NCBI GenBank assembly: GCA_003215175.1
Contig: QCKS01000007.1
Coordinates: 1-49,477, forward strand
DNA: 49,477 nucleotides
Direction: 5' to 3'
DNA from: Acidimicrobiales bacterium AG-410-I20
Lineage (GTDB): Bacteria > Actinomycetota > Acidimicrobiia > Acidimicrobiales > MedAcidi-G1
A program made the translations under genes and the position numbers. A model generated the notes under the pieces. It was not told the DNA's origin. It made no database searches and saw nothing but the letters and a program-made list of their open reading frames with translations. Numbering within the stretch: position 1 is the stretch's first letter; every line of letters begins with the position of its first letter. This document shows, in pieces, positions 1 through 49,477 of the stretch.

Positions 1-173
1 TTAACTGCTACGGTCATTTCTGAAGGGTTGAATGAATCTATTCCCGCCGGAGGGGAAACTAACCGCACTCCGTCTCCTAAACTTCCACCTACATCCCAAT
101 GGGTTTGCCCCCCTTGAACTGCTACTGCACCGGTGCTGCCTACTTCCCGTTGGAATTCTTCTAGATTCTTCAT
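1..173 (-). CDS. glcE: Glycolate oxidase FAD-binding subunit GlcE-like (5' part only)
   Basis: The first 57 codons of a minus-strand gene run off the window edge. The start ATG overlaps the glcD stop as ATGA, so the two genes are translationally coupled. The visible N-terminus contains VSPPAGIDSFNPSEMTVAV, which resembles the opening of the FAD-binding PCMH domain of GlcE-type subunits, where an N-terminal segment leads into a flavin-binding fold. Known biology: GlcD, GlcE and the iron-sulfur GlcF form membrane-associated glycolate dehydrogenase, which feeds electrons from glycolate into the respiratory chain. A position directly after glcD fits GlcE. Only a short piece is visible, so the subunit identity rests mainly on context. 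Confidence 0.65.
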   Translation of the reverse strand, partial: MKNLEEFQREVGSTGAVAVQGGQTHWDVGGSLGDGVRLVSPPAGIDSFNPSEMTVAV

Positions 174-1642
174 ATCCAAGTTCCGTCGGGTAGTTGTTTT
201 AAATGATTTACCTCACTACAACTGGCGCCACTTGGCAAGACTTTAAATGGATTGGCGCGCTCATCTGGATCGAAAGCTTTTTTGAGTAGCCGTTGCGCTT
301 CTAGGTCGTCTTGCGTAAAGAACTTTTCCATGAATCCTTTTTTTTCAAGTCCTATTCCATGCTCTCCAGATAAAACCCCGCCAGCATCGATTGAGGCTTG
401 TACGATTTCTTCTCCAGCAGAAAAAACTCTCTCCATGATTCCCTGTTCTTCTGGATCAAAGATTAGAAGTGGATGAAGATTCCCGTCTCCTGCATGAAAA
501 ACATTCATGACAATTAATTCATATTTGTCTGCTATTTGATAAACGTTTCTAAGGACTTCGACCAGCTTTGTTCTTGGGATAACTGTGTCATGCAGGTAAT
601 AGCCAGGTTTAACTTGAGCGACTGCACCAAATGCGCTTTTTCTCCCCTTCCAGATCTGTTCACGTTCTTCTTCGGAAGATGCGACCCGCACTGAACGAGC
701 TCCATGATTTACGGCTATTTCTTCTATTGCCTCTACTTCAAGTTTTACACCATCTTCTAGCCCGTCAACTTCAACTATTAAGACTGCTGCTGCGTCCGTT
801 GGGTACCCCACATTCACAAAATTCTCAACTACGTTGACGATGCGCTGATCCATCATCTCAATGGCTGCTGGCACTATTCCTGAGGCAATTATTGCGCTCA
901 CAGTCTGTGCCGCGTCTTCGACATCCATAAAATCAAGAAGCAACGTGCGAATAGAAGGCGGATCTGGAGTCAGGCGTACTGCTATGCAAGTAGCGACACC
1001 AAGGGTCCCTTCACCACCTACAAAAGCTCCGCGAAGGTCATAACCGGAAGTGTGCTCACTTGTATCTCCAAGCAGCACCAAGGTTCCGTCTGGTAGCACT
1101 ACTTCAACTGCTAAAACATGCGCATTTGTTACCCCATACGCTAAGCAATGAGGTCCACCCGAATTGTTAGCTACATTGCCGCCGATTGTGCACGACTGTT
1201 GACTTGAGGGGTCGGGAGCAAAATGAAAGCCTGAGCCCTTTAGCGCCTTTGTTAGATCTAAATTGACTACACCAGGTTGAACCCACGCAAATTGTTTATC
1301 AAGATCAATTTCTAGAATTGCATTCATTTTTGTTGTTGAAATCACTATTGGGGCATCGCATGGAACTGCACCTCCCGCCAGTCCTGTGCCTGCACCACGA
1401 GGTACAAATGATCGGTTATACCTATTTGCAGCTTTTACACAACTGATGACTTGATCTGTTGTTTCTGGGGAGCAAATCACTCCAGGGACACCACCTGGGA
1501 ATGTTGATCCATCCCTGCTGTATAGGAGTTGGGAGGCTCCATCTCGGCTTACTTTCTCAGGTCCGATATCGCGGCAAAGGTCTTCAAATAAGCGATCATC
1601 TGGTTCTCTTTTGGTTAATCGTTTAAGTAAGTTAACTGCCAC
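170..1642 (-). CDS. glcD: FAD-linked oxidase, glycolate oxidase subunit GlcD
   Basis: A 490-aa protein with the standard GlcD layout. A PCMH-type FAD-binding domain covers about residues 50-235, with the PRGAGTGLAGG flavin loop and IGGNVANNSGGPHCLAYG. The FAD-oxidase C-terminal domain covers about 240-465, with FHAGDGNLHP and LSGEHGIGLEKKGFM, which carry conserved active-site histidines of this family. It should oxidise glycolate or a related 2-hydroxyacid such as D-lactate to the 2-oxoacid. The following gene overlaps it by 4 bp and looks like glcE. The GTG start is supported by TAGAAT six bases upstream (1649-1654), a leaderless arrangement seen repeatedly here. The family is certain, but the exact substrate cannot be read from sequence. 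Confidence 0.9.
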   Translation of the reverse strand: MAVNLLKRLTKREPDDRLFEDLCRDIGPEKVSRDGASQLLYSRDGSTFPGGVPGVICSPETTDQVISCVKAANRYNRSFVPRGAGTGLAGGAVPCDAPIVISTTKMNAILEIDLDKQFAWVQPGVVNLDLTKALKGSGFHFAPDPSSQQSCTIGGNVANNSGGPHCLAYGVTNAHVLAVEVVLPDGTLVLLGDTSEHTSGYDLRGAFVGGEGTLGVATCIAVRLTPDPPSIRTLLLDFMDVEDAAQTVSAIIASGIVPAAIEMMDQRIVNVVENFVNVGYPTDAAAVLIVEVDGLEDGVKLEVEAIEEIAVNHGARSVRVASSEEEREQIWKGRKSAFGAVAQVKPGYYLHDTVIPRTKLVEVLRNVYQIADKYELIVMNVFHAGDGNLHPLLIFDPEEQGIMERVFSAGEEIVQASIDAGGVLSGEHGIGLEKKGFMEKFFTQDDLEAQRLLKKAFDPDERANPFKVLPSGASCSEVNHLKQLPDGTWI

Positions 1643-1648
1643 GTCGTC

Positions 1649-1654
1649 ATTCTA
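1649..1654 (-). promoter_or_regulatory. -10 element of leaderless glcD promoter
   Basis: TAGAAT reads on the minus strand and is separated from the GTG start by six bases, so transcription would begin at or next to the start codon. No Shine-Dalgarno is present and no convincing -35 is visible. Confidence 0.5.
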
Positions 1655-1765
1655 GTTCTGTGCAGAAGAGCCTCGTCTTTCTTTCTCTTGAATCTATAGA
1701 TAAATACTTTCATCTTCTTTCTAAGAAGACGCGTATTGACTTATGAAATACGCTATGAATAATGA

Positions 1766-3487
1766 GTGAACCGGATTAAAAATATTGCAACAAGAGGTGA
1801 CACCCCAGTCTTGGCACTCGCTGTAGTGACTGGTTTTCTTGTTGCATTATTGATCGCTGGGTTTGAGACGCTTGCTGATTCGATAGTCCTTGAACACGTA
1901 AAGGAGCTCGCGCGGTGGCAAATTGTTATTGCTCCGGGAATTGGGCTCATTCTTGCGCATTTGATTCTTAGATATCTGGGTGGGAGAACCACACCGGCGA
2001 CGTCTGATGAATTCGTAAGGGCGTTTCATGAAAAGAATCCGCGACTCTCAATACGTGAACTTCCCGCCAAACTTCTTGCCGGTGTAGCAACAATAGGGTC
2101 CGGAGGGGCTCTGGGCTTAGAGGGACCCTCAATTTATGCAGGGTCAGTGACTGGCTTAGCGGTTCGTGATCGATTCCAAAATTGGTTACGAAGAGAGGAT
2201 GTTCGTATTCTCCTTACAGCTGGCGCTGCTGCTGGAGTAGCTGCTGTGTTTAAAGCCCCAGCGACTGGTGTACTTTTTGCTTTGGAAGCACCCTATCGAG
2301 ATGACGTAAATCGTAAAGCTCTTCTCCCCTCTCTGCTTGCCGCCGCTACCAGCTATGTGACATATATAAATCTCATTGGCCATGATGCAGTAGTTCCTTT
2401 TCTTGATAATCCTCAATTCCGCCTTGGAGCTGATAGCGACCAAATGTGGTTTACCGCTAATGACTTAACTGCCATGTTTAGTGGTGTTGAAGCTGGTGAC
2501 ATGCTTGGCGCTTTAGTAATTGGAATTGGCGCTGGAGTAGGCGGCCGGTCAATGGCTTGGCTGGTTCGTTGGGCTAAATCTCAGTCCAAATCAGAAAATT
2601 TCTTACCAAGAATTCTGCTTGGTGGTGTCCTTCTCGCTTTACTTGCTCTCTGGGCAGATTTCGTTTTTGATGCTCCTCTTACTATTGGCCCCGGTCAGGA
2701 AGCTATGTCTTGGGTAGTCAATCCAGACCATGGATTAGGGCTAATTGCTCTTTTATTTGGAATGCGGCTAGCTGCTACTGTGGTGACACTTGGAGCTGGA
2801 GGTGTTGGTGGACTCTTTATTCCACTTGCAGTGCAAGGAGTGATTCTTGGACAGTTCACGGGAGAGATCTTGCAGGCAGAACGTCCAGGTTTATATCCAA
2901 CACTAGGGTTAGCTGCTTTCTTAGGTGCCGGATATAAAGCTCCTATCGCTGCTGTGATGTTTGTAGCTGAGTCAACTGGAGCTTCTTTCGTGGTTCCAGC
3001 GCTTATAGCGGCAGCTGTCAGCCAGGTCGTAGGAGGAAAATCTTCTGTGGCTGAACACCAACAGAACGTTCGTCTTGGGCATTTAGAACGAAGATTTACT
3101 TTGCCAATTACTTCTGCCCTTACAACCGATGTGCTTACTGTCCCCCCAGATGCAACAACTTCAGAATTTGTTTACTTGCACGTTTTGGGTAGGCGACAGC
3201 GTTCAGTTCCTGTCGTGGATAAAGATAACTATTTAGGGATGATCAGTCTCTCTGACCTATCGGAAGTTGAACGTTCGTCCTGGGATGAAACCCCTGTTTC
3301 TGAACTTCTTCGCAACGACCTACCCGTAGCACGACCATCATGGTCACTTCGGGATACTGTCGCGGCAATGGAGGACTACGAAATTGATGTTCTTGCCGTA
3401 ACTGACGAAAGTAATGCTTTCATTGGCGTTGTCTATGAAGAAGACATACTCAAATTAGATGAAATTCTTGAAGAAACTGGAGGGTAA
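1766..3487 (+). CDS. clcA: ClC-family chloride channel/transporter with C-terminal CBS pair
   Basis: A 573-aa multi-pass membrane protein of the ClC family followed by tandem CBS domains (about residues 445-570), which usually bind adenine nucleotides and gate the channel. Family landmarks are GGALGLEGPS at 113-122, whose E119 matches the gating glutamate of the GREGP motif, and GGVGGLFIP, which matches the GxFxP anion-site loop. At the position of the E. coli proton glutamate E203 this protein has alanine (A175, in VLFALEAPYR), while the preceding glutamate (E174) is kept. Exchangers normally need that residue, so this may be a passive chloride channel; that is an inference. The GTG at 1766 is the first codon after an in-frame stop, with TATGAA six bases upstream. 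The gene is convergent with the small acidic-protein gene. Confidence 0.9.
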   Translation: MNRIKNIATRGDTPVLALAVVTGFLVALLIAGFETLADSIVLEHVKELARWQIVIAPGIGLILAHLILRYLGGRTTPATSDEFVRAFHEKNPRLSIRELPAKLLAGVATIGSGGALGLEGPSIYAGSVTGLAVRDRFQNWLRREDVRILLTAGAAAGVAAVFKAPATGVLFALEAPYRDDVNRKALLPSLLAAATSYVTYINLIGHDAVVPFLDNPQFRLGADSDQMWFTANDLTAMFSGVEAGDMLGALVIGIGAGVGGRSMAWLVRWAKSQSKSENFLPRILLGGVLLALLALWADFVFDAPLTIGPGQEAMSWVVNPDHGLGLIALLFGMRLAATVVTLGAGGVGGLFIPLAVQGVILGQFTGEILQAERPGLYPTLGLAAFLGAGYKAPIAAVMFVAESTGASFVVPALIAAAVSQVVGGKSSVAEHQQNVRLGHLERRFTLPITSALTTDVLTVPPDATTSEFVYLHVLGRRQRSVPVVDKDNYLGMISLSDLSEVERSSWDETPVSELLRNDLPVARPSWSLRDTVAAMEDYEIDVLAVTDESNAFIGVVYEEDILKLDEILEETGG

Positions 3488-3491
3488 TTAG

Positions 3492-3503
3492 CAGCCTAGG
3501 CTG
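3492..3503. repeat. 12-bp palindrome between convergent genes
   Basis: CAGCCTAGGCTG is a perfect palindrome lying across the end of the small acidic-protein gene, whose TAG stop is inside it, and just past the ClC stop. It could fold as a short hairpin and act as a weak bidirectional terminator, although no T-tract follows on either strand. Confidence 0.35.
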
Positions 3504-3672
3504 TCTCTTCTTCGTCTTCTTCAAATTCGTCAGCCCAAGCAGCATGAGCGGGTGAAATATGCTCTTCTTCTTCCTCCGACGAGAGGCTTTCAAAAATTGA
3601 ATCCAGATCTAGATCTTCACTTCGCTTCAACGCCCGCGCTTCTTCGAATCTCCGATGCCGTCCTTTTTTCAC
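3496..3672 (-). CDS. Small basic-to-acidic hypothetical protein (58 aa)
   Basis: A short open frame starting at GTG 3672. A clear AGGAG lies seven bases upstream, the best translational evidence for it. The protein has two halves. The N-terminus KKGRHRRFEEARALKRS is strongly basic. The rest is strongly acidic, with EEEEE and a C-terminus of EFEEDEEETA. No membrane segment or known domain is visible. The charge split suggests a small disordered protein that might bind nucleic acid or the ribosome through its N-terminus, but this is inference and no function can be assigned. It sits downstream of ribonuclease D with a 71-bp gap, and a possible TATAAG -10 element in the gap suggests its own promoter. 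Confidence 0.65.
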   Translation of the reverse strand: MKKGRHRRFEEARALKRSEDLDLDSIFESLSSEEEEEHISPAHAAWADEFEEDEEETA

Positions 3673-3743
3673 CACGTCACTCCTGATAAATGCTTATTTT
3701 CTTATACTTTAGCGATCAAATTTCAAAGTCTTAAACCACTAGT

Positions 3744-4940
3744 TTATCTTTTTTCTCTGCGCTCAAGAACTAAACCACCATCAGTATCGAAAGCCAAAGC
3801 AGCTTTTCCTTGAAGTAGTTCTTTGACTGGCTCACCAACTATTTGATGCCTCCACCCAGAGCCCATGCGCGCTTCAGGATCACCTCTAACTAGTGCTTCT
3901 ATATCAGAACGCGTACCAAGCATCGCCGGATCTAACTCTAGTTCTCGTGCTATTTGTGCAATCCAAGCAGAAACAAGCGTTACGCCTGCCCGTAAATCAT
4001 TTGTCGTATCTTTTCCTCGCTTAACGACCTTGGGTAAAGGATCTAATTTCTTAGCATTCTTCAAGGCAAGGAAAATTTCCTCTGGGAATGGGCCTTTAAG
4101 ATGCCTAGATTCAACACCGCGTACATTCTCAAGCGATTCAATGTCTGTCGGCTCATGCTGCGCTATGGCAGCTAACGCTAAATCTGGGAAAACATAGCGA
4201 ACAGGAATGTTAAGATTTGAAGCTTTTATTTCACGCCAAGCCGCAAGCGCTCTAATATTATTCAACGCTTTACCACTTAAATTTCGGCCTTCCTTTATTT
4301 TCTTCCACGCGTGCTCAGGTTCACGTCGCCTTTTTGCTTGCTCTAGAAATAAAGCCAATTCTGCTTCTACCCATGCAATCCGCCTACGACTAGTCAACTC
4401 TTTATTGACTAAGTAATGAACCTCTAAGAGATGTCGAACGTCATTGGCCGCATATTCAAGTTGAGAAGAACTTAATGGTCTAGTCATCCAATCTGTAAAG
4501 CGACTTTCTTTTTTAAGCACAATCCCCAGCTGCTTCTCACATAGCGTTGCTAAAGAAGGATTAGACATTCCAATGAATCCAGCGGCGATCTGAGTATCAA
4601 ATAGACGCCGTGGAACCACGCCACAAATACGCTGAAAGACCTCAAGATCTTGACTAGCGGCATGCATTATGATCAAAACTTCGCTGTCTAATAATTTGGC
4701 AAATACTTTCGGTTCTACTTTTAGCGGGTCAACCAAAGAGATACCTTTCGAATGCGCTATTTGAACCAGAGCAACACTTGGATAGTAGGTCTTTTCTCTA
4801 TGGAACTCTGTATCTACCGCTATTCGTTCTTCTAAAAGAAGCTCATCAATAAGGGTTTCTAGACTCTCTTGGCTATCCACATAATCAAAGTCTTGAGTTG
4901 CGGAAGATGCAAAAACCGGACTGGGTTTATTTCTTTTCAT
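3744..4940 (-). CDS. rnd: Ribonuclease D-like 3'-5' exonuclease with HRDC domain
   Basis: A DEDD-superfamily exonuclease that trims the 3' ends of tRNA and other RNAs. The DnaQ-like domain occupies the N-terminal half: AVDTEFHREKTYYP gives the first D and E, HAASQDLEVF the second D, and YAANDVRHLLEVHYL the final YxxxD. An HRDC nucleic-acid-binding domain follows (around AWREIKASNLNIPVRYVFPD). The start was moved to ATG 4940 because AAGGA lies just upstream there; this gives 398 aa and a 14-bp overlap with the preceding mobA-like gene. A longer frame upstream (to 4973) lies further inside that gene and lacks a ribosome-binding site. The exact RNA substrate is unknown. Confidence 0.88.
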   Translation of the reverse strand: MKRNKPSPVFASSATQDFDYVDSQESLETLIDELLLEERIAVDTEFHREKTYYPSVALVQIAHSKGISLVDPLKVEPKVFAKLLDSEVLIIMHAASQDLEVFQRICGVVPRRLFDTQIAAGFIGMSNPSLATLCEKQLGIVLKKESRFTDWMTRPLSSSQLEYAANDVRHLLEVHYLVNKELTSRRRIAWVEAELALFLEQAKRRREPEHAWKKIKEGRNLSGKALNNIRALAAWREIKASNLNIPVRYVFPDLALAAIAQHEPTDIESLENVRGVESRHLKGPFPEEIFLALKNAKKLDPLPKVVKRGKDTTNDLRAGVTLVSAWIAQIARELELDPAMLGTRSDIEALVRGDPEARMGSGWRHQIVGEPVKELLQGKAALAFDTDGGLVLERREKR

Positions 4941-5535
4941 TTCTTTCCTTGAAAATTCTCTTTGCTTTCTCAAACTCTTCTGGAGTGTCTACATCTAGAT
5001 ACGCTCTCATCTCAGATCTTTCTAGGACAATCGTCTTTAACCCTTCTATCGCTCTGTGGGGAGCACGCTCACCTCTTGTGAAAGATTCTTTTATATGGCC
5101 TACTGCTGTTGTAGGCCAGCATGCATGCATCCATTGTTTGTGACCTTTGACTGAAGGAACCACAATAGAGTCAGGATTTGAGTAGGCATGTTCAATCAAG
5201 ATTTTTATTTCTGCAATATCTAGGTTTGGAAAGTCGCAAGCCAAAATCATAACTGGGATATGGCCTTCCTTTATGGACTCAAGCGCAGTAAGAATTCCGC
5301 CAAGAGGTCCTTCCCCTGGCCAAATATCTTTTATTTGGATTACATCTCTACCTAAAAATTCAGTCGATTCTTTGCCGACAACATAAATAGACCTGGCGGA
5401 CGCCTCTCTGAGTCCGGAAATTGTCAACTGAAGTAGTGTTTCCTCCCCCAGCGCAAGGTCCGCTTTATCTGTTCCCATTCGTTCACTGCGCCCACCATTA
5501 AGGACTACTCCTACAAATGGGAAATTATTTACCAT
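4927..5535 (-). CDS. mobA: MobA-like molybdenum cofactor nucleotidyltransferase
   Basis: A protein of about 202 aa with the NTP-transferase signature LNGGRSERMGTDKADL near the N-terminus and ACDFPNLD, the metal-binding aspartate motif of the GT-A-like fold, near the middle. Family members such as MobA add GMP to molybdopterin to make the guanine dinucleotide cofactor. Related proteins act on other cofactors, for example MocA or F420 guanylyltransferases, so MobA is likely but not certain. ATG 5535 was chosen because TAAACT lies exactly six bases before it, a leaderless pattern. A GTG two codons earlier would start inside that spacer. No molybdoenzyme is encoded nearby. Confidence 0.75.
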   Translation of the reverse strand: MVNNFPFVGVVLNGGRSERMGTDKADLALGEETLLQLTISGLREASARSIYVVGKESTEFLGRDVIQIKDIWPGEGPLGGILTALESIKEGHIPVMILACDFPNLDIAEIKILIEHAYSNPDSIVVPSVKGHKQWMHACWPTTAVGHIKESFTRGERAPHRAIEGLKTIVLERSEMRAYLDVDTPEEFEKAKRIFKERNEKK

Positions 5536-5541
5536 ATTCAC

Positions 5542-5547
5542 AGTTTA
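5542..5547 (-). promoter_or_regulatory. -10 element of leaderless mobA promoter
   Basis: TAAACT on the minus strand, six bases before ATG 5535. It decides between two possible starts for the mobA-like gene. Confidence 0.45.
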
Positions 5548-5584
5548 GTTCTTGACCTATATCACACTCGTAACGCTCGTGATC

Positions 5585-5590
5585 TAATAT
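5585..5590 (+). promoter_or_regulatory. -10 element before small membrane protein
   Basis: TAATAT ends six bases before ATG 5597, close to the -10 consensus and consistent with leaderless transcription. Confidence 0.5.
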
Positions 5591-5596
5591 AGAAAG

Positions 5597-5905
5597 ATGC
5601 TTATAAATTTCATTGATCTCTCACTCATCCCTGAAGTTGGTGAATTGCCTACTTGGGCAAATCCGGACCTTTTGAAAGGATTGAGCGTGGGGGCCATAGT
5701 TGTAGTCCTTATCGGAACTTGGTTCATTTTTAGCCTTGTAAGAAAAGTTGTGTTTCGATCGCTACTTCTTGTTATTGCTGCTGGTTTAACTTTTTCTATC
5801 TGGCAGCAACGGGGGCAATTAACAGATTGTGTAGAAACCTGCTCCTGTACTCTTTTTGGACAGGTAGTTCAAATCCCTGTTGATAAAAATCCAAACTGTA
5901 ATTAG
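5597..5905 (+). CDS. Small membrane protein of unknown function (102 aa)
   Basis: I do not recognise this protein. It has two adjacent hydrophobic stretches, about residues 28-47 (LSVGAIVVVLIGTWFIFSLV) and 50-68 (VVFRSLLLVIAAGLTFSIW), joined by a short basic turn. Both ends would then be on the same side of the membrane. The C-terminal tail holds three or four cysteines (CVETCSCTLFG and the terminal PNCN), suggesting disulfides or metal binding outside the cytoplasm. It is transcribed alone, diverging from the mobA-like gene and converging on pyk. The ATG is supported by a -10 hexamer six bases upstream. Confidence 0.6.
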   Translation: MLINFIDLSLIPEVGELPTWANPDLLKGLSVGAIVVVLIGTWFIFSLVRKVVFRSLLLVIAAGLTFSIWQQRGQLTDCVETCSCTLFGQVVQIPVDKNPNCN

Positions 5906-5925
5906 GTTTTTGATTTCTTGAGTTT

Positions 5926-7356
5926 CTAGGGAACTCGTTCTATTCGTAGAACATTTGTTGATCTTGAAGAATCACTGGTTCCAGCAAGAACAGCCACCAT
6001 TTGACCACTTTCGAGGTCACCATTGTCGCGAGCTAGTTGTAAAGCCGCTATGACGCGATCATCTATCGTTCCTTCTACTGAGAGGTGCCTAGGTTCAGTT
6101 CCCCAGCTTAGTGAGAGCTGCCCCACTGTTCGTTCGTCGCTGCTTAAGCCAAGTATTCGTGCTGAAGGTCTGAATCGTGCCATGGAGCGGACAGTGAATC
6201 CTGAACCGGATATACACACAATAGTTTTTATCCCTAATTCAACTACTGCACGTGAAGTAGCAAGTGTCATTGCATCAGTTATTGATGTTTCTGCCATTGC
6301 TCTATTCGTTAGGCGAATTTCAGCCAAATCACCTACCCAACCACGGTGGTCAAATTCTTGGTCAGCACGTTCAACGATTCTCCCCATCGTTGATATCACG
6401 TTTACAGGATCTGAACCGATTGCTGTTTCACCGGAAAGCATCACCGCACTTGATCCATCCCAGACTGCATTGGCGACATCAGATACTTCTGCACGTGTCG
6501 GTTCAGGCGCGTCGACCATGCTTTCGAGCATTTGCGTAGCTGTGATTGCAGGACGGCCAGAAGCTATACATTCTCTAATAATATTTTTTTGGAGCATTGG
6601 TAGACCTTCTATGCCATATTCTTGACCAAGGTCACCGCGTGCAACCATGATTGCTCCTGCGGCATCGATTATTCCAGGTAAGTCCTCCAACGCTGCTTGT
6701 GTTTCAATTTTTGCTACAACTAATGGTCCGTCGGGATGTGGTGGAAGATTCAATCGTTCTATGTCGCCTGCTGTCCTTACGAAAGACAGTGCCAGAATAT
6801 CGATTCCGAATGGGAGAAATCTTTCTATCGCTTCTAAATCTTCTGACGTGGGCGCGGTTAAAGAAAGCTGATCAGAGGGTATATGAACCCCAGGCCTGCC
6901 AGAAAGCACTCCTCCATGCAAAATGGTCGCTTGCAGTCGATCGCTGAGGACGGACGTTACTTTAACGACTACTCGACCGTCTCCAATGTTTAATTCGGTG
7001 CCTTCTTGAACGTGAGTGAGAAGACCTTCATAATCAACTTCTATTCTGTCTATTGTGCTTCCTTGGCTGCCGATAAAAAGCTCAACATCGCTTCCTTCTA
7101 TAAGCTCTACTTGTTTCTCGCCAAAGTCTCCTACTCGTATTTTGGGGCCAGGAAGATCTAATAAAATTCCAACAGGTTTACCTTCTTCTGAAGCAACTTT
7201 CCTGATTAGTTTTATGCGCTCTTCAGCAAGTTCATAGGTTCCATGGGCTAGCCCTATTCGAGCTATATCCATGCCGGCCTGAATCATTTCCCGCAAAACA
7301 CCTTCAGATTCTGATGCGGGACCAATAGTGGCAATTATTTTTGTTCTGCGAGTCAC
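5926..7356 (-). CDS. pyk: Pyruvate kinase
   Basis: A 476-aa pyruvate kinase, the last step of glycolysis, converting phosphoenolpyruvate and ADP to pyruvate and ATP. The N-terminus RRTKIIATIGPAS is diagnostic. VVAKIETQAALEDL supplies the catalytic lysine and the metal-binding glutamate, and MVARGDLGQEYG supplies the second metal ligand. ATQMLESMVDAPEPTRAEVSDVANAVWDG is the signature of the active-site barrel (quoted as two adjoining parts: ATQMLESM at the start, DVANAVWDG at the end). The C-terminal allosteric domain is of normal length, with no extra PEP-utiliser domain. GTG is the start, with TAGCGT six bases upstream. The gene stands alone in its transcription unit. Confidence 0.96.
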   Translation of the reverse strand: MTRRTKIIATIGPASESEGVLREMIQAGMDIARIGLAHGTYELAEERIKLIRKVASEEGKPVGILLDLPGPKIRVGDFGEKQVELIEGSDVELFIGSQGSTIDRIEVDYEGLLTHVQEGTELNIGDGRVVVKVTSVLSDRLQATILHGGVLSGRPGVHIPSDQLSLTAPTSEDLEAIERFLPFGIDILALSFVRTAGDIERLNLPPHPDGPLVVAKIETQAALEDLPGIIDAAGAIMVARGDLGQEYGIEGLPMLQKNIIRECIASGRPAITATQMLESMVDAPEPTRAEVSDVANAVWDGSSAVMLSGETAIGSDPVNVISTMGRIVERADQEFDHRGWVGDLAEIRLTNRAMAETSITDAMTLATSRAVVELGIKTIVCISGSGFTVRSMARFRPSARILGLSSDERTVGQLSLSWGTEPRHLSVEGTIDDRVIAALQLARDNGDLESGQMVAVLAGTSDSSRSTNVLRIERVP

Positions 7357-7362
7357 ACTTCT

Positions 7363-7368
7363 ACGCTA
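7363..7368 (-). promoter_or_regulatory. -10 element of leaderless pyk promoter
   Basis: TAGCGT on the minus strand, six bases before GTG 7356; no ribosome-binding site lies between. Confidence 0.45.
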
Positions 7369-7437
7369 CCGTGCCAAACTCTGTTGGAATGCGATCAAAT
7401 GGCCGGTTTCTTTATTAACTCCGTAAGGTAATGCACT

Positions 7438-8196
7438 GTGACTAAAAAACATTCATTCTTCGGATCCGATCCATTCTTAGCTTTTGCACACCGCGGTGGA
7501 ACGGGAGCGTGGCCAGAAAATACTATGCGAGCCTTTGGTTATGCAGTTGAAATCGGCTACAAATACATTGAGACCGACGTGCATCTCACTTCAGACGGCA
7601 TCGTCATCGCTTTTCATGACTCCAAATTAGATCGTGTAACGGATTCAACTGGCTCCATCTCGGACCTCAAATGGGACCAGATACAAGAAGCTCGTGTTGG
7701 TGGAACAGACCCAATACCCCTGTTTGAAGAACTCCTTGAAGAGTTTCCATTGGTGAAAATAAATATTGATCCAAAGCATGACGAAGTTGTAGAACCACTT
7801 GCCGACCTGTTAATTAAGCACAACGCTCTAGACAGAGTCTGTGTTGGTTCTTTCTCAGATCGACGAATTGACCGTATTCAAAAACTTCTAGGTGGCAAGG
7901 CCTGTACTTCCGCTGGGCCTAAAGGCGTAGCAAAATTCCGTGTATCAAACTTCGGTATCGGAAAGCCGAGATTTTCTTTTGATTGTTTGCAAGTTCCAGT
8001 CCGTCAAAGTGGGATACCTTTAGTGGATCAAAGATTTGTTGACAACGCCCATAAGAACGGTCTTCAGGTTCATGTATGGACCATTGATGACCCTTCAGAA
8101 ATGAAGGAACTGCTTGACCTTGAAGTTGATGGAATTATGACGGACAAACCTGATTTACTCAAAGAAATTCTTCTCGAACGTGGCTTATGGAGCTGA
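7438..8196 (+). CDS. Glycerophosphodiester phosphodiesterase
   Basis: A 252-aa GDPD-family enzyme that splits glycerophosphodiesters, the backbones left after phospholipid deacylation, into glycerol-3-phosphate and an alcohol. Motifs in order are FAHRGGTGAWPENTMRAF, IETDVHLTSDG and HDSKLDRVTDSTG, which hold the catalytic histidines and the metal-binding E and D. The C-terminal HVWTIDDPSEM and DGIMTDKPDLL complete the TIM barrel. No signal peptide is seen, so the enzyme is cytoplasmic. GTG is the start, and a TAAGGT hexamer lies about eight bases upstream. The next gene follows after 6 bp and is probably co-transcribed. The gene is similar to ugpQ, but the naming is not secure. Confidence 0.9.
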   Translation: MTKKHSFFGSDPFLAFAHRGGTGAWPENTMRAFGYAVEIGYKYIETDVHLTSDGIVIAFHDSKLDRVTDSTGSISDLKWDQIQEARVGGTDPIPLFEELLEEFPLVKINIDPKHDEVVEPLADLLIKHNALDRVCVGSFSDRRIDRIQKLLGGKACTSAGPKGVAKFRVSNFGIGKPRFSFDCLQVPVRQSGIPLVDQRFVDNAHKNGLQVHVWTIDDPSEMKELLDLEVDGIMTDKPDLLKEILLERGLWS

Positions 8197-8202
8197 AACA
8201 AA

Positions 8203-8592
8203 ATGAACACCACTCGTATCTTCTTGCACATTATTTCGGTTTGTGGCTGGGTTGGTGGGCAACTCCTCATGGTGGCGTTAGTTCCCACTCTTCGAAAAAT
8301 AAGTTCTGATGCTCCTCGACTAGCGGCCGCCCGATTCGGGAAATTCTCATGGACTTTTATGGCTCTTGCTTTGATTACGGGGATATGGGGAATCTTTTCT
8401 ACAGACCTGTCAGATAAAGACTCCACATATCACATCACTTTATTTATCAAACTTCTCCTTGTAGCAGCGTCAGGTGTCTTTGCACTAGTTCACAGCAAAA
8501 CAAAATCAATTAAAGTAAAAGCTTCTACTGGCGCTTTGGGTCTCTTATCTGCCCTTGGAGCTTTGCTCAGTGGAGTGATCCTGGTTAACTAA
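8203..8592 (+). CDS. Four-helix integral membrane protein (CopD/DUF2269-like)
   Basis: A 129-aa membrane protein with about four hydrophobic helices: residues 5-27 (FLHIISVCGWVGGQLLMVAL), 50-66 (FMALALITGIWGIF), 78-97 (ITLFIKLLLVAASGVFALVH) and 108-128. A histidine in the first helix, the central GxWG and the lysine-rich loop before the last helix resemble the small CopD-like or DUF2269 proteins often found near electron-transfer or copper genes. That resemblance is by eye and weak. It follows the phosphodiesterase by 6 bp, with a GGAG about ten bases before its ATG, so it is probably the second gene of that operon. Confidence 0.65.
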   Translation: MNTTRIFLHIISVCGWVGGQLLMVALVPTLRKISSDAPRLAAARFGKFSWTFMALALITGIWGIFSTDLSDKDSTYHITLFIKLLLVAASGVFALVHSKTKSIKVKASTGALGLLSALGALLSGVILVN

Positions 8593-8623
8593 ATCCATTA
8601 ATTTGTGCTATTTCTCCCCTTAC

Positions 8624-8644
8624 TGTGGACAAACGTGTGGAAAG
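8624..8644 (-). promoter_or_regulatory. Pair of DnaA-box-like nonamers
   Basis: On the minus strand, TTGTCCACA (8624-8632) equals the nonamer usually given as the actinobacterial DnaA box. CTTTCCACA (8636-8644) is a second, weaker copy in the same orientation, with start-to-start spacing of 12 bp. They lie upstream of the promoter of the candidate RNA. Two boxes are too few to call an origin. Confidence 0.4.
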
Positions 8645-8698
8645 AAACAGAATCTCTGGGGAAATTGTTACAAAATTTGGGGAATACCTAAAAATGGG

Positions 8699-8727
8699 TT
8701 GACGAGTTGTGCAATTCGCGACAAGAT
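8699..8727 (+). promoter_or_regulatory. Promoter of candidate structured RNA
   Basis: TTGACG (8699-8704) and CAAGAT (8722-8727) are separated by exactly 17 bp. The -35 is near consensus and the -10 is weaker. Transcription would start near 8733, directly before the first hairpin of the RNA. Confidence 0.5.
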
Positions 8728-8732
8728 GCATT

Positions 8733-9205
8733 CACGCCAAACATAGCGTGGTTATCGGAACCGATAAGACCGACAAACCACCCCCGAAAAAAGCGCAAGC
8801 TGGTTTCGGCGGAGGAATGTCACTTTCGGGAAAGTTTCCATTAAATGTTTGGGGAGGACCGTGACACACTGGTTTCTTCGGAAATTAGTTAGTCAGCCGT
8901 AGGCACTGAGGTGTCGAGTTGGTAGGTCAGTATGAATCTTCGGATTCTTACTCCAACCAATAAGCACCTCAGTCGATCCAGTTTCTGCATTTAATTGCAG
9001 CACAAATTTGTGGAGTTATTGACGGATAACAAAACAAATAAGTGGATTCTGGTCGATGTGTCAAAAGCATTAGGTTCCTTATCTACTTCGGTAGTTAAAG
9101 AATTAAATGCTTTAGCTCTTAGAGCGTACGGTTCACCAGACATAGTTTTTTATTTTGACGGAAATTCAAAATTATGTTCGGGTAAAAAACCTTTCGGGGT
9201 TTTTT
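8733..9205 (+). ncRNA. Candidate structured non-coding RNA of unknown family
   Basis: The gene-free stretch behind the 8699 promoter can fold into successive hairpins. The first is GTGG..CCAC around TTATCG/CGATAA (8749-8781). TGTCAC/GTGACA (8818-8866) encloses CTTT/AAAG. A stem at 8868-8889 has a CUUCGG loop. A compound hairpin at 8905-8973 has arms of 9, 5 and 10 bp and another CUUCGG loop. Smaller stems lie at 8985-9000 and 9083-9094 (CTAC-TTCG-GTAG). The stretch ends in the terminator at 9184-9205. Three C(UUCG)G tetraloops on this strand favour plus-strand RNA. I compared it by eye with RNase P RNA, tmRNA, SRP RNA, 6S-type RNA and common riboswitches and found none of their core motifs. 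The 3' half is less structured, so the RNA could be shorter, or a leader. Confidence 0.55.
9184..9205. terminator. Bidirectional intrinsic terminator
   Basis: AAAAAACC (9184-9191) pairs with GGTTTTTT (9198-9205), giving a T-run at the end of the hairpin on both strands. It can end the candidate RNA on the plus strand and the glycosyltransferase operon on the minus strand. Confidence 0.75.
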
Positions 9206-9254
9206 ATTCAGGAATGTTATTTCTTGAAATTTCATTCGGTGTCACGCAACGTTA

Positions 9255-9321
9255 GGAACGACTCCAAGGAGTTAACCGGTTCGCCGGAAGGCTACTTGGG
9301 GTCGTTTCCGCGTTATAGCGG
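9255..9321. other. Strong extended hairpin downstream of the glycosyltransferase
   Basis: GGAACGACTCCAAG (9255-9268) pairs with 9295-9309, allowing one G-T pair and one bulged T. Inside is a second stem, CCGG-TTCG-CCGG (9276-9287). A neighbouring stem, CCGC/GCGG (9308-9321), shares bases with the outer stem, so the two compete. No T-tract follows on either strand, so this is not an ordinary terminator. It lies in the expected 3' region of the glycosyltransferase transcript. Confidence 0.45.
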
Positions 9322-9323
9322 AT

Positions 9324-10421
9324 TTATGGCACGTATATGCCTAAAAATGAAATGACGGTAAGTCCTGTAAGCCCAAGAGCCGAAATTGGGTAAATTAATT
9401 TTTCACTTCGTTTACCTTCGCTCAAAATGACCAAAGCCATAACGAACGGGAAAGCTGTCATCAAATATCTCTCGAGACTATTCAAGTTTTCGGCAGAAAC
9501 AGAAACAACAAAGGTAACGAACGAATACCAAAAATATTGCCTGGGGAGCCTTTTCCAAATCACTACCAACAAAACCAGAAAGAATAGGGCAACCAAGACG
9601 TGGAAAGCATCAGCTTCTAAATTCAAGATCTCAGAGAATCCTGACCAAACGCGCCTAAATGGATCTATAAATCCACCGCGAAATTCTCGCTGCACAGTAA
9701 AGGGCAACCAGTTCTCACTAGTACGCGAATTCGACCATAAAAGAAAAATTGCGACTCCTAACGGACCACCCAAACAAGCTAGAAGTTGCTCTGCGCGTTC
9801 CTTCAAGTTGCCGCGCCATAACGAAAACCCTGACGCCGAAATAGCCGCAAAGAAAAGCAGCGCTCCAGTTGGTCGAGTGAAACCAGCCATACAAGCAAAG
9901 ATTGCAGCAACTTTCCAATTCTGTTTTCTCAGCGAAAGGAAGAACAAGAGGGTGAAAGTCAAAAACATACTCTCCGCATAACCCCAAATCAGGACGAACG
10001 ATGCGGGAAAAACTGAGAACACCCAAACTGTTCTCTTTGCTCTACGAGCGCTACCTCCTTCAGAAACAATCAGCCGATAGAGAAGCAGGAACGTGACGAG
10101 CGAAAAAACGTTTGCTACCAACAACGACGCCCAAACTTCATTTCCACCAAGGAACTGAGTTACTAGTCTTCCGATTAAGACGAAGCCAGGAAAAAAGCGA
10201 AAGGATTCCTGACCTACCTGCTCATAACCGACGGTTATTATCTGCTGGTACCAGCCCGCATCCCATAGACGAAACCCTTGGGAAGTGAACTCTCGGTAAT
10301 GGTCTGTAGCAAATGTATGAGTAAGCCACATCGTTATTAGAACTATCGCCCGAGAAGTCAACCAAGCTGCAACGATTGAAATTAAGGCCTTGTCCAGATT
10401 CTTTGTTAAAGCATGACTCAT
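9324..10421 (-). CDS. PIG-V-like mannosyltransferase (GT-C membrane protein)
   Basis: A 365-aa protein with about eight to ten hydrophobic helices. The N-terminal region contains RLWDAGWYQQI in the first extracytoplasmic loop and FRFFPGFVLIGRLV, which match the WDAxxY and FFP motifs of PIG-V-type mannosyltransferases. These GT-C enzymes use polyprenyl-phosphate sugars to glycosylate lipids or proteins at the outer face of the membrane. The start ATG overlaps the stop of the preceding glycosyltransferase gene (ATGA), so both are coupled and probably build the same envelope glycan. The acceptor and sugar are unknown. The bidirectional terminator at 9184-9205 lies downstream. Confidence 0.75.
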   Translation of the reverse strand: MSHALTKNLDKALISIVAAWLTSRAIVLITMWLTHTFATDHYREFTSQGFRLWDAGWYQQIITVGYEQVGQESFRFFPGFVLIGRLVTQFLGGNEVWASLLVANVFSLVTFLLLYRLIVSEGGSARRAKRTVWVFSVFPASFVLIWGYAESMFLTFTLLFFLSLRKQNWKVAAIFACMAGFTRPTGALLFFAAISASGFSLWRGNLKERAEQLLACLGGPLGVAIFLLWSNSRTSENWLPFTVQREFRGGFIDPFRRVWSGFSEILNLEADAFHVLVALFFLVLLVVIWKRLPRQYFWYSFVTFVVSVSAENLNSLERYLMTAFPFVMALVILSEGKRSEKLIYPISALGLTGLTVISFLGIYVP

Positions 10422-11962
10422 TTTGAAAATTTCACTAGATTAGCCGAGTTGTAGTACTGCTCTCCGTCCGCTTGAACAAAAATAGTGGTACTGGCTGACG
10501 CTGCACTCAAATGCGCCCTAAGTTCGCTGCACTTACCATCAAAGGTTGCATACCCATCAATCCAAACAAGCCAAATGGACTGTTCTTCAATATGTAATGA
10601 AAGAATTCTTTCCGCTACTTCCACTGGGTTGGAAGCGGTATTACGCTTTTCGTAGTCATACCAATCAACTGTTTCTCCAGTATCAAGATTCGGATATGCA
10701 TATAAAAGAAACCTGTCATCTAAAACTCGATTAGCTGCTGGCGCTAATTGATCTGGGCAAAAGACTACCGTGTCCCCTGTCTTTCCATTCTCTTCAATCC
10801 GTGTTGCTATTTCTCCTATTTGAGTTCGATCTTTAGAGAGTTCACGAACCACCGAACCAACAGAAAGAAGACTGAGACTAATAAGTAATACGAGGGCTAC
10901 TTTTCGCGGAGTCTGACTCAAACCTACCCCTACACAAAGAACAATCGGAATAAATGCAAAAACTGCATATCTTCCTTGAAACGCCGAATCAAGAATGAAA
11001 CTCGTCAAAGCTCCGACAATCATGGTTATCAAACCAAGCCCAAATGATATTTTTAGAAAAGAGTAATTTGTCTTTCCAAGAACAGTTACGTTCTCTTCTT
11101 GAATATCTTGTTTACGAGAAAAAAGCCCAAGCGCTCCCAAAATAACTATTCCGACCGCCACCAATAACGCTTCTGACCCTCTTCCTCCACCATACGACTC
11201 AAGAGCTAAAGCTGCAGCAACTGTAGGGCGAGGTGTCTCAGACCAAGGTGTGCCGGTATGAGACAACTGTTCAAGGAAGACAGGCAACCAAGGAATAAAG
11301 GTTGCGGTGCCTAAAGCAACGGCGTATCCCAGCTTTTTGCACAATTTTGAAGTGGTTTCTTTTCCTCGAAATAATCCTAAGAGCAGAGCTATTCCTAAAG
11401 TGAACACAAGAAACAGAGACCAGTAATGGGTATACAACAAACAAGCGATCACACAACTAATCCCAAAAAGTCTTATTGGTGTTGGGTTTCGCCATGTTTT
11501 TTCAAACAGGATGTGACTAACGAGGATCAGTAAAGCCAGCAGCGAATACATTCGGACTTCTGTGGCATAACGAATAGCGAACGGACTGCTAGCTAAGACG
11601 CCTACGGTGAGTAACGCCGCCCATTTGTTTGAGAATTTACGTGTGGTGAAATAAATAAGTGCGACAGAGAAACAGGAAATAGTTCCTGAGAGTGCTCTAA
11701 GGGCGAAGTCGGAATCCCCAAATATGGAGGACCAAGAATATAAAAGAAAGTAGTAAAGCGGCGGGTGCCCGTCTTGCCGAAGAGCATCTACTATTCCTTG
11801 CGGTCCTTTCTCCGCTATTGAAGCAGAAATTGCTTCATCAAGCCAAAGAGGGGTGCCTGCAAAAAATCTAAGAAATGCGCCTACTGCTACAATTACTGCT
11901 ACTACACAGACGCTGAGTAGGTAAAAGTTATCTTTCGATTCAACAGTTTCTGTTGATGCCAT
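10418..11962 (-). CDS. GT-C family glycosyltransferase (GT39/PMT-like)
   Basis: A 514-aa polytopic protein. The first loop contains LWLDEAISASIAEKGPQG and QDGHPPLYY, resembling the DE motif and HPPL pattern of GT39 / ArnT-type glycosyltransferases that use polyprenyl-phosphate sugar donors. About ten hydrophobic helices follow, then a soluble C-terminal domain of about 120 residues. ATG 11962 was chosen over an upstream ATG (11995) because TACCAT lies exactly six bases before it; the upstream one has no signal. The gene diverges from the FAD oxidoreductase, and the two promoters share a short intergenic region. Together they suggest a small envelope-polysaccharide locus. Confidence 0.8.
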   Translation of the reverse strand: MASTETVESKDNFYLLSVCVVAVIVAVGAFLRFFAGTPLWLDEAISASIAEKGPQGIVDALRQDGHPPLYYFLLYSWSSIFGDSDFALRALSGTISCFSVALIYFTTRKFSNKWAALLTVGVLASSPFAIRYATEVRMYSLLALLILVSHILFEKTWRNPTPIRLFGISCVIACLLYTHYWSLFLVFTLGIALLLGLFRGKETTSKLCKKLGYAVALGTATFIPWLPVFLEQLSHTGTPWSETPRPTVAAALALESYGGGRGSEALLVAVGIVILGALGLFSRKQDIQEENVTVLGKTNYSFLKISFGLGLITMIVGALTSFILDSAFQGRYAVFAFIPIVLCVGVGLSQTPRKVALVLLISLSLLSVGSVVRELSKDRTQIGEIATRIEENGKTGDTVVFCPDQLAPAANRVLDDRFLLYAYPNLDTGETVDWYDYEKRNTASNPVEVAERILSLHIEEQSIWLVWIDGYATFDGKCSELRAHLSAASASTTIFVQADGEQYYNSANLVKFSK

Positions 11963-11968
11963 AAAGTT

Positions 11969-11974
11969 ATGGTA
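11969..11974 (-). promoter_or_regulatory. -10 element of leaderless glycosyltransferase promoter
   Basis: TACCAT on the minus strand, six bases before ATG 11962. It is the basis for preferring this start. Confidence 0.45.
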
Positions 11975-12008
11975 CTTGATTTGACCCAACGACATGAGGG
12001 AGACGCCC

Positions 12009-12014
12009 TAGGCT
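12009..12014 (+). promoter_or_regulatory. -10 element of leaderless FAD oxidoreductase promoter
   Basis: TAGGCT, six bases before ATG 12021. The same hexamer occurs seven bases before the pgsA start. Confidence 0.5.
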
Positions 12015-12020
12015 AGAGAT

Positions 12021-13460
12021 ATGAAAGAATCTTCTGAGGTAAATACCAGAGAAGCAGAACCAATTATTATTGGCGCTGGACCTGCTGGCTTGACTGCTGC
12101 CTACCAAATTGGCAAAGCAGGAGGAACAACCACTGTTTTAGAAGCAGACTCTGTAGTGGGTGGAATAAGCCGCACTGCCGAGAGGGACGGATGGCGTTTT
12201 GATATTGGCGGTCATCGATTCTTTACTAAAGTCACTGCAGTTTCAGATTTATGGCATGAAATACTTGATAGCGAAGACTTTCTCCTTCGCCCACGGATGA
12301 GTCGAATTTATTATGACGGCAAGTTTTACGATTACCCGCTAAAAGCCACTAACGCTCTTCGGAATCTAGGTATTTGGGAATCAATTCTCTGCGTTCTCTC
12401 TTATGTTTGGATTCGTATAAATCCCCCAAAGGATCAGACTCATTTTGAAGGGTGGACGGCGAGTCGCTTTGGTTGGCGGCTTTATGGGAAATTCTTTAAG
12501 ACTTACACGGAGAAAGTTTGGGGTATCCCTCCGTCTGAACTTCAAGCTGACTGGGCAGCACAAAGAATTAAGAATCTGTCTCTTTTTAAAGCCGTTATTA
12601 ACGCGGTGCTACCAAAAAGGAATCAGAAAGATATAACAAGTTTGATCGAAGAATTTGAGTACCCAAAATTCGGACCAGGCATGATGTGGGAGAAATGCCA
12701 CGATCTCGTTATTGACCAAGGCAATGAAGTGCTCTTTGAACACAAGGCAGAGAAATTCATTCATGAAAATGGAGAAGTGGTAAGCGTTACTGCTAGCGGG
12801 CCTGATGGTTCTGTTACTTTTCCCGCTAGCTCTGTTATTTCATCTATGCCTCTACCTCACCTTTTGCAGGCGATGGACCCTCCGGCTTCCAGTGAGGCTT
12901 TATTGGCTGCCTCTTCTTTGACCTTTAGGGATTTCTTGACTGTTGCTTTGATTGTTCCTGAAGATAAAGGGTTCCCTGATAATTGGATTTATATCCATTC
13001 CGGGGATGTGGAGGTCGGACGTGTTCAGAATTTCGGCCAATGGTCTCCGTATCTTGTTAAAGAAGGTCGAACCTGTCTAGGTCTCGAATATTTTGTCAAT
13101 ATCGGAGACAAACTATGGAACTCTTCGGATGAAGACCTCATAAATCAAGGAATACATGAGCTACAGGTTCTTGGATTAGTGGATCCCGAAGTCATTGAAG
13201 GAGGATACGTTGTTCGAATGCCTCGAGCGTACCCAATGTATGACAACGACTACCAGAAGAACGTTGAAACTATTCGCTCCTGGCTTGATACCCACGCTCA
13301 AAATGTTTATCCCGTAGGACGTAATGGCATGCATCGCTATAACAATCAGGATCATTCAATGTTGACCGCAATGCTTTCTGTTGAAAACATCTTTGGTGCC
13401 TCACATGACATCTGGCAAGTCAATGTTGAAGAGGATTACCACGAAGAAATAGCCAAATAA
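12021..13460 (+). CDS. FAD-dependent oxidoreductase, amine-oxidase / UDP-galactopyranose-mutase-like
   Basis: A 479-aa flavoprotein. The Rossmann FAD-binding motif is at residues 16-40 (IIGAGPAGLTAAYQIGKAGG, then VLEADSVVGG), and IGGHRFF follows, typical of the NAD(P)/FAD-dependent oxidoreductases related to protoporphyrinogen oxidase and UDP-galactopyranose mutase. A conserved block around YTEKVWGIPPSEL is shared with bacterial polysaccharide-locus members. A conserved C-terminal region near GRNGMHRYNNQDHSM should contact the flavin. Its position divergent from two GT-C glycosyltransferases suggests a role in making or modifying an envelope sugar or lipid-linked intermediate. The substrate is not known. 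The ATG is supported by a -10 hexamer six bases upstream. Confidence 0.78.
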   Translation: MKESSEVNTREAEPIIIGAGPAGLTAAYQIGKAGGTTTVLEADSVVGGISRTAERDGWRFDIGGHRFFTKVTAVSDLWHEILDSEDFLLRPRMSRIYYDGKFYDYPLKATNALRNLGIWESILCVLSYVWIRINPPKDQTHFEGWTASRFGWRLYGKFFKTYTEKVWGIPPSELQADWAAQRIKNLSLFKAVINAVLPKRNQKDITSLIEEFEYPKFGPGMMWEKCHDLVIDQGNEVLFEHKAEKFIHENGEVVSVTASGPDGSVTFPASSVISSMPLPHLLQAMDPPASSEALLAASSLTFRDFLTVALIVPEDKGFPDNWIYIHSGDVEVGRVQNFGQWSPYLVKEGRTCLGLEYFVNIGDKLWNSSDEDLINQGIHELQVLGLVDPEVIEGGYVVRMPRAYPMYDNDYQKNVETIRSWLDTHAQNVYPVGRNGMHRYNNQDHSMLTAMLSVENIFGASHDIWQVNVEEDYHEEIAK

Positions 13461-13573
13461 AGCAAACCTGCCAAAATGACCAAAAATGCCTCTTCACGGA
13501 GAGTGTTTATGTGACTACGGTATTTGAAATGGTCCCTGACAAAACTTGTATCTCAAATAGCGTTTTCACTGTC

Positions 13574-13595
13574 TAGATATATCGGGTCAACCCGA
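13574..13595 (+). promoter_or_regulatory. -10 element and palindrome in leader of small membrane protein
   Basis: TAGATA (13574-13579) is followed at once by the inverted repeat TCGGGT-CA-ACCCGA (13582-13595), which would span the transcription start. It may be an operator or a 5'-end hairpin that stabilises the message. No good -35 is seen. Confidence 0.4.
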
Positions 13596-13631
13596 CCCGA
13601 GGACTATAAACCATAAAGGGGATGCATCATC

Positions 13632-13952
13632 ATGATGGCAACCATTCTCACCTTAATGATCACAGCAATGATCTTTCAAGGTGTCATGGCAGTAATCGAC
13701 AGTGTTTTAGACATGGTCGGTGTTAATTCAGTAATTAAAGGAATTCCAGTAATCGGCGGGCATATGCAGCTGGTCTGGGCTTACCTTTTCGTAATGATTT
13801 CCGATATTTCAGGTTGGGGCTACGGCGCCGGCATGGAAGTATTGCAAATGGGAGATTTCGGTCGCGATATCGCAGCCGCCATTGCAATGATCGCTTTCAT
13901 TTCTGTTAAAGATGCCGCAATCAAGGCTCTTGGGCAGGGATTTGCTCGGTAA
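13632..13952 (+). CDS. Small multi-pass membrane protein (106 aa)
   Basis: I do not recognise this protein. It is largely hydrophobic, with three likely helices at about residues 4-27, 44-63 and 83-100, separated by short loops rich in glycine (VIKGIPVIGG, WGYGAG). The last segment ends in a small amphipathic, positively ended helix (VKDAAIKALGQGFAR). It is transcribed alone, has AAGGGG about ten bases before the ATG, a palindromic leader and a very strong terminator just downstream. That control equipment suggests high or switchable expression. No catalytic motif is visible, so a structural or channel-like role is possible but unproven. ATG 13635 is an equally plausible start. Confidence 0.7.
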   Translation: MMATILTLMITAMIFQGVMAVIDSVLDMVGVNSVIKGIPVIGGHMQLVWAYLFVMISDISGWGYGAGMEVLQMGDFGRDIAAAIAMIAFISVKDAAIKALGQGFAR

Positions 13953-13963
13953 TTAAACGAATC

Positions 13964-13997
13964 AAAACCCCCACTGTCTTCGGACGGTGGGGGTTTT
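13964..13997 (+). terminator. Strong intrinsic terminator
   Basis: AAAACCCCCACTGTC, loop TTCG, then a fully pairing 3' arm that ends in TTTT; only one G-T pair occurs in 15 bp. It is the most stable hairpin seen in the window and closes the small membrane-protein gene. Confidence 0.9.
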
Positions 13998-14037
13998 GTC
14001 GTTTTTGACCATCTTTAAAAACTGTTGAACTCTCTAC

Positions 14038-14043
14038 TACTCT
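14038..14043 (+). promoter_or_regulatory. -10 element of leaderless nucleotidase promoter
   Basis: TACTCT, six bases before ATG 14050, with no Shine-Dalgarno. Confidence 0.45.
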
Positions 14044-14049
14044 AAGATC

Positions 14050-14691
14050 ATGGCTTCAGAGACACTCATACTTGGTGTGGACCTAGATGGGGTCTGCGCA
14101 GACTACACCGTAGCTTTCCGCCCATTAGTAGCAGATGCTCTAAATATCCCAGAATCATCACTTCCAGAAGAACGCAGTTGGGATTTCTCCGAATGGGGTC
14201 TCTCGAGAGACCAGTTTCAAGACCTTCACCACAAAGCAGTTGAAGAATCTCGCATGTTTCGATCAATGCCCGTCTTTGAAAATGCTTCAGAAGTGCTCTG
14301 GCGACTGTCAGATGCTGGGGTCTGGATAAGGATCATCACTCATCGACTTTATGTGAACTGGGGGCATGCTGTAGCTGTAACTGACACAGTCGAATGGTTA
14401 GATCAAGCACGAATCCCCTATCGAGATATTTGCTTTCTTGGAGAGAAACCAGAAGTGGAAGCTGATATTTATATTGAGGACGCTCCACACAACATAAGCT
14501 CCTTAAGAGCTTCAGGCAATTCCGTTATCGTCTTTGACGCCCCCTACAATCAAGAGCTTCCAGGTCCGCGTGTTACAAATTGGCTTAATTGCGAACAAGC
14601 CATCCTTGATCTCGCTGCAGAGAAAGGGTTTGATATACAGCCCGAAATACCAGGACTATCTATCTCTGACGGGCGCCTACTTGACCAATAG
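14050..14691 (+). CDS. 5'-nucleotidase, NT5C-like HAD hydrolase
   Basis: A 213-aa HAD-superfamily phosphatase. Motif I is GVDLDGVCADYT near the N-terminus, giving the nucleophile aspartate and the second, acid-base aspartate. Motif II is probably the threonine in IRIITHRLYVNW. Motif IV is DIYIEDAPHNI, with the metal-binding acidic pair. The cap region (RSWDFSEWGLS) resembles 5'(3')-deoxyribonucleotidases, which remove phosphate from nucleoside monophosphates and so balance nucleotide pools. Substrate preference is an inference. The TAG stop directly abuts the stop of the convergent nucleotidyltransferase gene with no spacer. Confidence 0.75.
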   Translation: MASETLILGVDLDGVCADYTVAFRPLVADALNIPESSLPEERSWDFSEWGLSRDQFQDLHHKAVEESRMFRSMPVFENASEVLWRLSDAGVWIRIITHRLYVNWGHAVAVTDTVEWLDQARIPYRDICFLGEKPEVEADIYIEDAPHNISSLRASGNSVIVFDAPYNQELPGPRVTNWLNCEQAILDLAAEKGFDIQPEIPGLSISDGRLLDQ

Positions 14692-15570
14692 CTACTGACC
14701 AGAAAAGAGTTTTTGGGCTATTTCTAGGTCTTCACGATTCGTGATGCCGACCCACTTCTCTGGAGATTTAACAACCCGTATAGATAGCAATCCTTCTGAC
14801 CGTTGATGATCTAAAGCCTCTGGGAGTAGAAATTCAGATGATGGGTCGTCGGAGTTCTGCGAATAAAAAGAAGCCCATTGGCCAGCGAGTCGATTTACTG
14901 CTTCAAGCGGCAAAGCCCAAAGATTCATCGAGACCGGGGCATCTTCTTCCAAGACTCCTAACGGATCGTCAGCCCGAATGACGCCCTCTTCACTTCTTAT
15001 TCCATGAGTCTCCACTAGTTCTTCAAGGAAGTCATCGGATGGGGCAACCTTGCATATCCCTCTACTTACAGAGCCCGTTGCAGAAAGAGTCTGTCTTAAT
15101 TCAAAAGCTACTAAAGCTCCTGCTGTGCCATCAGTGTCCTCTATCGCCTCTAGGGCTAGCTTTATTCCATTCTCTCCGTAATAATCATCTGCGTTCACAA
15201 CAATGATTGGACCGCTCAACACAGAAGAGGTACTTAGAATCGCATGACCTGTACCCCAGGGCTTCGGGCGTGACGGACCGAATGAGTCTTGATGAACAAT
15301 CGTTATCTCTGAATCTGTTCCATGCCGTTCATTTAAATGGCTGCGTAGCTCTTCATCAATGTCAGTTCTCGCCACGATAACTGTTTGCCCTAAACCTAAA
15401 TTGCGTGCATCGTTGATTGCATAATCTAAGAAGGCTTCGCCGTTAGGCCCGACACCTTCAAGCTGTTTATTTCCACCGAAACGTGAACCTAAGCCTCCGG
15501 CCATCACCACTAAGGAAACTTTTGAACGATTAAATGCCACAGTAACTCTTTTCGACACAAGCAAATGCAT
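14692..15570 (-). CDS. Nucleotidyltransferase (sugar-NTP transferase-like)
   Basis: A protein of about 292 aa. MAGGLGSRFGGNKQLEGVGPNG is the NTP-binding loop of the nucleotidyltransferase fold (given here as MAGGLGSRFGG then NKQLEGVG). VVNADDYYGENG is the metal-binding aspartate region, as in glucose-1-phosphate thymidylyltransferases and UTP-glucose pyrophosphorylases. It probably activates a sugar phosphate or similar alcohol phosphate. The start is uncertain: ATG 15570 has TAAGGT five bases upstream, while GTG 15540 sits only a few residues before the fold and has GAAAAGAG upstream. The gene diverges from the acyl-CoA dehydrogenase. The substrate cannot be read from sequence. Confidence 0.72.
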   Translation of the reverse strand: MHLLVSKRVTVAFNRSKVSLVVMAGGLGSRFGGNKQLEGVGPNGEAFLDYAINDARNLGLGQTVIVARTDIDEELRSHLNERHGTDSEITIVHQDSFGPSRPKPWGTGHAILSTSSVLSGPIIVVNADDYYGENGIKLALEAIEDTDGTAGALVAFELRQTLSATGSVSRGICKVAPSDDFLEELVETHGIRSEEGVIRADDPLGVLEEDAPVSMNLWALPLEAVNRLAGQWASFYSQNSDDPSSEFLLPEALDHQRSEGLLSIRVVKSPEKWVGITNREDLEIAQKLFSGQ

Positions 15571-15664
15571 TAAAGACCTTACCGGCATCTGTTGCTTTAG
15601 ACATCACAAATCCACTCCCATCAATCTTGTGAATGCCAATGACGTGAACACCAAACCACAGCAT

Positions 15665-15670
15665 TATTAT
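15665..15670 (+). promoter_or_regulatory. -10 element of leaderless acyl-CoA dehydrogenase promoter
   Basis: TATTAT, seven bases before ATG 15678; close to consensus and serving the whole downstream operon. Confidence 0.5.
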
Positions 15671-15677
15671 CAGAAAG

Positions 15678-16904
15678 ATGAGTGACACCATTAACGAACT
15701 TGCAGATTCAGAAAAAGATTTATTTCGTTCGAAAATTGAAAGTTTTTTTTCTGAACAAAACACACAAACAGATCAGAGCCAAGACGGAATCGGAGATGCC
15801 GACACAACCTCGTTAGATAAAGCTAAATCCTTCCAAATGGATCTATCTCAAGCCGGTCTTGCCGGAATCACTTTTCCAGAAGAGTACGGTGGGGCAGGAT
15901 TAAGTGACACGCACCAAGAAATCTTCAATGAAGTTTCGGCCAGCTGGCACATGCCCACTTCACCGCTTTCCATTTCTCATGGCATGTGTCTACCAATGCT
16001 GAACCAATTCGGAACCCATGAACAGAAACTTCGCTTCATGCCCGACAACATCAGTGGAAAAACTATATGGTGTCAGCTCTTTTCTGAACCCGGTGCTGGA
16101 TCTGATGTTGCCAGTCTTTCTACTCGTGCAGTATTAGATGGCGATCAGTGGGTAATCAATGGGCAAAAAGTCTGGACTTCAGGTGCCCACTACTGCGACT
16201 ACGGACTAGTTGTCGCACGTACTGATCCGTCTTTGCCAAAACACCGCGGCTTGACAATGTTTATTGTTGATATGAGCGATCCCGCTGTTGAGATAAGGCC
16301 ACTAAAACAAATTTCAGGGGGTAGCGGATTCAACGAAGTATTCTTTACCGATTTACACATTCCAAAGAATTTTCAACTTGGTGAGCTAAACCAGGGATGG
16401 AATTTAGCTATTTCTATGTTGATGTTTGAAAGAGTGTCTATTGGGGCGAGCGCTGGAGGTCTAAATACTGATCGAAGCCCAGACTTAATCAGGCTTGCCC
16501 AAGATAGCGGACAAGCCAACGACCCCATTATTAGACAGAAACTTACTGACCTCTGGATTAAAGAGAAAATTAAAGGATTCATTGGTCAAAGAATCCGTGA
16601 TGCCGTATCAGCAGGGCAAGTTCCTGGACCTGAAGGATCAATAGCAAAACTTAACGGTGCTCTAATAGCCCGTTTAGCTCGTGACACAAGCATAAGTCTT
16701 GTGAAGGCTGAGGCTCAGGCTTGGGATGCTGAGAATGAAAACGGGGAACAATGGACTAATGCATGTTTAGGTGCGGCTGGTATAAGTATCGCTGGTGGAA
16801 CGGACGAAGTGCAGAGAAACATAATTGGAGAAAGAGTCCTTGGCTTACCAAAAGAGCCCGATCCGTTTAAGGGAGCCGCTTGGGAAGACGTGCCTAGAAG
16901 TTAG
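15678..16904 (+). CDS. Acyl-CoA dehydrogenase
   Basis: A 408-aa flavin-dependent acyl-CoA dehydrogenase, introducing the alpha-beta double bond in an acyl-CoA. The N-terminal helical domain ends near ITFPEEYGGAGLS. The FAD-binding signature LFSEPGAGSDVASLSTRA and INGQKVWTSGAHYCDYG lie in the middle beta-domain. The C-terminal helical domain ends with GGTDEVQRNIIGERVLGLP, the conserved adenine/FAD contact. The chain resembles the class found in steroid or branched-acid degradation clusters, but the substrate is not determined. It heads an operon with a disulfide reductase and an SDR, facing a convergent acyl-CoA synthetase, which suggests a fatty-acid or isoprenoid catabolic unit. Confidence 0.9.
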   Translation: MSDTINELADSEKDLFRSKIESFFSEQNTQTDQSQDGIGDADTTSLDKAKSFQMDLSQAGLAGITFPEEYGGAGLSDTHQEIFNEVSASWHMPTSPLSISHGMCLPMLNQFGTHEQKLRFMPDNISGKTIWCQLFSEPGAGSDVASLSTRAVLDGDQWVINGQKVWTSGAHYCDYGLVVARTDPSLPKHRGLTMFIVDMSDPAVEIRPLKQISGGSGFNEVFFTDLHIPKNFQLGELNQGWNLAISMLMFERVSIGASAGGLNTDRSPDLIRLAQDSGQANDPIIRQKLTDLWIKEKIKGFIGQRIRDAVSAGQVPGPEGSIAKLNGALIARLARDTSISLVKAEAQAWDAENENGEQWTNACLGAAGISIAGGTDEVQRNIIGERVLGLPKEPDPFKGAAWEDVPRS

Positions 16905-16933
16905 ATGATCTAACTTCTGGCGAATGGAGAAAA

Positions 16934-18289
16934 GTGTCGCATTACGACCTGCTTATAATTGGTGCCGGATCTGGTAATTCCATCATTGATGAACGTCATG
17001 ACGAATGGAATATCGCCATTGTAGAGCCCGGTGAGTTTGGCGGAACCTGCCTTAACCGAGGATGTGTGCCTTCAAAGATGTTCATTTATGCCGCTGACCG
17101 GGCATACATGGCGAAAACTAATGAAAAATTTGGTATTGAAACAACCTTTGTGAACGCTCGTTGGCCTGAAATCAGAGATCGGGTGTTTGATCGCATTGAT
17201 CCCATAACTGAATCGGGGCTCGACTATCGGATGTCTCTTCCAAATGTCACCGTTTACAGGAATATGGCTCGGTTTATTGGTGAACGAACTTTTCAGATTG
17301 GTGAGGAAATTGTCACTGCAGAACAAGTAGTTGTAGCCGCTGGAGCCCGTCCTGAGATTCCCAATATTTCTGGACTTAATCAAGTCCCCTATGTCACATC
17401 AGATGAAATTATGCGCATCAGTGACCTCCCATCTCACTTAGTGATTGTTGGTGGTGGGTTTATTGCTGTTGAGATGGCGCATATCTTCTCATCGTTCGGA
17501 AGCGAAGTAACGATTATTCACAGAGGAAGCCATCTCCTCCGCGGACTTGATTCAGATATATCAAATCGAATAACTGATATTTATAAGAAGAGATTTAACT
17601 TGCTCCTTGAAACAGAAGTAGACAACGTGGATCACGATAAAGGTTTCAAATTAAATCTTTCCTCTGGAGAGACCATTGAGTGCGATGAGTTACTGATCTC
17701 TACTGGACGTACACCAAACACGGACCAGTTGAATGTTTCCGAAGGAAACATTCAAATAACAAACAGTGGACATATTGCTACTAATTCCTTCTTGCAGGCC
17801 TCCGCTGAAGGTGTTTGGGCTATTGGCGACATAACTAACCCAATTCAGTTGAAGCATCTAGCTAACGCGGACGCTCGAATAGTTGGACACAATATATGCA
17901 ATCCGCAAAATCTTTTATCAGTTGATCGTTCATTGTCTCCTGCTGCTGTTTTTGGTTACCCTCCTATTGCTTCAGTTGGACTGACGGAACAACAAGCGGT
18001 AGCAGAAAAGATTTCATATTTAGTAGCGAGCCGTTCTTTTGCCGATACTGCTTACGGGTGGGCAATGGAAGATGAAACCAGTTTTATCAAGCTTTTAGCC
18101 GACCCAGAAAATAGAACCCTTTTGGGCGCTCATCTTATTGGACCTCAGTCCCCTACTTTGATTCAGCAATTGATACAAGGGATGACCCTAGGGCAAACTG
18201 TAGATGAAATGGGCAGAGAGCAATTGTACATCCATCCTGCTTTGCCGGAGGTTATAGAGCAGGCTCTTTTAGAATTCGAAATGAAATAA
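16934..18289 (+). CDS. mtr: Mycothione reductase
   Basis: A 451-aa flavoprotein disulfide reductase. The opening YDLLIIGAGSGNSIID, with its unusual GSGNS, is typical of mycothione reductase, which uses NADPH to reduce mycothiol disulfide and keep the actinobacterial thiol buffer reduced. The redox-active pair is in GGTCLNRGCVPSKMF. The NADPH-binding Rossmann motif is IVGGGFIAVEMAHIF, the FAD contact is GVWAIGDITN, and the catalytic histidine is in YIHPALPEVIEQAL. GTG is the start, with GGAG eight bases upstream. It lies 29 bp after the acyl-CoA dehydrogenase. Dihydrolipoamide dehydrogenase is the main alternative, less likely given the N-terminal signature. Confidence 0.85.
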   Translation: MSHYDLLIIGAGSGNSIIDERHDEWNIAIVEPGEFGGTCLNRGCVPSKMFIYAADRAYMAKTNEKFGIETTFVNARWPEIRDRVFDRIDPITESGLDYRMSLPNVTVYRNMARFIGERTFQIGEEIVTAEQVVVAAGARPEIPNISGLNQVPYVTSDEIMRISDLPSHLVIVGGGFIAVEMAHIFSSFGSEVTIIHRGSHLLRGLDSDISNRITDIYKKRFNLLLETEVDNVDHDKGFKLNLSSGETIECDELLISTGRTPNTDQLNVSEGNIQITNSGHIATNSFLQASAEGVWAIGDITNPIQLKHLANADARIVGHNICNPQNLLSVDRSLSPAAVFGYPPIASVGLTEQQAVAEKISYLVASRSFADTAYGWAMEDETSFIKLLADPENRTLLGAHLIGPQSPTLIQQLIQGMTLGQTVDEMGREQLYIHPALPEVIEQALLEFEMK

Positions 18290-18302
18290 TTTAAGGAAAC
18301 TT

Positions 18303-19160
18303 ATGGAAAATTTAGATGGAAAAGTTGCAGTAATTACTGGTGGGGCCTCTGGCCTAGGAAAGTCCTTTGCTGAGAGATTCGGAGCCGCTGGTATGAAACT
18401 TGCTTTAGCTGACGTAGAAGTCCCTGTTTTGGAAGAAACTGTCGCAAATCTTGAATCTAGCGGCATCGAAGTACTGGGCATCCCATGTGATGTCTCCAAT
18501 CCTGAGGATGTAAATAATTTTGCAGAAACTGTGATCAGTCAGTTCGGTGCTGCTCATGTTCTTTGCCTCAATGCAGGGGTTGCTTCAGGTGGAACCATTG
18601 TGGAGAGTTCTCTTGAACAGTGGAAATGGGTTTTAGGCGTGAATCTCTACGGAATAATCCACGGTTTAAACGCTTTTTTACCAGACTTAGTTAAGCAAGA
18701 TGAGGGGCATGTAGTGATGACGGCTTCGGTAGCTGGGCATACATCTTTTGCTAATCTCGGACCTTATAGTGCCTCAAAGCATGCAACGGTAACTATCGCC
18801 GAAACGCTTTTCGCCGAAATGAGGGACGCTGGATCCAATGTAGGTGTCTCTTGCTTATGCCCAGGATTTGTTTCTACTAACATTTTTACTTCAGAAAGAA
18901 ACCAACCTGAAGGGATGAAATCCTCACTTGCGGAACCCCCCTCCGATGAAGACGCATCACAGCGCGAAGCAATGATTGAATGGTTACGCGCCAACGCTCT
19001 TAAACCCGATGTTGTTGCAGATTTAGTACACGACGCAGTTACTGAGAACAAATTCTGGATTTTCACTGACGAGACTCATATCCCTGCAATCACTGCTCGC
19101 CATAGGGAGATTCAAGAGCGGCGCCCACCTAGCGCTGAAACAATCTTTGAAGAGATCTAA
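18303..19160 (+). CDS. Short-chain dehydrogenase/reductase (SDR)
   Basis: A 285-aa classical SDR. The cofactor loop is VITGGASGLGKSFAERFG (TGxxxGxG), NAG is in CLNAGVASGG, the catalytic serine is in MTASVAG, and the catalytic pair is in GPYSASKHATV (YxxxK). ADVEV after the second strand, with D at the end of beta-2, suggests preference for NAD(H). The C-terminal extension (about residues 200-285) is longer than usual, giving a substrate-specific lid. A good AAGGA lies just before the ATG. As third gene of the acyl-CoA dehydrogenase operon it may oxidise a hydroxyacyl or alcohol intermediate. The convergent synthetase gene begins 1 bp after its stop. Confidence 0.87.
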   Translation: MENLDGKVAVITGGASGLGKSFAERFGAAGMKLALADVEVPVLEETVANLESSGIEVLGIPCDVSNPEDVNNFAETVISQFGAAHVLCLNAGVASGGTIVESSLEQWKWVLGVNLYGIIHGLNAFLPDLVKQDEGHVVMTASVAGHTSFANLGPYSASKHATVTIAETLFAEMRDAGSNVGVSCLCPGFVSTNIFTSERNQPEGMKSSLAEPPSDEDASQREAMIEWLRANALKPDVVADLVHDAVTENKFWIFTDETHIPAITARHREIQERRPPSAETIFEEI

Positions 19161-19161
19161 T

Positions 19162-20799
19162 TTAATCCTTTGAAAGCAGTGTCTCGGCTGTCTCTTTCGC
19201 CCATTTATAATCAGTTTTACCATTAGGGCTTCGTTGAATTTTGGGAACAAGCACAATCTCTTTTGGGACCTTGTACCCGGCAAGAACCCCGCGTACATCT
19301 GTTTTTAAAGTTTCAATTGCATCTTCTTGGAAAGTCGCATTCTCTTCGAGTTGAACCACAGCAGTAACTGCTTGACCCCAGCGGTCATCTTCCAGTCCTA
19401 CCACATTGCAATCTCGCACACTTTCAAGAGTCTTTAGCGCTTCTTCTACCTCTTCCGGATAGACCTTCTCTCCCCCTGTATTGATGCAAACTGACCCACG
19501 ACCCAACAAAGTTATTGTTCCGTCTTCCTCAACAACAGCATAATCGCCAGCTATGGACCAACGGCGGCCATCTATTTCAGGAAACGTTGCAGCAGTTTTT
19601 TCTGGGTCTTTGAAATACCCTAAAGGAAGCGGGTAGCCAGTAGCCAAACGTCCTCGTTCCTTCGATCCTGGTTTGACCTCTATCCCATCATCAGTGAACA
19701 CTCGGGTATGAGGGCCGAGGACAAAGCGAGCGGTACCAGTATTTCCTGAAGAGCGAGAAGTTATCTGATTGCCAATACCTGTTCCTTCGCTCGAACCTAA
19801 AGAATCAACAATCGAAACATCGCAGTATTCAAGCAAACGCTCTTTAACCGGATCACTAAACATCACCCCAGATGAAAAAATCATCCTGAGTGAAGAAACA
19901 TCTCTAAGGCTTTCCCCGGTTGACGCTTTATCTAACGAGTCCACCATTGGTTTAGCGAACGCATCTCCAACAATAGACACCATCGTTATTTTTTCTTGTT
20001 CAACTACAGTCCAAAGTTCATCTGGATCAAACGATCTTGAAGTAAGTGTTGCAACCAGCCCCCCATGTGAGTGGGTGATTATTCCTGTTATTCCGGATGT
20101 TCCATGCATAAGAGGGGCCGCGCAGAGTTGACGCATCTCAGATTTTTGGTCAATTACCTGCCGGGCTATTGCCGCTGCATCTTCTGGAGTATTGGGGAGA
20201 GTGGCACCAAGCGACCTAAAAGTAGATTGCATCATTCCAAAAATATTGTGATGGTCCCACATCACTGCTTTAGGCATCCCCGTGGTTCCACCCGTGTATA
20301 AAAACCAAAGATCTTCCCCTGTTCGATTTATCCGTTTCATCGGATCTCCAGATAAAGCTTCTTCGTAGGAAATCGCCCACGAAGGCACTTCCCCCCCACC
20401 TACTTGAATTAAGGCTTTCAGTTGTGGGCACTTTGGTAGAGCTGCTTCTACTCGATCCGCTAATGTGTGGTCAAAAAATATTGCCTCTGCTTCAGCGTTA
20501 TTAAGAATGTAAGCGAGCTCTTCTCCTAAATAGCGATAATTTGCGTTGGCTGGTACACCTCGTATTTTGAAAGCCGCGTACTGTGCTTCTGAGTATTCAG
20601 GGCCGTTATATAAATAGAGAACAATTTTTGAGTCTTGAGTAAGCCCTTGTTGACTTAGAGTCATCGCTAAGCGTGAAGCATTGTCATCAAATTTGGTCCA
20701 CGAAGTGTGGACTCCAGCGCATGAAAGTGCGGGTTGGTCCCCTATTTCATCTGAAATGGCTTCCCATGCTGTAGCTAAGTTCAAAGTACTTTCAGTCAT
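19162..20799 (-). CDS. Acyl-CoA synthetase (FadD-like, AMP-forming)
   Basis: A 545-aa ANL-superfamily ligase that activates a carboxylic acid as acyl-AMP and then as the CoA thioester. The P-loop-like motif is FLYTGGTTGMPKAVMW, the core ATP site is LGSSEGTGIG, and the hinge is IAGDYAVVEEDGTI. The C-terminal domain has INTGGEKVYPEEVEEAL and the catalytic lysine in RSPNGKTDYKWAKE. Related proteins in actinobacteria act on steroid side chains or fatty acids; the substrate here is unknown. It converges on the SDR with a 1-bp gap. ATG 20799 has TAGGTT six bases upstream, a leaderless start. It is probably functionally linked to the facing operon. Confidence 0.9.
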   Translation of the reverse strand: MTESTLNLATAWEAISDEIGDQPALSCAGVHTSWTKFDDNASRLAMTLSQQGLTQDSKIVLYLYNGPEYSEAQYAAFKIRGVPANANYRYLGEELAYILNNAEAEAIFFDHTLADRVEAALPKCPQLKALIQVGGGEVPSWAISYEEALSGDPMKRINRTGEDLWFLYTGGTTGMPKAVMWDHHNIFGMMQSTFRSLGATLPNTPEDAAAIARQVIDQKSEMRQLCAAPLMHGTSGITGIITHSHGGLVATLTSRSFDPDELWTVVEQEKITMVSIVGDAFAKPMVDSLDKASTGESLRDVSSLRMIFSSGVMFSDPVKERLLEYCDVSIVDSLGSSEGTGIGNQITSRSSGNTGTARFVLGPHTRVFTDDGIEVKPGSKERGRLATGYPLPLGYFKDPEKTAATFPEIDGRRWSIAGDYAVVEEDGTITLLGRGSVCINTGGEKVYPEEVEEALKTLESVRDCNVVGLEDDRWGQAVTAVVQLEENATFQEDAIETLKTDVRGVLAGYKVPKEIVLVPKIQRSPNGKTDYKWAKETAETLLSKD

Positions 20800-20805
20800 C
20801 GAAAA

Positions 20806-20811
20806 AACCTA
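20806..20811 (-). promoter_or_regulatory. -10 element of leaderless acyl-CoA synthetase promoter
   Basis: TAGGTT on the minus strand, six bases before ATG 20799. Confidence 0.45.
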
Positions 20812-20861
20812 TCATTTCTATTATCCAAATAAAGTGTTCGGCTATCACCTACTTTGCCATC

Positions 20862-20867
20862 TATGAT
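20862..20867 (+). promoter_or_regulatory. -10 element of leaderless aroC promoter
   Basis: TATGAT, close to consensus, seven bases before GTG 20875, with no ribosome-binding site between. This is one of the clearest leaderless signals in the window. Confidence 0.55.
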
Positions 20868-20874
20868 CAATTAA

Positions 20875-21963
20875 GTGAGTAGTTATTTTGGACATACATT
20901 TCGGATCTCAACTTGGGGAGAAAGCCACGGTGGTGGCATAGGGGTAGTTATTGACGGCTGCCCACCTCGTCTTGAAATCTCTGAAGAAGATATACAAGCT
21001 GATCTGGATCGTCGTCGTCCCGGGCAGAGCCATTTGACTACACAACGGAAAGAGGCAGATGCCGCAGAGATACTTTCGGGAGTATTTGAAGGTAGGACTC
21101 TTGGCACTCCGATCGCGATCTTGGTTCGGAATACAGATGCTCAGCCAGCTGCATACGATCACTTAAAAGACTTGTATAGGCCTTCACATGCCGATTTCAC
21201 TTATCAAGAGAAATATGGCATAAGGAACTGGGAAGGTGGCGGGAGGTCTAGTGCTCGTGAAACCATTGGACGCGTTGCTGCTGGTGCAGTAGCTAGAAAG
21301 TTGTTGAACGTCGCTAACAACATAGAAGTATTGGCTTGGGTTTCTCAGGTTCACACAATCAAATCGGATGTTGATGCCTCTACAGTCACTCTGGAGCAAA
21401 TTGAAGCTGATCCCACTCGCTGTCCGGATGCAGAGGCTGCTGCAAAGATGACTTTTGCCATTGAGGAAGCAAGAAAAAATGGAGATTCGTTAGGTGGAAT
21501 TGTTACTTGTGTTGCACGAGGGGTTCCTGTTGGTCTCGGTGAACCTGTTTTTGATCGCCTAGAGGCGGACCTAGCTAAAGGAATGCTTTCGCTTCCTGCA
21601 GTAAAAGGGTTTGATATTGGTAGCGGATTTGACGCTGTCGAAATGACAGGAAAGACGCATAATGATCCTTTTGTAGCTGGTGATTCTGGGCCTGTGACTG
21701 CTACAAATAATTCTGGTGGAGTTCAAGGTGGTATCAGCAATGGCGCCGATGTCATTTTTAGAGTTGCCTTTAAACCAACAGCGACCATTTCTTCTTCGCA
21801 AGAGACAGTCGACATGGATAATAATCCAGTTGAACTATCCGCTAAAGGTCGACATGATCCGTGTGTGCTTCCTCGCGCTGTCCCTCTTGTTGAGTCGATG
21901 ACTCTTCTTGTATTAGCCGACCACTGGCTGAGGCAACAAGCGTTAGATGTCTTAGATGGCTAA
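20875..21963 (+). CDS. aroC: Chorismate synthase
   Basis: A 362-aa chorismate synthase, the last shikimate-pathway step, converting EPSP to chorismate with reduced FMN. The N-terminal signature is [12 protein letters not shown] region following [28 protein letters not shown] and [10 protein letters not shown] follow in the expected places, and the C-terminal block [18 protein letters not shown] is complete, so the protein looks intact. It begins with GTG, as leaderless messages often do. The other aromatic-pathway genes, such as aroK and aroB, which often follow aroC in actinobacteria, are not adjacent here; an aldolase-family gene follows instead. Confidence 0.96.
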
Positions 21964-22011
21964 GAAGAAGGTATTCCTCTACAATTAATTTACGTCAAAG
22001 CAGGAGCAAGT

Positions 22012-22794
22012 ATGCCAGAAAAACCTCCAGAAGGAAGTAAACCTACTTATTACGAAATGCCCGTCTTTTCGTCGATCGAAGAAGAAAGACAACACCGTAA
22101 AGAACGGTTAGCAGCTGGTTTCCGCATTTTTGGTAAGTTCGGCTTTAGTGAAGGTGTGGCAGGACATATTACTGTTCGGGACCCAGAGCACACTGATACT
22201 TTTTGGGTGAATGCGTTAGGTCAACCATTTAGCGATATTTGCGTATCGGATCTTCTACTAATTTCGCATACTGGAGAGATACTTGAAGGCAAGTACGCGG
22301 TAAATGCTGCTGCTTTTGCTATCCATTCTGGAATACATATGGCTCATCCTGAAATTGTTGCTGCTGCGCATTCTCATTCCCTCTATGGGAAAACCTGGTC
22401 AACACTTGGACGAGAGCTTGATCCAATAACTCAAGATTCATGTATCTTTTATCAAAACCATGTCCTGTTTGATGATTACACTGGAGTGGTAAATGACCCT
22501 GAAGAAGGAGCCCGGATCGCACGTTCTCTCGGAAGTAACCGTGCCGCTATTTTGCGGAATCATGGGTTGTTAACTGTTGGCGATTCTGTAGATGAAGCAG
22601 TCTGGCTTTTTGTAACGATGGAAAGGACTTGCCAAGCGCAACTTCTCGCAGAAGCGGCAGGCAAACCAGTGGTTCTAGACCATGAGACCGCAGAACATAC
22701 TCACAAGTATGTTGGGAATCCTTTCGCAAGTTGGTTTAGTGCTCAAGGATTATTTGACAAGATTGTTAGAGAAGAACCAGATCTCTTGAATTGA
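22012..22794 (+). CDS. Class II aldolase/adducin-domain protein
   Basis: A 260-aa class II aldolase family member. These zinc enzymes split or epimerise sugar phosphates such as L-fuculose-1-phosphate. The zinc-ligand region AAHSHSLYGKTW and the third histidine in ILRNHGLLTVGDSVDEA are both present, as is the substrate loop GVAGHITVRDPEH. Many actinobacterial homologues are annotated only as class II aldolase/adducin and act on unknown substrates. The gene has AGGAG about five bases before its ATG, so it is translated from a leader rather than leaderless. A TACAAT hexamer lies upstream in the 48-bp gap after aroC. Confidence 0.85.
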   Translation: MPEKPPEGSKPTYYEMPVFSSIEEERQHRKERLAAGFRIFGKFGFSEGVAGHITVRDPEHTDTFWVNALGQPFSDICVSDLLLISHTGEILEGKYAVNAAAFAIHSGIHMAHPEIVAAAHSHSLYGKTWSTLGRELDPITQDSCIFYQNHVLFDDYTGVVNDPEEGARIARSLGSNRAAILRNHGLLTVGDSVDEAVWLFVTMERTCQAQLLAEAAGKPVVLDHETAEHTHKYVGNPFASWFSAQGLFDKIVREEPDLLN

Positions 22795-22802
22795 TACGGA
22801 GC

Positions 22803-23150
22803 TTAAGCTGCGTGCGTTATGAATAATCTTTCAATGTCTCGTTGGTAAAGAATGCGCACGTTTACATCAGGGTATTTTTCACTCATTTTTCGAAGTTTCT
22901 TGTTCTTATGAGTGACTAGTGGTTGCCGAAGTGTAGTTATTTCTAGGTAGAGGTCGTGTTCTGGTAGATAGAAGTCTGGAGTGAAAGCAGAGAGTGGGTT
23001 TCCGCTCTCATCTTCTTCTAGTACAAACGTTGTGGGTTCGTATTCCCAAGAAACTCCATAGAAGTCAAAAAGTTCTGCTACACGCTTCTCAGAATCATGA
23101 GCGAAATTTTCAGAGTTTTCTGAATCCTGTATTTGGTACAACTCAGCCAT
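22803..23150 (-). CDS. Small PD-(D/E)XK nuclease-fold-like hypothetical protein
   Basis: A 115-aa protein of unknown function. A helix with glutamates (SEKRVAELFDFYG, residues 20-32) is followed by the strand pair FTPDFYLPEHDLYLEITT. D59 and E70 match the PD...(D/E) core of the nuclease fold, but the usual catalytic lysine two residues after E70 is threonine (T72). A lysine-rich segment (KNKKLRKMSEKY) follows and may supply one. If active, it would cleave or bind nucleic acid; otherwise it may be a structural relative. It lies 8 bp after the convergent aldolase gene. In this window it closes the regulatory cluster. Confidence 0.6.
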   Translation of the reverse strand: MAELYQIQDSENSENFAHDSEKRVAELFDFYGVSWEYEPTTFVLEEDESGNPLSAFTPDFYLPEHDLYLEITTLRQPLVTHKNKKLRKMSEKYPDVNVRILYQRDIERLFITHAA

Positions 23151-23168
23151 GGCTGTACCGAGCGTAAT

Positions 23169-23651
23169 CTATTCGTTAACGACTAACGGGGATCCTCGGC
23201 CATCTACTCCCCTGCGAGCAAAGACATTCAGATCAACAATTTTTGCATCAACTTCTTCTTTGACTCCAGCTAGTGGAAGGATGTTAAGCACCCCTTGACC
23301 ATTTTGTAAGAGGTCAACAATTTCTTCCCCGCTTCTCACTAAAACGGATTTATTCCCACTAATTACAAGATTGACTTGTGTGACATCTTCATCTAATTCA
23401 CTCGACAAGTAAGAGAAGACTTCTCTTACCATCTCTAGGCGTATACCAGCGTCAAGCAGTGTCTTGATTGCTTTTAACTCTAGTAGATCCCTGTAGGAGT
23501 ACAAGCGCCTACTTCCCGAACCTGAAGCGTCAGTCATTGACGGGCGAACTAGATCTGTTCGTGCCCAATAGTCAAGCTGACGGTATGTGATTCCAACTAT
23601 TTCAGCTGTTTTTTTGCCGCTATAGCCTTTTTCTGTTTCTTTTGTACTCAT
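23169..23651 (-). CDS. MerR-family transcriptional regulator (Rv1830-like)
   Basis: A 160-aa regulator. The N-terminus KKTAEIVGITYRQLDYWART, followed by SRRLYSYRDLLELKAIKTLLDAG, is the MerR winged-helix domain. The C-terminal part is short, with no cysteine metal-binding loop. By position (after garA, ftsR and a DUF151 gene) and length it matches Rv1830 of Mycobacterium; that comparison is from memory of the conserved actinobacterial neighbourhood. A palindrome sits between its own -35 and -10 (23688-23716), so it probably regulates itself. GGAAG is nine bases before the ATG. Targets are unknown, although MerR proteins of this group are thought to act in cell growth. Confidence 0.82.
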   Translation of the reverse strand: MSTKETEKGYSGKKTAEIVGITYRQLDYWARTDLVRPSMTDASGSGSRRLYSYRDLLELKAIKTLLDAGIRLEMVREVFSYLSSELDEDVTQVNLVISGNKSVLVRSGEEIVDLLQNGQGVLNILPLAGVKEEVDAKIVDLNVFARRGVDGRGSPLVVNE

Positions 23652-23687
23652 GAAGATCTGCTTCCGATCAGTTATTTGGGCTCAGAA

Positions 23688-23716
23688 ATAATGAACTACA
23701 CCTGTGTATTTTCCAA
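23688..23716 (-). promoter_or_regulatory. MerR-type promoter with operator in the spacer
   Basis: On the minus strand, TTGGAA (23711-23716) and CATTAT (23688-23693) are spaced 17 bp. The palindrome TACACAGGTGTA (23697-23708) lies inside that spacer, the position where MerR-family dimers usually bind. It drives the merR gene at 23651. Confidence 0.6.
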
Positions 23717-23745
23717 GATTAGGGCTTTTTTGCAAAAAATTCAAC

Positions 23746-23770
23746 TATTTCGCGCGCTTGGCGCGAAATA
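23746..23770 (-). terminator. Inverted repeat, probable terminator after DUF151 gene
   Basis: TATTTCGCGC and GCGCGAAATA form a perfect 10-bp stem around a 5-base loop. On the minus strand a run of six T follows seven bases later. It separates the garA-ftsR-hpt-DUF151 unit from the merR gene. Confidence 0.6.
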
Positions 23771-23787
23771 TCTCACTAAAAGTAACT

Positions 23788-24270
23788 TTATTCAGCAAAA
23801 TCGTCTGGGTTTACCGAGTCGAGAAATTCACGAAATTCTTCAACCTGGTCCTCTGAAAGTTCATCATCTTCATCTGCAAGGTAGCTTGCCTGATTCAGAA
23901 CCTCTTCATCAGCATAAATTGCTGCCCCAGTTCGGACAGCGATCGCTAGAGCATCTGATGGACGAGCAGAAACTACCTCTACTCCAGTAGAGCCGCGGAA
24001 ATAAATATCTGCAAAAAACGTTTTCTCACGCAGTTCAGTTATTTCTATGCGTTCAACTTGAAAGCCAAATGAATCTACAATCTTCACCAATAGGTCGTGA
24101 GTCATCGGGCGTGGTGGTGTTTGATTTGCTAATGACAAACCGATCGCAGTGGCTTCTGGCCTGCCGATGAAGATAGGAAGTATTCGGTCACCTGTCTCCT
24201 CTTGAAGTAAGACCACTGGGACATTAGTAGGTAGAACTTCCTGGACGTTTATTATTTTCATTTCAATCAT
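23788..24270 (-). CDS. DUF151 bifunctional nuclease family protein (Rv1829-like)
   Basis: A 160-aa protein with the DUF151 core: VPVVLLQEETGDRILPIFIGRPEATAI, quoted as LQEETGDRILPIFIGRPEA, and VSARPSDALAIAVRTGAAIYADEEVL (core RPSDALAIAVR). Plant members show nuclease activity with wide specificity, but the bacterial role is unclear. The C-terminus is acidic (EDDELSEDQVEEFREF). The gene lies 12 bp after hpt and precedes a terminator-like hairpin, fitting the conserved actinobacterial cluster. A second ATG three codons in (MKIINVQE) is possible; GAGG is about ten bases before the first. Confidence 0.85.
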   Translation of the reverse strand: MIEMKIINVQEVLPTNVPVVLLQEETGDRILPIFIGRPEATAIGLSLANQTPPRPMTHDLLVKIVDSFGFQVERIEITELREKTFFADIYFRGSTGVEVVSARPSDALAIAVRTGAAIYADEEVLNQASYLADEDDELSEDQVEEFREFLDSVNPDDFAE

Positions 24271-24282
24271 CTTTGTTCTACC

Positions 24283-24873
24283 TCATATATTTTCCGAAAG
24301 TAGTCTATGTTCTCGGCCTAAAGCGTAAACCTGATCACAAACTTCTTGAGAGTTTCTTTCCAGTTCTCCTAATTCTACTGAAACTAATTCTGGAAGATTT
24401 CTGAATTTTCCTCCGTGATCGAGTCCATAACCTACGACATAAGAAGAGTCCAACTCAAAACCCACGTGCTGTAATTCGACTGGTATAACTCGGCGTTCTA
24501 CTCGATCGAACATCGCGCATACACGTACTTCTGAAGGTGAACGGCCTCGAAGATGCTGTAATAAGAAATTGAGTCGTAAGCCGGTGTCTACAAGATCTTC
24601 AACAAGCACCACTTGCTTGCCGGTAATGTCTGTATCTAGATCTCTAGTGAGGCGCACCCTCCCTGTGTCCGGCATGAAGCTGCTAAGAGCGAGAAAGTCC
24701 ACTTCAATTGGGAGGTCGAGTTCTCTCACAAGATCCGCCATAAAAGGAAGGCAACCCTTCAATACTCCCACTATTACCGCGCCTTCCTGAAGTGAAGCTG
24801 TTAGTTCTTTACCTAACTCCGACACTCGTTCCGTAATTTGATCGCGGGTATAGAGAAGTTGAGATGACTTCAT
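24283..24873 (-). CDS. hpt: Hypoxanthine (guanine) phosphoribosyltransferase
   Basis: A 196-aa purine salvage enzyme that joins hypoxanthine or guanine to PRPP. The PRPP-binding motif is VVLVEDLVDTGLRLNFLL. The flexible loop region is LSSFMPDTGRVRLTRDLD, and the purine-contact C-terminal block is VVGYGLDHGGKFRNLPEL. It normally sits next to tilS and ftsH, but here it is inserted between ftsR and the DUF151 gene and shares their transcript (6 and 12 bp gaps). All active-site elements look intact. Confidence 0.93.
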   Translation of the reverse strand: MKSSQLLYTRDQITERVSELGKELTASLQEGAVIVGVLKGCLPFMADLVRELDLPIEVDFLALSSFMPDTGRVRLTRDLDTDITGKQVVLVEDLVDTGLRLNFLLQHLRGRSPSEVRVCAMFDRVERRVIPVELQHVGFELDSSYVVGYGLDHGGKFRNLPELVSVELGELERNSQEVCDQVYALGREHRLLSENI

Positions 24874-24879
24874 CTTTTT

Positions 24880-25614
24880 TTAGCCGAGCCGATCTAATGA
24901 ACGTCTAAGAATAATTTGACGAAGACGAGAGCCTGCTTCGATGAGTTCGTTTAATTTCTTATTGACGTGTGAGCGAGTAGCAGGGTCTTCGCGTAAAAGT
25001 GGGAGCAATACTTGTTCTAGGGTTCCTGCTTCACGTTGAGCCGAAACGAGATACATGCGTAAATGGCGGATATCAAAACCTAGCTCAATGAACATGGAAG
25101 CGAGTTGGGCTACTAGTAAAGAATCGTCGTCATATACGGTGGTGCTTCCAGCCTCATGCCCAAGAAGTAAACCCATTTTTTCCAATTCTCTAAGTGTAGA
25201 TATTTCCAGACCAGCAGCTTTAGCTAACTCTTCAATGCTGACACTCACAGAACCTACAAAAGCACGATTCTTTCCTCTTTCGCGAAATGGTTGAACTTCT
25301 CCTTCATTTTCAGTGAAGTCCTCTTCTGGTATTTTCCCTCCAGATTCATCTAATAATTGGCGGATCACTTTCAGTGGAAGAAAGTGTTCTCGTTGTTGCC
25401 TAAGAATCCAGCGCAAAATAGTCATGTCATCAGTGGTGAACTGTCTATATCCAGAAGCGGTTCTTTGCGGTTCTAATAATCCTTGGGCCTCCAAGAAGCG
25501 GATTTTTGAAATTGTGATGTCTGGGAATTCTGGTTCTAATCCGGCGAGGAGTTCTCCGATGGACATAGATTCGTCATGACCTTTAGTTACTTCTTCAAGG
25601 TTCCCTTCAGACAT
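24880..25614 (-). CDS. ftsR: MerR-family regulator FtsR-like
   Basis: A 244-aa protein. SIGELLAGLEPEFPDITISKIRFLEAQGLLEPQRTASGYRQF is the MerR DNA-binding helix-turn-helix (core ISKIRFLEAQGLLEP, then SGYRQF). A second HTH-like part and a helical C-terminal domain follow. Corynebacterial FtsR, its likely orthologue, activates ftsZ. The start is ATG 25614, eight bases after the FHA gene stop. A longer open frame runs back into that gene but has no ribosome-binding site and no family similarity. Its position between garA and DUF151 matches Rv1828 in Mycobacterium. Confidence 0.88.
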   Translation of the reverse strand: MSEGNLEEVTKGHDESMSIGELLAGLEPEFPDITISKIRFLEAQGLLEPQRTASGYRQFTTDDMTILRWILRQQREHFLPLKVIRQLLDESGGKIPEEDFTENEGEVQPFRERGKNRAFVGSVSVSIEELAKAAGLEISTLRELEKMGLLLGHEAGSTTVYDDDSLLVAQLASMFIELGFDIRHLRMYLVSAQREAGTLEQVLLPLLREDPATRSHVNKKLNELIEAGSRLRQIILRRSLDRLG

Positions 25615-25621
25615 AATCGGT

Positions 25622-26086
25622 TCAACTACCCGTTCCGTGGAAAAAAACAAGTCTGAATCTGCCAATCTGAACTTCGTCCCCTTCACGAAGTTCCGCAGAA
25701 TCAATTCTTTCACGATTAACATATGTCCCATTCAAAGAGCCAACGTCTTTGACGGTGTAACGATCGCCGACTCGTTCGACTTGAGCATGGCGGCGAGAAA
25801 CTGTTACGTCATCTAGGAATATTCCTGCGTTGGTGTGACGTCCAATGGTTATTAGTTCGTCTTCTAACCCGTAGCGCGCCCCCGCTTTCGGACCAGATTC
25901 GATCACGAACAATCCACAACTTTCGGGGAATTGGGCACGATCATACTCATGAGGTATTACTTCTACAATTTCAAATGCATCAGTGTTTTCATCATTATCA
26001 ACAATAAGATTCTCCCCGCAAGACGGGCAGAATCTAGATGCATGCTTATCTATGCGTCCACAACTTTGACAAGTTACTGAACTCAT
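25622..26086 (-). CDS. garA: GarA-like FHA protein with N-terminal zinc ribbon
   Basis: A 154-aa protein. The FHA domain (about residues 62-148) has GRHTNAGIFLDDVTVSRRHA and GSLNGTYVNRE, very close to GarA/OdhI, which binds and inhibits 2-oxoglutarate dehydrogenase and glutamate dehydrogenase. In those proteins a phosphothreonine motif (ETTS-type) at the N-terminus folds back onto the FHA domain. Here the N-terminus is instead a four-cysteine zinc ribbon (C6, C9, C20, C23). No ETTS motif is visible. A different control mode is therefore likely. AGGAGG lies seven bases before the ATG, the strongest ribosome-binding site in the window. Confidence 0.85.
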   Translation of the reverse strand: MSSVTCQSCGRIDKHASRFCPSCGENLIVDNDENTDAFEIVEVIPHEYDRAQFPESCGLFVIESGPKAGARYGLEDELITIGRHTNAGIFLDDVTVSRRHAQVERVGDRYTVKDVGSLNGTYVNRERIDSAELREGDEVQIGRFRLVFFHGTGS

Positions 26087-26192
26087 TTGCCTTCCTCCTG
26101 AATCGCAATTAGTTCATTTTACCCTTGATATGCGACACATCTTGTTTCGACATTCTATTCTTTCAGGCTTTAGAGGAAAGTCGAGGCAAATC

Positions 26193-26795
26193 CTACTTCT
26201 GAGGTGAGCGTCCTTCGTCATAAGCTGCTTTCGCTAAGGGGACATATTGTGCAGCTGAAAACCATGCAATAATCAATCCTGGGAGTCCAGAGATCCAAGC
26301 AAATAAAGTGAAAAATTCGTTCCCGTAGACTCCTGATTCGCCGAGAAGGAAACAAGGGAAAGCCCACATCATTGCGAAGGTAGAAGTTTTACCCCACCAG
26401 GTAACGTCAATACGACGTGCCCCCAGAGACGCTAAGAGTAACGCCGCTACTCCTACTAGCGCCTCCCTTACAACAGCTGCTACTGCAAACCAAATGGGAA
26501 CTGACCCGTCAAAGATGAGTACTGGAACAGCAACTATCAGAAGGAGACGATCGGCTGTGGGGTCAAGGATTTTCCCAAGTTCGCTTACTTGATTGAACCT
26601 ACGAGCTATCCAACCGTCGATCCAGTCCGTGGCACCAAGAACACCTAGCAAGAAGCCAGCGAATACTCTGTCATCATTCGCTAGAAGCAGCCATGCGAAC
26701 CAGGGTATGCAACCTAATCGAGCCACACTAATGAGATTAGGAAGCGTTAGGACTTCTTTCCGATTGAAGTATTTTGAGAATACATCTTGTTTCAC
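26193..26795 (-). CDS. pgsA: CDP-alcohol phosphatidyltransferase (PgsA-like)
   Basis: A protein of about 200 aa with the CDP-alcohol phosphotransferase motif DWIDGWIARRFNQVSELGKILDPTADRLL, in order DG, AR, G, D and D at the usual spacing. Such enzymes make phosphatidylglycerophosphate or, in actinobacteria, phosphatidylinositol phosphate from CDP-diacylglycerol. Four to six helices follow. The start was placed at GTG 26795 because TAGGCT lies seven bases upstream. The longer frame to 26861 would overlap the divergent HIT gene start by 10 bp. It lies upstream of garA, as pgsA2 lies near garA in Mycobacterium. The alcohol substrate is unknown. Confidence 0.82.
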   Translation of the reverse strand: MKQDVFSKYFNRKEVLTLPNLISVARLGCIPWFAWLLLANDDRVFAGFLLGVLGATDWIDGWIARRFNQVSELGKILDPTADRLLLIVAVPVLIFDGSVPIWFAVAAVVREALVGVAALLLASLGARRIDVTWWGKTSTFAMMWAFPCFLLGESGVYGNEFFTLFAWISGLPGLIIAWFSAAQYVPLAKAAYDEGRSPQK

Positions 26796-26802
26796 ATTTT
26801 GT

Positions 26803-26808
26803 AGCCTA
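26803..26808 (-). promoter_or_regulatory. -10 element of leaderless pgsA promoter
   Basis: TAGGCT on the minus strand, seven bases before GTG 26795, identical to the hexamer before the FAD oxidoreductase at 12009. Confidence 0.45.
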
Positions 26809-26851
26809 CGATCAGAGAACAGATCTACCGCATTCTTTACGAAGGGGTTGC

Positions 26852-27268
26852 ATGACTTCAATATTTACAAAGATAATGAATAACGAAATTCCAGGACGCA
26901 TCATCTGGGCGGATGACACTTGCATAGCGATGGTAGATATTCGTCCGCTTAATCGTGGTCATGTACTCGTTATACCTCGACAAGAGGTAGATAAATGGCA
27001 TGAATTAGATGTCGCAACAACTCTGCATTTAATGAAGGTGTCACATATTGTTGCTAATGCTCAGCAAAGTGTATTTGAGCCGGCAAGGATTGGTTTGATG
27101 ATTGCCGGATTTGAAGTGCCGCATACGCATGTTCATTGTGTTCCAGTTGAACACATGTCTCACCTTGATTTTACTCAAGCGGAGATGGGCGACCCTGAAG
27201 ATCTTGACCGTGTTTCAGAATTACTGAAAGCGAAATTGCAGGAATTTGGATACAGCGAAGCGACCTAA
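26852..27268 (+). CDS. HIT-family nucleotide hydrolase/transferase
   Basis: A 138-aa histidine triad protein. IFTKIMNNEIPGRIIWADD is the usual N-terminus and VPHTHVHCVPV carries the HxHxH catalytic triad. These enzymes split nucleoside phosphoramidates or dinucleoside polyphosphates such as AMP-lysine or Ap4A. The start is ATG 26852, with AAGGGG four bases upstream. An upstream TTG in frame (26774) would overlap the divergent pgsA gene. Its stop overlaps the stop of the convergent DUF2079 gene by 4 bp. Confidence 0.88.
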   Translation: MTSIFTKIMNNEIPGRIIWADDTCIAMVDIRPLNRGHVLVIPRQEVDKWHELDVATTLHLMKVSHIVANAQQSVFEPARIGLMIAGFEVPHTHVHCVPVEHMSHLDFTQAEMGDPEDLDRVSELLKAKLQEFGYSEAT

Positions 27269-28806
27269 GGTCGTTTTGAGAAAACCGTAATTCCGGATCT
27301 ATTGAATTCTTCTTTGAAGCCTAAGGTTTGGACGGCATGAGTAAATGTTCTTACTTCATCTTCCTTCCAATTTGAGATGCCAGAATCAAAAATAATTACG
27401 TCTATTCCGGAGACTAATTCCAAACTTGGGAGATAATAATTGCCATCTGGAAGTAGTTTGACTGTTTCTCGTTCTGCTACGAGATTAAATACGCTTGGAT
27501 GTGCTAATACGCGGTCATAATTTTCTAGACTGTCGGCTGCATCAATACGAGCCACATCACTTACATCCCTTCGTCCCCAATCCCAAGGTTGCTCATACGG
27601 CGACGATGCAGCATCTCGTATAAAGAAAACCACTGCTGTTAGCGCCAGTACGGCTAACACTCTCTTATCGACAAGAATTCGTTTTACCCCCGGTACACCG
27701 ACTCGTGTAAGTGCATATACCGCACCAATGAACACAAAGGGTAAAAGTGCCACATCTTGTTGAGGATTTGATAATTCATCTACTCCCCCCTCAGCAACCA
27801 GATACAACGCGAGAAGCGGGAAGACGGGTATGAGGTAACGCATTCTTACTAATGGCAAGAAAAGAACAGGAGCAACGAGCAAAAGGACTTTTTCAAAACT
27901 TTCACGAGCAAACAAATCGCCGAATACAGCAACAGGGTCCGAAAGCATCCCAAATAAAACTCCAAAAGAGCCAGTTCCGTACGAAGAGAAAGATGAGAGA
28001 TGTGGGTATTCTCCATTGCCTATGATCGGCTGGACGATGAATGCCATTATTAAGAACCAAGAAAGACCTAAAGAGACTATTGCACTACCATGCCGTTTCT
28101 TGTCTTCGAAAATGAATACAACGCCTAATGCAGCTACCGCTAAACCGAGGTCTGAACGTGAGGTCATCACTATTAACAGGAGCACTCCAACCGACCACCA
28201 ACGTTCTTTCTGCCCTTCAAGGTAAGCGGCAAGTAATGCTGGAAGGGCGAAGACTTCTGGGTGGAACCCTGAGAGGTTTAGATTTTGTATTGAGGGATGA
28301 AGAGCATAAGCAAAAACAAGAGCACTAGATGCACCAATACGAAGGTTGCCTGGCCCTCTAGCTATCCGCCAGAGTGGCACCGCAGTTAGTGATATAGCTA
28401 GGGATTGAATTATTAGAAGAGTTTCTGTAGGCGGAAATATGCGGGCTAAGAGGGCCACTGGGAAAAATATGAAAGCAGCGTGTTGAGCAAAAATATTTAT
28501 GCCAAGTTCACTTATTTCAGGGGAAGTTCCGAATTCCATCAAATGCAGTGCTTGTAAATGATGCCCAAGAGTGCTGTTGAGTCCTAGATCTTTGCTGCGT
28601 GCTACTGCTAAAAGAGCTAACACTACCCACAAAACAAGAGTAACTAGCCAGGGGAAGAAACGGTCTGCTTGTGTGCTTTCCAATCTGGCTTGAAAACGTA
28701 AAAGCGCCATGTCGTAGCGTCTTCGCGCAGAATGAACAGTTGTGACTACATGCTCTCCAGTCCAATCAATGGCCCTAGACGCCTTTTCTTTAGGAAGATT
28801 TGACAC
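27265..28806 (-). CDS. DUF2079 integral membrane protein
   Basis: A 513-aa membrane protein with about ten to twelve hydrophobic helices and a soluble C-terminal tail of about 110 residues containing WDWGRRDVSDVARIDA and LPDGNYYLPSLELVSGID. The region with SGFHPEVFALPALLAAYL, together with the LTLVLW-type first helix, matches DUF2079 family members, which have a GT-C-like fold but no known function. They may add a sugar or other group to an envelope lipid. GTG is the start, with TACGGT six bases upstream, so this gene has its own promoter despite lying just 42 bp after its upstream neighbour. Confidence 0.78.
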   Translation of the reverse strand: MSNLPKEKASRAIDWTGEHVVTTVHSARRRYDMALLRFQARLESTQADRFFPWLVTLVLWVVLALLAVARSKDLGLNSTLGHHLQALHLMEFGTSPEISELGINIFAQHAAFIFFPVALLARIFPPTETLLIIQSLAISLTAVPLWRIARGPGNLRIGASSALVFAYALHPSIQNLNLSGFHPEVFALPALLAAYLEGQKERWWSVGVLLLIVMTSRSDLGLAVAALGVVFIFEDKKRHGSAIVSLGLSWFLIMAFIVQPIIGNGEYPHLSSFSSYGTGSFGVLFGMLSDPVAVFGDLFARESFEKVLLLVAPVLFLPLVRMRYLIPVFPLLALYLVAEGGVDELSNPQQDVALLPFVFIGAVYALTRVGVPGVKRILVDKRVLAVLALTAVVFFIRDAASSPYEQPWDWGRRDVSDVARIDAADSLENYDRVLAHPSVFNLVAERETVKLLPDGNYYLPSLELVSGIDVIIFDSGISNWKEDEVRTFTHAVQTLGFKEEFNRSGITVFSKRP

Positions 28807-28812
28807 TCTAAT

Positions 28813-28818
28813 ACCGTA
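28813..28818 (-). promoter_or_regulatory. -10 element of leaderless DUF2079 promoter
   Basis: TACGGT on the minus strand, six bases before GTG 28806. Confidence 0.45.
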
Positions 28819-28848
28819 GCCGGAATTAGTAGATAGTTCAGCGAGGCG

Positions 28849-30111
28849 TTAGCGGTTCGACAAAATACAGGTCGTGGAGTTCGAATTGTTGAAATCTATG
28901 GTGATTTCCTCGCCTACCTCTCCACTGAAGACTGGTATTTCCACTTGATTTTGCTGGGAGTCAACAGTGATCGTCCCTCTGACGGCAAGTGTTTCCCATC
29001 CCGAAGCTTCCATCTCATATCCGATACGTATCATTTCTGCCCATCCTGTTCCACCTTCTGAATGTTTGACTTCTCCCTGTGGTATGTACAAGGGAATCAT
29101 TAACATTTGTTCACCTAAGCAAGTGGCAGAAACATTGCGTCCAAGAATCTGATCTGAACAAGAGTCTCCAGTTGAGTCAAAAACAACCACATCAAAGGGT
29201 CGGAAACGACTGTCAGTCACTGATGCACGAATACAAGCTTCTTCGAGCCATCCTTCAGGCCCTATCATTGCCACTTGACCCGTGCCGCCATACCCAAAGA
29301 CAGTTGCACTTACCTCATTGGGTTTGATAATTAATAAATCGCTGGGTACCACCTGACGTACCCGTTCTTCTTCAGGCCCTTCTCCTTCTTGGAGAGCGAC
29401 CAATAAGTTCAGTTCAGTAGTTAACTCTGGTTCTAAAATTGGTGGACCAAAATCAATAGCTACTCCACCTAATTCAGACTCGTTTAATTGAGAGGCGAAG
29501 CGTAAAGCCTGATTTGAATCACCGACAATACCCTGATTAGCTAGTTGACGAAAGAACAAGGTTCCGAATATCGCTATAGCTACAACAGTTGCAAATGTAA
29601 GTGTTCGTCTCCGAAAGGCTTTCTTTATCGATGCAGCTACTGCTTTTTCGTCTTGACGTTCAGCTCGCGAGCGCGGACCAAACGAATTTGAAGAATCTCC
29701 ACCACCAAGCAATTCTGTCCAGCGCTGAAGAGTTTCGGAAGGGAATCTCACTGCAAGTTTGGCGAATAGCTTTTCTTCTTCCGGCCCAAATAAGAGGAGA
29801 AGGTCATTTTTACGAGCTAATTCAACTGGATCAGAGTCATGAATCAGATCTCTATCACCTGCTAGCCGGATTAAGAATTCCCTAATTCTTCGATCTGCTT
29901 CACTTTCCGTCCATTGCCCACCCGACTCAACTTTAAAAGAGTCGAAATTTCCTTTTTGTTCAGCCGAGAACTTAAAGAAAGTCGAACGCAGACGTCGGCG
30001 ATTTTCAGGAACTTCCGTTCCTAAATCCCGAAAATCTTCTCCTTGCCTTTCCTCTTCCGAAGAGTCGTCAGAAGATGGGTTCTGATCTTCCGTATCCCCT
30101 GTTTCAGTCAT
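28849..30111 (-). CDS. Unknown single-pass membrane protein with large extracytoplasmic domain
   Basis: I do not recognise this 420-aa protein. Residues 1-165 are cytoplasmic, acidic at the start (TGDTEDQNPSSDDSSEEE) and then helical and charged. One transmembrane helix follows at about 170-187 (LTFATVVAIAIFGTLFF), flanked by KKAFRRR on the inside. The outer domain (about 195-420) is beta-rich, with paired cysteines (C302, C328, C341 and C415 by approximate count), suggesting disulfides. The topology resembles anti-sigma factors or signalling anchors, but no zinc motif is visible and no sigma gene is near. It is 14 bp after the methyltransferase and probably co-transcribed. Confidence 0.6.
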   Translation of the reverse strand: MTETGDTEDQNPSSDDSSEEERQGEDFRDLGTEVPENRRRLRSTFFKFSAEQKGNFDSFKVESGGQWTESEADRRIREFLIRLAGDRDLIHDSDPVELARKNDLLLLFGPEEEKLFAKLAVRFPSETLQRWTELLGGGDSSNSFGPRSRAERQDEKAVAASIKKAFRRRTLTFATVVAIAIFGTLFFRQLANQGIVGDSNQALRFASQLNESELGGVAIDFGPPILEPELTTELNLLVALQEGEGPEEERVRQVVPSDLLIIKPNEVSATVFGYGGTGQVAMIGPEGWLEEACIRASVTDSRFRPFDVVVFDSTGDSCSDQILGRNVSATCLGEQMLMIPLYIPQGEVKHSEGGTGWAEMIRIGYEMEASGWETLAVRGTITVDSQQNQVEIPVFSGEVGEEITIDFNNSNSTTCILSNR

Positions 30112-30125
30112 AAGTTAGAAATTGT

Positions 30126-31187
30126 TCAAGGTCGAACCTCATAATATAGATTCGTTGGGTCTTGAAAATCATGCATGGTAAAACGAGTGAAACCTGCATC
30201 GCTTGTCATTTGCTCTGCCACATCAGGATTTAAACCTAGAGTTCCCAATCCAAAAGCTTCTGGTTCTGACATAGCTGACTGTAGACAAGAGCCAACAGAA
30301 GTTGCATACATCATTGCAAGCATCGGATTCTTTAAATTATCTTCCCAATTAGAACTTGACTTTATATCCTTTATAAGCCATGTTCCATCGTCTTTGATTG
30401 CCCCTCTAATCGCTTTCATAGCTAAATCTGGACGCGGCATATCATGCAAACAATCAAAAGTAATGACCAAATCGATGTCACCAGAATCTGGGAGTTCTTC
30501 TCCCCCAGCTAATTGAAGTTCAACATTATCTCTGCCGCTTAGTCGCTTTGAAGCTAATTCAATAGCTCTTTCAGATGGGTCATACCCAACATAAGTCGAA
30601 GCAGGGAAAGCCTCAGAAAGCATATCAATCACCATCCCTCCACCACAGCCGACATCTACGACACGAGCACCGTTCTCAAGCTTTTCTGTTACACCAGAAA
30701 GATTGGGAATTATTGTGGGCAGAAGCAAGGCCTTTGTCATCGGTCCCAACATTCCCTCTACGTGTTGTGCTGATTCAGAACCCAAACCATCATAATTTAG
30801 CCCTAATCCTGTTCGGAAAGAATCAGCAATACCATCTACCACTTCGCTGGGTCTTACTACAGCAAACGCTCCTGCAGAAAATTTGGGTGAATCTTCTCTA
30901 GCCAAGATCTCTGCAGCTTCGGGTTCAAATAAAAATGTCTCGCCATCTTGAGATTTAATCAGTTGTGCAGCAGCCTGACTTCTTAGCCACTCTTTTAACC
31001 ATCTCTGATGCAGTCCAGTCAAATTTGCTAAGTCTTCTGGGGTGACAAGGCCAGCCCCATCCATCGCTTTATACAGTCCAAGTCTGTGCCCAAGATGAAT
31101 CATCAACGCAATCATCTCGCCTTGCTTGTAACTCCATGTCGCCATGGTGTATTTACCGATTAACTTAGGATCTAAGTTCTCAGTCAT
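30126..31187 (-). CDS. SAM-dependent methyltransferase with N-terminal winged helix
   Basis: A protein of about 353 aa. The N-terminal third (DLANLTGLHQRWLKEWLRSQ) is a dimerising winged-helix domain typical of plant-type O-methyltransferases and their bacterial relatives. The class I SAM domain follows, with motif I VVDVGCGGGMVIDML and motif II-like VELQLAGGEELPDSG. LVITFDCLHDMPRP lies near the active site. It should methylate a small molecule; the substrate is unknown. The start was moved to ATG 31187, where GGAGAGG precedes it, so it overlaps the Rieske gene by 8 bp. The longer frame lies inside that gene. It is translationally coupled to the Rieske protein, suggesting a shared pathway. 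Confidence 0.82.
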   Translation of the reverse strand: MTENLDPKLIGKYTMATWSYKQGEMIALMIHLGHRLGLYKAMDGAGLVTPEDLANLTGLHQRWLKEWLRSQAAAQLIKSQDGETFLFEPEAAEILAREDSPKFSAGAFAVVRPSEVVDGIADSFRTGLGLNYDGLGSESAQHVEGMLGPMTKALLLPTIIPNLSGVTEKLENGARVVDVGCGGGMVIDMLSEAFPASTYVGYDPSERAIELASKRLSGRDNVELQLAGGEELPDSGDIDLVITFDCLHDMPRPDLAMKAIRGAIKDDGTWLIKDIKSSSNWEDNLKNPMLAMMYATSVGSCLQSAMSEPEAFGLGTLGLNPDVAEQMTSDAGFTRFTMHDFQDPTNLYYEVRP

Positions 31188-31539
31188 TTCCTCTCCTTTG
31201 TGTCCATATCCAGTCTGACTCTTCCTTGCAAGGCCAAACTTCAATATCGCCTTTTCGGTCACGTCGGCCAGTCATGCCCTCTTTCCAACCTTCTCCATTT
31301 AGCGAAAACCGCCAACAATGTGTAAGACATACTAACTCTTCTCCTTCCACAACTCCTTCGCCGCCTAAATGCGACCACTGATGTGGACATCTGGCTTCCA
31401 TAATGCAAGGAGTTCCATCCGCTGACCTCCAAACAACCAATTCTTCAGATTCAAATACTGCTTCTACTAACGTTCCAGGAGGAATATCTGCCGAAACGAT
31501 TGGAACCCAACCTTCTTCAGACTCAGTTAAAGGGTCCAC
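31180..31539 (-). CDS. Rieske [2Fe-2S] ferredoxin-like protein
   Basis: A 119-aa Rieske protein. The cluster ligands are CPH (in EARCPHQWSHLG) and CLTH (in LVCLTHCWRFSLNG), giving the C-x-H and C-x2-H pattern. There is no signal peptide and no membrane helix, so it is a soluble cytoplasmic electron carrier, of the type that feeds oxygenases. No oxygenase large subunit is present in this window. GTG is the start, four bases after the ftsX stop, and its own stop overlaps the methyltransferase start. Confidence 0.85.
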   Translation of the reverse strand: MDPLTESEEGWVPIVSADIPPGTLVEAVFESEELVVWRSADGTPCIMEARCPHQWSHLGGEGVVEGEELVCLTHCWRFSLNGEGWKEGMTGRRDRKGDIEVWPCKEESDWIWTQRRGND

Positions 31540-31542
31540 AGA

Positions 31543-32436
31543 TCAGACATCCAAGTAACGAGTTACCGCTATCGCAGATCCAATCATTCCTACTGCGCCT
31601 CCAATTAGGAGGAGCCAAATACTGGTATCCCATACAAATCCGCTCGGAACAGCAAATCCCCTAAACAAAGGAACGGCATCTGACTCCTGGAAGAAAGCTA
31701 AGACTTTATTATCAACTACAAAAAGTGCGGGAATAGCTAACCCAGCGCCGATAAGCCCGTGGATAGTCCCCTCCAACATGAAAGGAATCCGAATAAACCA
31801 ATTTGTAGCACCAACAAGTTTCATTACTTCAATTTCTTGCCGGCGCGCTCCTATCGCCGTGAAAACAGTGTTGAGAATAAGAAGTGCCGATACCACTACA
31901 AGTACAACTGCTGCGACTAAAAGAGCCTGACTTACGCGGGTGGAGAAATCGTCTATTTGACGAATCGCTTCGGTTGCGGTCGCTACTTCTTTTACTCCCG
32001 GTTGATTAGCAAACTGACGAGCTAGTTCTGTGACATTCGCAGCGGAAGGATCAGTAGGCACAATCCGATAAGAAGGAGGCATCACAGCAGGTGACACACT
32101 GTTGACAAGATCGGGCTTGTCGGAGAACAACGTACTGAATTCTTCGTAAGCCTGTTCTTGGTTTACATAAGCGTAGTCTTTGATCGCAGGACTATTATCA
32201 AGCACTTCTCTAATTGCTCCGTCTTGGTCAATTGAGGCATCTGCATTCATGAAAACGATGAACTCGACTCCTTCTTGGAACTGTGCTGTGGCTCTCTCTG
32301 CACCTTCTCTCACTAGGAGAGAGCTCCCCACGAGAGCTAATGAAATAGCTACTGTGAAGATTGCTGCCAAAGTAAGGCTTAAGTTTCTCCAGATGCTTGC
32401 AAAAGTTTCGCGGAAGTAATACCAAATTCGATACAT
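31543..32436 (-). CDS. ftsX: Cell-division ABC transporter permease FtsX
   Basis: A 297-aa protein with one N-terminal transmembrane helix (LSLTLAAIFTVAISLALVG), an extracytoplasmic loop of about 130 residues, and three more helices after IDDFSTRVSQALLVAAVVLV. The loop contacts peptidoglycan hydrolase regulators. EVMKLVGATNWFIRIPFMLEG is the coupling region to FtsE. It follows ftsE by 14 bp. In actinobacteria ftsX is usually followed by smpB; here a Rieske gene takes that place. Confidence 0.93.
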   Translation of the reverse strand: MYRIWYYFRETFASIWRNLSLTLAAIFTVAISLALVGSSLLVREGAERATAQFQEGVEFIVFMNADASIDQDGAIREVLDNSPAIKDYAYVNQEQAYEEFSTLFSDKPDLVNSVSPAVMPPSYRIVPTDPSAANVTELARQFANQPGVKEVATATEAIRQIDDFSTRVSQALLVAAVVLVVVSALLILNTVFTAIGARRQEIEVMKLVGATNWFIRIPFMLEGTIHGLIGAGLAIPALFVVDNKVLAFFQESDAVPLFRGFAVPSGFVWDTSIWLLLIGGAVGMIGSAIAVTRYLDV

Positions 32437-32450
32437 ATTTCAGATACCTA

Positions 32451-33149
32451 TCATTCGTATGCGCCGTTTGGTTCGTCGTATATACCGTGGGAGTCATCCC
32501 GTACCACTACTCCGCGGTCAAGTTCTATCACTCTTCTCTGCATTGAATTAACGATGCTTCGATCGTGTGTGGCCATAACTACGGTGGTTCCGCGACGGTT
32601 AATTAGGTCCAATAACTTCATAATCCCTACGGAAGTTGCTGGATCAAGATTTCCAGTGGGCTCATCAGCAAGCATGACTGTTGGTCGATTTGCAAAAGCT
32701 CTTGCTATTGAAACCCGTTGTTGCTCTCCACCTGATAATTCATCTGGAAAGCGACCAGCTTTTTGGCTTAGTCCAACCAGATCTAGGATGGCAGGAACTT
32801 GTTTTCTGATCACCGGTCGTGGCTGGCCTATAACCTCTAGAGCAAATGCCACATTCTCTGCGACTGTTTTTTTCTCCAGTAATTTGTAGTCCTGAAATAT
32901 ACATCCGATATTTCTTCTCAGAGCAGGAACGCTCCATGACCGTAAAGAGCCTAGGTCTTTTCCAGCCAGCAGTATCTTTCCTGAATCGGCAACTTCTTCA
33001 CGGTTCAATAAACGTATGAAAGTTGACTTACCTGACCCTGATTGACCAACTAGAAATACAAATTCTCCTCTTTGGATTTCTAGATTGACGCCTCTGAGAG
33101 CAGTGACATCACCTTTGTATACTTTTGTCACGTTTTCTAGTCGAATCAT
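32451..33149 (-). CDS. ftsE: Cell-division ATP-binding protein FtsE
   Basis: A 232-aa ABC ATPase working with FtsX at the division site to activate cell-wall hydrolases. Walker A is [15 protein letters not shown], the signature [14 protein letters not shown], and Walker [24 protein letters not shown] holds the switch histidine. ATG 33149 was chosen because GGAAG lies five bases upstream; a TTG four codons earlier has no such support. The order secA-prfB-ftsE-ftsX is as in other actinobacteria. Confidence 0.95.
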
Positions 33150-33233
33150 CGATACTTCCAAGGGTTATTGAATTTTTTACTCAAGTAGGACAGTACCAGA
33201 GAGTTGTACTCTGAGTGTGGCGCGAATTTAAAA

Positions 33234-34340
33234 TTAGGTTTCTTTTTCTTTTAACCAACGTAAATAGGTTTCCATAAAGCCATCTAAATCCCCGTCTAAA
33301 ACAGAGTCAACATTTCCTACTTCGTGTTCTGTGCGAAGATCTTTGACCATCTGATAGGGCTGAAGCACATAGGAGCGGATTTGACTTCCAAAATCTACTT
33401 GTCGTTGCTCCCCACCTAATTCTGCGAGTTCTTCTTGCCTTTTTTGATGTTCTAGATCAAGCAATTTGGCTGCAAGTATTTGCATTGCCCGTTCTTTATT
33501 TTGATGTTGACTTCTTTCGTTTTGGCAAGACGTTACTGTTCCTGTCGGTATATGAGTAATACGTACAGCAGAGTCTGTGACGTTTATATGTTGACCACCA
33601 GCTCCCGACGCCCGATAGGTGTCTATACGTAAGTCATTCTCATCAATGACAATTTCATCAGTCACTTTGTCAAAAAAGGGAACAACATACAAAGAAGCGA
33701 AAGCGGTGTGTCGTTTGGCTTCTTTATTGAATGGAGAAATTCGAACGAGTCGATGCACTCCTCGTTCGCCCTGCAGTAATCCAAAAGCGTGGCGACCACG
33801 GATAATGAATTCTGCCGATGAGATTCCTGCTTCTGTTCCTTCTGAAATGGAATCCATTTCGATGCTGAATCCACGGCGTTCGGCCCAGCGTGAGTACATT
33901 CGAACTAGCATTTCAGCCCAGTCTTGAGCGTCTGTGCCTCCAGCTCCGGATTGAATATGGCAGACAGCGTCGCTCTCGTCGTATTTTCCTGAAAATAAAG
34001 ACCTAATCTCTAGCTCGTCGAATTTGCCACTAATTTTTTCCAGTCCAGATTCAATTTCTCCTTGTAAAGATTCTCCACCTTCTTCGTCTACAAGTTCAAG
34101 AAGGGTTTCTAAATCTTCGATTCCGGATTTCAAGAATTCATGAAATTCCAGATCTTCGATAGTCTCAGAAAGTTTTCTTTGGACTTCTTTTCCTCGATTC
34201 TGGTCATCCCATAAGCCTGGGTCCGCCATTTCTTCCTCTAGGCCTTCTCGCTGTTTGACTAGTTCAGATATACGAAGATAGCGAGTAGCTTCCTCTAGCC
34301 GTATCCGTAGGTTTTTTACCTCTTCGTTAATATCTTCCAT
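33234..34340 (-). CDS. prfB: Peptide chain release factor 2
   Basis: A 368-aa RF2, ending translation at UGA and UAA. The discriminator tripeptide SPF is present (VRISPFNKEAKRH), and the peptidyl-tRNA hydrolysis GGQ is in SGAGGQHINVTDSA. The frame is continuous, with no UGA-dependent +1 frameshift near codon 25, so RF2 is not autoregulated in the E. coli manner; this is normal in actinobacteria. It follows secA by 14 bp and precedes ftsE by 84 bp. Confidence 0.96.
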   Translation of the reverse strand: MEDINEEVKNLRIRLEEATRYLRISELVKQREGLEEEMADPGLWDDQNRGKEVQRKLSETIEDLEFHEFLKSGIEDLETLLELVDEEGGESLQGEIESGLEKISGKFDELEIRSLFSGKYDESDAVCHIQSGAGGTDAQDWAEMLVRMYSRWAERRGFSIEMDSISEGTEAGISSAEFIIRGRHAFGLLQGERGVHRLVRISPFNKEAKRHTAFASLYVVPFFDKVTDEIVIDENDLRIDTYRASGAGGQHINVTDSAVRITHIPTGTVTSCQNERSQHQNKERAMQILAAKLLDLEHQKRQEELAELGGEQRQVDFGSQIRSYVLQPYQMVKDLRTEHEVGNVDSVLDGDLDGFMETYLRWLKEKET

Positions 34341-34354
34341 AATTCAAATTAGGG

Positions 34355-37045
34355 TTACCGGCCATGGCAATGCTTGAATTTGCGTCCTGAGTCACAGGGG
34401 CACGGTGCGTTTCGTGGAGTGGATTCCCACTCATCGTTTATTTTCTGAGTTTTAGGGACTGGTGTTGCTTCTTTAACTTGGGTTGGTGCTCCTGCTGCTG
34501 CTGCAACAGCAGCAGCTCCAAGCACTGGACCTTCTGGTCCGCTTGTGACCACATCGGATGGAGCTGGAGAGTCTTCTGCGACTGCTACCTGAATGCGCAT
34601 TACATACCTCAGGAAATCTTCACCTATGAGTTTTGTGAGGTGACCAAACATCTCGAATCCTTCTCGTTGCCATTCAGTGGCAGGATCACGTTGACCCATT
34701 GCTCGTAAATGAATTCCTTCACGAAGGTGGTCCATTTCATAAAGATGCTCTCTCCAACGTTGGTCAATGATGCGTAGCATCACCTGGCGTTCGACTTCGC
34801 GAAATGTTTCCAGGCCAAGTTCCAATTCTCTCGCTTCTAATACCTTCAATGCATCTTCAATGAGTGCATCTATTAGGTCTATTTTCGTTCCTACGTTGAC
34901 CATCGACTCTTCGTCTAGGGAGATCGGCCAGAAACTTTCTATAGCGGTACGGAGGCTAGCGGCATCCCATTCTTCAGGATGTTCTGATTCGCAATGAGTG
35001 AAGACTTCTCGCTCTGCAGCTAGTTCAATTTCTTCAATAACTTCTTCACGAAGATTTGCACCGTTCAAAATACGATCGCGTTTTTGATAAATAACTTTCC
35101 GTTGTTCATTCATCACTTCGTCATACTTCAATATATTTTTTCGAGCTTCGGCGTTCTTCTGCTCGACAGTTGTTTGCGCTCTTTCAATAGCTTTTGAAAC
35201 CATTTTTGATTCGATTGGTACGTCTTCTGGTAACGCACGGTCCATAACTCCGCGCATGGCGTCCCCAGCAAATAAGCGCATCAAGTCGTCATCTAGTGAG
35301 AGATAGAACCTGCTCGCTCCTGGATCTCCCTGCCTTCCACTTCTACCGCGTAACTGATTGTCTATTCGGCGTGATTCATGTCGTTCTGTTCCAAGAACGT
35401 AGAGGCCGCCCGCCTCTCTAACTTTTTTACCTTCCTCATCGCATTCAACTTCAAACTTTTTTGTCAGTGTTTCTACTTTTTTTAGTCCCGATGCAGAATT
35501 CGGATCAATTCCTTCAGATTGAACTTGGCGCTTGGCTAAATTCTCAGGATTACCCCCTAAGAGAATGTCGACTCCTCGACCTGCCATGTTGGTTGCCACA
35601 GTGACGGCTCCAGGTCTACCTGCTTGTTCTATGACCTCTGCTTCACGAAAATGTTGTTTAGCGTTTAAGACTTCATGTTTTATCCCACGCTTTTCTAACT
35701 CTCGTGAAAGTTTTTCTGATTTATCGACCGAGACCGTTCCCACGAGCACAGGTTGTCCTTCTGCTTGTCGAGTTGAAATATCTTCGATGAGTGCCGAGAA
35801 CTTTCCTTCTTCCGTCTTATAAATAAAGTCTTCTGAATCTGCGCGACCGATTGGGCGGTTGGTTGGAATTGATACGACTTGGAGTCCATAGATTCCTGCT
35901 AACTCAGCGGCTTCTGTTTCAGCAGTTCCTGTCATTCCCGCGAGTTTCTCATAGAGGCGGAAATAGTTTTGAAGAGTGATGGTCGCAAGCGTTTGGTTTT
36001 CTTCTTTTATCGCTACTCCTTCTTTAGCTTCAACTGCTTGATGGATACCTTCCGACCATCTTCGCCCTTCTAGTACGCGGCCGGTAAATTCATCTACGAT
36101 CCTTACTTCGCCGTCGACGATGATGTAGTCGCGATCACGTTGGTATAACTCTTTTGCTCGTAGCGCTGCCTGTAATTGATGTACCAGATTCGCTGAAACT
36201 TCATCGTAAAGATTAGTGACCCCCAGTGCTTTTTCGACAGAGTGCACGCCTTCTTCAGTCGGTGCGACTATTCGTTTTTCTTCATCAAAATCGTAATGAA
36301 CATCGCGTTTTAACCCTTTAACAACGGTTGCAAATCGTTTATATAGAGAAGCTGCTTCGCTAAGGCGACCGCTAATAATTAATGGTGTTCGTGCTTCATC
36401 AATCAGAATTGAATCGACCTCATCTACGATGCAAAAGGCGTGACCCCGTTGCGCTTTCGAATTAATCGACAACGCCATATTGTCACGAAGATAATCAAAT
36501 CCCAGTTCATTGTTTGTGCCATAAGTTATATCTGCTTCATAGGCTCTGCGTTTCTCTGCTGGTTCACGTACCTCGGGAACAACTAGCCCTACCTCTAGTC
36601 CTAGCCAACGGTGAATTTGGCCCATCCATTCCGCGTCACGTGTAGCTAAATAATCATTTACTGTGCAAAGGTGAACGCCCTTCCCAGTTAGCCCATTTAA
36701 ATAAGCTGGGAGAGTTGAGACTAAAGTTTTTCCTTCTCCGGTTCTCATCTCAGCGACCCAACCGAGATGAAGGGCAACTCCACCCATGAGTTGGACGTCA
36801 TAATGGCGCTGGCCGATTACACGCCATGCTGCTTCTCGTACCACTGCAAAGGATTCAACTAACTGATCGTCTAAATCTTCGCCTTGGTCTAGGCGTTGTT
36901 TGAACTCCCCTGTCTTTGATTGGAGTTGCTGATCAGATAAGCCGGTCATCTCGGATTCAAGCGCGTTGATATCAGGAATCAAAGATTCAAGGGCTTTTAT
37001 TTTCTTACCTTCTCCACTTCGAAGAGCACGCGACAAAATTCCCAT
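34355..37045 (-). CDS. secA: Protein translocase ATPase SecA
   Basis: An 896-aa SecA that pushes preproteins through SecYEG. Walker A is in MRTGEGKTLVSTLPAYL, the DEAD-like motif in CIVDEVDSILIDEARTPL, and the second nucleotide domain is in VATNMAGRGVDILLGGNPENL. A complete C-terminal SEC-C zinc site (NAPCPCDSGRKFKHCHGR) follows an Ala-rich linker. It lies 34 bp after bldD and has no ribosome-binding site; TATTCT is nine bases upstream. Length and domains are normal. Confidence 0.97.
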   Translation of the reverse strand: MGILSRALRSGEGKKIKALESLIPDINALESEMTGLSDQQLQSKTGEFKQRLDQGEDLDDQLVESFAVVREAAWRVIGQRHYDVQLMGGVALHLGWVAEMRTGEGKTLVSTLPAYLNGLTGKGVHLCTVNDYLATRDAEWMGQIHRWLGLEVGLVVPEVREPAEKRRAYEADITYGTNNELGFDYLRDNMALSINSKAQRGHAFCIVDEVDSILIDEARTPLIISGRLSEAASLYKRFATVVKGLKRDVHYDFDEEKRIVAPTEEGVHSVEKALGVTNLYDEVSANLVHQLQAALRAKELYQRDRDYIIVDGEVRIVDEFTGRVLEGRRWSEGIHQAVEAKEGVAIKEENQTLATITLQNYFRLYEKLAGMTGTAETEAAELAGIYGLQVVSIPTNRPIGRADSEDFIYKTEEGKFSALIEDISTRQAEGQPVLVGTVSVDKSEKLSRELEKRGIKHEVLNAKQHFREAEVIEQAGRPGAVTVATNMAGRGVDILLGGNPENLAKRQVQSEGIDPNSASGLKKVETLTKKFEVECDEEGKKVREAGGLYVLGTERHESRRIDNQLRGRSGRQGDPGASRFYLSLDDDLMRLFAGDAMRGVMDRALPEDVPIESKMVSKAIERAQTTVEQKNAEARKNILKYDEVMNEQRKVIYQKRDRILNGANLREEVIEEIELAAEREVFTHCESEHPEEWDAASLRTAIESFWPISLDEESMVNVGTKIDLIDALIEDALKVLEARELELGLETFREVERQVMLRIIDQRWREHLYEMDHLREGIHLRAMGQRDPATEWQREGFEMFGHLTKLIGEDFLRYVMRIQVAVAEDSPAPSDVVTSGPEGPVLGAAAVAAAAGAPTQVKEATPVPKTQKINDEWESTPRNAPCPCDSGRKFKHCHGR

Positions 37046-37079
37046 AACAGTGAAAGAATATCAGGTAACGAGACCCGTT

Positions 37080-37598
37080 TTAAGCAGCGTCCGGTCGATA
37101 CAGAAGCCCGAGTTCTTCTAGTCGAGGAGCTGCTGCATCTACATCTGTTCCTAAGATTGCTGCGAGTGCTTGTAAATCATCTCCGCGTATCGTCAGAACT
37201 CGTCCGTTGAAATCTTGGCGTTTGACCTGAATGATTGTCAAATAACGTTCGATCATTTCTGCTTCGGGGCCTTCTACTTCGGTCAATTTAGTGAGGTCAA
37301 TAACAATTTTTTGACCTGGTACCCATCCCGTATTTTTCTGATTCGAAGTTCCGGATTCACTTTCGGCCTCTGCTGGTAGTAGTTGATCTACTGGGACACC
37401 GTAAAAGCGAGCTAATCGTTGTAACCGGGGAACTGATATAGCGCGCTCCCCTCTTTCATACGCTCCTAGAACAGAGGCTTTAAACTCAGACTCCGATCGA
37501 TCTTCTACGTCATGCAATGAAAGCCGTTGCTGCCTTCTAATAACTCTTATACGTTCACCTACTCGTCGACGGTACAAGGCATCAAGTTCGTCTTCCAT
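37080..37598 (-). CDS. bldD: BldD-like global regulator with c-di-GMP signature
   Basis: A 172-aa protein. The N-terminal HTH (residues 13-75) contains RIRVIRRQQRLSLHDVEDRS and SVLGAYERGERAISVPRLQ, the BldD/XRE arrangement. The C-terminal domain (about 92-170) matches BldD, whose dimerisation depends on tetrameric c-di-GMP. That signature, RGD-x8-RQDD in Streptomyces, is RQD (127-129), eight residues, then RGDD (138-141) here, so the two arginines and three aspartates are all kept. In Streptomyces BldD represses sporulation genes; no sporulation genes are visible here, so the regulon must differ. It is first in the secA unit and has its own promoter and a hairpin leader. Confidence 0.88.
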   Translation of the reverse strand: MEDELDALYRRRVGERIRVIRRQQRLSLHDVEDRSESEFKASVLGAYERGERAISVPRLQRLARFYGVPVDQLLPAEAESESGTSNQKNTGWVPGQKIVIDLTKLTEVEGPEAEMIERYLTIIQVKRQDFNGRVLTIRGDDLQALAAILGTDVDAAAPRLEELGLLYRPDAA

Positions 37599-37633
37599 CG
37601 ATATAGGTCTCCTGAGGTTGAAGGCTGGTCATT

Positions 37634-37657
37634 AAAAAGACCACACATAAAGTGGTC
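37634..37657 (-). promoter_or_regulatory. Hairpin with T-tract in bldD leader
   Basis: On the minus strand GACCAC and GTGGTC (37639-37657) form an inverted repeat followed by TTTTT (37634-37638). It lies downstream of the bldD promoter near the predicted start site, so it could be a BldD operator, an attenuator, or the end of the dnaJ transcript. Confidence 0.55.
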
Positions 37658-37666
37658 ATGTTTGTG

Positions 37667-37695
37667 ATCCTACCGGATTTAGGTTGTGCTGACAA
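37667..37695 (-). promoter_or_regulatory. bldD promoter
   Basis: TTGTCA (37690-37695) and TAGGAT (37667-37672) on the minus strand are spaced exactly 17 bp, the best-formed -35/-10 pair in the window. The transcript would start near 37660, at the base of the hairpin; AGGAG is about ten bases before the bldD ATG. Confidence 0.65.
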
Positions 37696-37796
37696 TTCTT
37701 CGTTTTTCTTCAAATAAGTCCAGTTCAGAGGCTATTTTTTTTTACTTCTCTTCTCATGTTCCTTAGTTGAAGTAATCACGCTAAGCGTTTATTTGA

Positions 37797-38882
37797 TTAT
37801 CGTCGGCCCCACGTTCGCTTCTGGTTAGAACTCACCCCTTCGTTTCTCTTCTCCGCATATTCACGAAGAATATCTTCTTGTTCAGGAGTAAGGTCTGTAG
37901 GGGTATCAACAATTATCTCAACAACAAAGTCCCCCCTACCTCGACCGTTGAGGCGTGGAACGCCTTTTCCCTTCAAACGGAATACGTGACCTGATTGAGT
38001 TCCTGGCTGCACAGAGATCTTTTCTCTACTGTCGAGAGTTTCGTATTCTAAGTCAACACCAAGAGCTGCTTGTGTCATGGGAATATGAAGCCGATGTAAC
38101 AAGTGGTCGCCTTGACGTTCAATTATGGGATGCTCCTCTACTTGAAGATGAATATATAGATCGCCGTAATAACCGCCTCTTCTCCCGATAGCTCCTCTAT
38201 CCGAAAGCCGGAGAGTATTTCCGTCTGCGACCCCCGCTTGCACCTCTATAGGTATTGAGATGTTCTTTATTTCTCGGCCCTCACCGTTGCATTCTTTGCA
38301 AGGATTAGGAATTTCTAATCCTGAGCCATTGCAATTCGGGCAAATTGTCTGCGTTAGCATTTGACCAAGTATGGATCTACGCATTTCGCGTATCTGCCCT
38401 ATTCCGTCACATCTACTGCAAGAAACTGGTTTGGTTCCTACTGCCGCTCCAGTCGCTTCACAAGGTTCACATGCCACTGCGGTACGCACAGTCACTTCGG
38501 TTTCAGTTCCAAATATTGCTTCTTCAAAATCGAGCGTAAGTTCTACTTCTAAATCCTCACCGCGTTCAACATTAGGTCCCGTTGATGCTGTTCGTTGAGT
38601 GCCGCCAAAAAATGAGGAAAAAAGATCTGTGAAATCACCAAACGGGCCCGGCATGCCTGAAGAAGAGCCAGCTTCGCCGAATTGATCGTACCGTGCTTTT
38701 CGATTTGGATCGGAAAGGATTTCATAGGCAGAAGCAATCTCTTTGAAACGTTCAGCGGCTTCCGGATCATCAGGATTGGTATCTGGATGATATTGCCGGG
38801 CAAGTTTTCTATAAGCGCGTTTTATTTCATCAGGAGTGGCATCAGAAGTTAACCCAAGTGTCTCGTATAGGTCTTGCGGCAT
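37797..38882 (-). CDS. dnaJ: Chaperone DnaJ
   Basis: A 361-aa type I DnaJ. The J-domain (1-70) has YHPDTNPDD with the HPD motif for stimulating DnaK. A short glycine/serine- and phenylalanine-rich linker follows (FGEAGSSSGMPGPFGDF). The four zinc-binding CxxCxGxG-type repeats are CEPCEATG, CSRCDGIG, CPNCNGSG and CKECNGEG, and the C-terminal substrate-binding domain is complete. It follows hrcA with only 6 bp. Confidence 0.95.
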   Translation of the reverse strand: MPQDLYETLGLTSDATPDEIKRAYRKLARQYHPDTNPDDPEAAERFKEIASAYEILSDPNRKARYDQFGEAGSSSGMPGPFGDFTDLFSSFFGGTQRTASTGPNVERGEDLEVELTLDFEEAIFGTETEVTVRTAVACEPCEATGAAVGTKPVSCSRCDGIGQIREMRRSILGQMLTQTICPNCNGSGLEIPNPCKECNGEGREIKNISIPIEVQAGVADGNTLRLSDRGAIGRRGGYYGDLYIHLQVEEHPIIERQGDHLLHRLHIPMTQAALGVDLEYETLDSREKISVQPGTQSGHVFRLKGKGVPRLNGRGRGDFVVEIIVDTPTDLTPEQEDILREYAEKRNEGVSSNQKRTWGRR

Positions 38883-38888
38883 TTGACA

Positions 38889-39887
38889 TCAACCTTTTGT
38901 CAGGCGATTCCCTAGTTGTCTTCCTACCACTGCAACGGTTGCTAAAGCTCGTGAATAATTCATACGTGTGGGGCCAAGCACCGCAATTGATCCTGAACTT
39001 TCCCCTTCAACTTCGTATGGGGCGACCACCAAAGAACATTCTGATAAGGGTGCAACTCCGGTTTCGGAACCGATAGCAACTGACAGTCCCCGATCAATAA
39101 CATCCCTCATGAGGCTTACCACTACGAACTGCCTTTCCAGAACAGATAGTACTTGTTGAACCCGTTCTACTTCTTCAAAAGCTGCGGCGACTTGTGAGGT
39201 GCCGCCAACATATGCTCGTTTAAGAATCTCTGTTTTATCTGATAGGGACGCAAAAGCAGAAGAAATGACTTCATCCACTTCAGAGTCTCCAGTAACAAGA
39301 GAGCCAAATGAGTCAGAAGACTTTCTCCCTATTAGCGAGGCAGATAAGTGAGCGTTGGCTATTGCGAGAGTAGATTCAGGCATTTCACGCACTAATTCAA
39401 TGACGTGCTTTTCTACTTCACCATTGGCCGTTACCAAAACAAGCATGGCAATTCTGCCACCGAGCCCGACTAACTGAACCGATCTAATTTCGTGATGATC
39501 TCTGTCTGGAGCCACAACCACGGATGCGCTTCCTGTTAGGTTTGCCAACAGCGTGCTTGTATCTCTAAGCATTTCTTCTAATTCGTTATATGAACGTGCG
39601 AAGAACTCTGAAATTCTTGACCCCTCTACCGGCGTTAGCGAATCTGGAGTTTCTATTTGATCTACGAAGAATCGGTAGGCCTTATCTGTTGGTATACGCC
39701 CCGCCGATGTGTGCGGCTGGAAAAGATAGCCCTGTTCTTCTAACTGCACTAATTCATTTCGCACTGTTGCAGAAGACACCTGCACTCCAGGGGCTTTCGC
39801 AATATGGGACGACCCAACAGGAGTTTCTGTTTCTATGTATTCTTCTACAACAGCGCTAAGGATCGCTGCCTTACGTTCTTCAAGCAT
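38889..39887 (-). CDS. hrcA: Heat-shock repressor HrcA
   Basis: A 332-aa repressor that in other bacteria binds the CIRCE operator to control groES-groEL and dnaK. The winged-helix N-terminus is AILSAVVEEYIETETPVGSSHI and SSATVRNELVQLEEQGYL. The HTSAGRIPTDKAYRFFVD block is the HrcA signature. I saw no CIRCE inverted repeat in the lepA-hrcA gap, so any CIRCE sites must be at groE or dnaK elsewhere. It is second in the lepA-hrcA-dnaJ order. Confidence 0.94.
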   Translation of the reverse strand: MLEERKAAILSAVVEEYIETETPVGSSHIAKAPGVQVSSATVRNELVQLEEQGYLFQPHTSAGRIPTDKAYRFFVDQIETPDSLTPVEGSRISEFFARSYNELEEMLRDTSTLLANLTGSASVVVAPDRDHHEIRSVQLVGLGGRIAMLVLVTANGEVEKHVIELVREMPESTLAIANAHLSASLIGRKSSDSFGSLVTGDSEVDEVISSAFASLSDKTEILKRAYVGGTSQVAAAFEEVERVQQVLSVLERQFVVVSLMRDVIDRGLSVAIGSETGVAPLSECSLVVAPYEVEGESSGSIAVLGPTRMNYSRALATVAVVGRQLGNRLTKG

Positions 39888-39941
39888 GACAAAAGACTAC
39901 CTTGTTCTTTCTTTTCTGTAGAGATTGAATTATTTAAAGTC

Positions 39942-41726
39942 CTATTCATCAAGTCGTAAAGCGGAAACAAAAGCCTCTTGAGGTATATCTACTCGTCCAA
40001 TTGATTTCATACGGCGCTTACCTGCTTTTTGTTTCTCGAGCAGTTTTCTTTTTCTCGTTATGTCCCCGCCATAAAGTTTGGCAGTTACGTCTTTACGAAA
40101 AGCTCGAACAGTCTCCCGTGCAATGATCCTTCCACCTATTGCTGCCTGAATAGGCACTTCAAATTGCTGTCGAGGAATTAGTTCTTTCAATTTAGCTGTC
40201 ATTCTTCGCCCGTAGGCTTCCGATGTTGCCCTATGGACAACTGTGGAGAAAGCATCTACTGGTTCTCCGTGCAGGAGAATGTCTACGCGCACCAAGTCAG
40301 ATGCTTTGTAACCATTCGGCTCGTAATCCAAACTTGCGTATCCTTGTGTTCGGCTCTTCATTTGGTCAAAAAAATCCATCACTACTTCTGCCAATGGTAA
40401 GAAATAACTTAATTCAACACGTTCTGGCGAAAGGTAGGTCATTGAATGAAGCTCCCCTCTCCGCTCTTGACAGAGTTCCATCAGGGCTCCGGTGTAGTCA
40501 GAAGGTGTAATAATTTTCGCCGCTAACCAAGGTTCCTTTATGGTGTTGATTTCTGTTGCTGCGGGAAGATCACAAGGGTTATCTACTTCTATGACCTCTC
40601 CGTTTGTTTTTTCTATTTGATACTCAACTGATGGCGCTGTCGTAATAAGACTTAGATTGAACTCTCTTTCTAAGCGTTCTCGAACTATTTCCATATGGAG
40701 GAGGCCTAAAAATCCGCATCTAAAGCCAAACCCAAGCGCTCCTGAAGTTTCAGGCTGATAGGTGAAACTCGAGTCATTAAGTCGGAGCTTCTCAAGAGCG
40801 TCTCTTAGATCATTGAATTCGTCCCCATCTATCGGATACAAACCGCTGTAAACCATCGGTTGAGGTTCTCTGTACCCAGATAGTGGTTCTTCAGCAGATT
40901 TTTTATTGCTGGTTATGGTTTCACCTGAACGAGCCTCACCAACGTTTTTTACTCCAGCTAAGAGATACCCGACTTCTCCTGGTCCGAGTTGGTCAACAGG
41001 CGTTAGGTCCGGCCGGCGGACTCCAATTTCGTCTACATCATGGACTGTGTTCGCTTGCATGAAACGTATGCGATCGTTTTTTGTGATTGTTCCATTAACT
41101 ACTCGTATTGACGAGACAACTCCTCGGTATTGATCAAAATGACTGTCATAGACCAGTGCTTGGAGGGGGGCTTCTGAGTCTCCACTCGGGTGCGGGGTTT
41201 TTTCAACTACTGCGTCCAACAGTTCAGGTACTCCTTCTCCTGTTTTTGCACTAATGAGATGTATCTCTTCTGCGGGGATCCCTAAGACCGATTCAATTTC
41301 TTCTGCGTATCTTTCTGGCTCAGCTGCAGGAAGATCTATCTTATTTAGCGCTGCGACAATTTCTAGGTCATTTTCTAAAGCTAAGTAACAATTTGCAAGT
41401 GTTTGAGCTTCTATTCCTTGTGCTGCGTCAACTACAAGAATCACTCCTTCGCAAGCTGCTAAAGATCGGCTTACTTCATATCCGAAATCAACATGTCCGG
41501 GCGTATCGATCAAGTTAACGATTTCGTTTTTCCAATCAAGTCTTACGCTTTGTAATTTGATGGTGATTCCTCGTTCGCGCTCTAAATCCATCGAATCCAA
41601 ATATTGGGCGCGCATTTCTCTTGGGTCTACCGCCCCACAGAGTTCAAGCATGCGGTCAGCAAGAGTTGATTTTCCATGATCTATGTGAGCAATGATGGAC
41701 GTGTTTCGAATTCGTGATAAATCCAT
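39942..41726 (-). CDS. lepA: Elongation factor 4 (LepA)
   Basis: A 594-aa translational GTPase that back-translocates stalled ribosomes or aids 30S assembly. G1 is [16 protein letters not shown]3 [11 protein letters not shown] and G4 [11 protein letters not shown]. The C-terminal LepA-specific domain ends with [34 protein letters not shown] (core [20 protein letters not shown]). TAGGTA lies seven bases before the ATG, an imperfect form of the leaderless pattern. hemW, often between lepA and hrcA in actinobacteria, is absent here. Confidence 0.96.
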
Positions 41727-41870
41727 GAGTATTTACCTAGTTGAGACCAAATTTAAATTGGTGCCTTTGAGATTAAAGTTCACGATATACCGGATTTCTT
41801 CAGTTAGACGCTAGTATTGCTCTGTCTATTTCGACTTAGGAATAGGCTTCATTTTTTAATTCTATTCTTT

Positions 41871-41875
41871 AAGGG
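41871..41875 (+). promoter_or_regulatory. Shine-Dalgarno that fixes the rpsT start
   Basis: AAGGG at 41871-41875 is eight bases before GTG 41884. The competing GTG at 41875 lies inside the SD, so it cannot be served by it. Confidence 0.6.
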
Positions 41876-41883
41876 TGTACCTA

Positions 41884-42135
41884 GTGGCCAATATAAAGAG
41901 TCAAATAAAACGTAACCGACAAACGGAGAAGCAGCGCGAACGTAACCGTATGGTGCGTTCCGAATTGCGTACTCGCACAAAGGCTGTTTTGGAGTCCGAC
42001 GACTCCAGTCAAGAGGCGTTATCAGCGGCTATGAAACGTATTGACACTGCTGCGGCTAAGCGAGTAATTCACCCCAATAATGCTGCTCGCAAAAAGTCCC
42101 GACTTCAGAAGCGTTTTAACGAGTTAAATAACTAA
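41884..42135 (+). CDS. rpsT: 30S ribosomal protein S20
   Basis: An 83-aa S20 that binds 16S rRNA early in 30S assembly. The second GTG gives the usual N-terminus MANIKSQIKRNRQTEKQRER; starting at 41875 would add three residues not seen in the family. The chain is rich in Lys and Arg and ends KKSRLQKRFNELNN. It diverges from lepA, as common in bacteria, and converges on holA with a 5-bp gap. Its leader of about 60 nt after a possible TAGTAT element (41812-41817) could carry feedback control, but no structure is evident. Confidence 0.95.
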   Translation: MANIKSQIKRNRQTEKQRERNRMVRSELRTRTKAVLESDDSSQEALSAAMKRIDTAAAKRVIHPNNAARKKSRLQKRFNELNN

Positions 42136-42139
42136 CCTT

Positions 42140-42154
42140 TCTACCTTTTAGGTA
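42140..42154. terminator. Short hairpin between convergent rpsT and holA
   Basis: CTACC-TTTTA-GGTAG folds as a 5-bp stem, starting one base before the holA stop codon ends. It may stop transcription in both directions, though no long T-tract follows. Confidence 0.4.
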
Positions 42155-43163
42155 GAGAACACAATCGGGCTACTAATACCTCTGTAACTAATTCAGCGGG
42201 CCATGCTGTCTTTCCTTTGAGATCAAGATCTGCTGCGGCTACTAGAGATATCCCTCTTTTTATACTTTCTGATGGAAAGCGTTGGCTTCGTTGAAGTATT
42301 TTTTTGGCAGGGAAACCTTTTACTCCCAATGTGTCACTTACCTGCTTCTCACTAGTTATTTCCAAACCATCCAACTTCAGTAACTGTCCGTAATGACTGT
42401 GGAGCATGCTGAGTATTGCCAGTGGGTGCCGTCCGCCCGCTCCCTGTAGACGGCGAAGACTTTCTAGGGCTTTTACGGTGTTTCCTCGGTCTATTGCGTC
42501 TGTTAGATCCCATGGTGCGACGTCTCCTTCTTCCCCTAAATAAGGAGTCACATCGTTGATGGTTAATTGTGCTCCTGGACCAAACACTGTTTCTAGTAGC
42601 GCCAATAAAGCAATTGCACGTGTTCGGTCTTGTCCGAGTTGATTAATAATTGCTGCTTGCGCCTTTCTGTCAATTTCGATATCGGAGGAATTAAGTCTTT
42701 TTTCAAGCCACTGATCTGCTTCTTTTCCTCTCCCGACTGTTGATGAGATGATTCTTCCCCCTGCACCTTCAATAGCTTCCGCTAGTGACTTCGGCAGGGA
42801 AGGGAGTCGTTGTTGTGCTGGTTCAACACCTTTCTCCCACACCAGAATGAGTGTGGTCGTTGGTAATGGGGAGTTCAAATATTTAAGAAGTGGTTCAATT
42901 TGTTCTTTCGTGCCAAAGCGCCCGATGTGTCGGCCCACCACTACGCGACTCTCTGTTAGGAACGGGGGTGTTTGGGCCGCATCAACAAGTAGCCCTACGG
43001 AGAATTCTGAACTTTTTTCAGCTCGATAGTTATTTTCATCTAATTCTTCGAGTACTAAAGAGCGGTCTTGGTTTCCGATGGCTTTATCTATACAGGAACT
43101 AACTGTTTCTGCTATCAATAGCGAATCATCGCCAGCTACGAGTATGACTTTCTCAATACTCAC
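42141..43163 (-). CDS. holA: DNA polymerase III subunit delta
   Basis: A protein of about 340 aa, the clamp-loader delta subunit that opens the sliding clamp. The N-terminus VSIEKVILVAGDDSLLIAETV matches the first strand of the AAA-like domain. QDRTRAIALLALLETV and a C-terminal clamp-loader collar (GRHPLAILSMLHSHYGQLLKL) follow. Start chosen at GTG 43163 because GGAG lies nine bases upstream at the end of folP; a start at 43190 would overlap folP by 23 bp. It is the third gene in trx-folP-holA. Confidence 0.88.
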   Translation of the reverse strand: MSIEKVILVAGDDSLLIAETVSSCIDKAIGNQDRSLVLEELDENNYRAEKSSEFSVGLLVDAAQTPPFLTESRVVVGRHIGRFGTKEQIEPLLKYLNSPLPTTTLILVWEKGVEPAQQRLPSLPKSLAEAIEGAGGRIISSTVGRGKEADQWLEKRLNSSDIEIDRKAQAAIINQLGQDRTRAIALLALLETVFGPGAQLTINDVTPYLGEEGDVAPWDLTDAIDRGNTVKALESLRRLQGAGGRHPLAILSMLHSHYGQLLKLDGLEITSEKQVSDTLGVKGFPAKKILQRSQRFPSESIKRGISLVAAADLDLKGKTAWPAELVTEVLVARLCSLPKR

Positions 43164-43167
43164 AAAT

Positions 43168-44011
43168 TTATTCTCCAGATCTCTGTTCAAGAATTGCTGA
43201 CATCACATCTGAGATCTTACGCGAACCTTGGACATCGTGCGCTCTTAAAATTCTGCAACCAAGGAGTATGCCTAACGCATGTGCCGCGAGAGAGGATTCT
43301 CTGCGACTGTTGATATCCGCTCCGCTTAACTCTCCAAGAAAACCTTTGTTTGATGCAGACAGAAAAACTGGGTAACCGAGTGTAGAAAGGTCGTCTGAGT
43401 TTCGGAGTAGCTCTGCTGACATAGCAGGGGTTTTACCAAGGTCCAGTCCAGCATCAATCATGATACGTTCTTTGGGTATTCCTGCTTGAAGTGCCCAGTT
43501 TGCTCGCATTAACAGAAAATCTTTTACCTCTTTCTTAAGGTTTTTTATAGATTGGGTTTGGATCTGGTATTCGTGGGCCAATTCGTACATGCGTCGCTAC
43601 TACCGATGCTTCATGATCCACACAGGCTTTTAAAAATGTTGGGTCGGAGAATCCGCTGATGTCGTTTCCGATGCATGCACCTGCGTCAAAAGCTGCTGCT
43701 GCGACTGAGCCTCTCCATGTGTCTATTGATATTGGTAAATCAAATCTTGCTGCTAAAGCTTCAACTCCAGGTATTGTGCGTTCTAATTCTTCTGCTTCGG
43801 TTACTTCTGGTCCTGGCCCTGCTTTAACGCCACCGACATCGAGAAAATCTGCGCCCTTATTTACGTGGTCTTCTGCTAGTCGAAGGAAGTCGTCAAAAGA
43901 CCAGTATTTTCCGCGATCGTAAAAGGAGTCTGGTGTTCGGTTGAGGATCCCCATGACTAATGCTCGATGCGTTATATCAAAGGTGTTCTCTTTGCCGAGT
44001 TGAAGAAGCAT
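43168..44011 (-). pseudogene. folP: FolP2-like dihydropteroate synthase, frame interrupted
   Basis: Two overlapping frames make one DHPS-like protein. The upstream part covers 44011 to a stop in the middle (reading MGILNRTPDSFYDRGK and GADFLDVGGVKAGPG), and the downstream part begins around NLKKEVKDFLLMRANWALQAG, containing IMIDAGLDLGKT. The frames switch by +1 at a run of six A near 43551; one A fewer would join them as TAT-AAA-AAC. The motif GGVKAGPG, in place of GGxSTRPG, is typical of FolP2, which is known in mycobacteria not to act as DHPS. So the break may be a sequencing or assembly error, or real loss of a non-essential paralogue. Confidence 0.75.
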
Positions 44012-44020
44012 GAAATTAGG

Positions 44021-44722
44021 TCAGTAAAGTATCGAAGCTAGTTTGCGACGCCATTCTGTAGCTTGCGGGCTATCAGGGCCTATTACTTCAAGAAGATCAA
44101 CGAAGGCTTGCCTTGCTTCATCATCTTCTTTCGCCTGTAAAAGTAGTTCCTCTAATCTGGCGTTAACGTCTTCCACCACTTCAGCTCTTGCTAATGCTGC
44201 CAAGTGTCGGACTTCAGGGTTCTGAGGGACTCGTTCTAATAATTGCAGAGCTTCTTCTCGGTCCCCTTCCTGGTCTCGTTCAATCAAAAGAGACGCCAGA
44301 GCTAATACACCTTCTAGATTGTCCGACTCTTCGCTAAGGAGTGCTCGAAGCGAATTCTCGTCCCCTGCTGCTATTCGTGGATCTACTGGTTCTTGTATTT
44401 CTTCACCGCAGAGTTTGCTGACAAATTCTCGTACCGCCTCTTCACCCTGTGCACCGATAAATGAATCCACAGGTCTTCCATCAACGATGGCGTGCACTGC
44501 TGGAATTGATTGTGCTTGAAAAGCTTGAGCGATGCCTGGATTTTCGTCAACGTTTACTTTCGCTAGTACTACTTTCCCTTGAGTTTCCCCAATTACCTTT
44601 TCAAGTATTGGCCCTAATTGTTTACATGGCCCGCACCATGGAGCCCAAAGATCAACAACGACAGGGGTTTCTGCCGAACGGTTAATGACTTCGGCTTCAA
44701 ATGTTGCATCGGTTACGTCCAT
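44021..44722 (-). CDS. Thioredoxin-domain protein with TPR-like C-terminus (YbbN/CnoX-like)
   Basis: A 233-aa protein. The thioredoxin fold (1-110) has the active-site WAPWCGPCK (C30 and C33), followed by IPAVHAIVDGRP with the cis-proline. The C-terminal 120 residues are helical and rich in L, A and E, with repeated ALASLLIERDQEG and LLERVPQNPEVRHLAALA patterns like TPR repeats. This is the layout of YbbN/CnoX, a chaperone-like holdase. AGGAG lies just before the ATG, and the gene leads the trx-folP-holA unit. It diverges from the phosphotransferase gene. Confidence 0.85.
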   Translation of the reverse strand: MDVTDATFEAEVINRSAETPVVVDLWAPWCGPCKQLGPILEKVIGETQGKVVLAKVNVDENPGIAQAFQAQSIPAVHAIVDGRPVDSFIGAQGEEAVREFVSKLCGEEIQEPVDPRIAAGDENSLRALLSEESDNLEGVLALASLLIERDQEGDREEALQLLERVPQNPEVRHLAALARAEVVEDVNARLEELLLQAKEDDEARQAFVDLLEVIGPDSPQATEWRRKLASILY

Positions 44723-44782
44723 TGCTCTCCTTTAAAAAGCGTTTGTTGTCATCAGGGTAGGGAGTTGTGTTGTTCTCTGCAC

Positions 44783-44788
44783 TACCTT
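44783..44788 (+). promoter_or_regulatory. -10 element of leaderless phosphotransferase promoter
   Basis: TACCTT, seven bases before ATG 44796. Confidence 0.45.
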
Positions 44789-44795
44789 TGATTCT

Positions 44796-45818
44796 ATGAC
44801 TGATATTTCTGGCATTAATGCTTCTAATCTTCAGCACTGGTTTGATGAAAATGCCGGTGGTGTGACAGGCAGTCTTTCTTTTACTCCGATTGCTGGCGGG
44901 CACTCAAACTTGACCTATGTCGTAAATGATGAATCTTCCCAAAAATGGGTGTTAAGGCGTCCCCCTTTAGGTCATGTGTTAGCCACCGCTCATGACATGT
45001 CGCGTGAACATAGGATCATTAGCGCTCTTGCCGATAGTGGCGTTCCAGTACCCGGGATTGTTGGTTTGTGTGAAGACTCTGAAGTGAATGATGCTCCGTT
45101 TTATGTTATGGATTTTGTTCCTGGAGTTATTTTGCGCACGCGTGAGGAAGCTGAAAATTTGTCGGTTGATACTCGTAAAAAAATGGGCCATTCCCTAGTT
45201 AAAACTTTGGCAGGCATTCATGCTGTGGATGTAGACGCGGTCGGTCTCGGTGATTTAGCTCGACGTGAGGGCTACATAGAACGTCAATTGAAACGCTGGC
45301 GTAAACAATTTGTTGATGGAACCACTCGCGAGATTCCTCAAATCTTAGAAGTACATGAACTCTTGGCTGCCCGTGTTCCTGAACAGCAAGGAGTCAGCAT
45401 TGTTCACGGGGATTACCGGCTAGATAACTGCATGATGAGTGTTGACGGCCCCGTTGCTGCTGTTCTTGATTGGGAACTCTGCACTCTAGGTGATGCTTTA
45501 GCGGACTTGGCCGGAATGATTTCATCCATTTCTTCTCAAGTGGATGGATCTTCAGAATTAGCTAGCACCACTGAGGGTTTTCCCAATGCAGAAGAAATTC
45601 GTCAAATCTACAGTGAATACAGTGACCGAAATTTAGATCATTTAGATTTCTATGTCGCTTTTAATTTCTGGAGGATGGCGTGCATCGTTGAAGGCGTTTA
45701 CACCCGTTACGCTGCGGGAGTGATGGGGCAAATAGATGACGCCGCTATTGATGCGTTTGGTAATAGAGTCATTGTTCTTGCAGATTTAGCAGCAGAAACA
45801 ATAAGTGGTATGGGATGA
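44796..45818 (+). CDS. Phosphotransferase family protein (APH-like)
   Basis: A 340-aa kinase-like protein. GGHSNLTYVVNDE is the nucleotide loop region and WVLRRPPLGHVLATAHDMSREHRII the lysine and glutamate region. The catalytic loop is IVHGDYRLDNCMM and the metal-binding motif is VLDWELCTLGDALADL. These aminoglycoside-phosphotransferase-fold proteins are frequent in actinobacteria beside acyl-CoA dehydrogenases; several act on hydroxyacyl-CoA in degradation, so antibiotic resistance should not be assumed. The stop overlaps the next start (ATGA). Confidence 0.85.
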   Translation: MTDISGINASNLQHWFDENAGGVTGSLSFTPIAGGHSNLTYVVNDESSQKWVLRRPPLGHVLATAHDMSREHRIISALADSGVPVPGIVGLCEDSEVNDAPFYVMDFVPGVILRTREEAENLSVDTRKKMGHSLVKTLAGIHAVDVDAVGLGDLARREGYIERQLKRWRKQFVDGTTREIPQILEVHELLAARVPEQQGVSIVHGDYRLDNCMMSVDGPVAAVLDWELCTLGDALADLAGMISSISSQVDGSSELASTTEGFPNAEEIRQIYSEYSDRNLDHLDFYVAFNFWRMACIVEGVYTRYAAGVMGQIDDAAIDAFGNRVIVLADLAAETISGMG

Positions 45819-46678
45819 GCACTTCAGAACCTGAAATATTTGAACTCTTGGAGGATCTAGATTTAGAATCCCCTGTTTTAGTTCTTGCACTTGATGGATG
45901 GGTGGAAGCAGCTGGAGTGACTCGTTCAGCCATTCAGCAAATCAGAAAAGTTTCTGAAATGAAGCTAGTCGCACGATTCAATACCGATCGTTTGCTAGAT
46001 CATCGTGCTCGTCGACCCACTATGAGGCTTGTTGATGGGGTGGTTCAACGGCTGGATTGGCCCACAATAGAGTTGCATCTCCTCGAACAAGACAACCAAC
46101 GGCCTCTCTTACTTTTGCATGGACCGGAACCTGATCATGAATGGAAGCATTTTGCTCAGTCAGTGGTAAAGCTGGCCTTAGATTTACATGTGGGACTTGT
46201 TGTAGGTCTTGGTTCCTATCCGGCCGCAGTTCCTCACACTCGTTCTACACGGCTTGCCTGCACTGCAAGTACTCCTGAGCTTATTGAGAAACTTGATTTT
46301 GTTACTGCTTCTTTGGAGATACCTGCTGGAATTCAGGCCAGCATTGAAGTGGCTTCAGCCGCGGCAGGTATTCAAGCGATTGGTATTTGGGCTCAGGTTC
46401 CTCATTATCTTTCTGCATCAGGGTTTCCTCCAGCCACAATGGCACTTCTTGAAGGCTTCACTCAACTGACTGGAATCGACATAGGTTTAGGTTCGTTAGT
46501 CGAGAAGTCCTTAGCGACGCGATCACGTTTAGATGATTTGATTGTTCAGAACCCTGAACATGTAACTATGTTGGAGAAGTTAGAAGAGGCTTACGACAAT
46601 TTGCATGACAGTCGGATCCAACTTCCTTCGGGTGATGATTTAGCTGAAGAGTTAGAGCGTTTCTTGCGTGATCAGTAG
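45815..46678 (+). CDS. PAC2-family protein
   Basis: A 287-aa protein matching the PAC2 family: SPVLVLALDGWVEAAGVTRSA near the start, and RPLLLLHGPEPDHEWKHFAQSVV and VGLGSYPAAVPHTRSTRL in the middle (the proteasome-assembly-chaperone-like fold). In actinobacteria PAC2 proteins are widespread, and a role in proteasome assembly has been suggested. No proteasome genes are in this window. Its ATG overlaps the phosphotransferase stop, so it is translationally coupled. It converges on leuS with a 3-bp gap. Confidence 0.85.
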   Translation: MSTSEPEIFELLEDLDLESPVLVLALDGWVEAAGVTRSAIQQIRKVSEMKLVARFNTDRLLDHRARRPTMRLVDGVVQRLDWPTIELHLLEQDNQRPLLLLHGPEPDHEWKHFAQSVVKLALDLHVGLVVGLGSYPAAVPHTRSTRLACTASTPELIEKLDFVTASLEIPAGIQASIEVASAAAGIQAIGIWAQVPHYLSASGFPPATMALLEGFTQLTGIDIGLGSLVEKSLATRSRLDDLIVQNPEHVTMLEKLEEAYDNLHDSRIQLPSGDDLAEELERFLRDQ

Positions 46679-46681
46679 TTT

Positions 46682-49156
46682 CTAGATTACGAAATTAACT
46701 AATTTGGGTGCTCGTACAATAACTTTCTTCGGTTGATTGCCGCCGAGTTCAGAAACTATTTTTGATGATTGTAAGGCGAGAGTTTCAGCTTCCCCTTCTT
46801 GTATGTCAGCGGAAACCTCAAGTCGATCTTTAACTTTTCCATTTATTTGGACAATCATTGTGACGGTTTCTTCTTTCAATTTTTCAGGATCGGCTACTGG
46901 CCATTTTTCTAAATGGATATGCCCTCCATTTCGTCGTTCCCATAATTCTGCGCAAACATGTGGAGCAGCTGGAGCCATGACTAGGAGAAGAGCATCTACC
47001 GCTTCTTCTAATATTGGGCCATGTGCGCCTTCTTCTGATTGGATCCATCGGTAAAGAGTGTTGGTGAATTCCATGAATCCAGCGATCGCGGTGTTGTATG
47101 ACCAGCGGTCATACTCGTTGGTGATTCGATCTATTAGGCGATGGGTTGCTTTTTCAATTTCTAAATCTGCGGTTGAAGGGGTTCCTTCTCGGCGTTCTCC
47201 TGGAAGGTCTTTAGTTGATAGAGCAAGGCGCCAAATACGACCAATGAACTTAGAGCATCCATCTATTCCGAGATCTTCCCAGTCAACATCTTCTTGTGGA
47301 GGTTTGACTTGCAGGTGAGCAAGCCTTAATGCATCGGCTCCTTGATAATCCAAAATTTCTTCTGGAGCGACAAGGTTTCCTTTTGATTTAGACATTTTTG
47401 TTCCGCCAAGACGGATCATGCCTTGTGTGAAGAGACGGCTGAATGGTTCTCGAAGATTTTTGGGTGCTACTCCAAGATCAGCTAATGCTTTTGTGAAAAA
47501 ACGTGCGTACATCAGGTGAAGGATGGCGTGTTCTACTCCGCCGATGTATTGATCGACTGGCAACCATCGTTCAATAGCTTCTATGTCGAATGGATTTTGT
47601 TTGTTGTTTGAATCTGCGAAGCGGAGAAAGTACCAAGACGAGTCAACAAACGTGTCCATAGTGTCTGTTTCCCGTCTTGCTTCTCCCCCACAATTTGGGC
47701 AGATGGCAGTTAAGAAATCTTCGTGGGTGGTAAGTGGCGATCTTCCAGTTGGCATGAACTCAACATCATCGGGAAGGTTTACCGGCAACTCTTCTACTGG
47801 TACCGGTTGTTCTCCACAGTTCTCGCAATAAACAATTGGTATTGGACACCCCCAGTAACGTTGGCGGGACAAAAGCCAGTCGCGTAGTCGATAATTAACT
47901 TTTGCGTGTCCTAGTTGTTGCTCTTGAATCCATTGCGTTGCTTTTTCTTTTGCTTCAGCAACGTACATGCCGTTAAGGAATTCACTGTTGATCGCTGGTC
48001 CGTCATCAACAAAGGCTTCTCCATCGAAGTCTTCTGGTGGTTCTACAGTGCGTAGAATTTCACAATTGTGTGCTTTAGCGAAGTCCCAGTCTCTTTGATC
48101 TTGTCCAGGTACCGCCATAATGGCGCCTGTTCCATAAGTCATGAGCACATAGTCTGCTAAGAAAACGGGGATTGCTTTGCCAGTGAAAGGATTAATTACT
48201 TTCCCGCCAGTGGCGATACCGCGTTTGTCTAAAGTGCCTTCGGTGGAAAGGCGGTCAATGTCGGAAAGTTCTGCAACTGATTTACAGAATTCTTGCACCG
48301 ATTCTCTGTTTTCGTCTGTGGTCAGTTCATCGACTCGAGGATGTTCTGGTGAAAGAACAGCAAATGTCATACCAAAGCCGGTATCTGGACGTGTCGTAAA
48401 TACAGATAGTGGTTCAGCGTCATTACGAGGTTGCCCGTTTTCGTCAGCTATTGGTAAACCGAATTCAACCCCTTCTGAGCGGCCAATCCAATTGTTTTGC
48501 ATTACTTTGACTTTGTTTGGCCAGTCAACAGTTTCCATGTCATCTAAAAGTTCTTGTGCGTAGGCAGTGATTCGGTAAAACCATTGCTCCATGTTTCGTT
48601 GTTCCACTAGATCGCCGGAACGTTCACAAGTCCCATCAGGAAGCACTTGTTCGTTAGCTAGAACTGTTTGACATCCGGAACACCAATTAACGGGTGCTTC
48701 TCCTCGGTATACAAGTCCAGCTTCATAGAATTTGAGAAAAATCCATTGTGTCCATTTCATGTATTCCGGGTCATGACTACGTACCACTCGTCGCCAGTCA
48801 TATGCTGCACCAATACGGCGAAGAGATGCAGATAGAGCTTCGATGTTTTTATCTGTGTGTTCGCGTGGATGTGTTCCTGTTTTTATCGCTGCGTTTTCCG
48901 CCGGTAATCCGAAAGAATCGAATCCGATAGGTGATAGAACGCCGTCGCCCTGCATTGTGCGATAGCGAACGAGAAGGTCTCCCATGGTGTAGTTGCGGAC
49001 ATGTCCCATGTGTGCTGGTCCGCTTGGATATGGGTACATGGACAGCACATAGTAAGGGGGGCGTGGATCGTCGTTGTCCACCTCGTAAGTTCCCTCTTCG
49101 AGCCAACGTTGTTGCCAACGTGACTCTATTTCTTGTGGGTTGTACACATTAGACAT
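46682..49156 (-). CDS. leuS: Leucyl-tRNA synthetase
   Basis: An 824-aa class I synthetase. The HIGH motif is in [19 protein letters not shown], with the HMGH variant, and KMSKS is in [17 protein letters not shown]. The editing CP1 domain carries [18 protein letters not shown] and the ATP-binding zinc-like patch [15 protein letters not shown], while the anticodon domain is complete. The start is ATG 49156, since TAGCCT lies seven bases before it; a GTG one codon earlier is only four bases away. It is divergent from the tRNA-Ala gene. Confidence 0.97.
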
Positions 49157-49163
49157 CACAAAG

Positions 49164-49169
49164 AGGCTA
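49164..49169 (-). promoter_or_regulatory. -10 element of leaderless leuS promoter
   Basis: TAGCCT on the minus strand, seven bases before ATG 49156. Confidence 0.45.
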
Positions 49170-49272
49170 GCGAACTGGAAGGTATTACATGGGCACTTAC
49201 GCTGTTATTGCAAATAACTTACTGGGTTCATGTTTAGAGATTGATAAGCGCTGATACCCTTTGTGGTTCTGC

Positions 49273-49345
49273 GGGGCTATAGCTCAGTTGGAAGAGCGCT
49301 TCCATGGCATGGAAGAGGTCGGGGGTTCAATTCCCCCTAGCTCCA
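49273..49345 (+). tRNA. tRNA-Ala (anticodon GGC)
   Basis: A complete cloverleaf. The acceptor arm GGGGCTA pairs with TAGCTCC. The D arm is TAGCTCAGTTGGAAGAGC, the anticodon stem CTTCC/GGAAG around loop ATGGCAT gives anticodon GGC, and the T arm is GGGGGTTCAATTCCCCC. It reads GCC and GCU codons. The 3' CCA is not encoded and must be added after transcription. Confidence 0.97.
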
Positions 49346-49477
49346 CTCGCAACAGTTGTTTTCAATGTGTGCGTTAAGTTTTCTTTTACCTTTTAACGAG
49401 ATGACTAGTTCCCCACCGAGTTGCACAACAGGTGACGCTACGTAAATAGAGACCTCTGAGTTAAATTCGATCTCTTG

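Follow-up and report, generated by a model that had tools for sequence, protein, structure and literature searches.

A previously undescribed family of structured RNA in a gene-free locus of Acidimicrobiia

What is maintained in 731 bp of DNA that carry no gene, in a member of the abundant, streamlined marine Acidimicrobiia, for which a 580-nt non-coding gene is costly? The window, by which we mean the whole stretch of 49,477 nt analysed here, has its largest gap at positions 8593-9323, between a + strand ORF (8203-8592) and a - strand ORF (9324-10421). This stretch had been singled out as gene-free in the original prediction of a structured RNA, and it is so: small ORFs within it are broken by stops and by 1- and 2-nt indels among congeners that are 84% identical, leaving no conserved open frame. 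These stops and frame-shifting indels rule out a protein-coding gene, and we conclude that the gap encodes no protein. The accompanying premise that convergent genes elsewhere in the window lie only 0-20 bp apart was too strict, as one convergent pair is separated by 256 bp (3488-3743 on our crude ORF map). On the same map, the second largest gene-free gap (414 bp, 41727-42140) lies upstream of a - strand ORF at 39942-41726; it has no Rfam match and could contain a leader or a promoter.

A whole-gap search of 61 genomes recovered the gap in 36 of the 37 genomes of the same family, the window's own included, across six genera, and in none of the 24 genomes from other families of the order. Some of the homologues have names, among them MedAcidi-G1, MedAcidi-G2B and the Sva0996 marine group. 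The match covers nearly the whole gap in the nearest congeners, and in the other genera blastn mainly returns two blocks about 410 bp apart, one of ~73 bp at 8847-8918 and one of ~60 bp at 9254-9314. The fixed spacing of these blocks implies that the conserved unit reaches 9314, past the intrinsic terminator that had been proposed at 9184-9205. At the other end of the unit, the anticipated promoter TTGACG-N17-CAAGAT is present at 8699-8727 on the + strand, and its -35, spacing and -10 are kept in most relatives, in the form TTGA[CAT]-N17/18-CA[AT]GAT across genera. Its -10 hexamer, CAAGAT, is weak against the E. coli consensus, and a simple promoter scan does not list this promoter. When the alignment is anchored on the 3' block, a conserved start, CACGCC, appears about seven bases after the -10 and is followed by the RNA, from which we infer a transcription start at ~8733-8736.

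With its ends placed by the promoter and by a 3' hairpin, the predicted RNA is ~583 nt long (8732-9314, + strand) instead of the ~470 nt first estimated, since the 67-nt hairpin at 9248-9314 had been missed. It begins with a long irregular 5' hairpin, or rod (domain I, 8732-8857, closed by 8732-8745/8844-8857), which is followed by a multi-branched domain II (8859-9247, closed by 8859-8867/9238-9247) and by the terminal 3' hairpin. Within domain II are a hairpin with a C(UUCG)G loop (8868-8889), in which five of seven pairs show double changes, a long branched arm (8890-9137) with a closing helix at 8890-8901/9127-9137, and further hairpins at 9139-9180 and 9213-9234, both part of the consensus structure. 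The remaining hairpin, at 9184-9205, is the one that had been taken for a terminator; it is an internal helix of domain II, and eight of its nine pairs covary. Of the other elements originally proposed, the three C(UUCG)G loops on the + strand are all there. Together with 9184-9205, the hairpins at 8868-8889, approximately 8905-8973 and 9083-9094 (the tip of a longer arm) belong to the consensus structure. Those at 8749-8781 and 8818-8866 are not independent, being strands of the one 5' domain at 8732-8857, and the hairpin at 8985-9000 is lineage-specific, as it is absent from the alignment of other genera.

The window RNA (8732-9314) folds at -222 kcal/mol, with z = -11.9 against dinucleotide shuffles. 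The opposite strand of the same interval folds at z = -9.9, which is expected for hairpin-rich sequence, and because it also folds well the strand call rests on G-U pairs and the promoter. The RNAalifold covariation term is about -185 to -188 kcal/mol for 19-23 full-length sequences. Because RNAalifold fits a structure to the very alignment that it is given, we evaluated covariation by train/test splits between genera. The structure trained on genus g1 rendered 69% of 1,102 doubly changed pair cells canonical in the other genera, against 39% on average and 43% at most for slid controls, in which the 3' partner is moved by 1-6 columns; five other splits gave 63-79% canonical cells against control averages of 36-43%. 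Pair cells with G-U (505) are far more frequent than those with A-C (111), which identifies the + strand as the RNA. In the 5' domain taken by itself 95% of the cells are paired and 16 pairs carry double changes, a level reached by 0 of 500 shuffles. A tree-based, R-scape-like test of individual pairs, which has little power at this depth (23 sequences, 2.4 substitutions per column), found no pair at E <= 0.05, and because no single pair is significant it is the held-out test, taken in aggregate, that carries the case for covariation. In that aggregate sense the stems do covary in homologues, as had been anticipated, and we regard it as virtually certain that this is a real structured RNA.

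Known families do not account for it. None of the 4227 Rfam 15 families gives a relevant match in the window at the gathering threshold, and with permissive E-values, applied also to 19 related loci, only chance matches surfaced; in the literature on Acidimicrobiia non-coding RNAs we found nothing on this RNA. With no Rfam match in the window or its relatives and with stems that covary in homologues, the suspicion that a new structured RNA lies here is supported, and as far as sequence comparison can establish it, the RNA at 8732-9314 is a new, previously undescribed RNA family.

The hairpin at 9248-9314 is the most conserved element of the RNA. Its outer helix has 98.8% paired cells and six pairs with double changes in 33 sequences. 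Its middle is nearly frozen: GAG-R-AGUY stands opposite RGCU-A-CUC, so that a single purine-A mismatch interrupts the GAG-R-AG/CU-A-CUC helix, and an inner CCGG stem and a UUCG loop complete the structure in the window. The letters AG and CUACU are invariant across families. Frozen sequence inside a helix suggests a candidate binding site. The U tract is weak, and the hairpin is probably the 3' end of the transcript, that is, a predicted terminator. A narrow model of this hairpin (R1) finds it in 63 of ~394-395 sampled Acidimicrobiia genomes and a broader one (R2) in 100 of 394, leaving three quarters of the sampled genomes in which R2 does not detect it; the RNA is single-copy wherever the narrow model was run.

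Across 84,980 species genomes a 20-base pattern from the hairpin matched 62 times, 58 times with a two-sided hairpin and four times by chance, and all 58 two-sided matches are Acidimicrobiia, if we include L119, which is labelled Gammaproteobacteria (SP3089). The RNA, GDPD and pyk of L119 are MedAcidi-G1-like, and its gene order and sequence are those of genus g2; its taxonomic bin label is probably wrong. Outside the class, hairpin matches are few and mostly plain terminators. The f85 loci L222 and L225 carry the GAGGAG/CUACUC signature behind a TTGACC promoter, and these two matches, possibly with L221, L224 and L099, look genuine, although we do not claim them as members. L221, which belongs to another class, has a purine-rich, RNA-like stretch (~1100-1570) between hisC-like and DAHP-synthase-like genes that closes with a hairpin of this signature and could be either a distant relative or an attenuator. 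L223 contains, far from the RNA, a near-perfect 80-nt inverted repeat on the - strand (407-487, GGAGTACATAGCGTGC...GCACGCTATGTACTC) that weakly matches an unrelated microRNA model.

The length of the RNA ranges from ~220 to 640 nt. It is 590-640 nt in g1, g3, most of g4 and g5, and there are shortened forms of 389 nt in g6, ~356 nt in L113 and L116, and 254 nt in G023, in which domain II is mostly deleted and domain I is retained. A model of the 5' domain (R3) recovers these shortened forms and has no match in genus g2, which has no domain I, or in family f31. The RNAs of g2 (~240 nt) and f31 (220-270 nt) differ in the body, which is for the most part a rod with short hairpins; the rod of g2 bears a 7/7 internal loop. 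Beyond the window's family R3 gave nothing convincing, the L122 match having an E-value of 0.003 at the expected distance, and between this family and most others the body has no detectable homology. Since R3 misses g2 and f31 and the bodies differ, the promoter type and the 3' hairpin seem to be the constant part of the RNA and the body a modular one. For the same reason, that bodies are not detectably homologous, the claim that the RNA is class-wide rests on hairpin, promoter and gene order.

As for gene order, the window's family has pyk (-), GDPD (+), a small membrane-protein gene (+), the RNA (+) and a glycosyltransferase-like gene (-). In the window the upstream neighbour that is kept in relatives lies at 7438-8196 (+); we take it to be a glycerophosphodiester phosphodiesterase (GDPD) gene, a putative name that comes from the first annotation and from sequence recognition. 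Between it and the RNA lies the small membrane-protein gene (8203-8592, +), which is not found at g2 loci, and the membrane glycosyltransferase-like gene (9324-10421, -) is the convergent downstream neighbour within the family. The order pyk-GDPD-[DUF]-RNA is common to several families, and families f31 and f29 also have GDPD directly upstream of the RNA. At f53-type loci, from another order, GDPD was not found and a metallopeptidase-like gene adjoins, with hairpin and TTGACC promoter both present; because of these loci the RNA is not tied to GDPD. In genus g2 (L044-L049) the RNase P RNA gene sits ~1 kb downstream of the structured RNA on the same strand, and in the window's genus it sits on a different contig.

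Upstream of the promoter, and missed in the original prediction, is a phased array of four boxes on the + strand (8624-8686). Box 1 (TGTGGACAA, 8624-8632) is a perfect actinobacterial DnaA-box 9-mer, with core and spacing kept in relatives. Box 2 (TGTGGAAAG, 8636-8644) follows after 12 bp, box 3 (TGGGGAAAT, 8657-8665) after another 21 bp, and box 4 (TGGGGAATA, 8678-8686) lies midway between box 3 and the -35 hexamer, 21 bp from each. Most genera share this spacing of about 11-12, 21 and 21 bp and, with it, the distances between boxes, -35 and -10. Exactly one copy of the pattern TGKGGA-N15-TGKGGA-N15-TTGA is present in each of 27 of the 39 family genomes, by coordinates only at the RNA locus, and its reversed control has no occurrence in the 39, a search in which no wider regulon of the phased promoter emerged. 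The boxes of genus g2 are TGTGGATTT and, at the position of box 3, TGTGGAAAY. The complement of box 2, CTTTCCACA, is also found upstream of dnaA in relatives, where it and a second opposite-strand 9-mer, AAATCCACA, form phased sets. Since the box 9-mers are shared with the regions upstream of dnaA, DnaA is a reasonable, if unproven, candidate for regulating the promoter at 8699-8727.

How would such a locus work? We conclude that it acts as RNA, being neither an mRNA nor a leader, and we are largely persuaded that the RNA is autonomous and trans-acting. The housekeeping-type promoter (8699-8727), with its four helically phased sites, would produce the ~583-nt + strand transcript, which would fold into the 5' rod, the multi-branched domain and the terminal hairpin that probably ends it. 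The RNA would be abundant and would work in trans bound to protein, as the promoter type and the 3' hairpin are kept class-wide and the body is swapped or shortened. That the RNA is regulated and of a housekeeping type is suggested by its conserved promoter with phased sites, its apparent own 3' end, its presence at one locus and its vertical inheritance. Our best guess for its target is RNA polymerase, with the RNA as an analogue of 6S or Ms1 RNA, because 6S is not detectable and the short forms resemble Ms1 in gross shape; this guess, drawn by analogy, is a doubtful one. The fuller picture is somewhat easier to entertain but still tentative: a housekeeping RNA of Acidimicrobiia, class-wide or perhaps wider, with a fixed promoter, a 3' recognition hairpin and an exchangeable body, which would have either a 6S/Ms1 role or a role with DnaA in the replication cycle, and which would have grown to an ornate ~600 nt in one marine lineage.

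If the RNA were instead a cis-acting leader, a riboswitch or attenuator for the downstream gene, its terminator-like 3' hairpin would fit. However, the gene that follows the RNA runs towards it, both in the window and in those family members for which that gene was located, which leaves no gene to control in cis, and the conserved hairpin ends ~10-80 bp short of that gene's end. The long leader once offered as an option is therefore disfavoured, and we give it next to no weight. The same position of the hairpin, with its weak U tract, could be reconciled with a 3' UTR or complex terminator of the operon of GDPD and the membrane protein, possibly shared with the convergent gene and without an RNA function of its own, particularly as, in each family in which GDPD was located, the RNA always lies downstream of it in the same orientation. 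This too is highly improbable. A conserved promoter of the RNA's own separates it from the upstream gene, the f53-type loci have the hairpin and a TTGACC promoter although no GDPD was found there, and a terminator needs neither 580 nt of covarying structure nor an invariant internal motif.

Two other alternatives grant the locus a function. DnaA bound to the phased boxes could couple RNA production, or its own titration at the locus, to the replication cycle, with the RNA or its transcription feeding back. The perfect DnaA box, the 9-mers of box 2 and of g2 that recur upstream of dnaA in the same family, and the restriction of the array to one locus per genome are all consistent with this. Against it, in most genera boxes 3 and 4 do not fit the DnaA consensus, dnaA is distant from the locus in fully assembled relatives, an unrelated activator could share the phasing, and a promoter regulator leaves the conserved RNA fold unexplained; we consider it unlikely. 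Alternatively, the RNA could be a large ornate RNA of the OLE, GOLLD or ROOL kind, a self-assembling scaffold or RNA-protein particle instead of a regulator of RNA polymerase. Its 583 nt, multi-branched middle domain and high density of structure would suit such a role, but it has no Rfam match to any of the three and many relatives retain just 220-270 nt, without the ornate domain, which makes this reading rather improbable.

To our knowledge, few bacterial RNAs longer than 500 nt have a conserved structure, and every one known so far signals an unusual machine. The present RNA has been kept vertically, and its natural shortened variants are a ready deletion series. It raises the questions of which RNA replaces 6S or Ms1 in Acidimicrobiia and whether DnaA controls a non-coding RNA, and with the covariance models R1-R3 metatranscriptomes can be searched for it.

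Among known systems, RNase P RNA (RF00010) and tmRNA (RF00023) are likewise structured RNAs of housekeeping size with strong promoters, and neither model matches the locus at 8593-9323. tmRNA is ruled out, as the window's own genome carries it at G000:C52. That genome is incomplete and gave no RF00010 match, but 32 of 38 family genomes have RNase P RNA at another place. With OLE, GOLLD and ROOL, whose hallmark is a homo-oligomeric RNA particle, the new RNA has in common a length above 500 nt and multiple branches, at least in the window's own lineage. It differs from them in having no Rfam match, a variable size and a single, housekeeping-like chromosomal locus. An origin from mobile elements is rejected, as no phage or plasmid record matches the RNA.

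6S RNA binds the sigma70/sigmaA-RNA polymerase holoenzyme and Ms1 RNA binds core RNA polymerase. The new RNA resembles 6S RNA (RF00013) in a possible rod-like domain with internal loops, and differs in being longer, with an extra branched domain and a conserved 3' hairpin; the 6S covariance model has no match in the window or in any of 21 family genomes. Ms1 consists of one long hairpin, which has a bubble at its centre, and of two short hairpins close to the ends (PMC4191392). It lies near the origin and is transcribed towards it in 84% of cases (PMC4191392) and is syntenic with a HAD hydrolase (PMC9130861); the papers on Ms1 leave Acidimicrobiia uncovered (PMC9130861, PMC4191392). The HAD synteny is absent in the window's family, where the neighbours are pyk, GDPD and the glycosyltransferase-like gene, and no HAD neighbour was recognised at the few loci of other families whose ORFs were read. 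Nor is the RNA close to dnaA in the two fully assembled relatives examined, G367 (1.86 Mb against 3.30 Mb, of 3.59 Mb) and G832 (2.22 Mb against 1.17 Mb, of 3.8 Mb). Because neither the synteny nor the proximity to the origin is found, we do not class the RNA as Ms1, from which it also differs in size, Ms1 having ~300 nt and the new RNA 220-640 nt. Nevertheless, like Ms1 (MTS2823, scr3559) it stands alone behind its own conserved sigma-A-type promoter, is weakly conserved in sequence, and occurs in the phylum Actinomycetota without 6S RNA. The likeness may extend to shape in the short forms, with their rod and short hairpins, to which the long forms add the branched domain.
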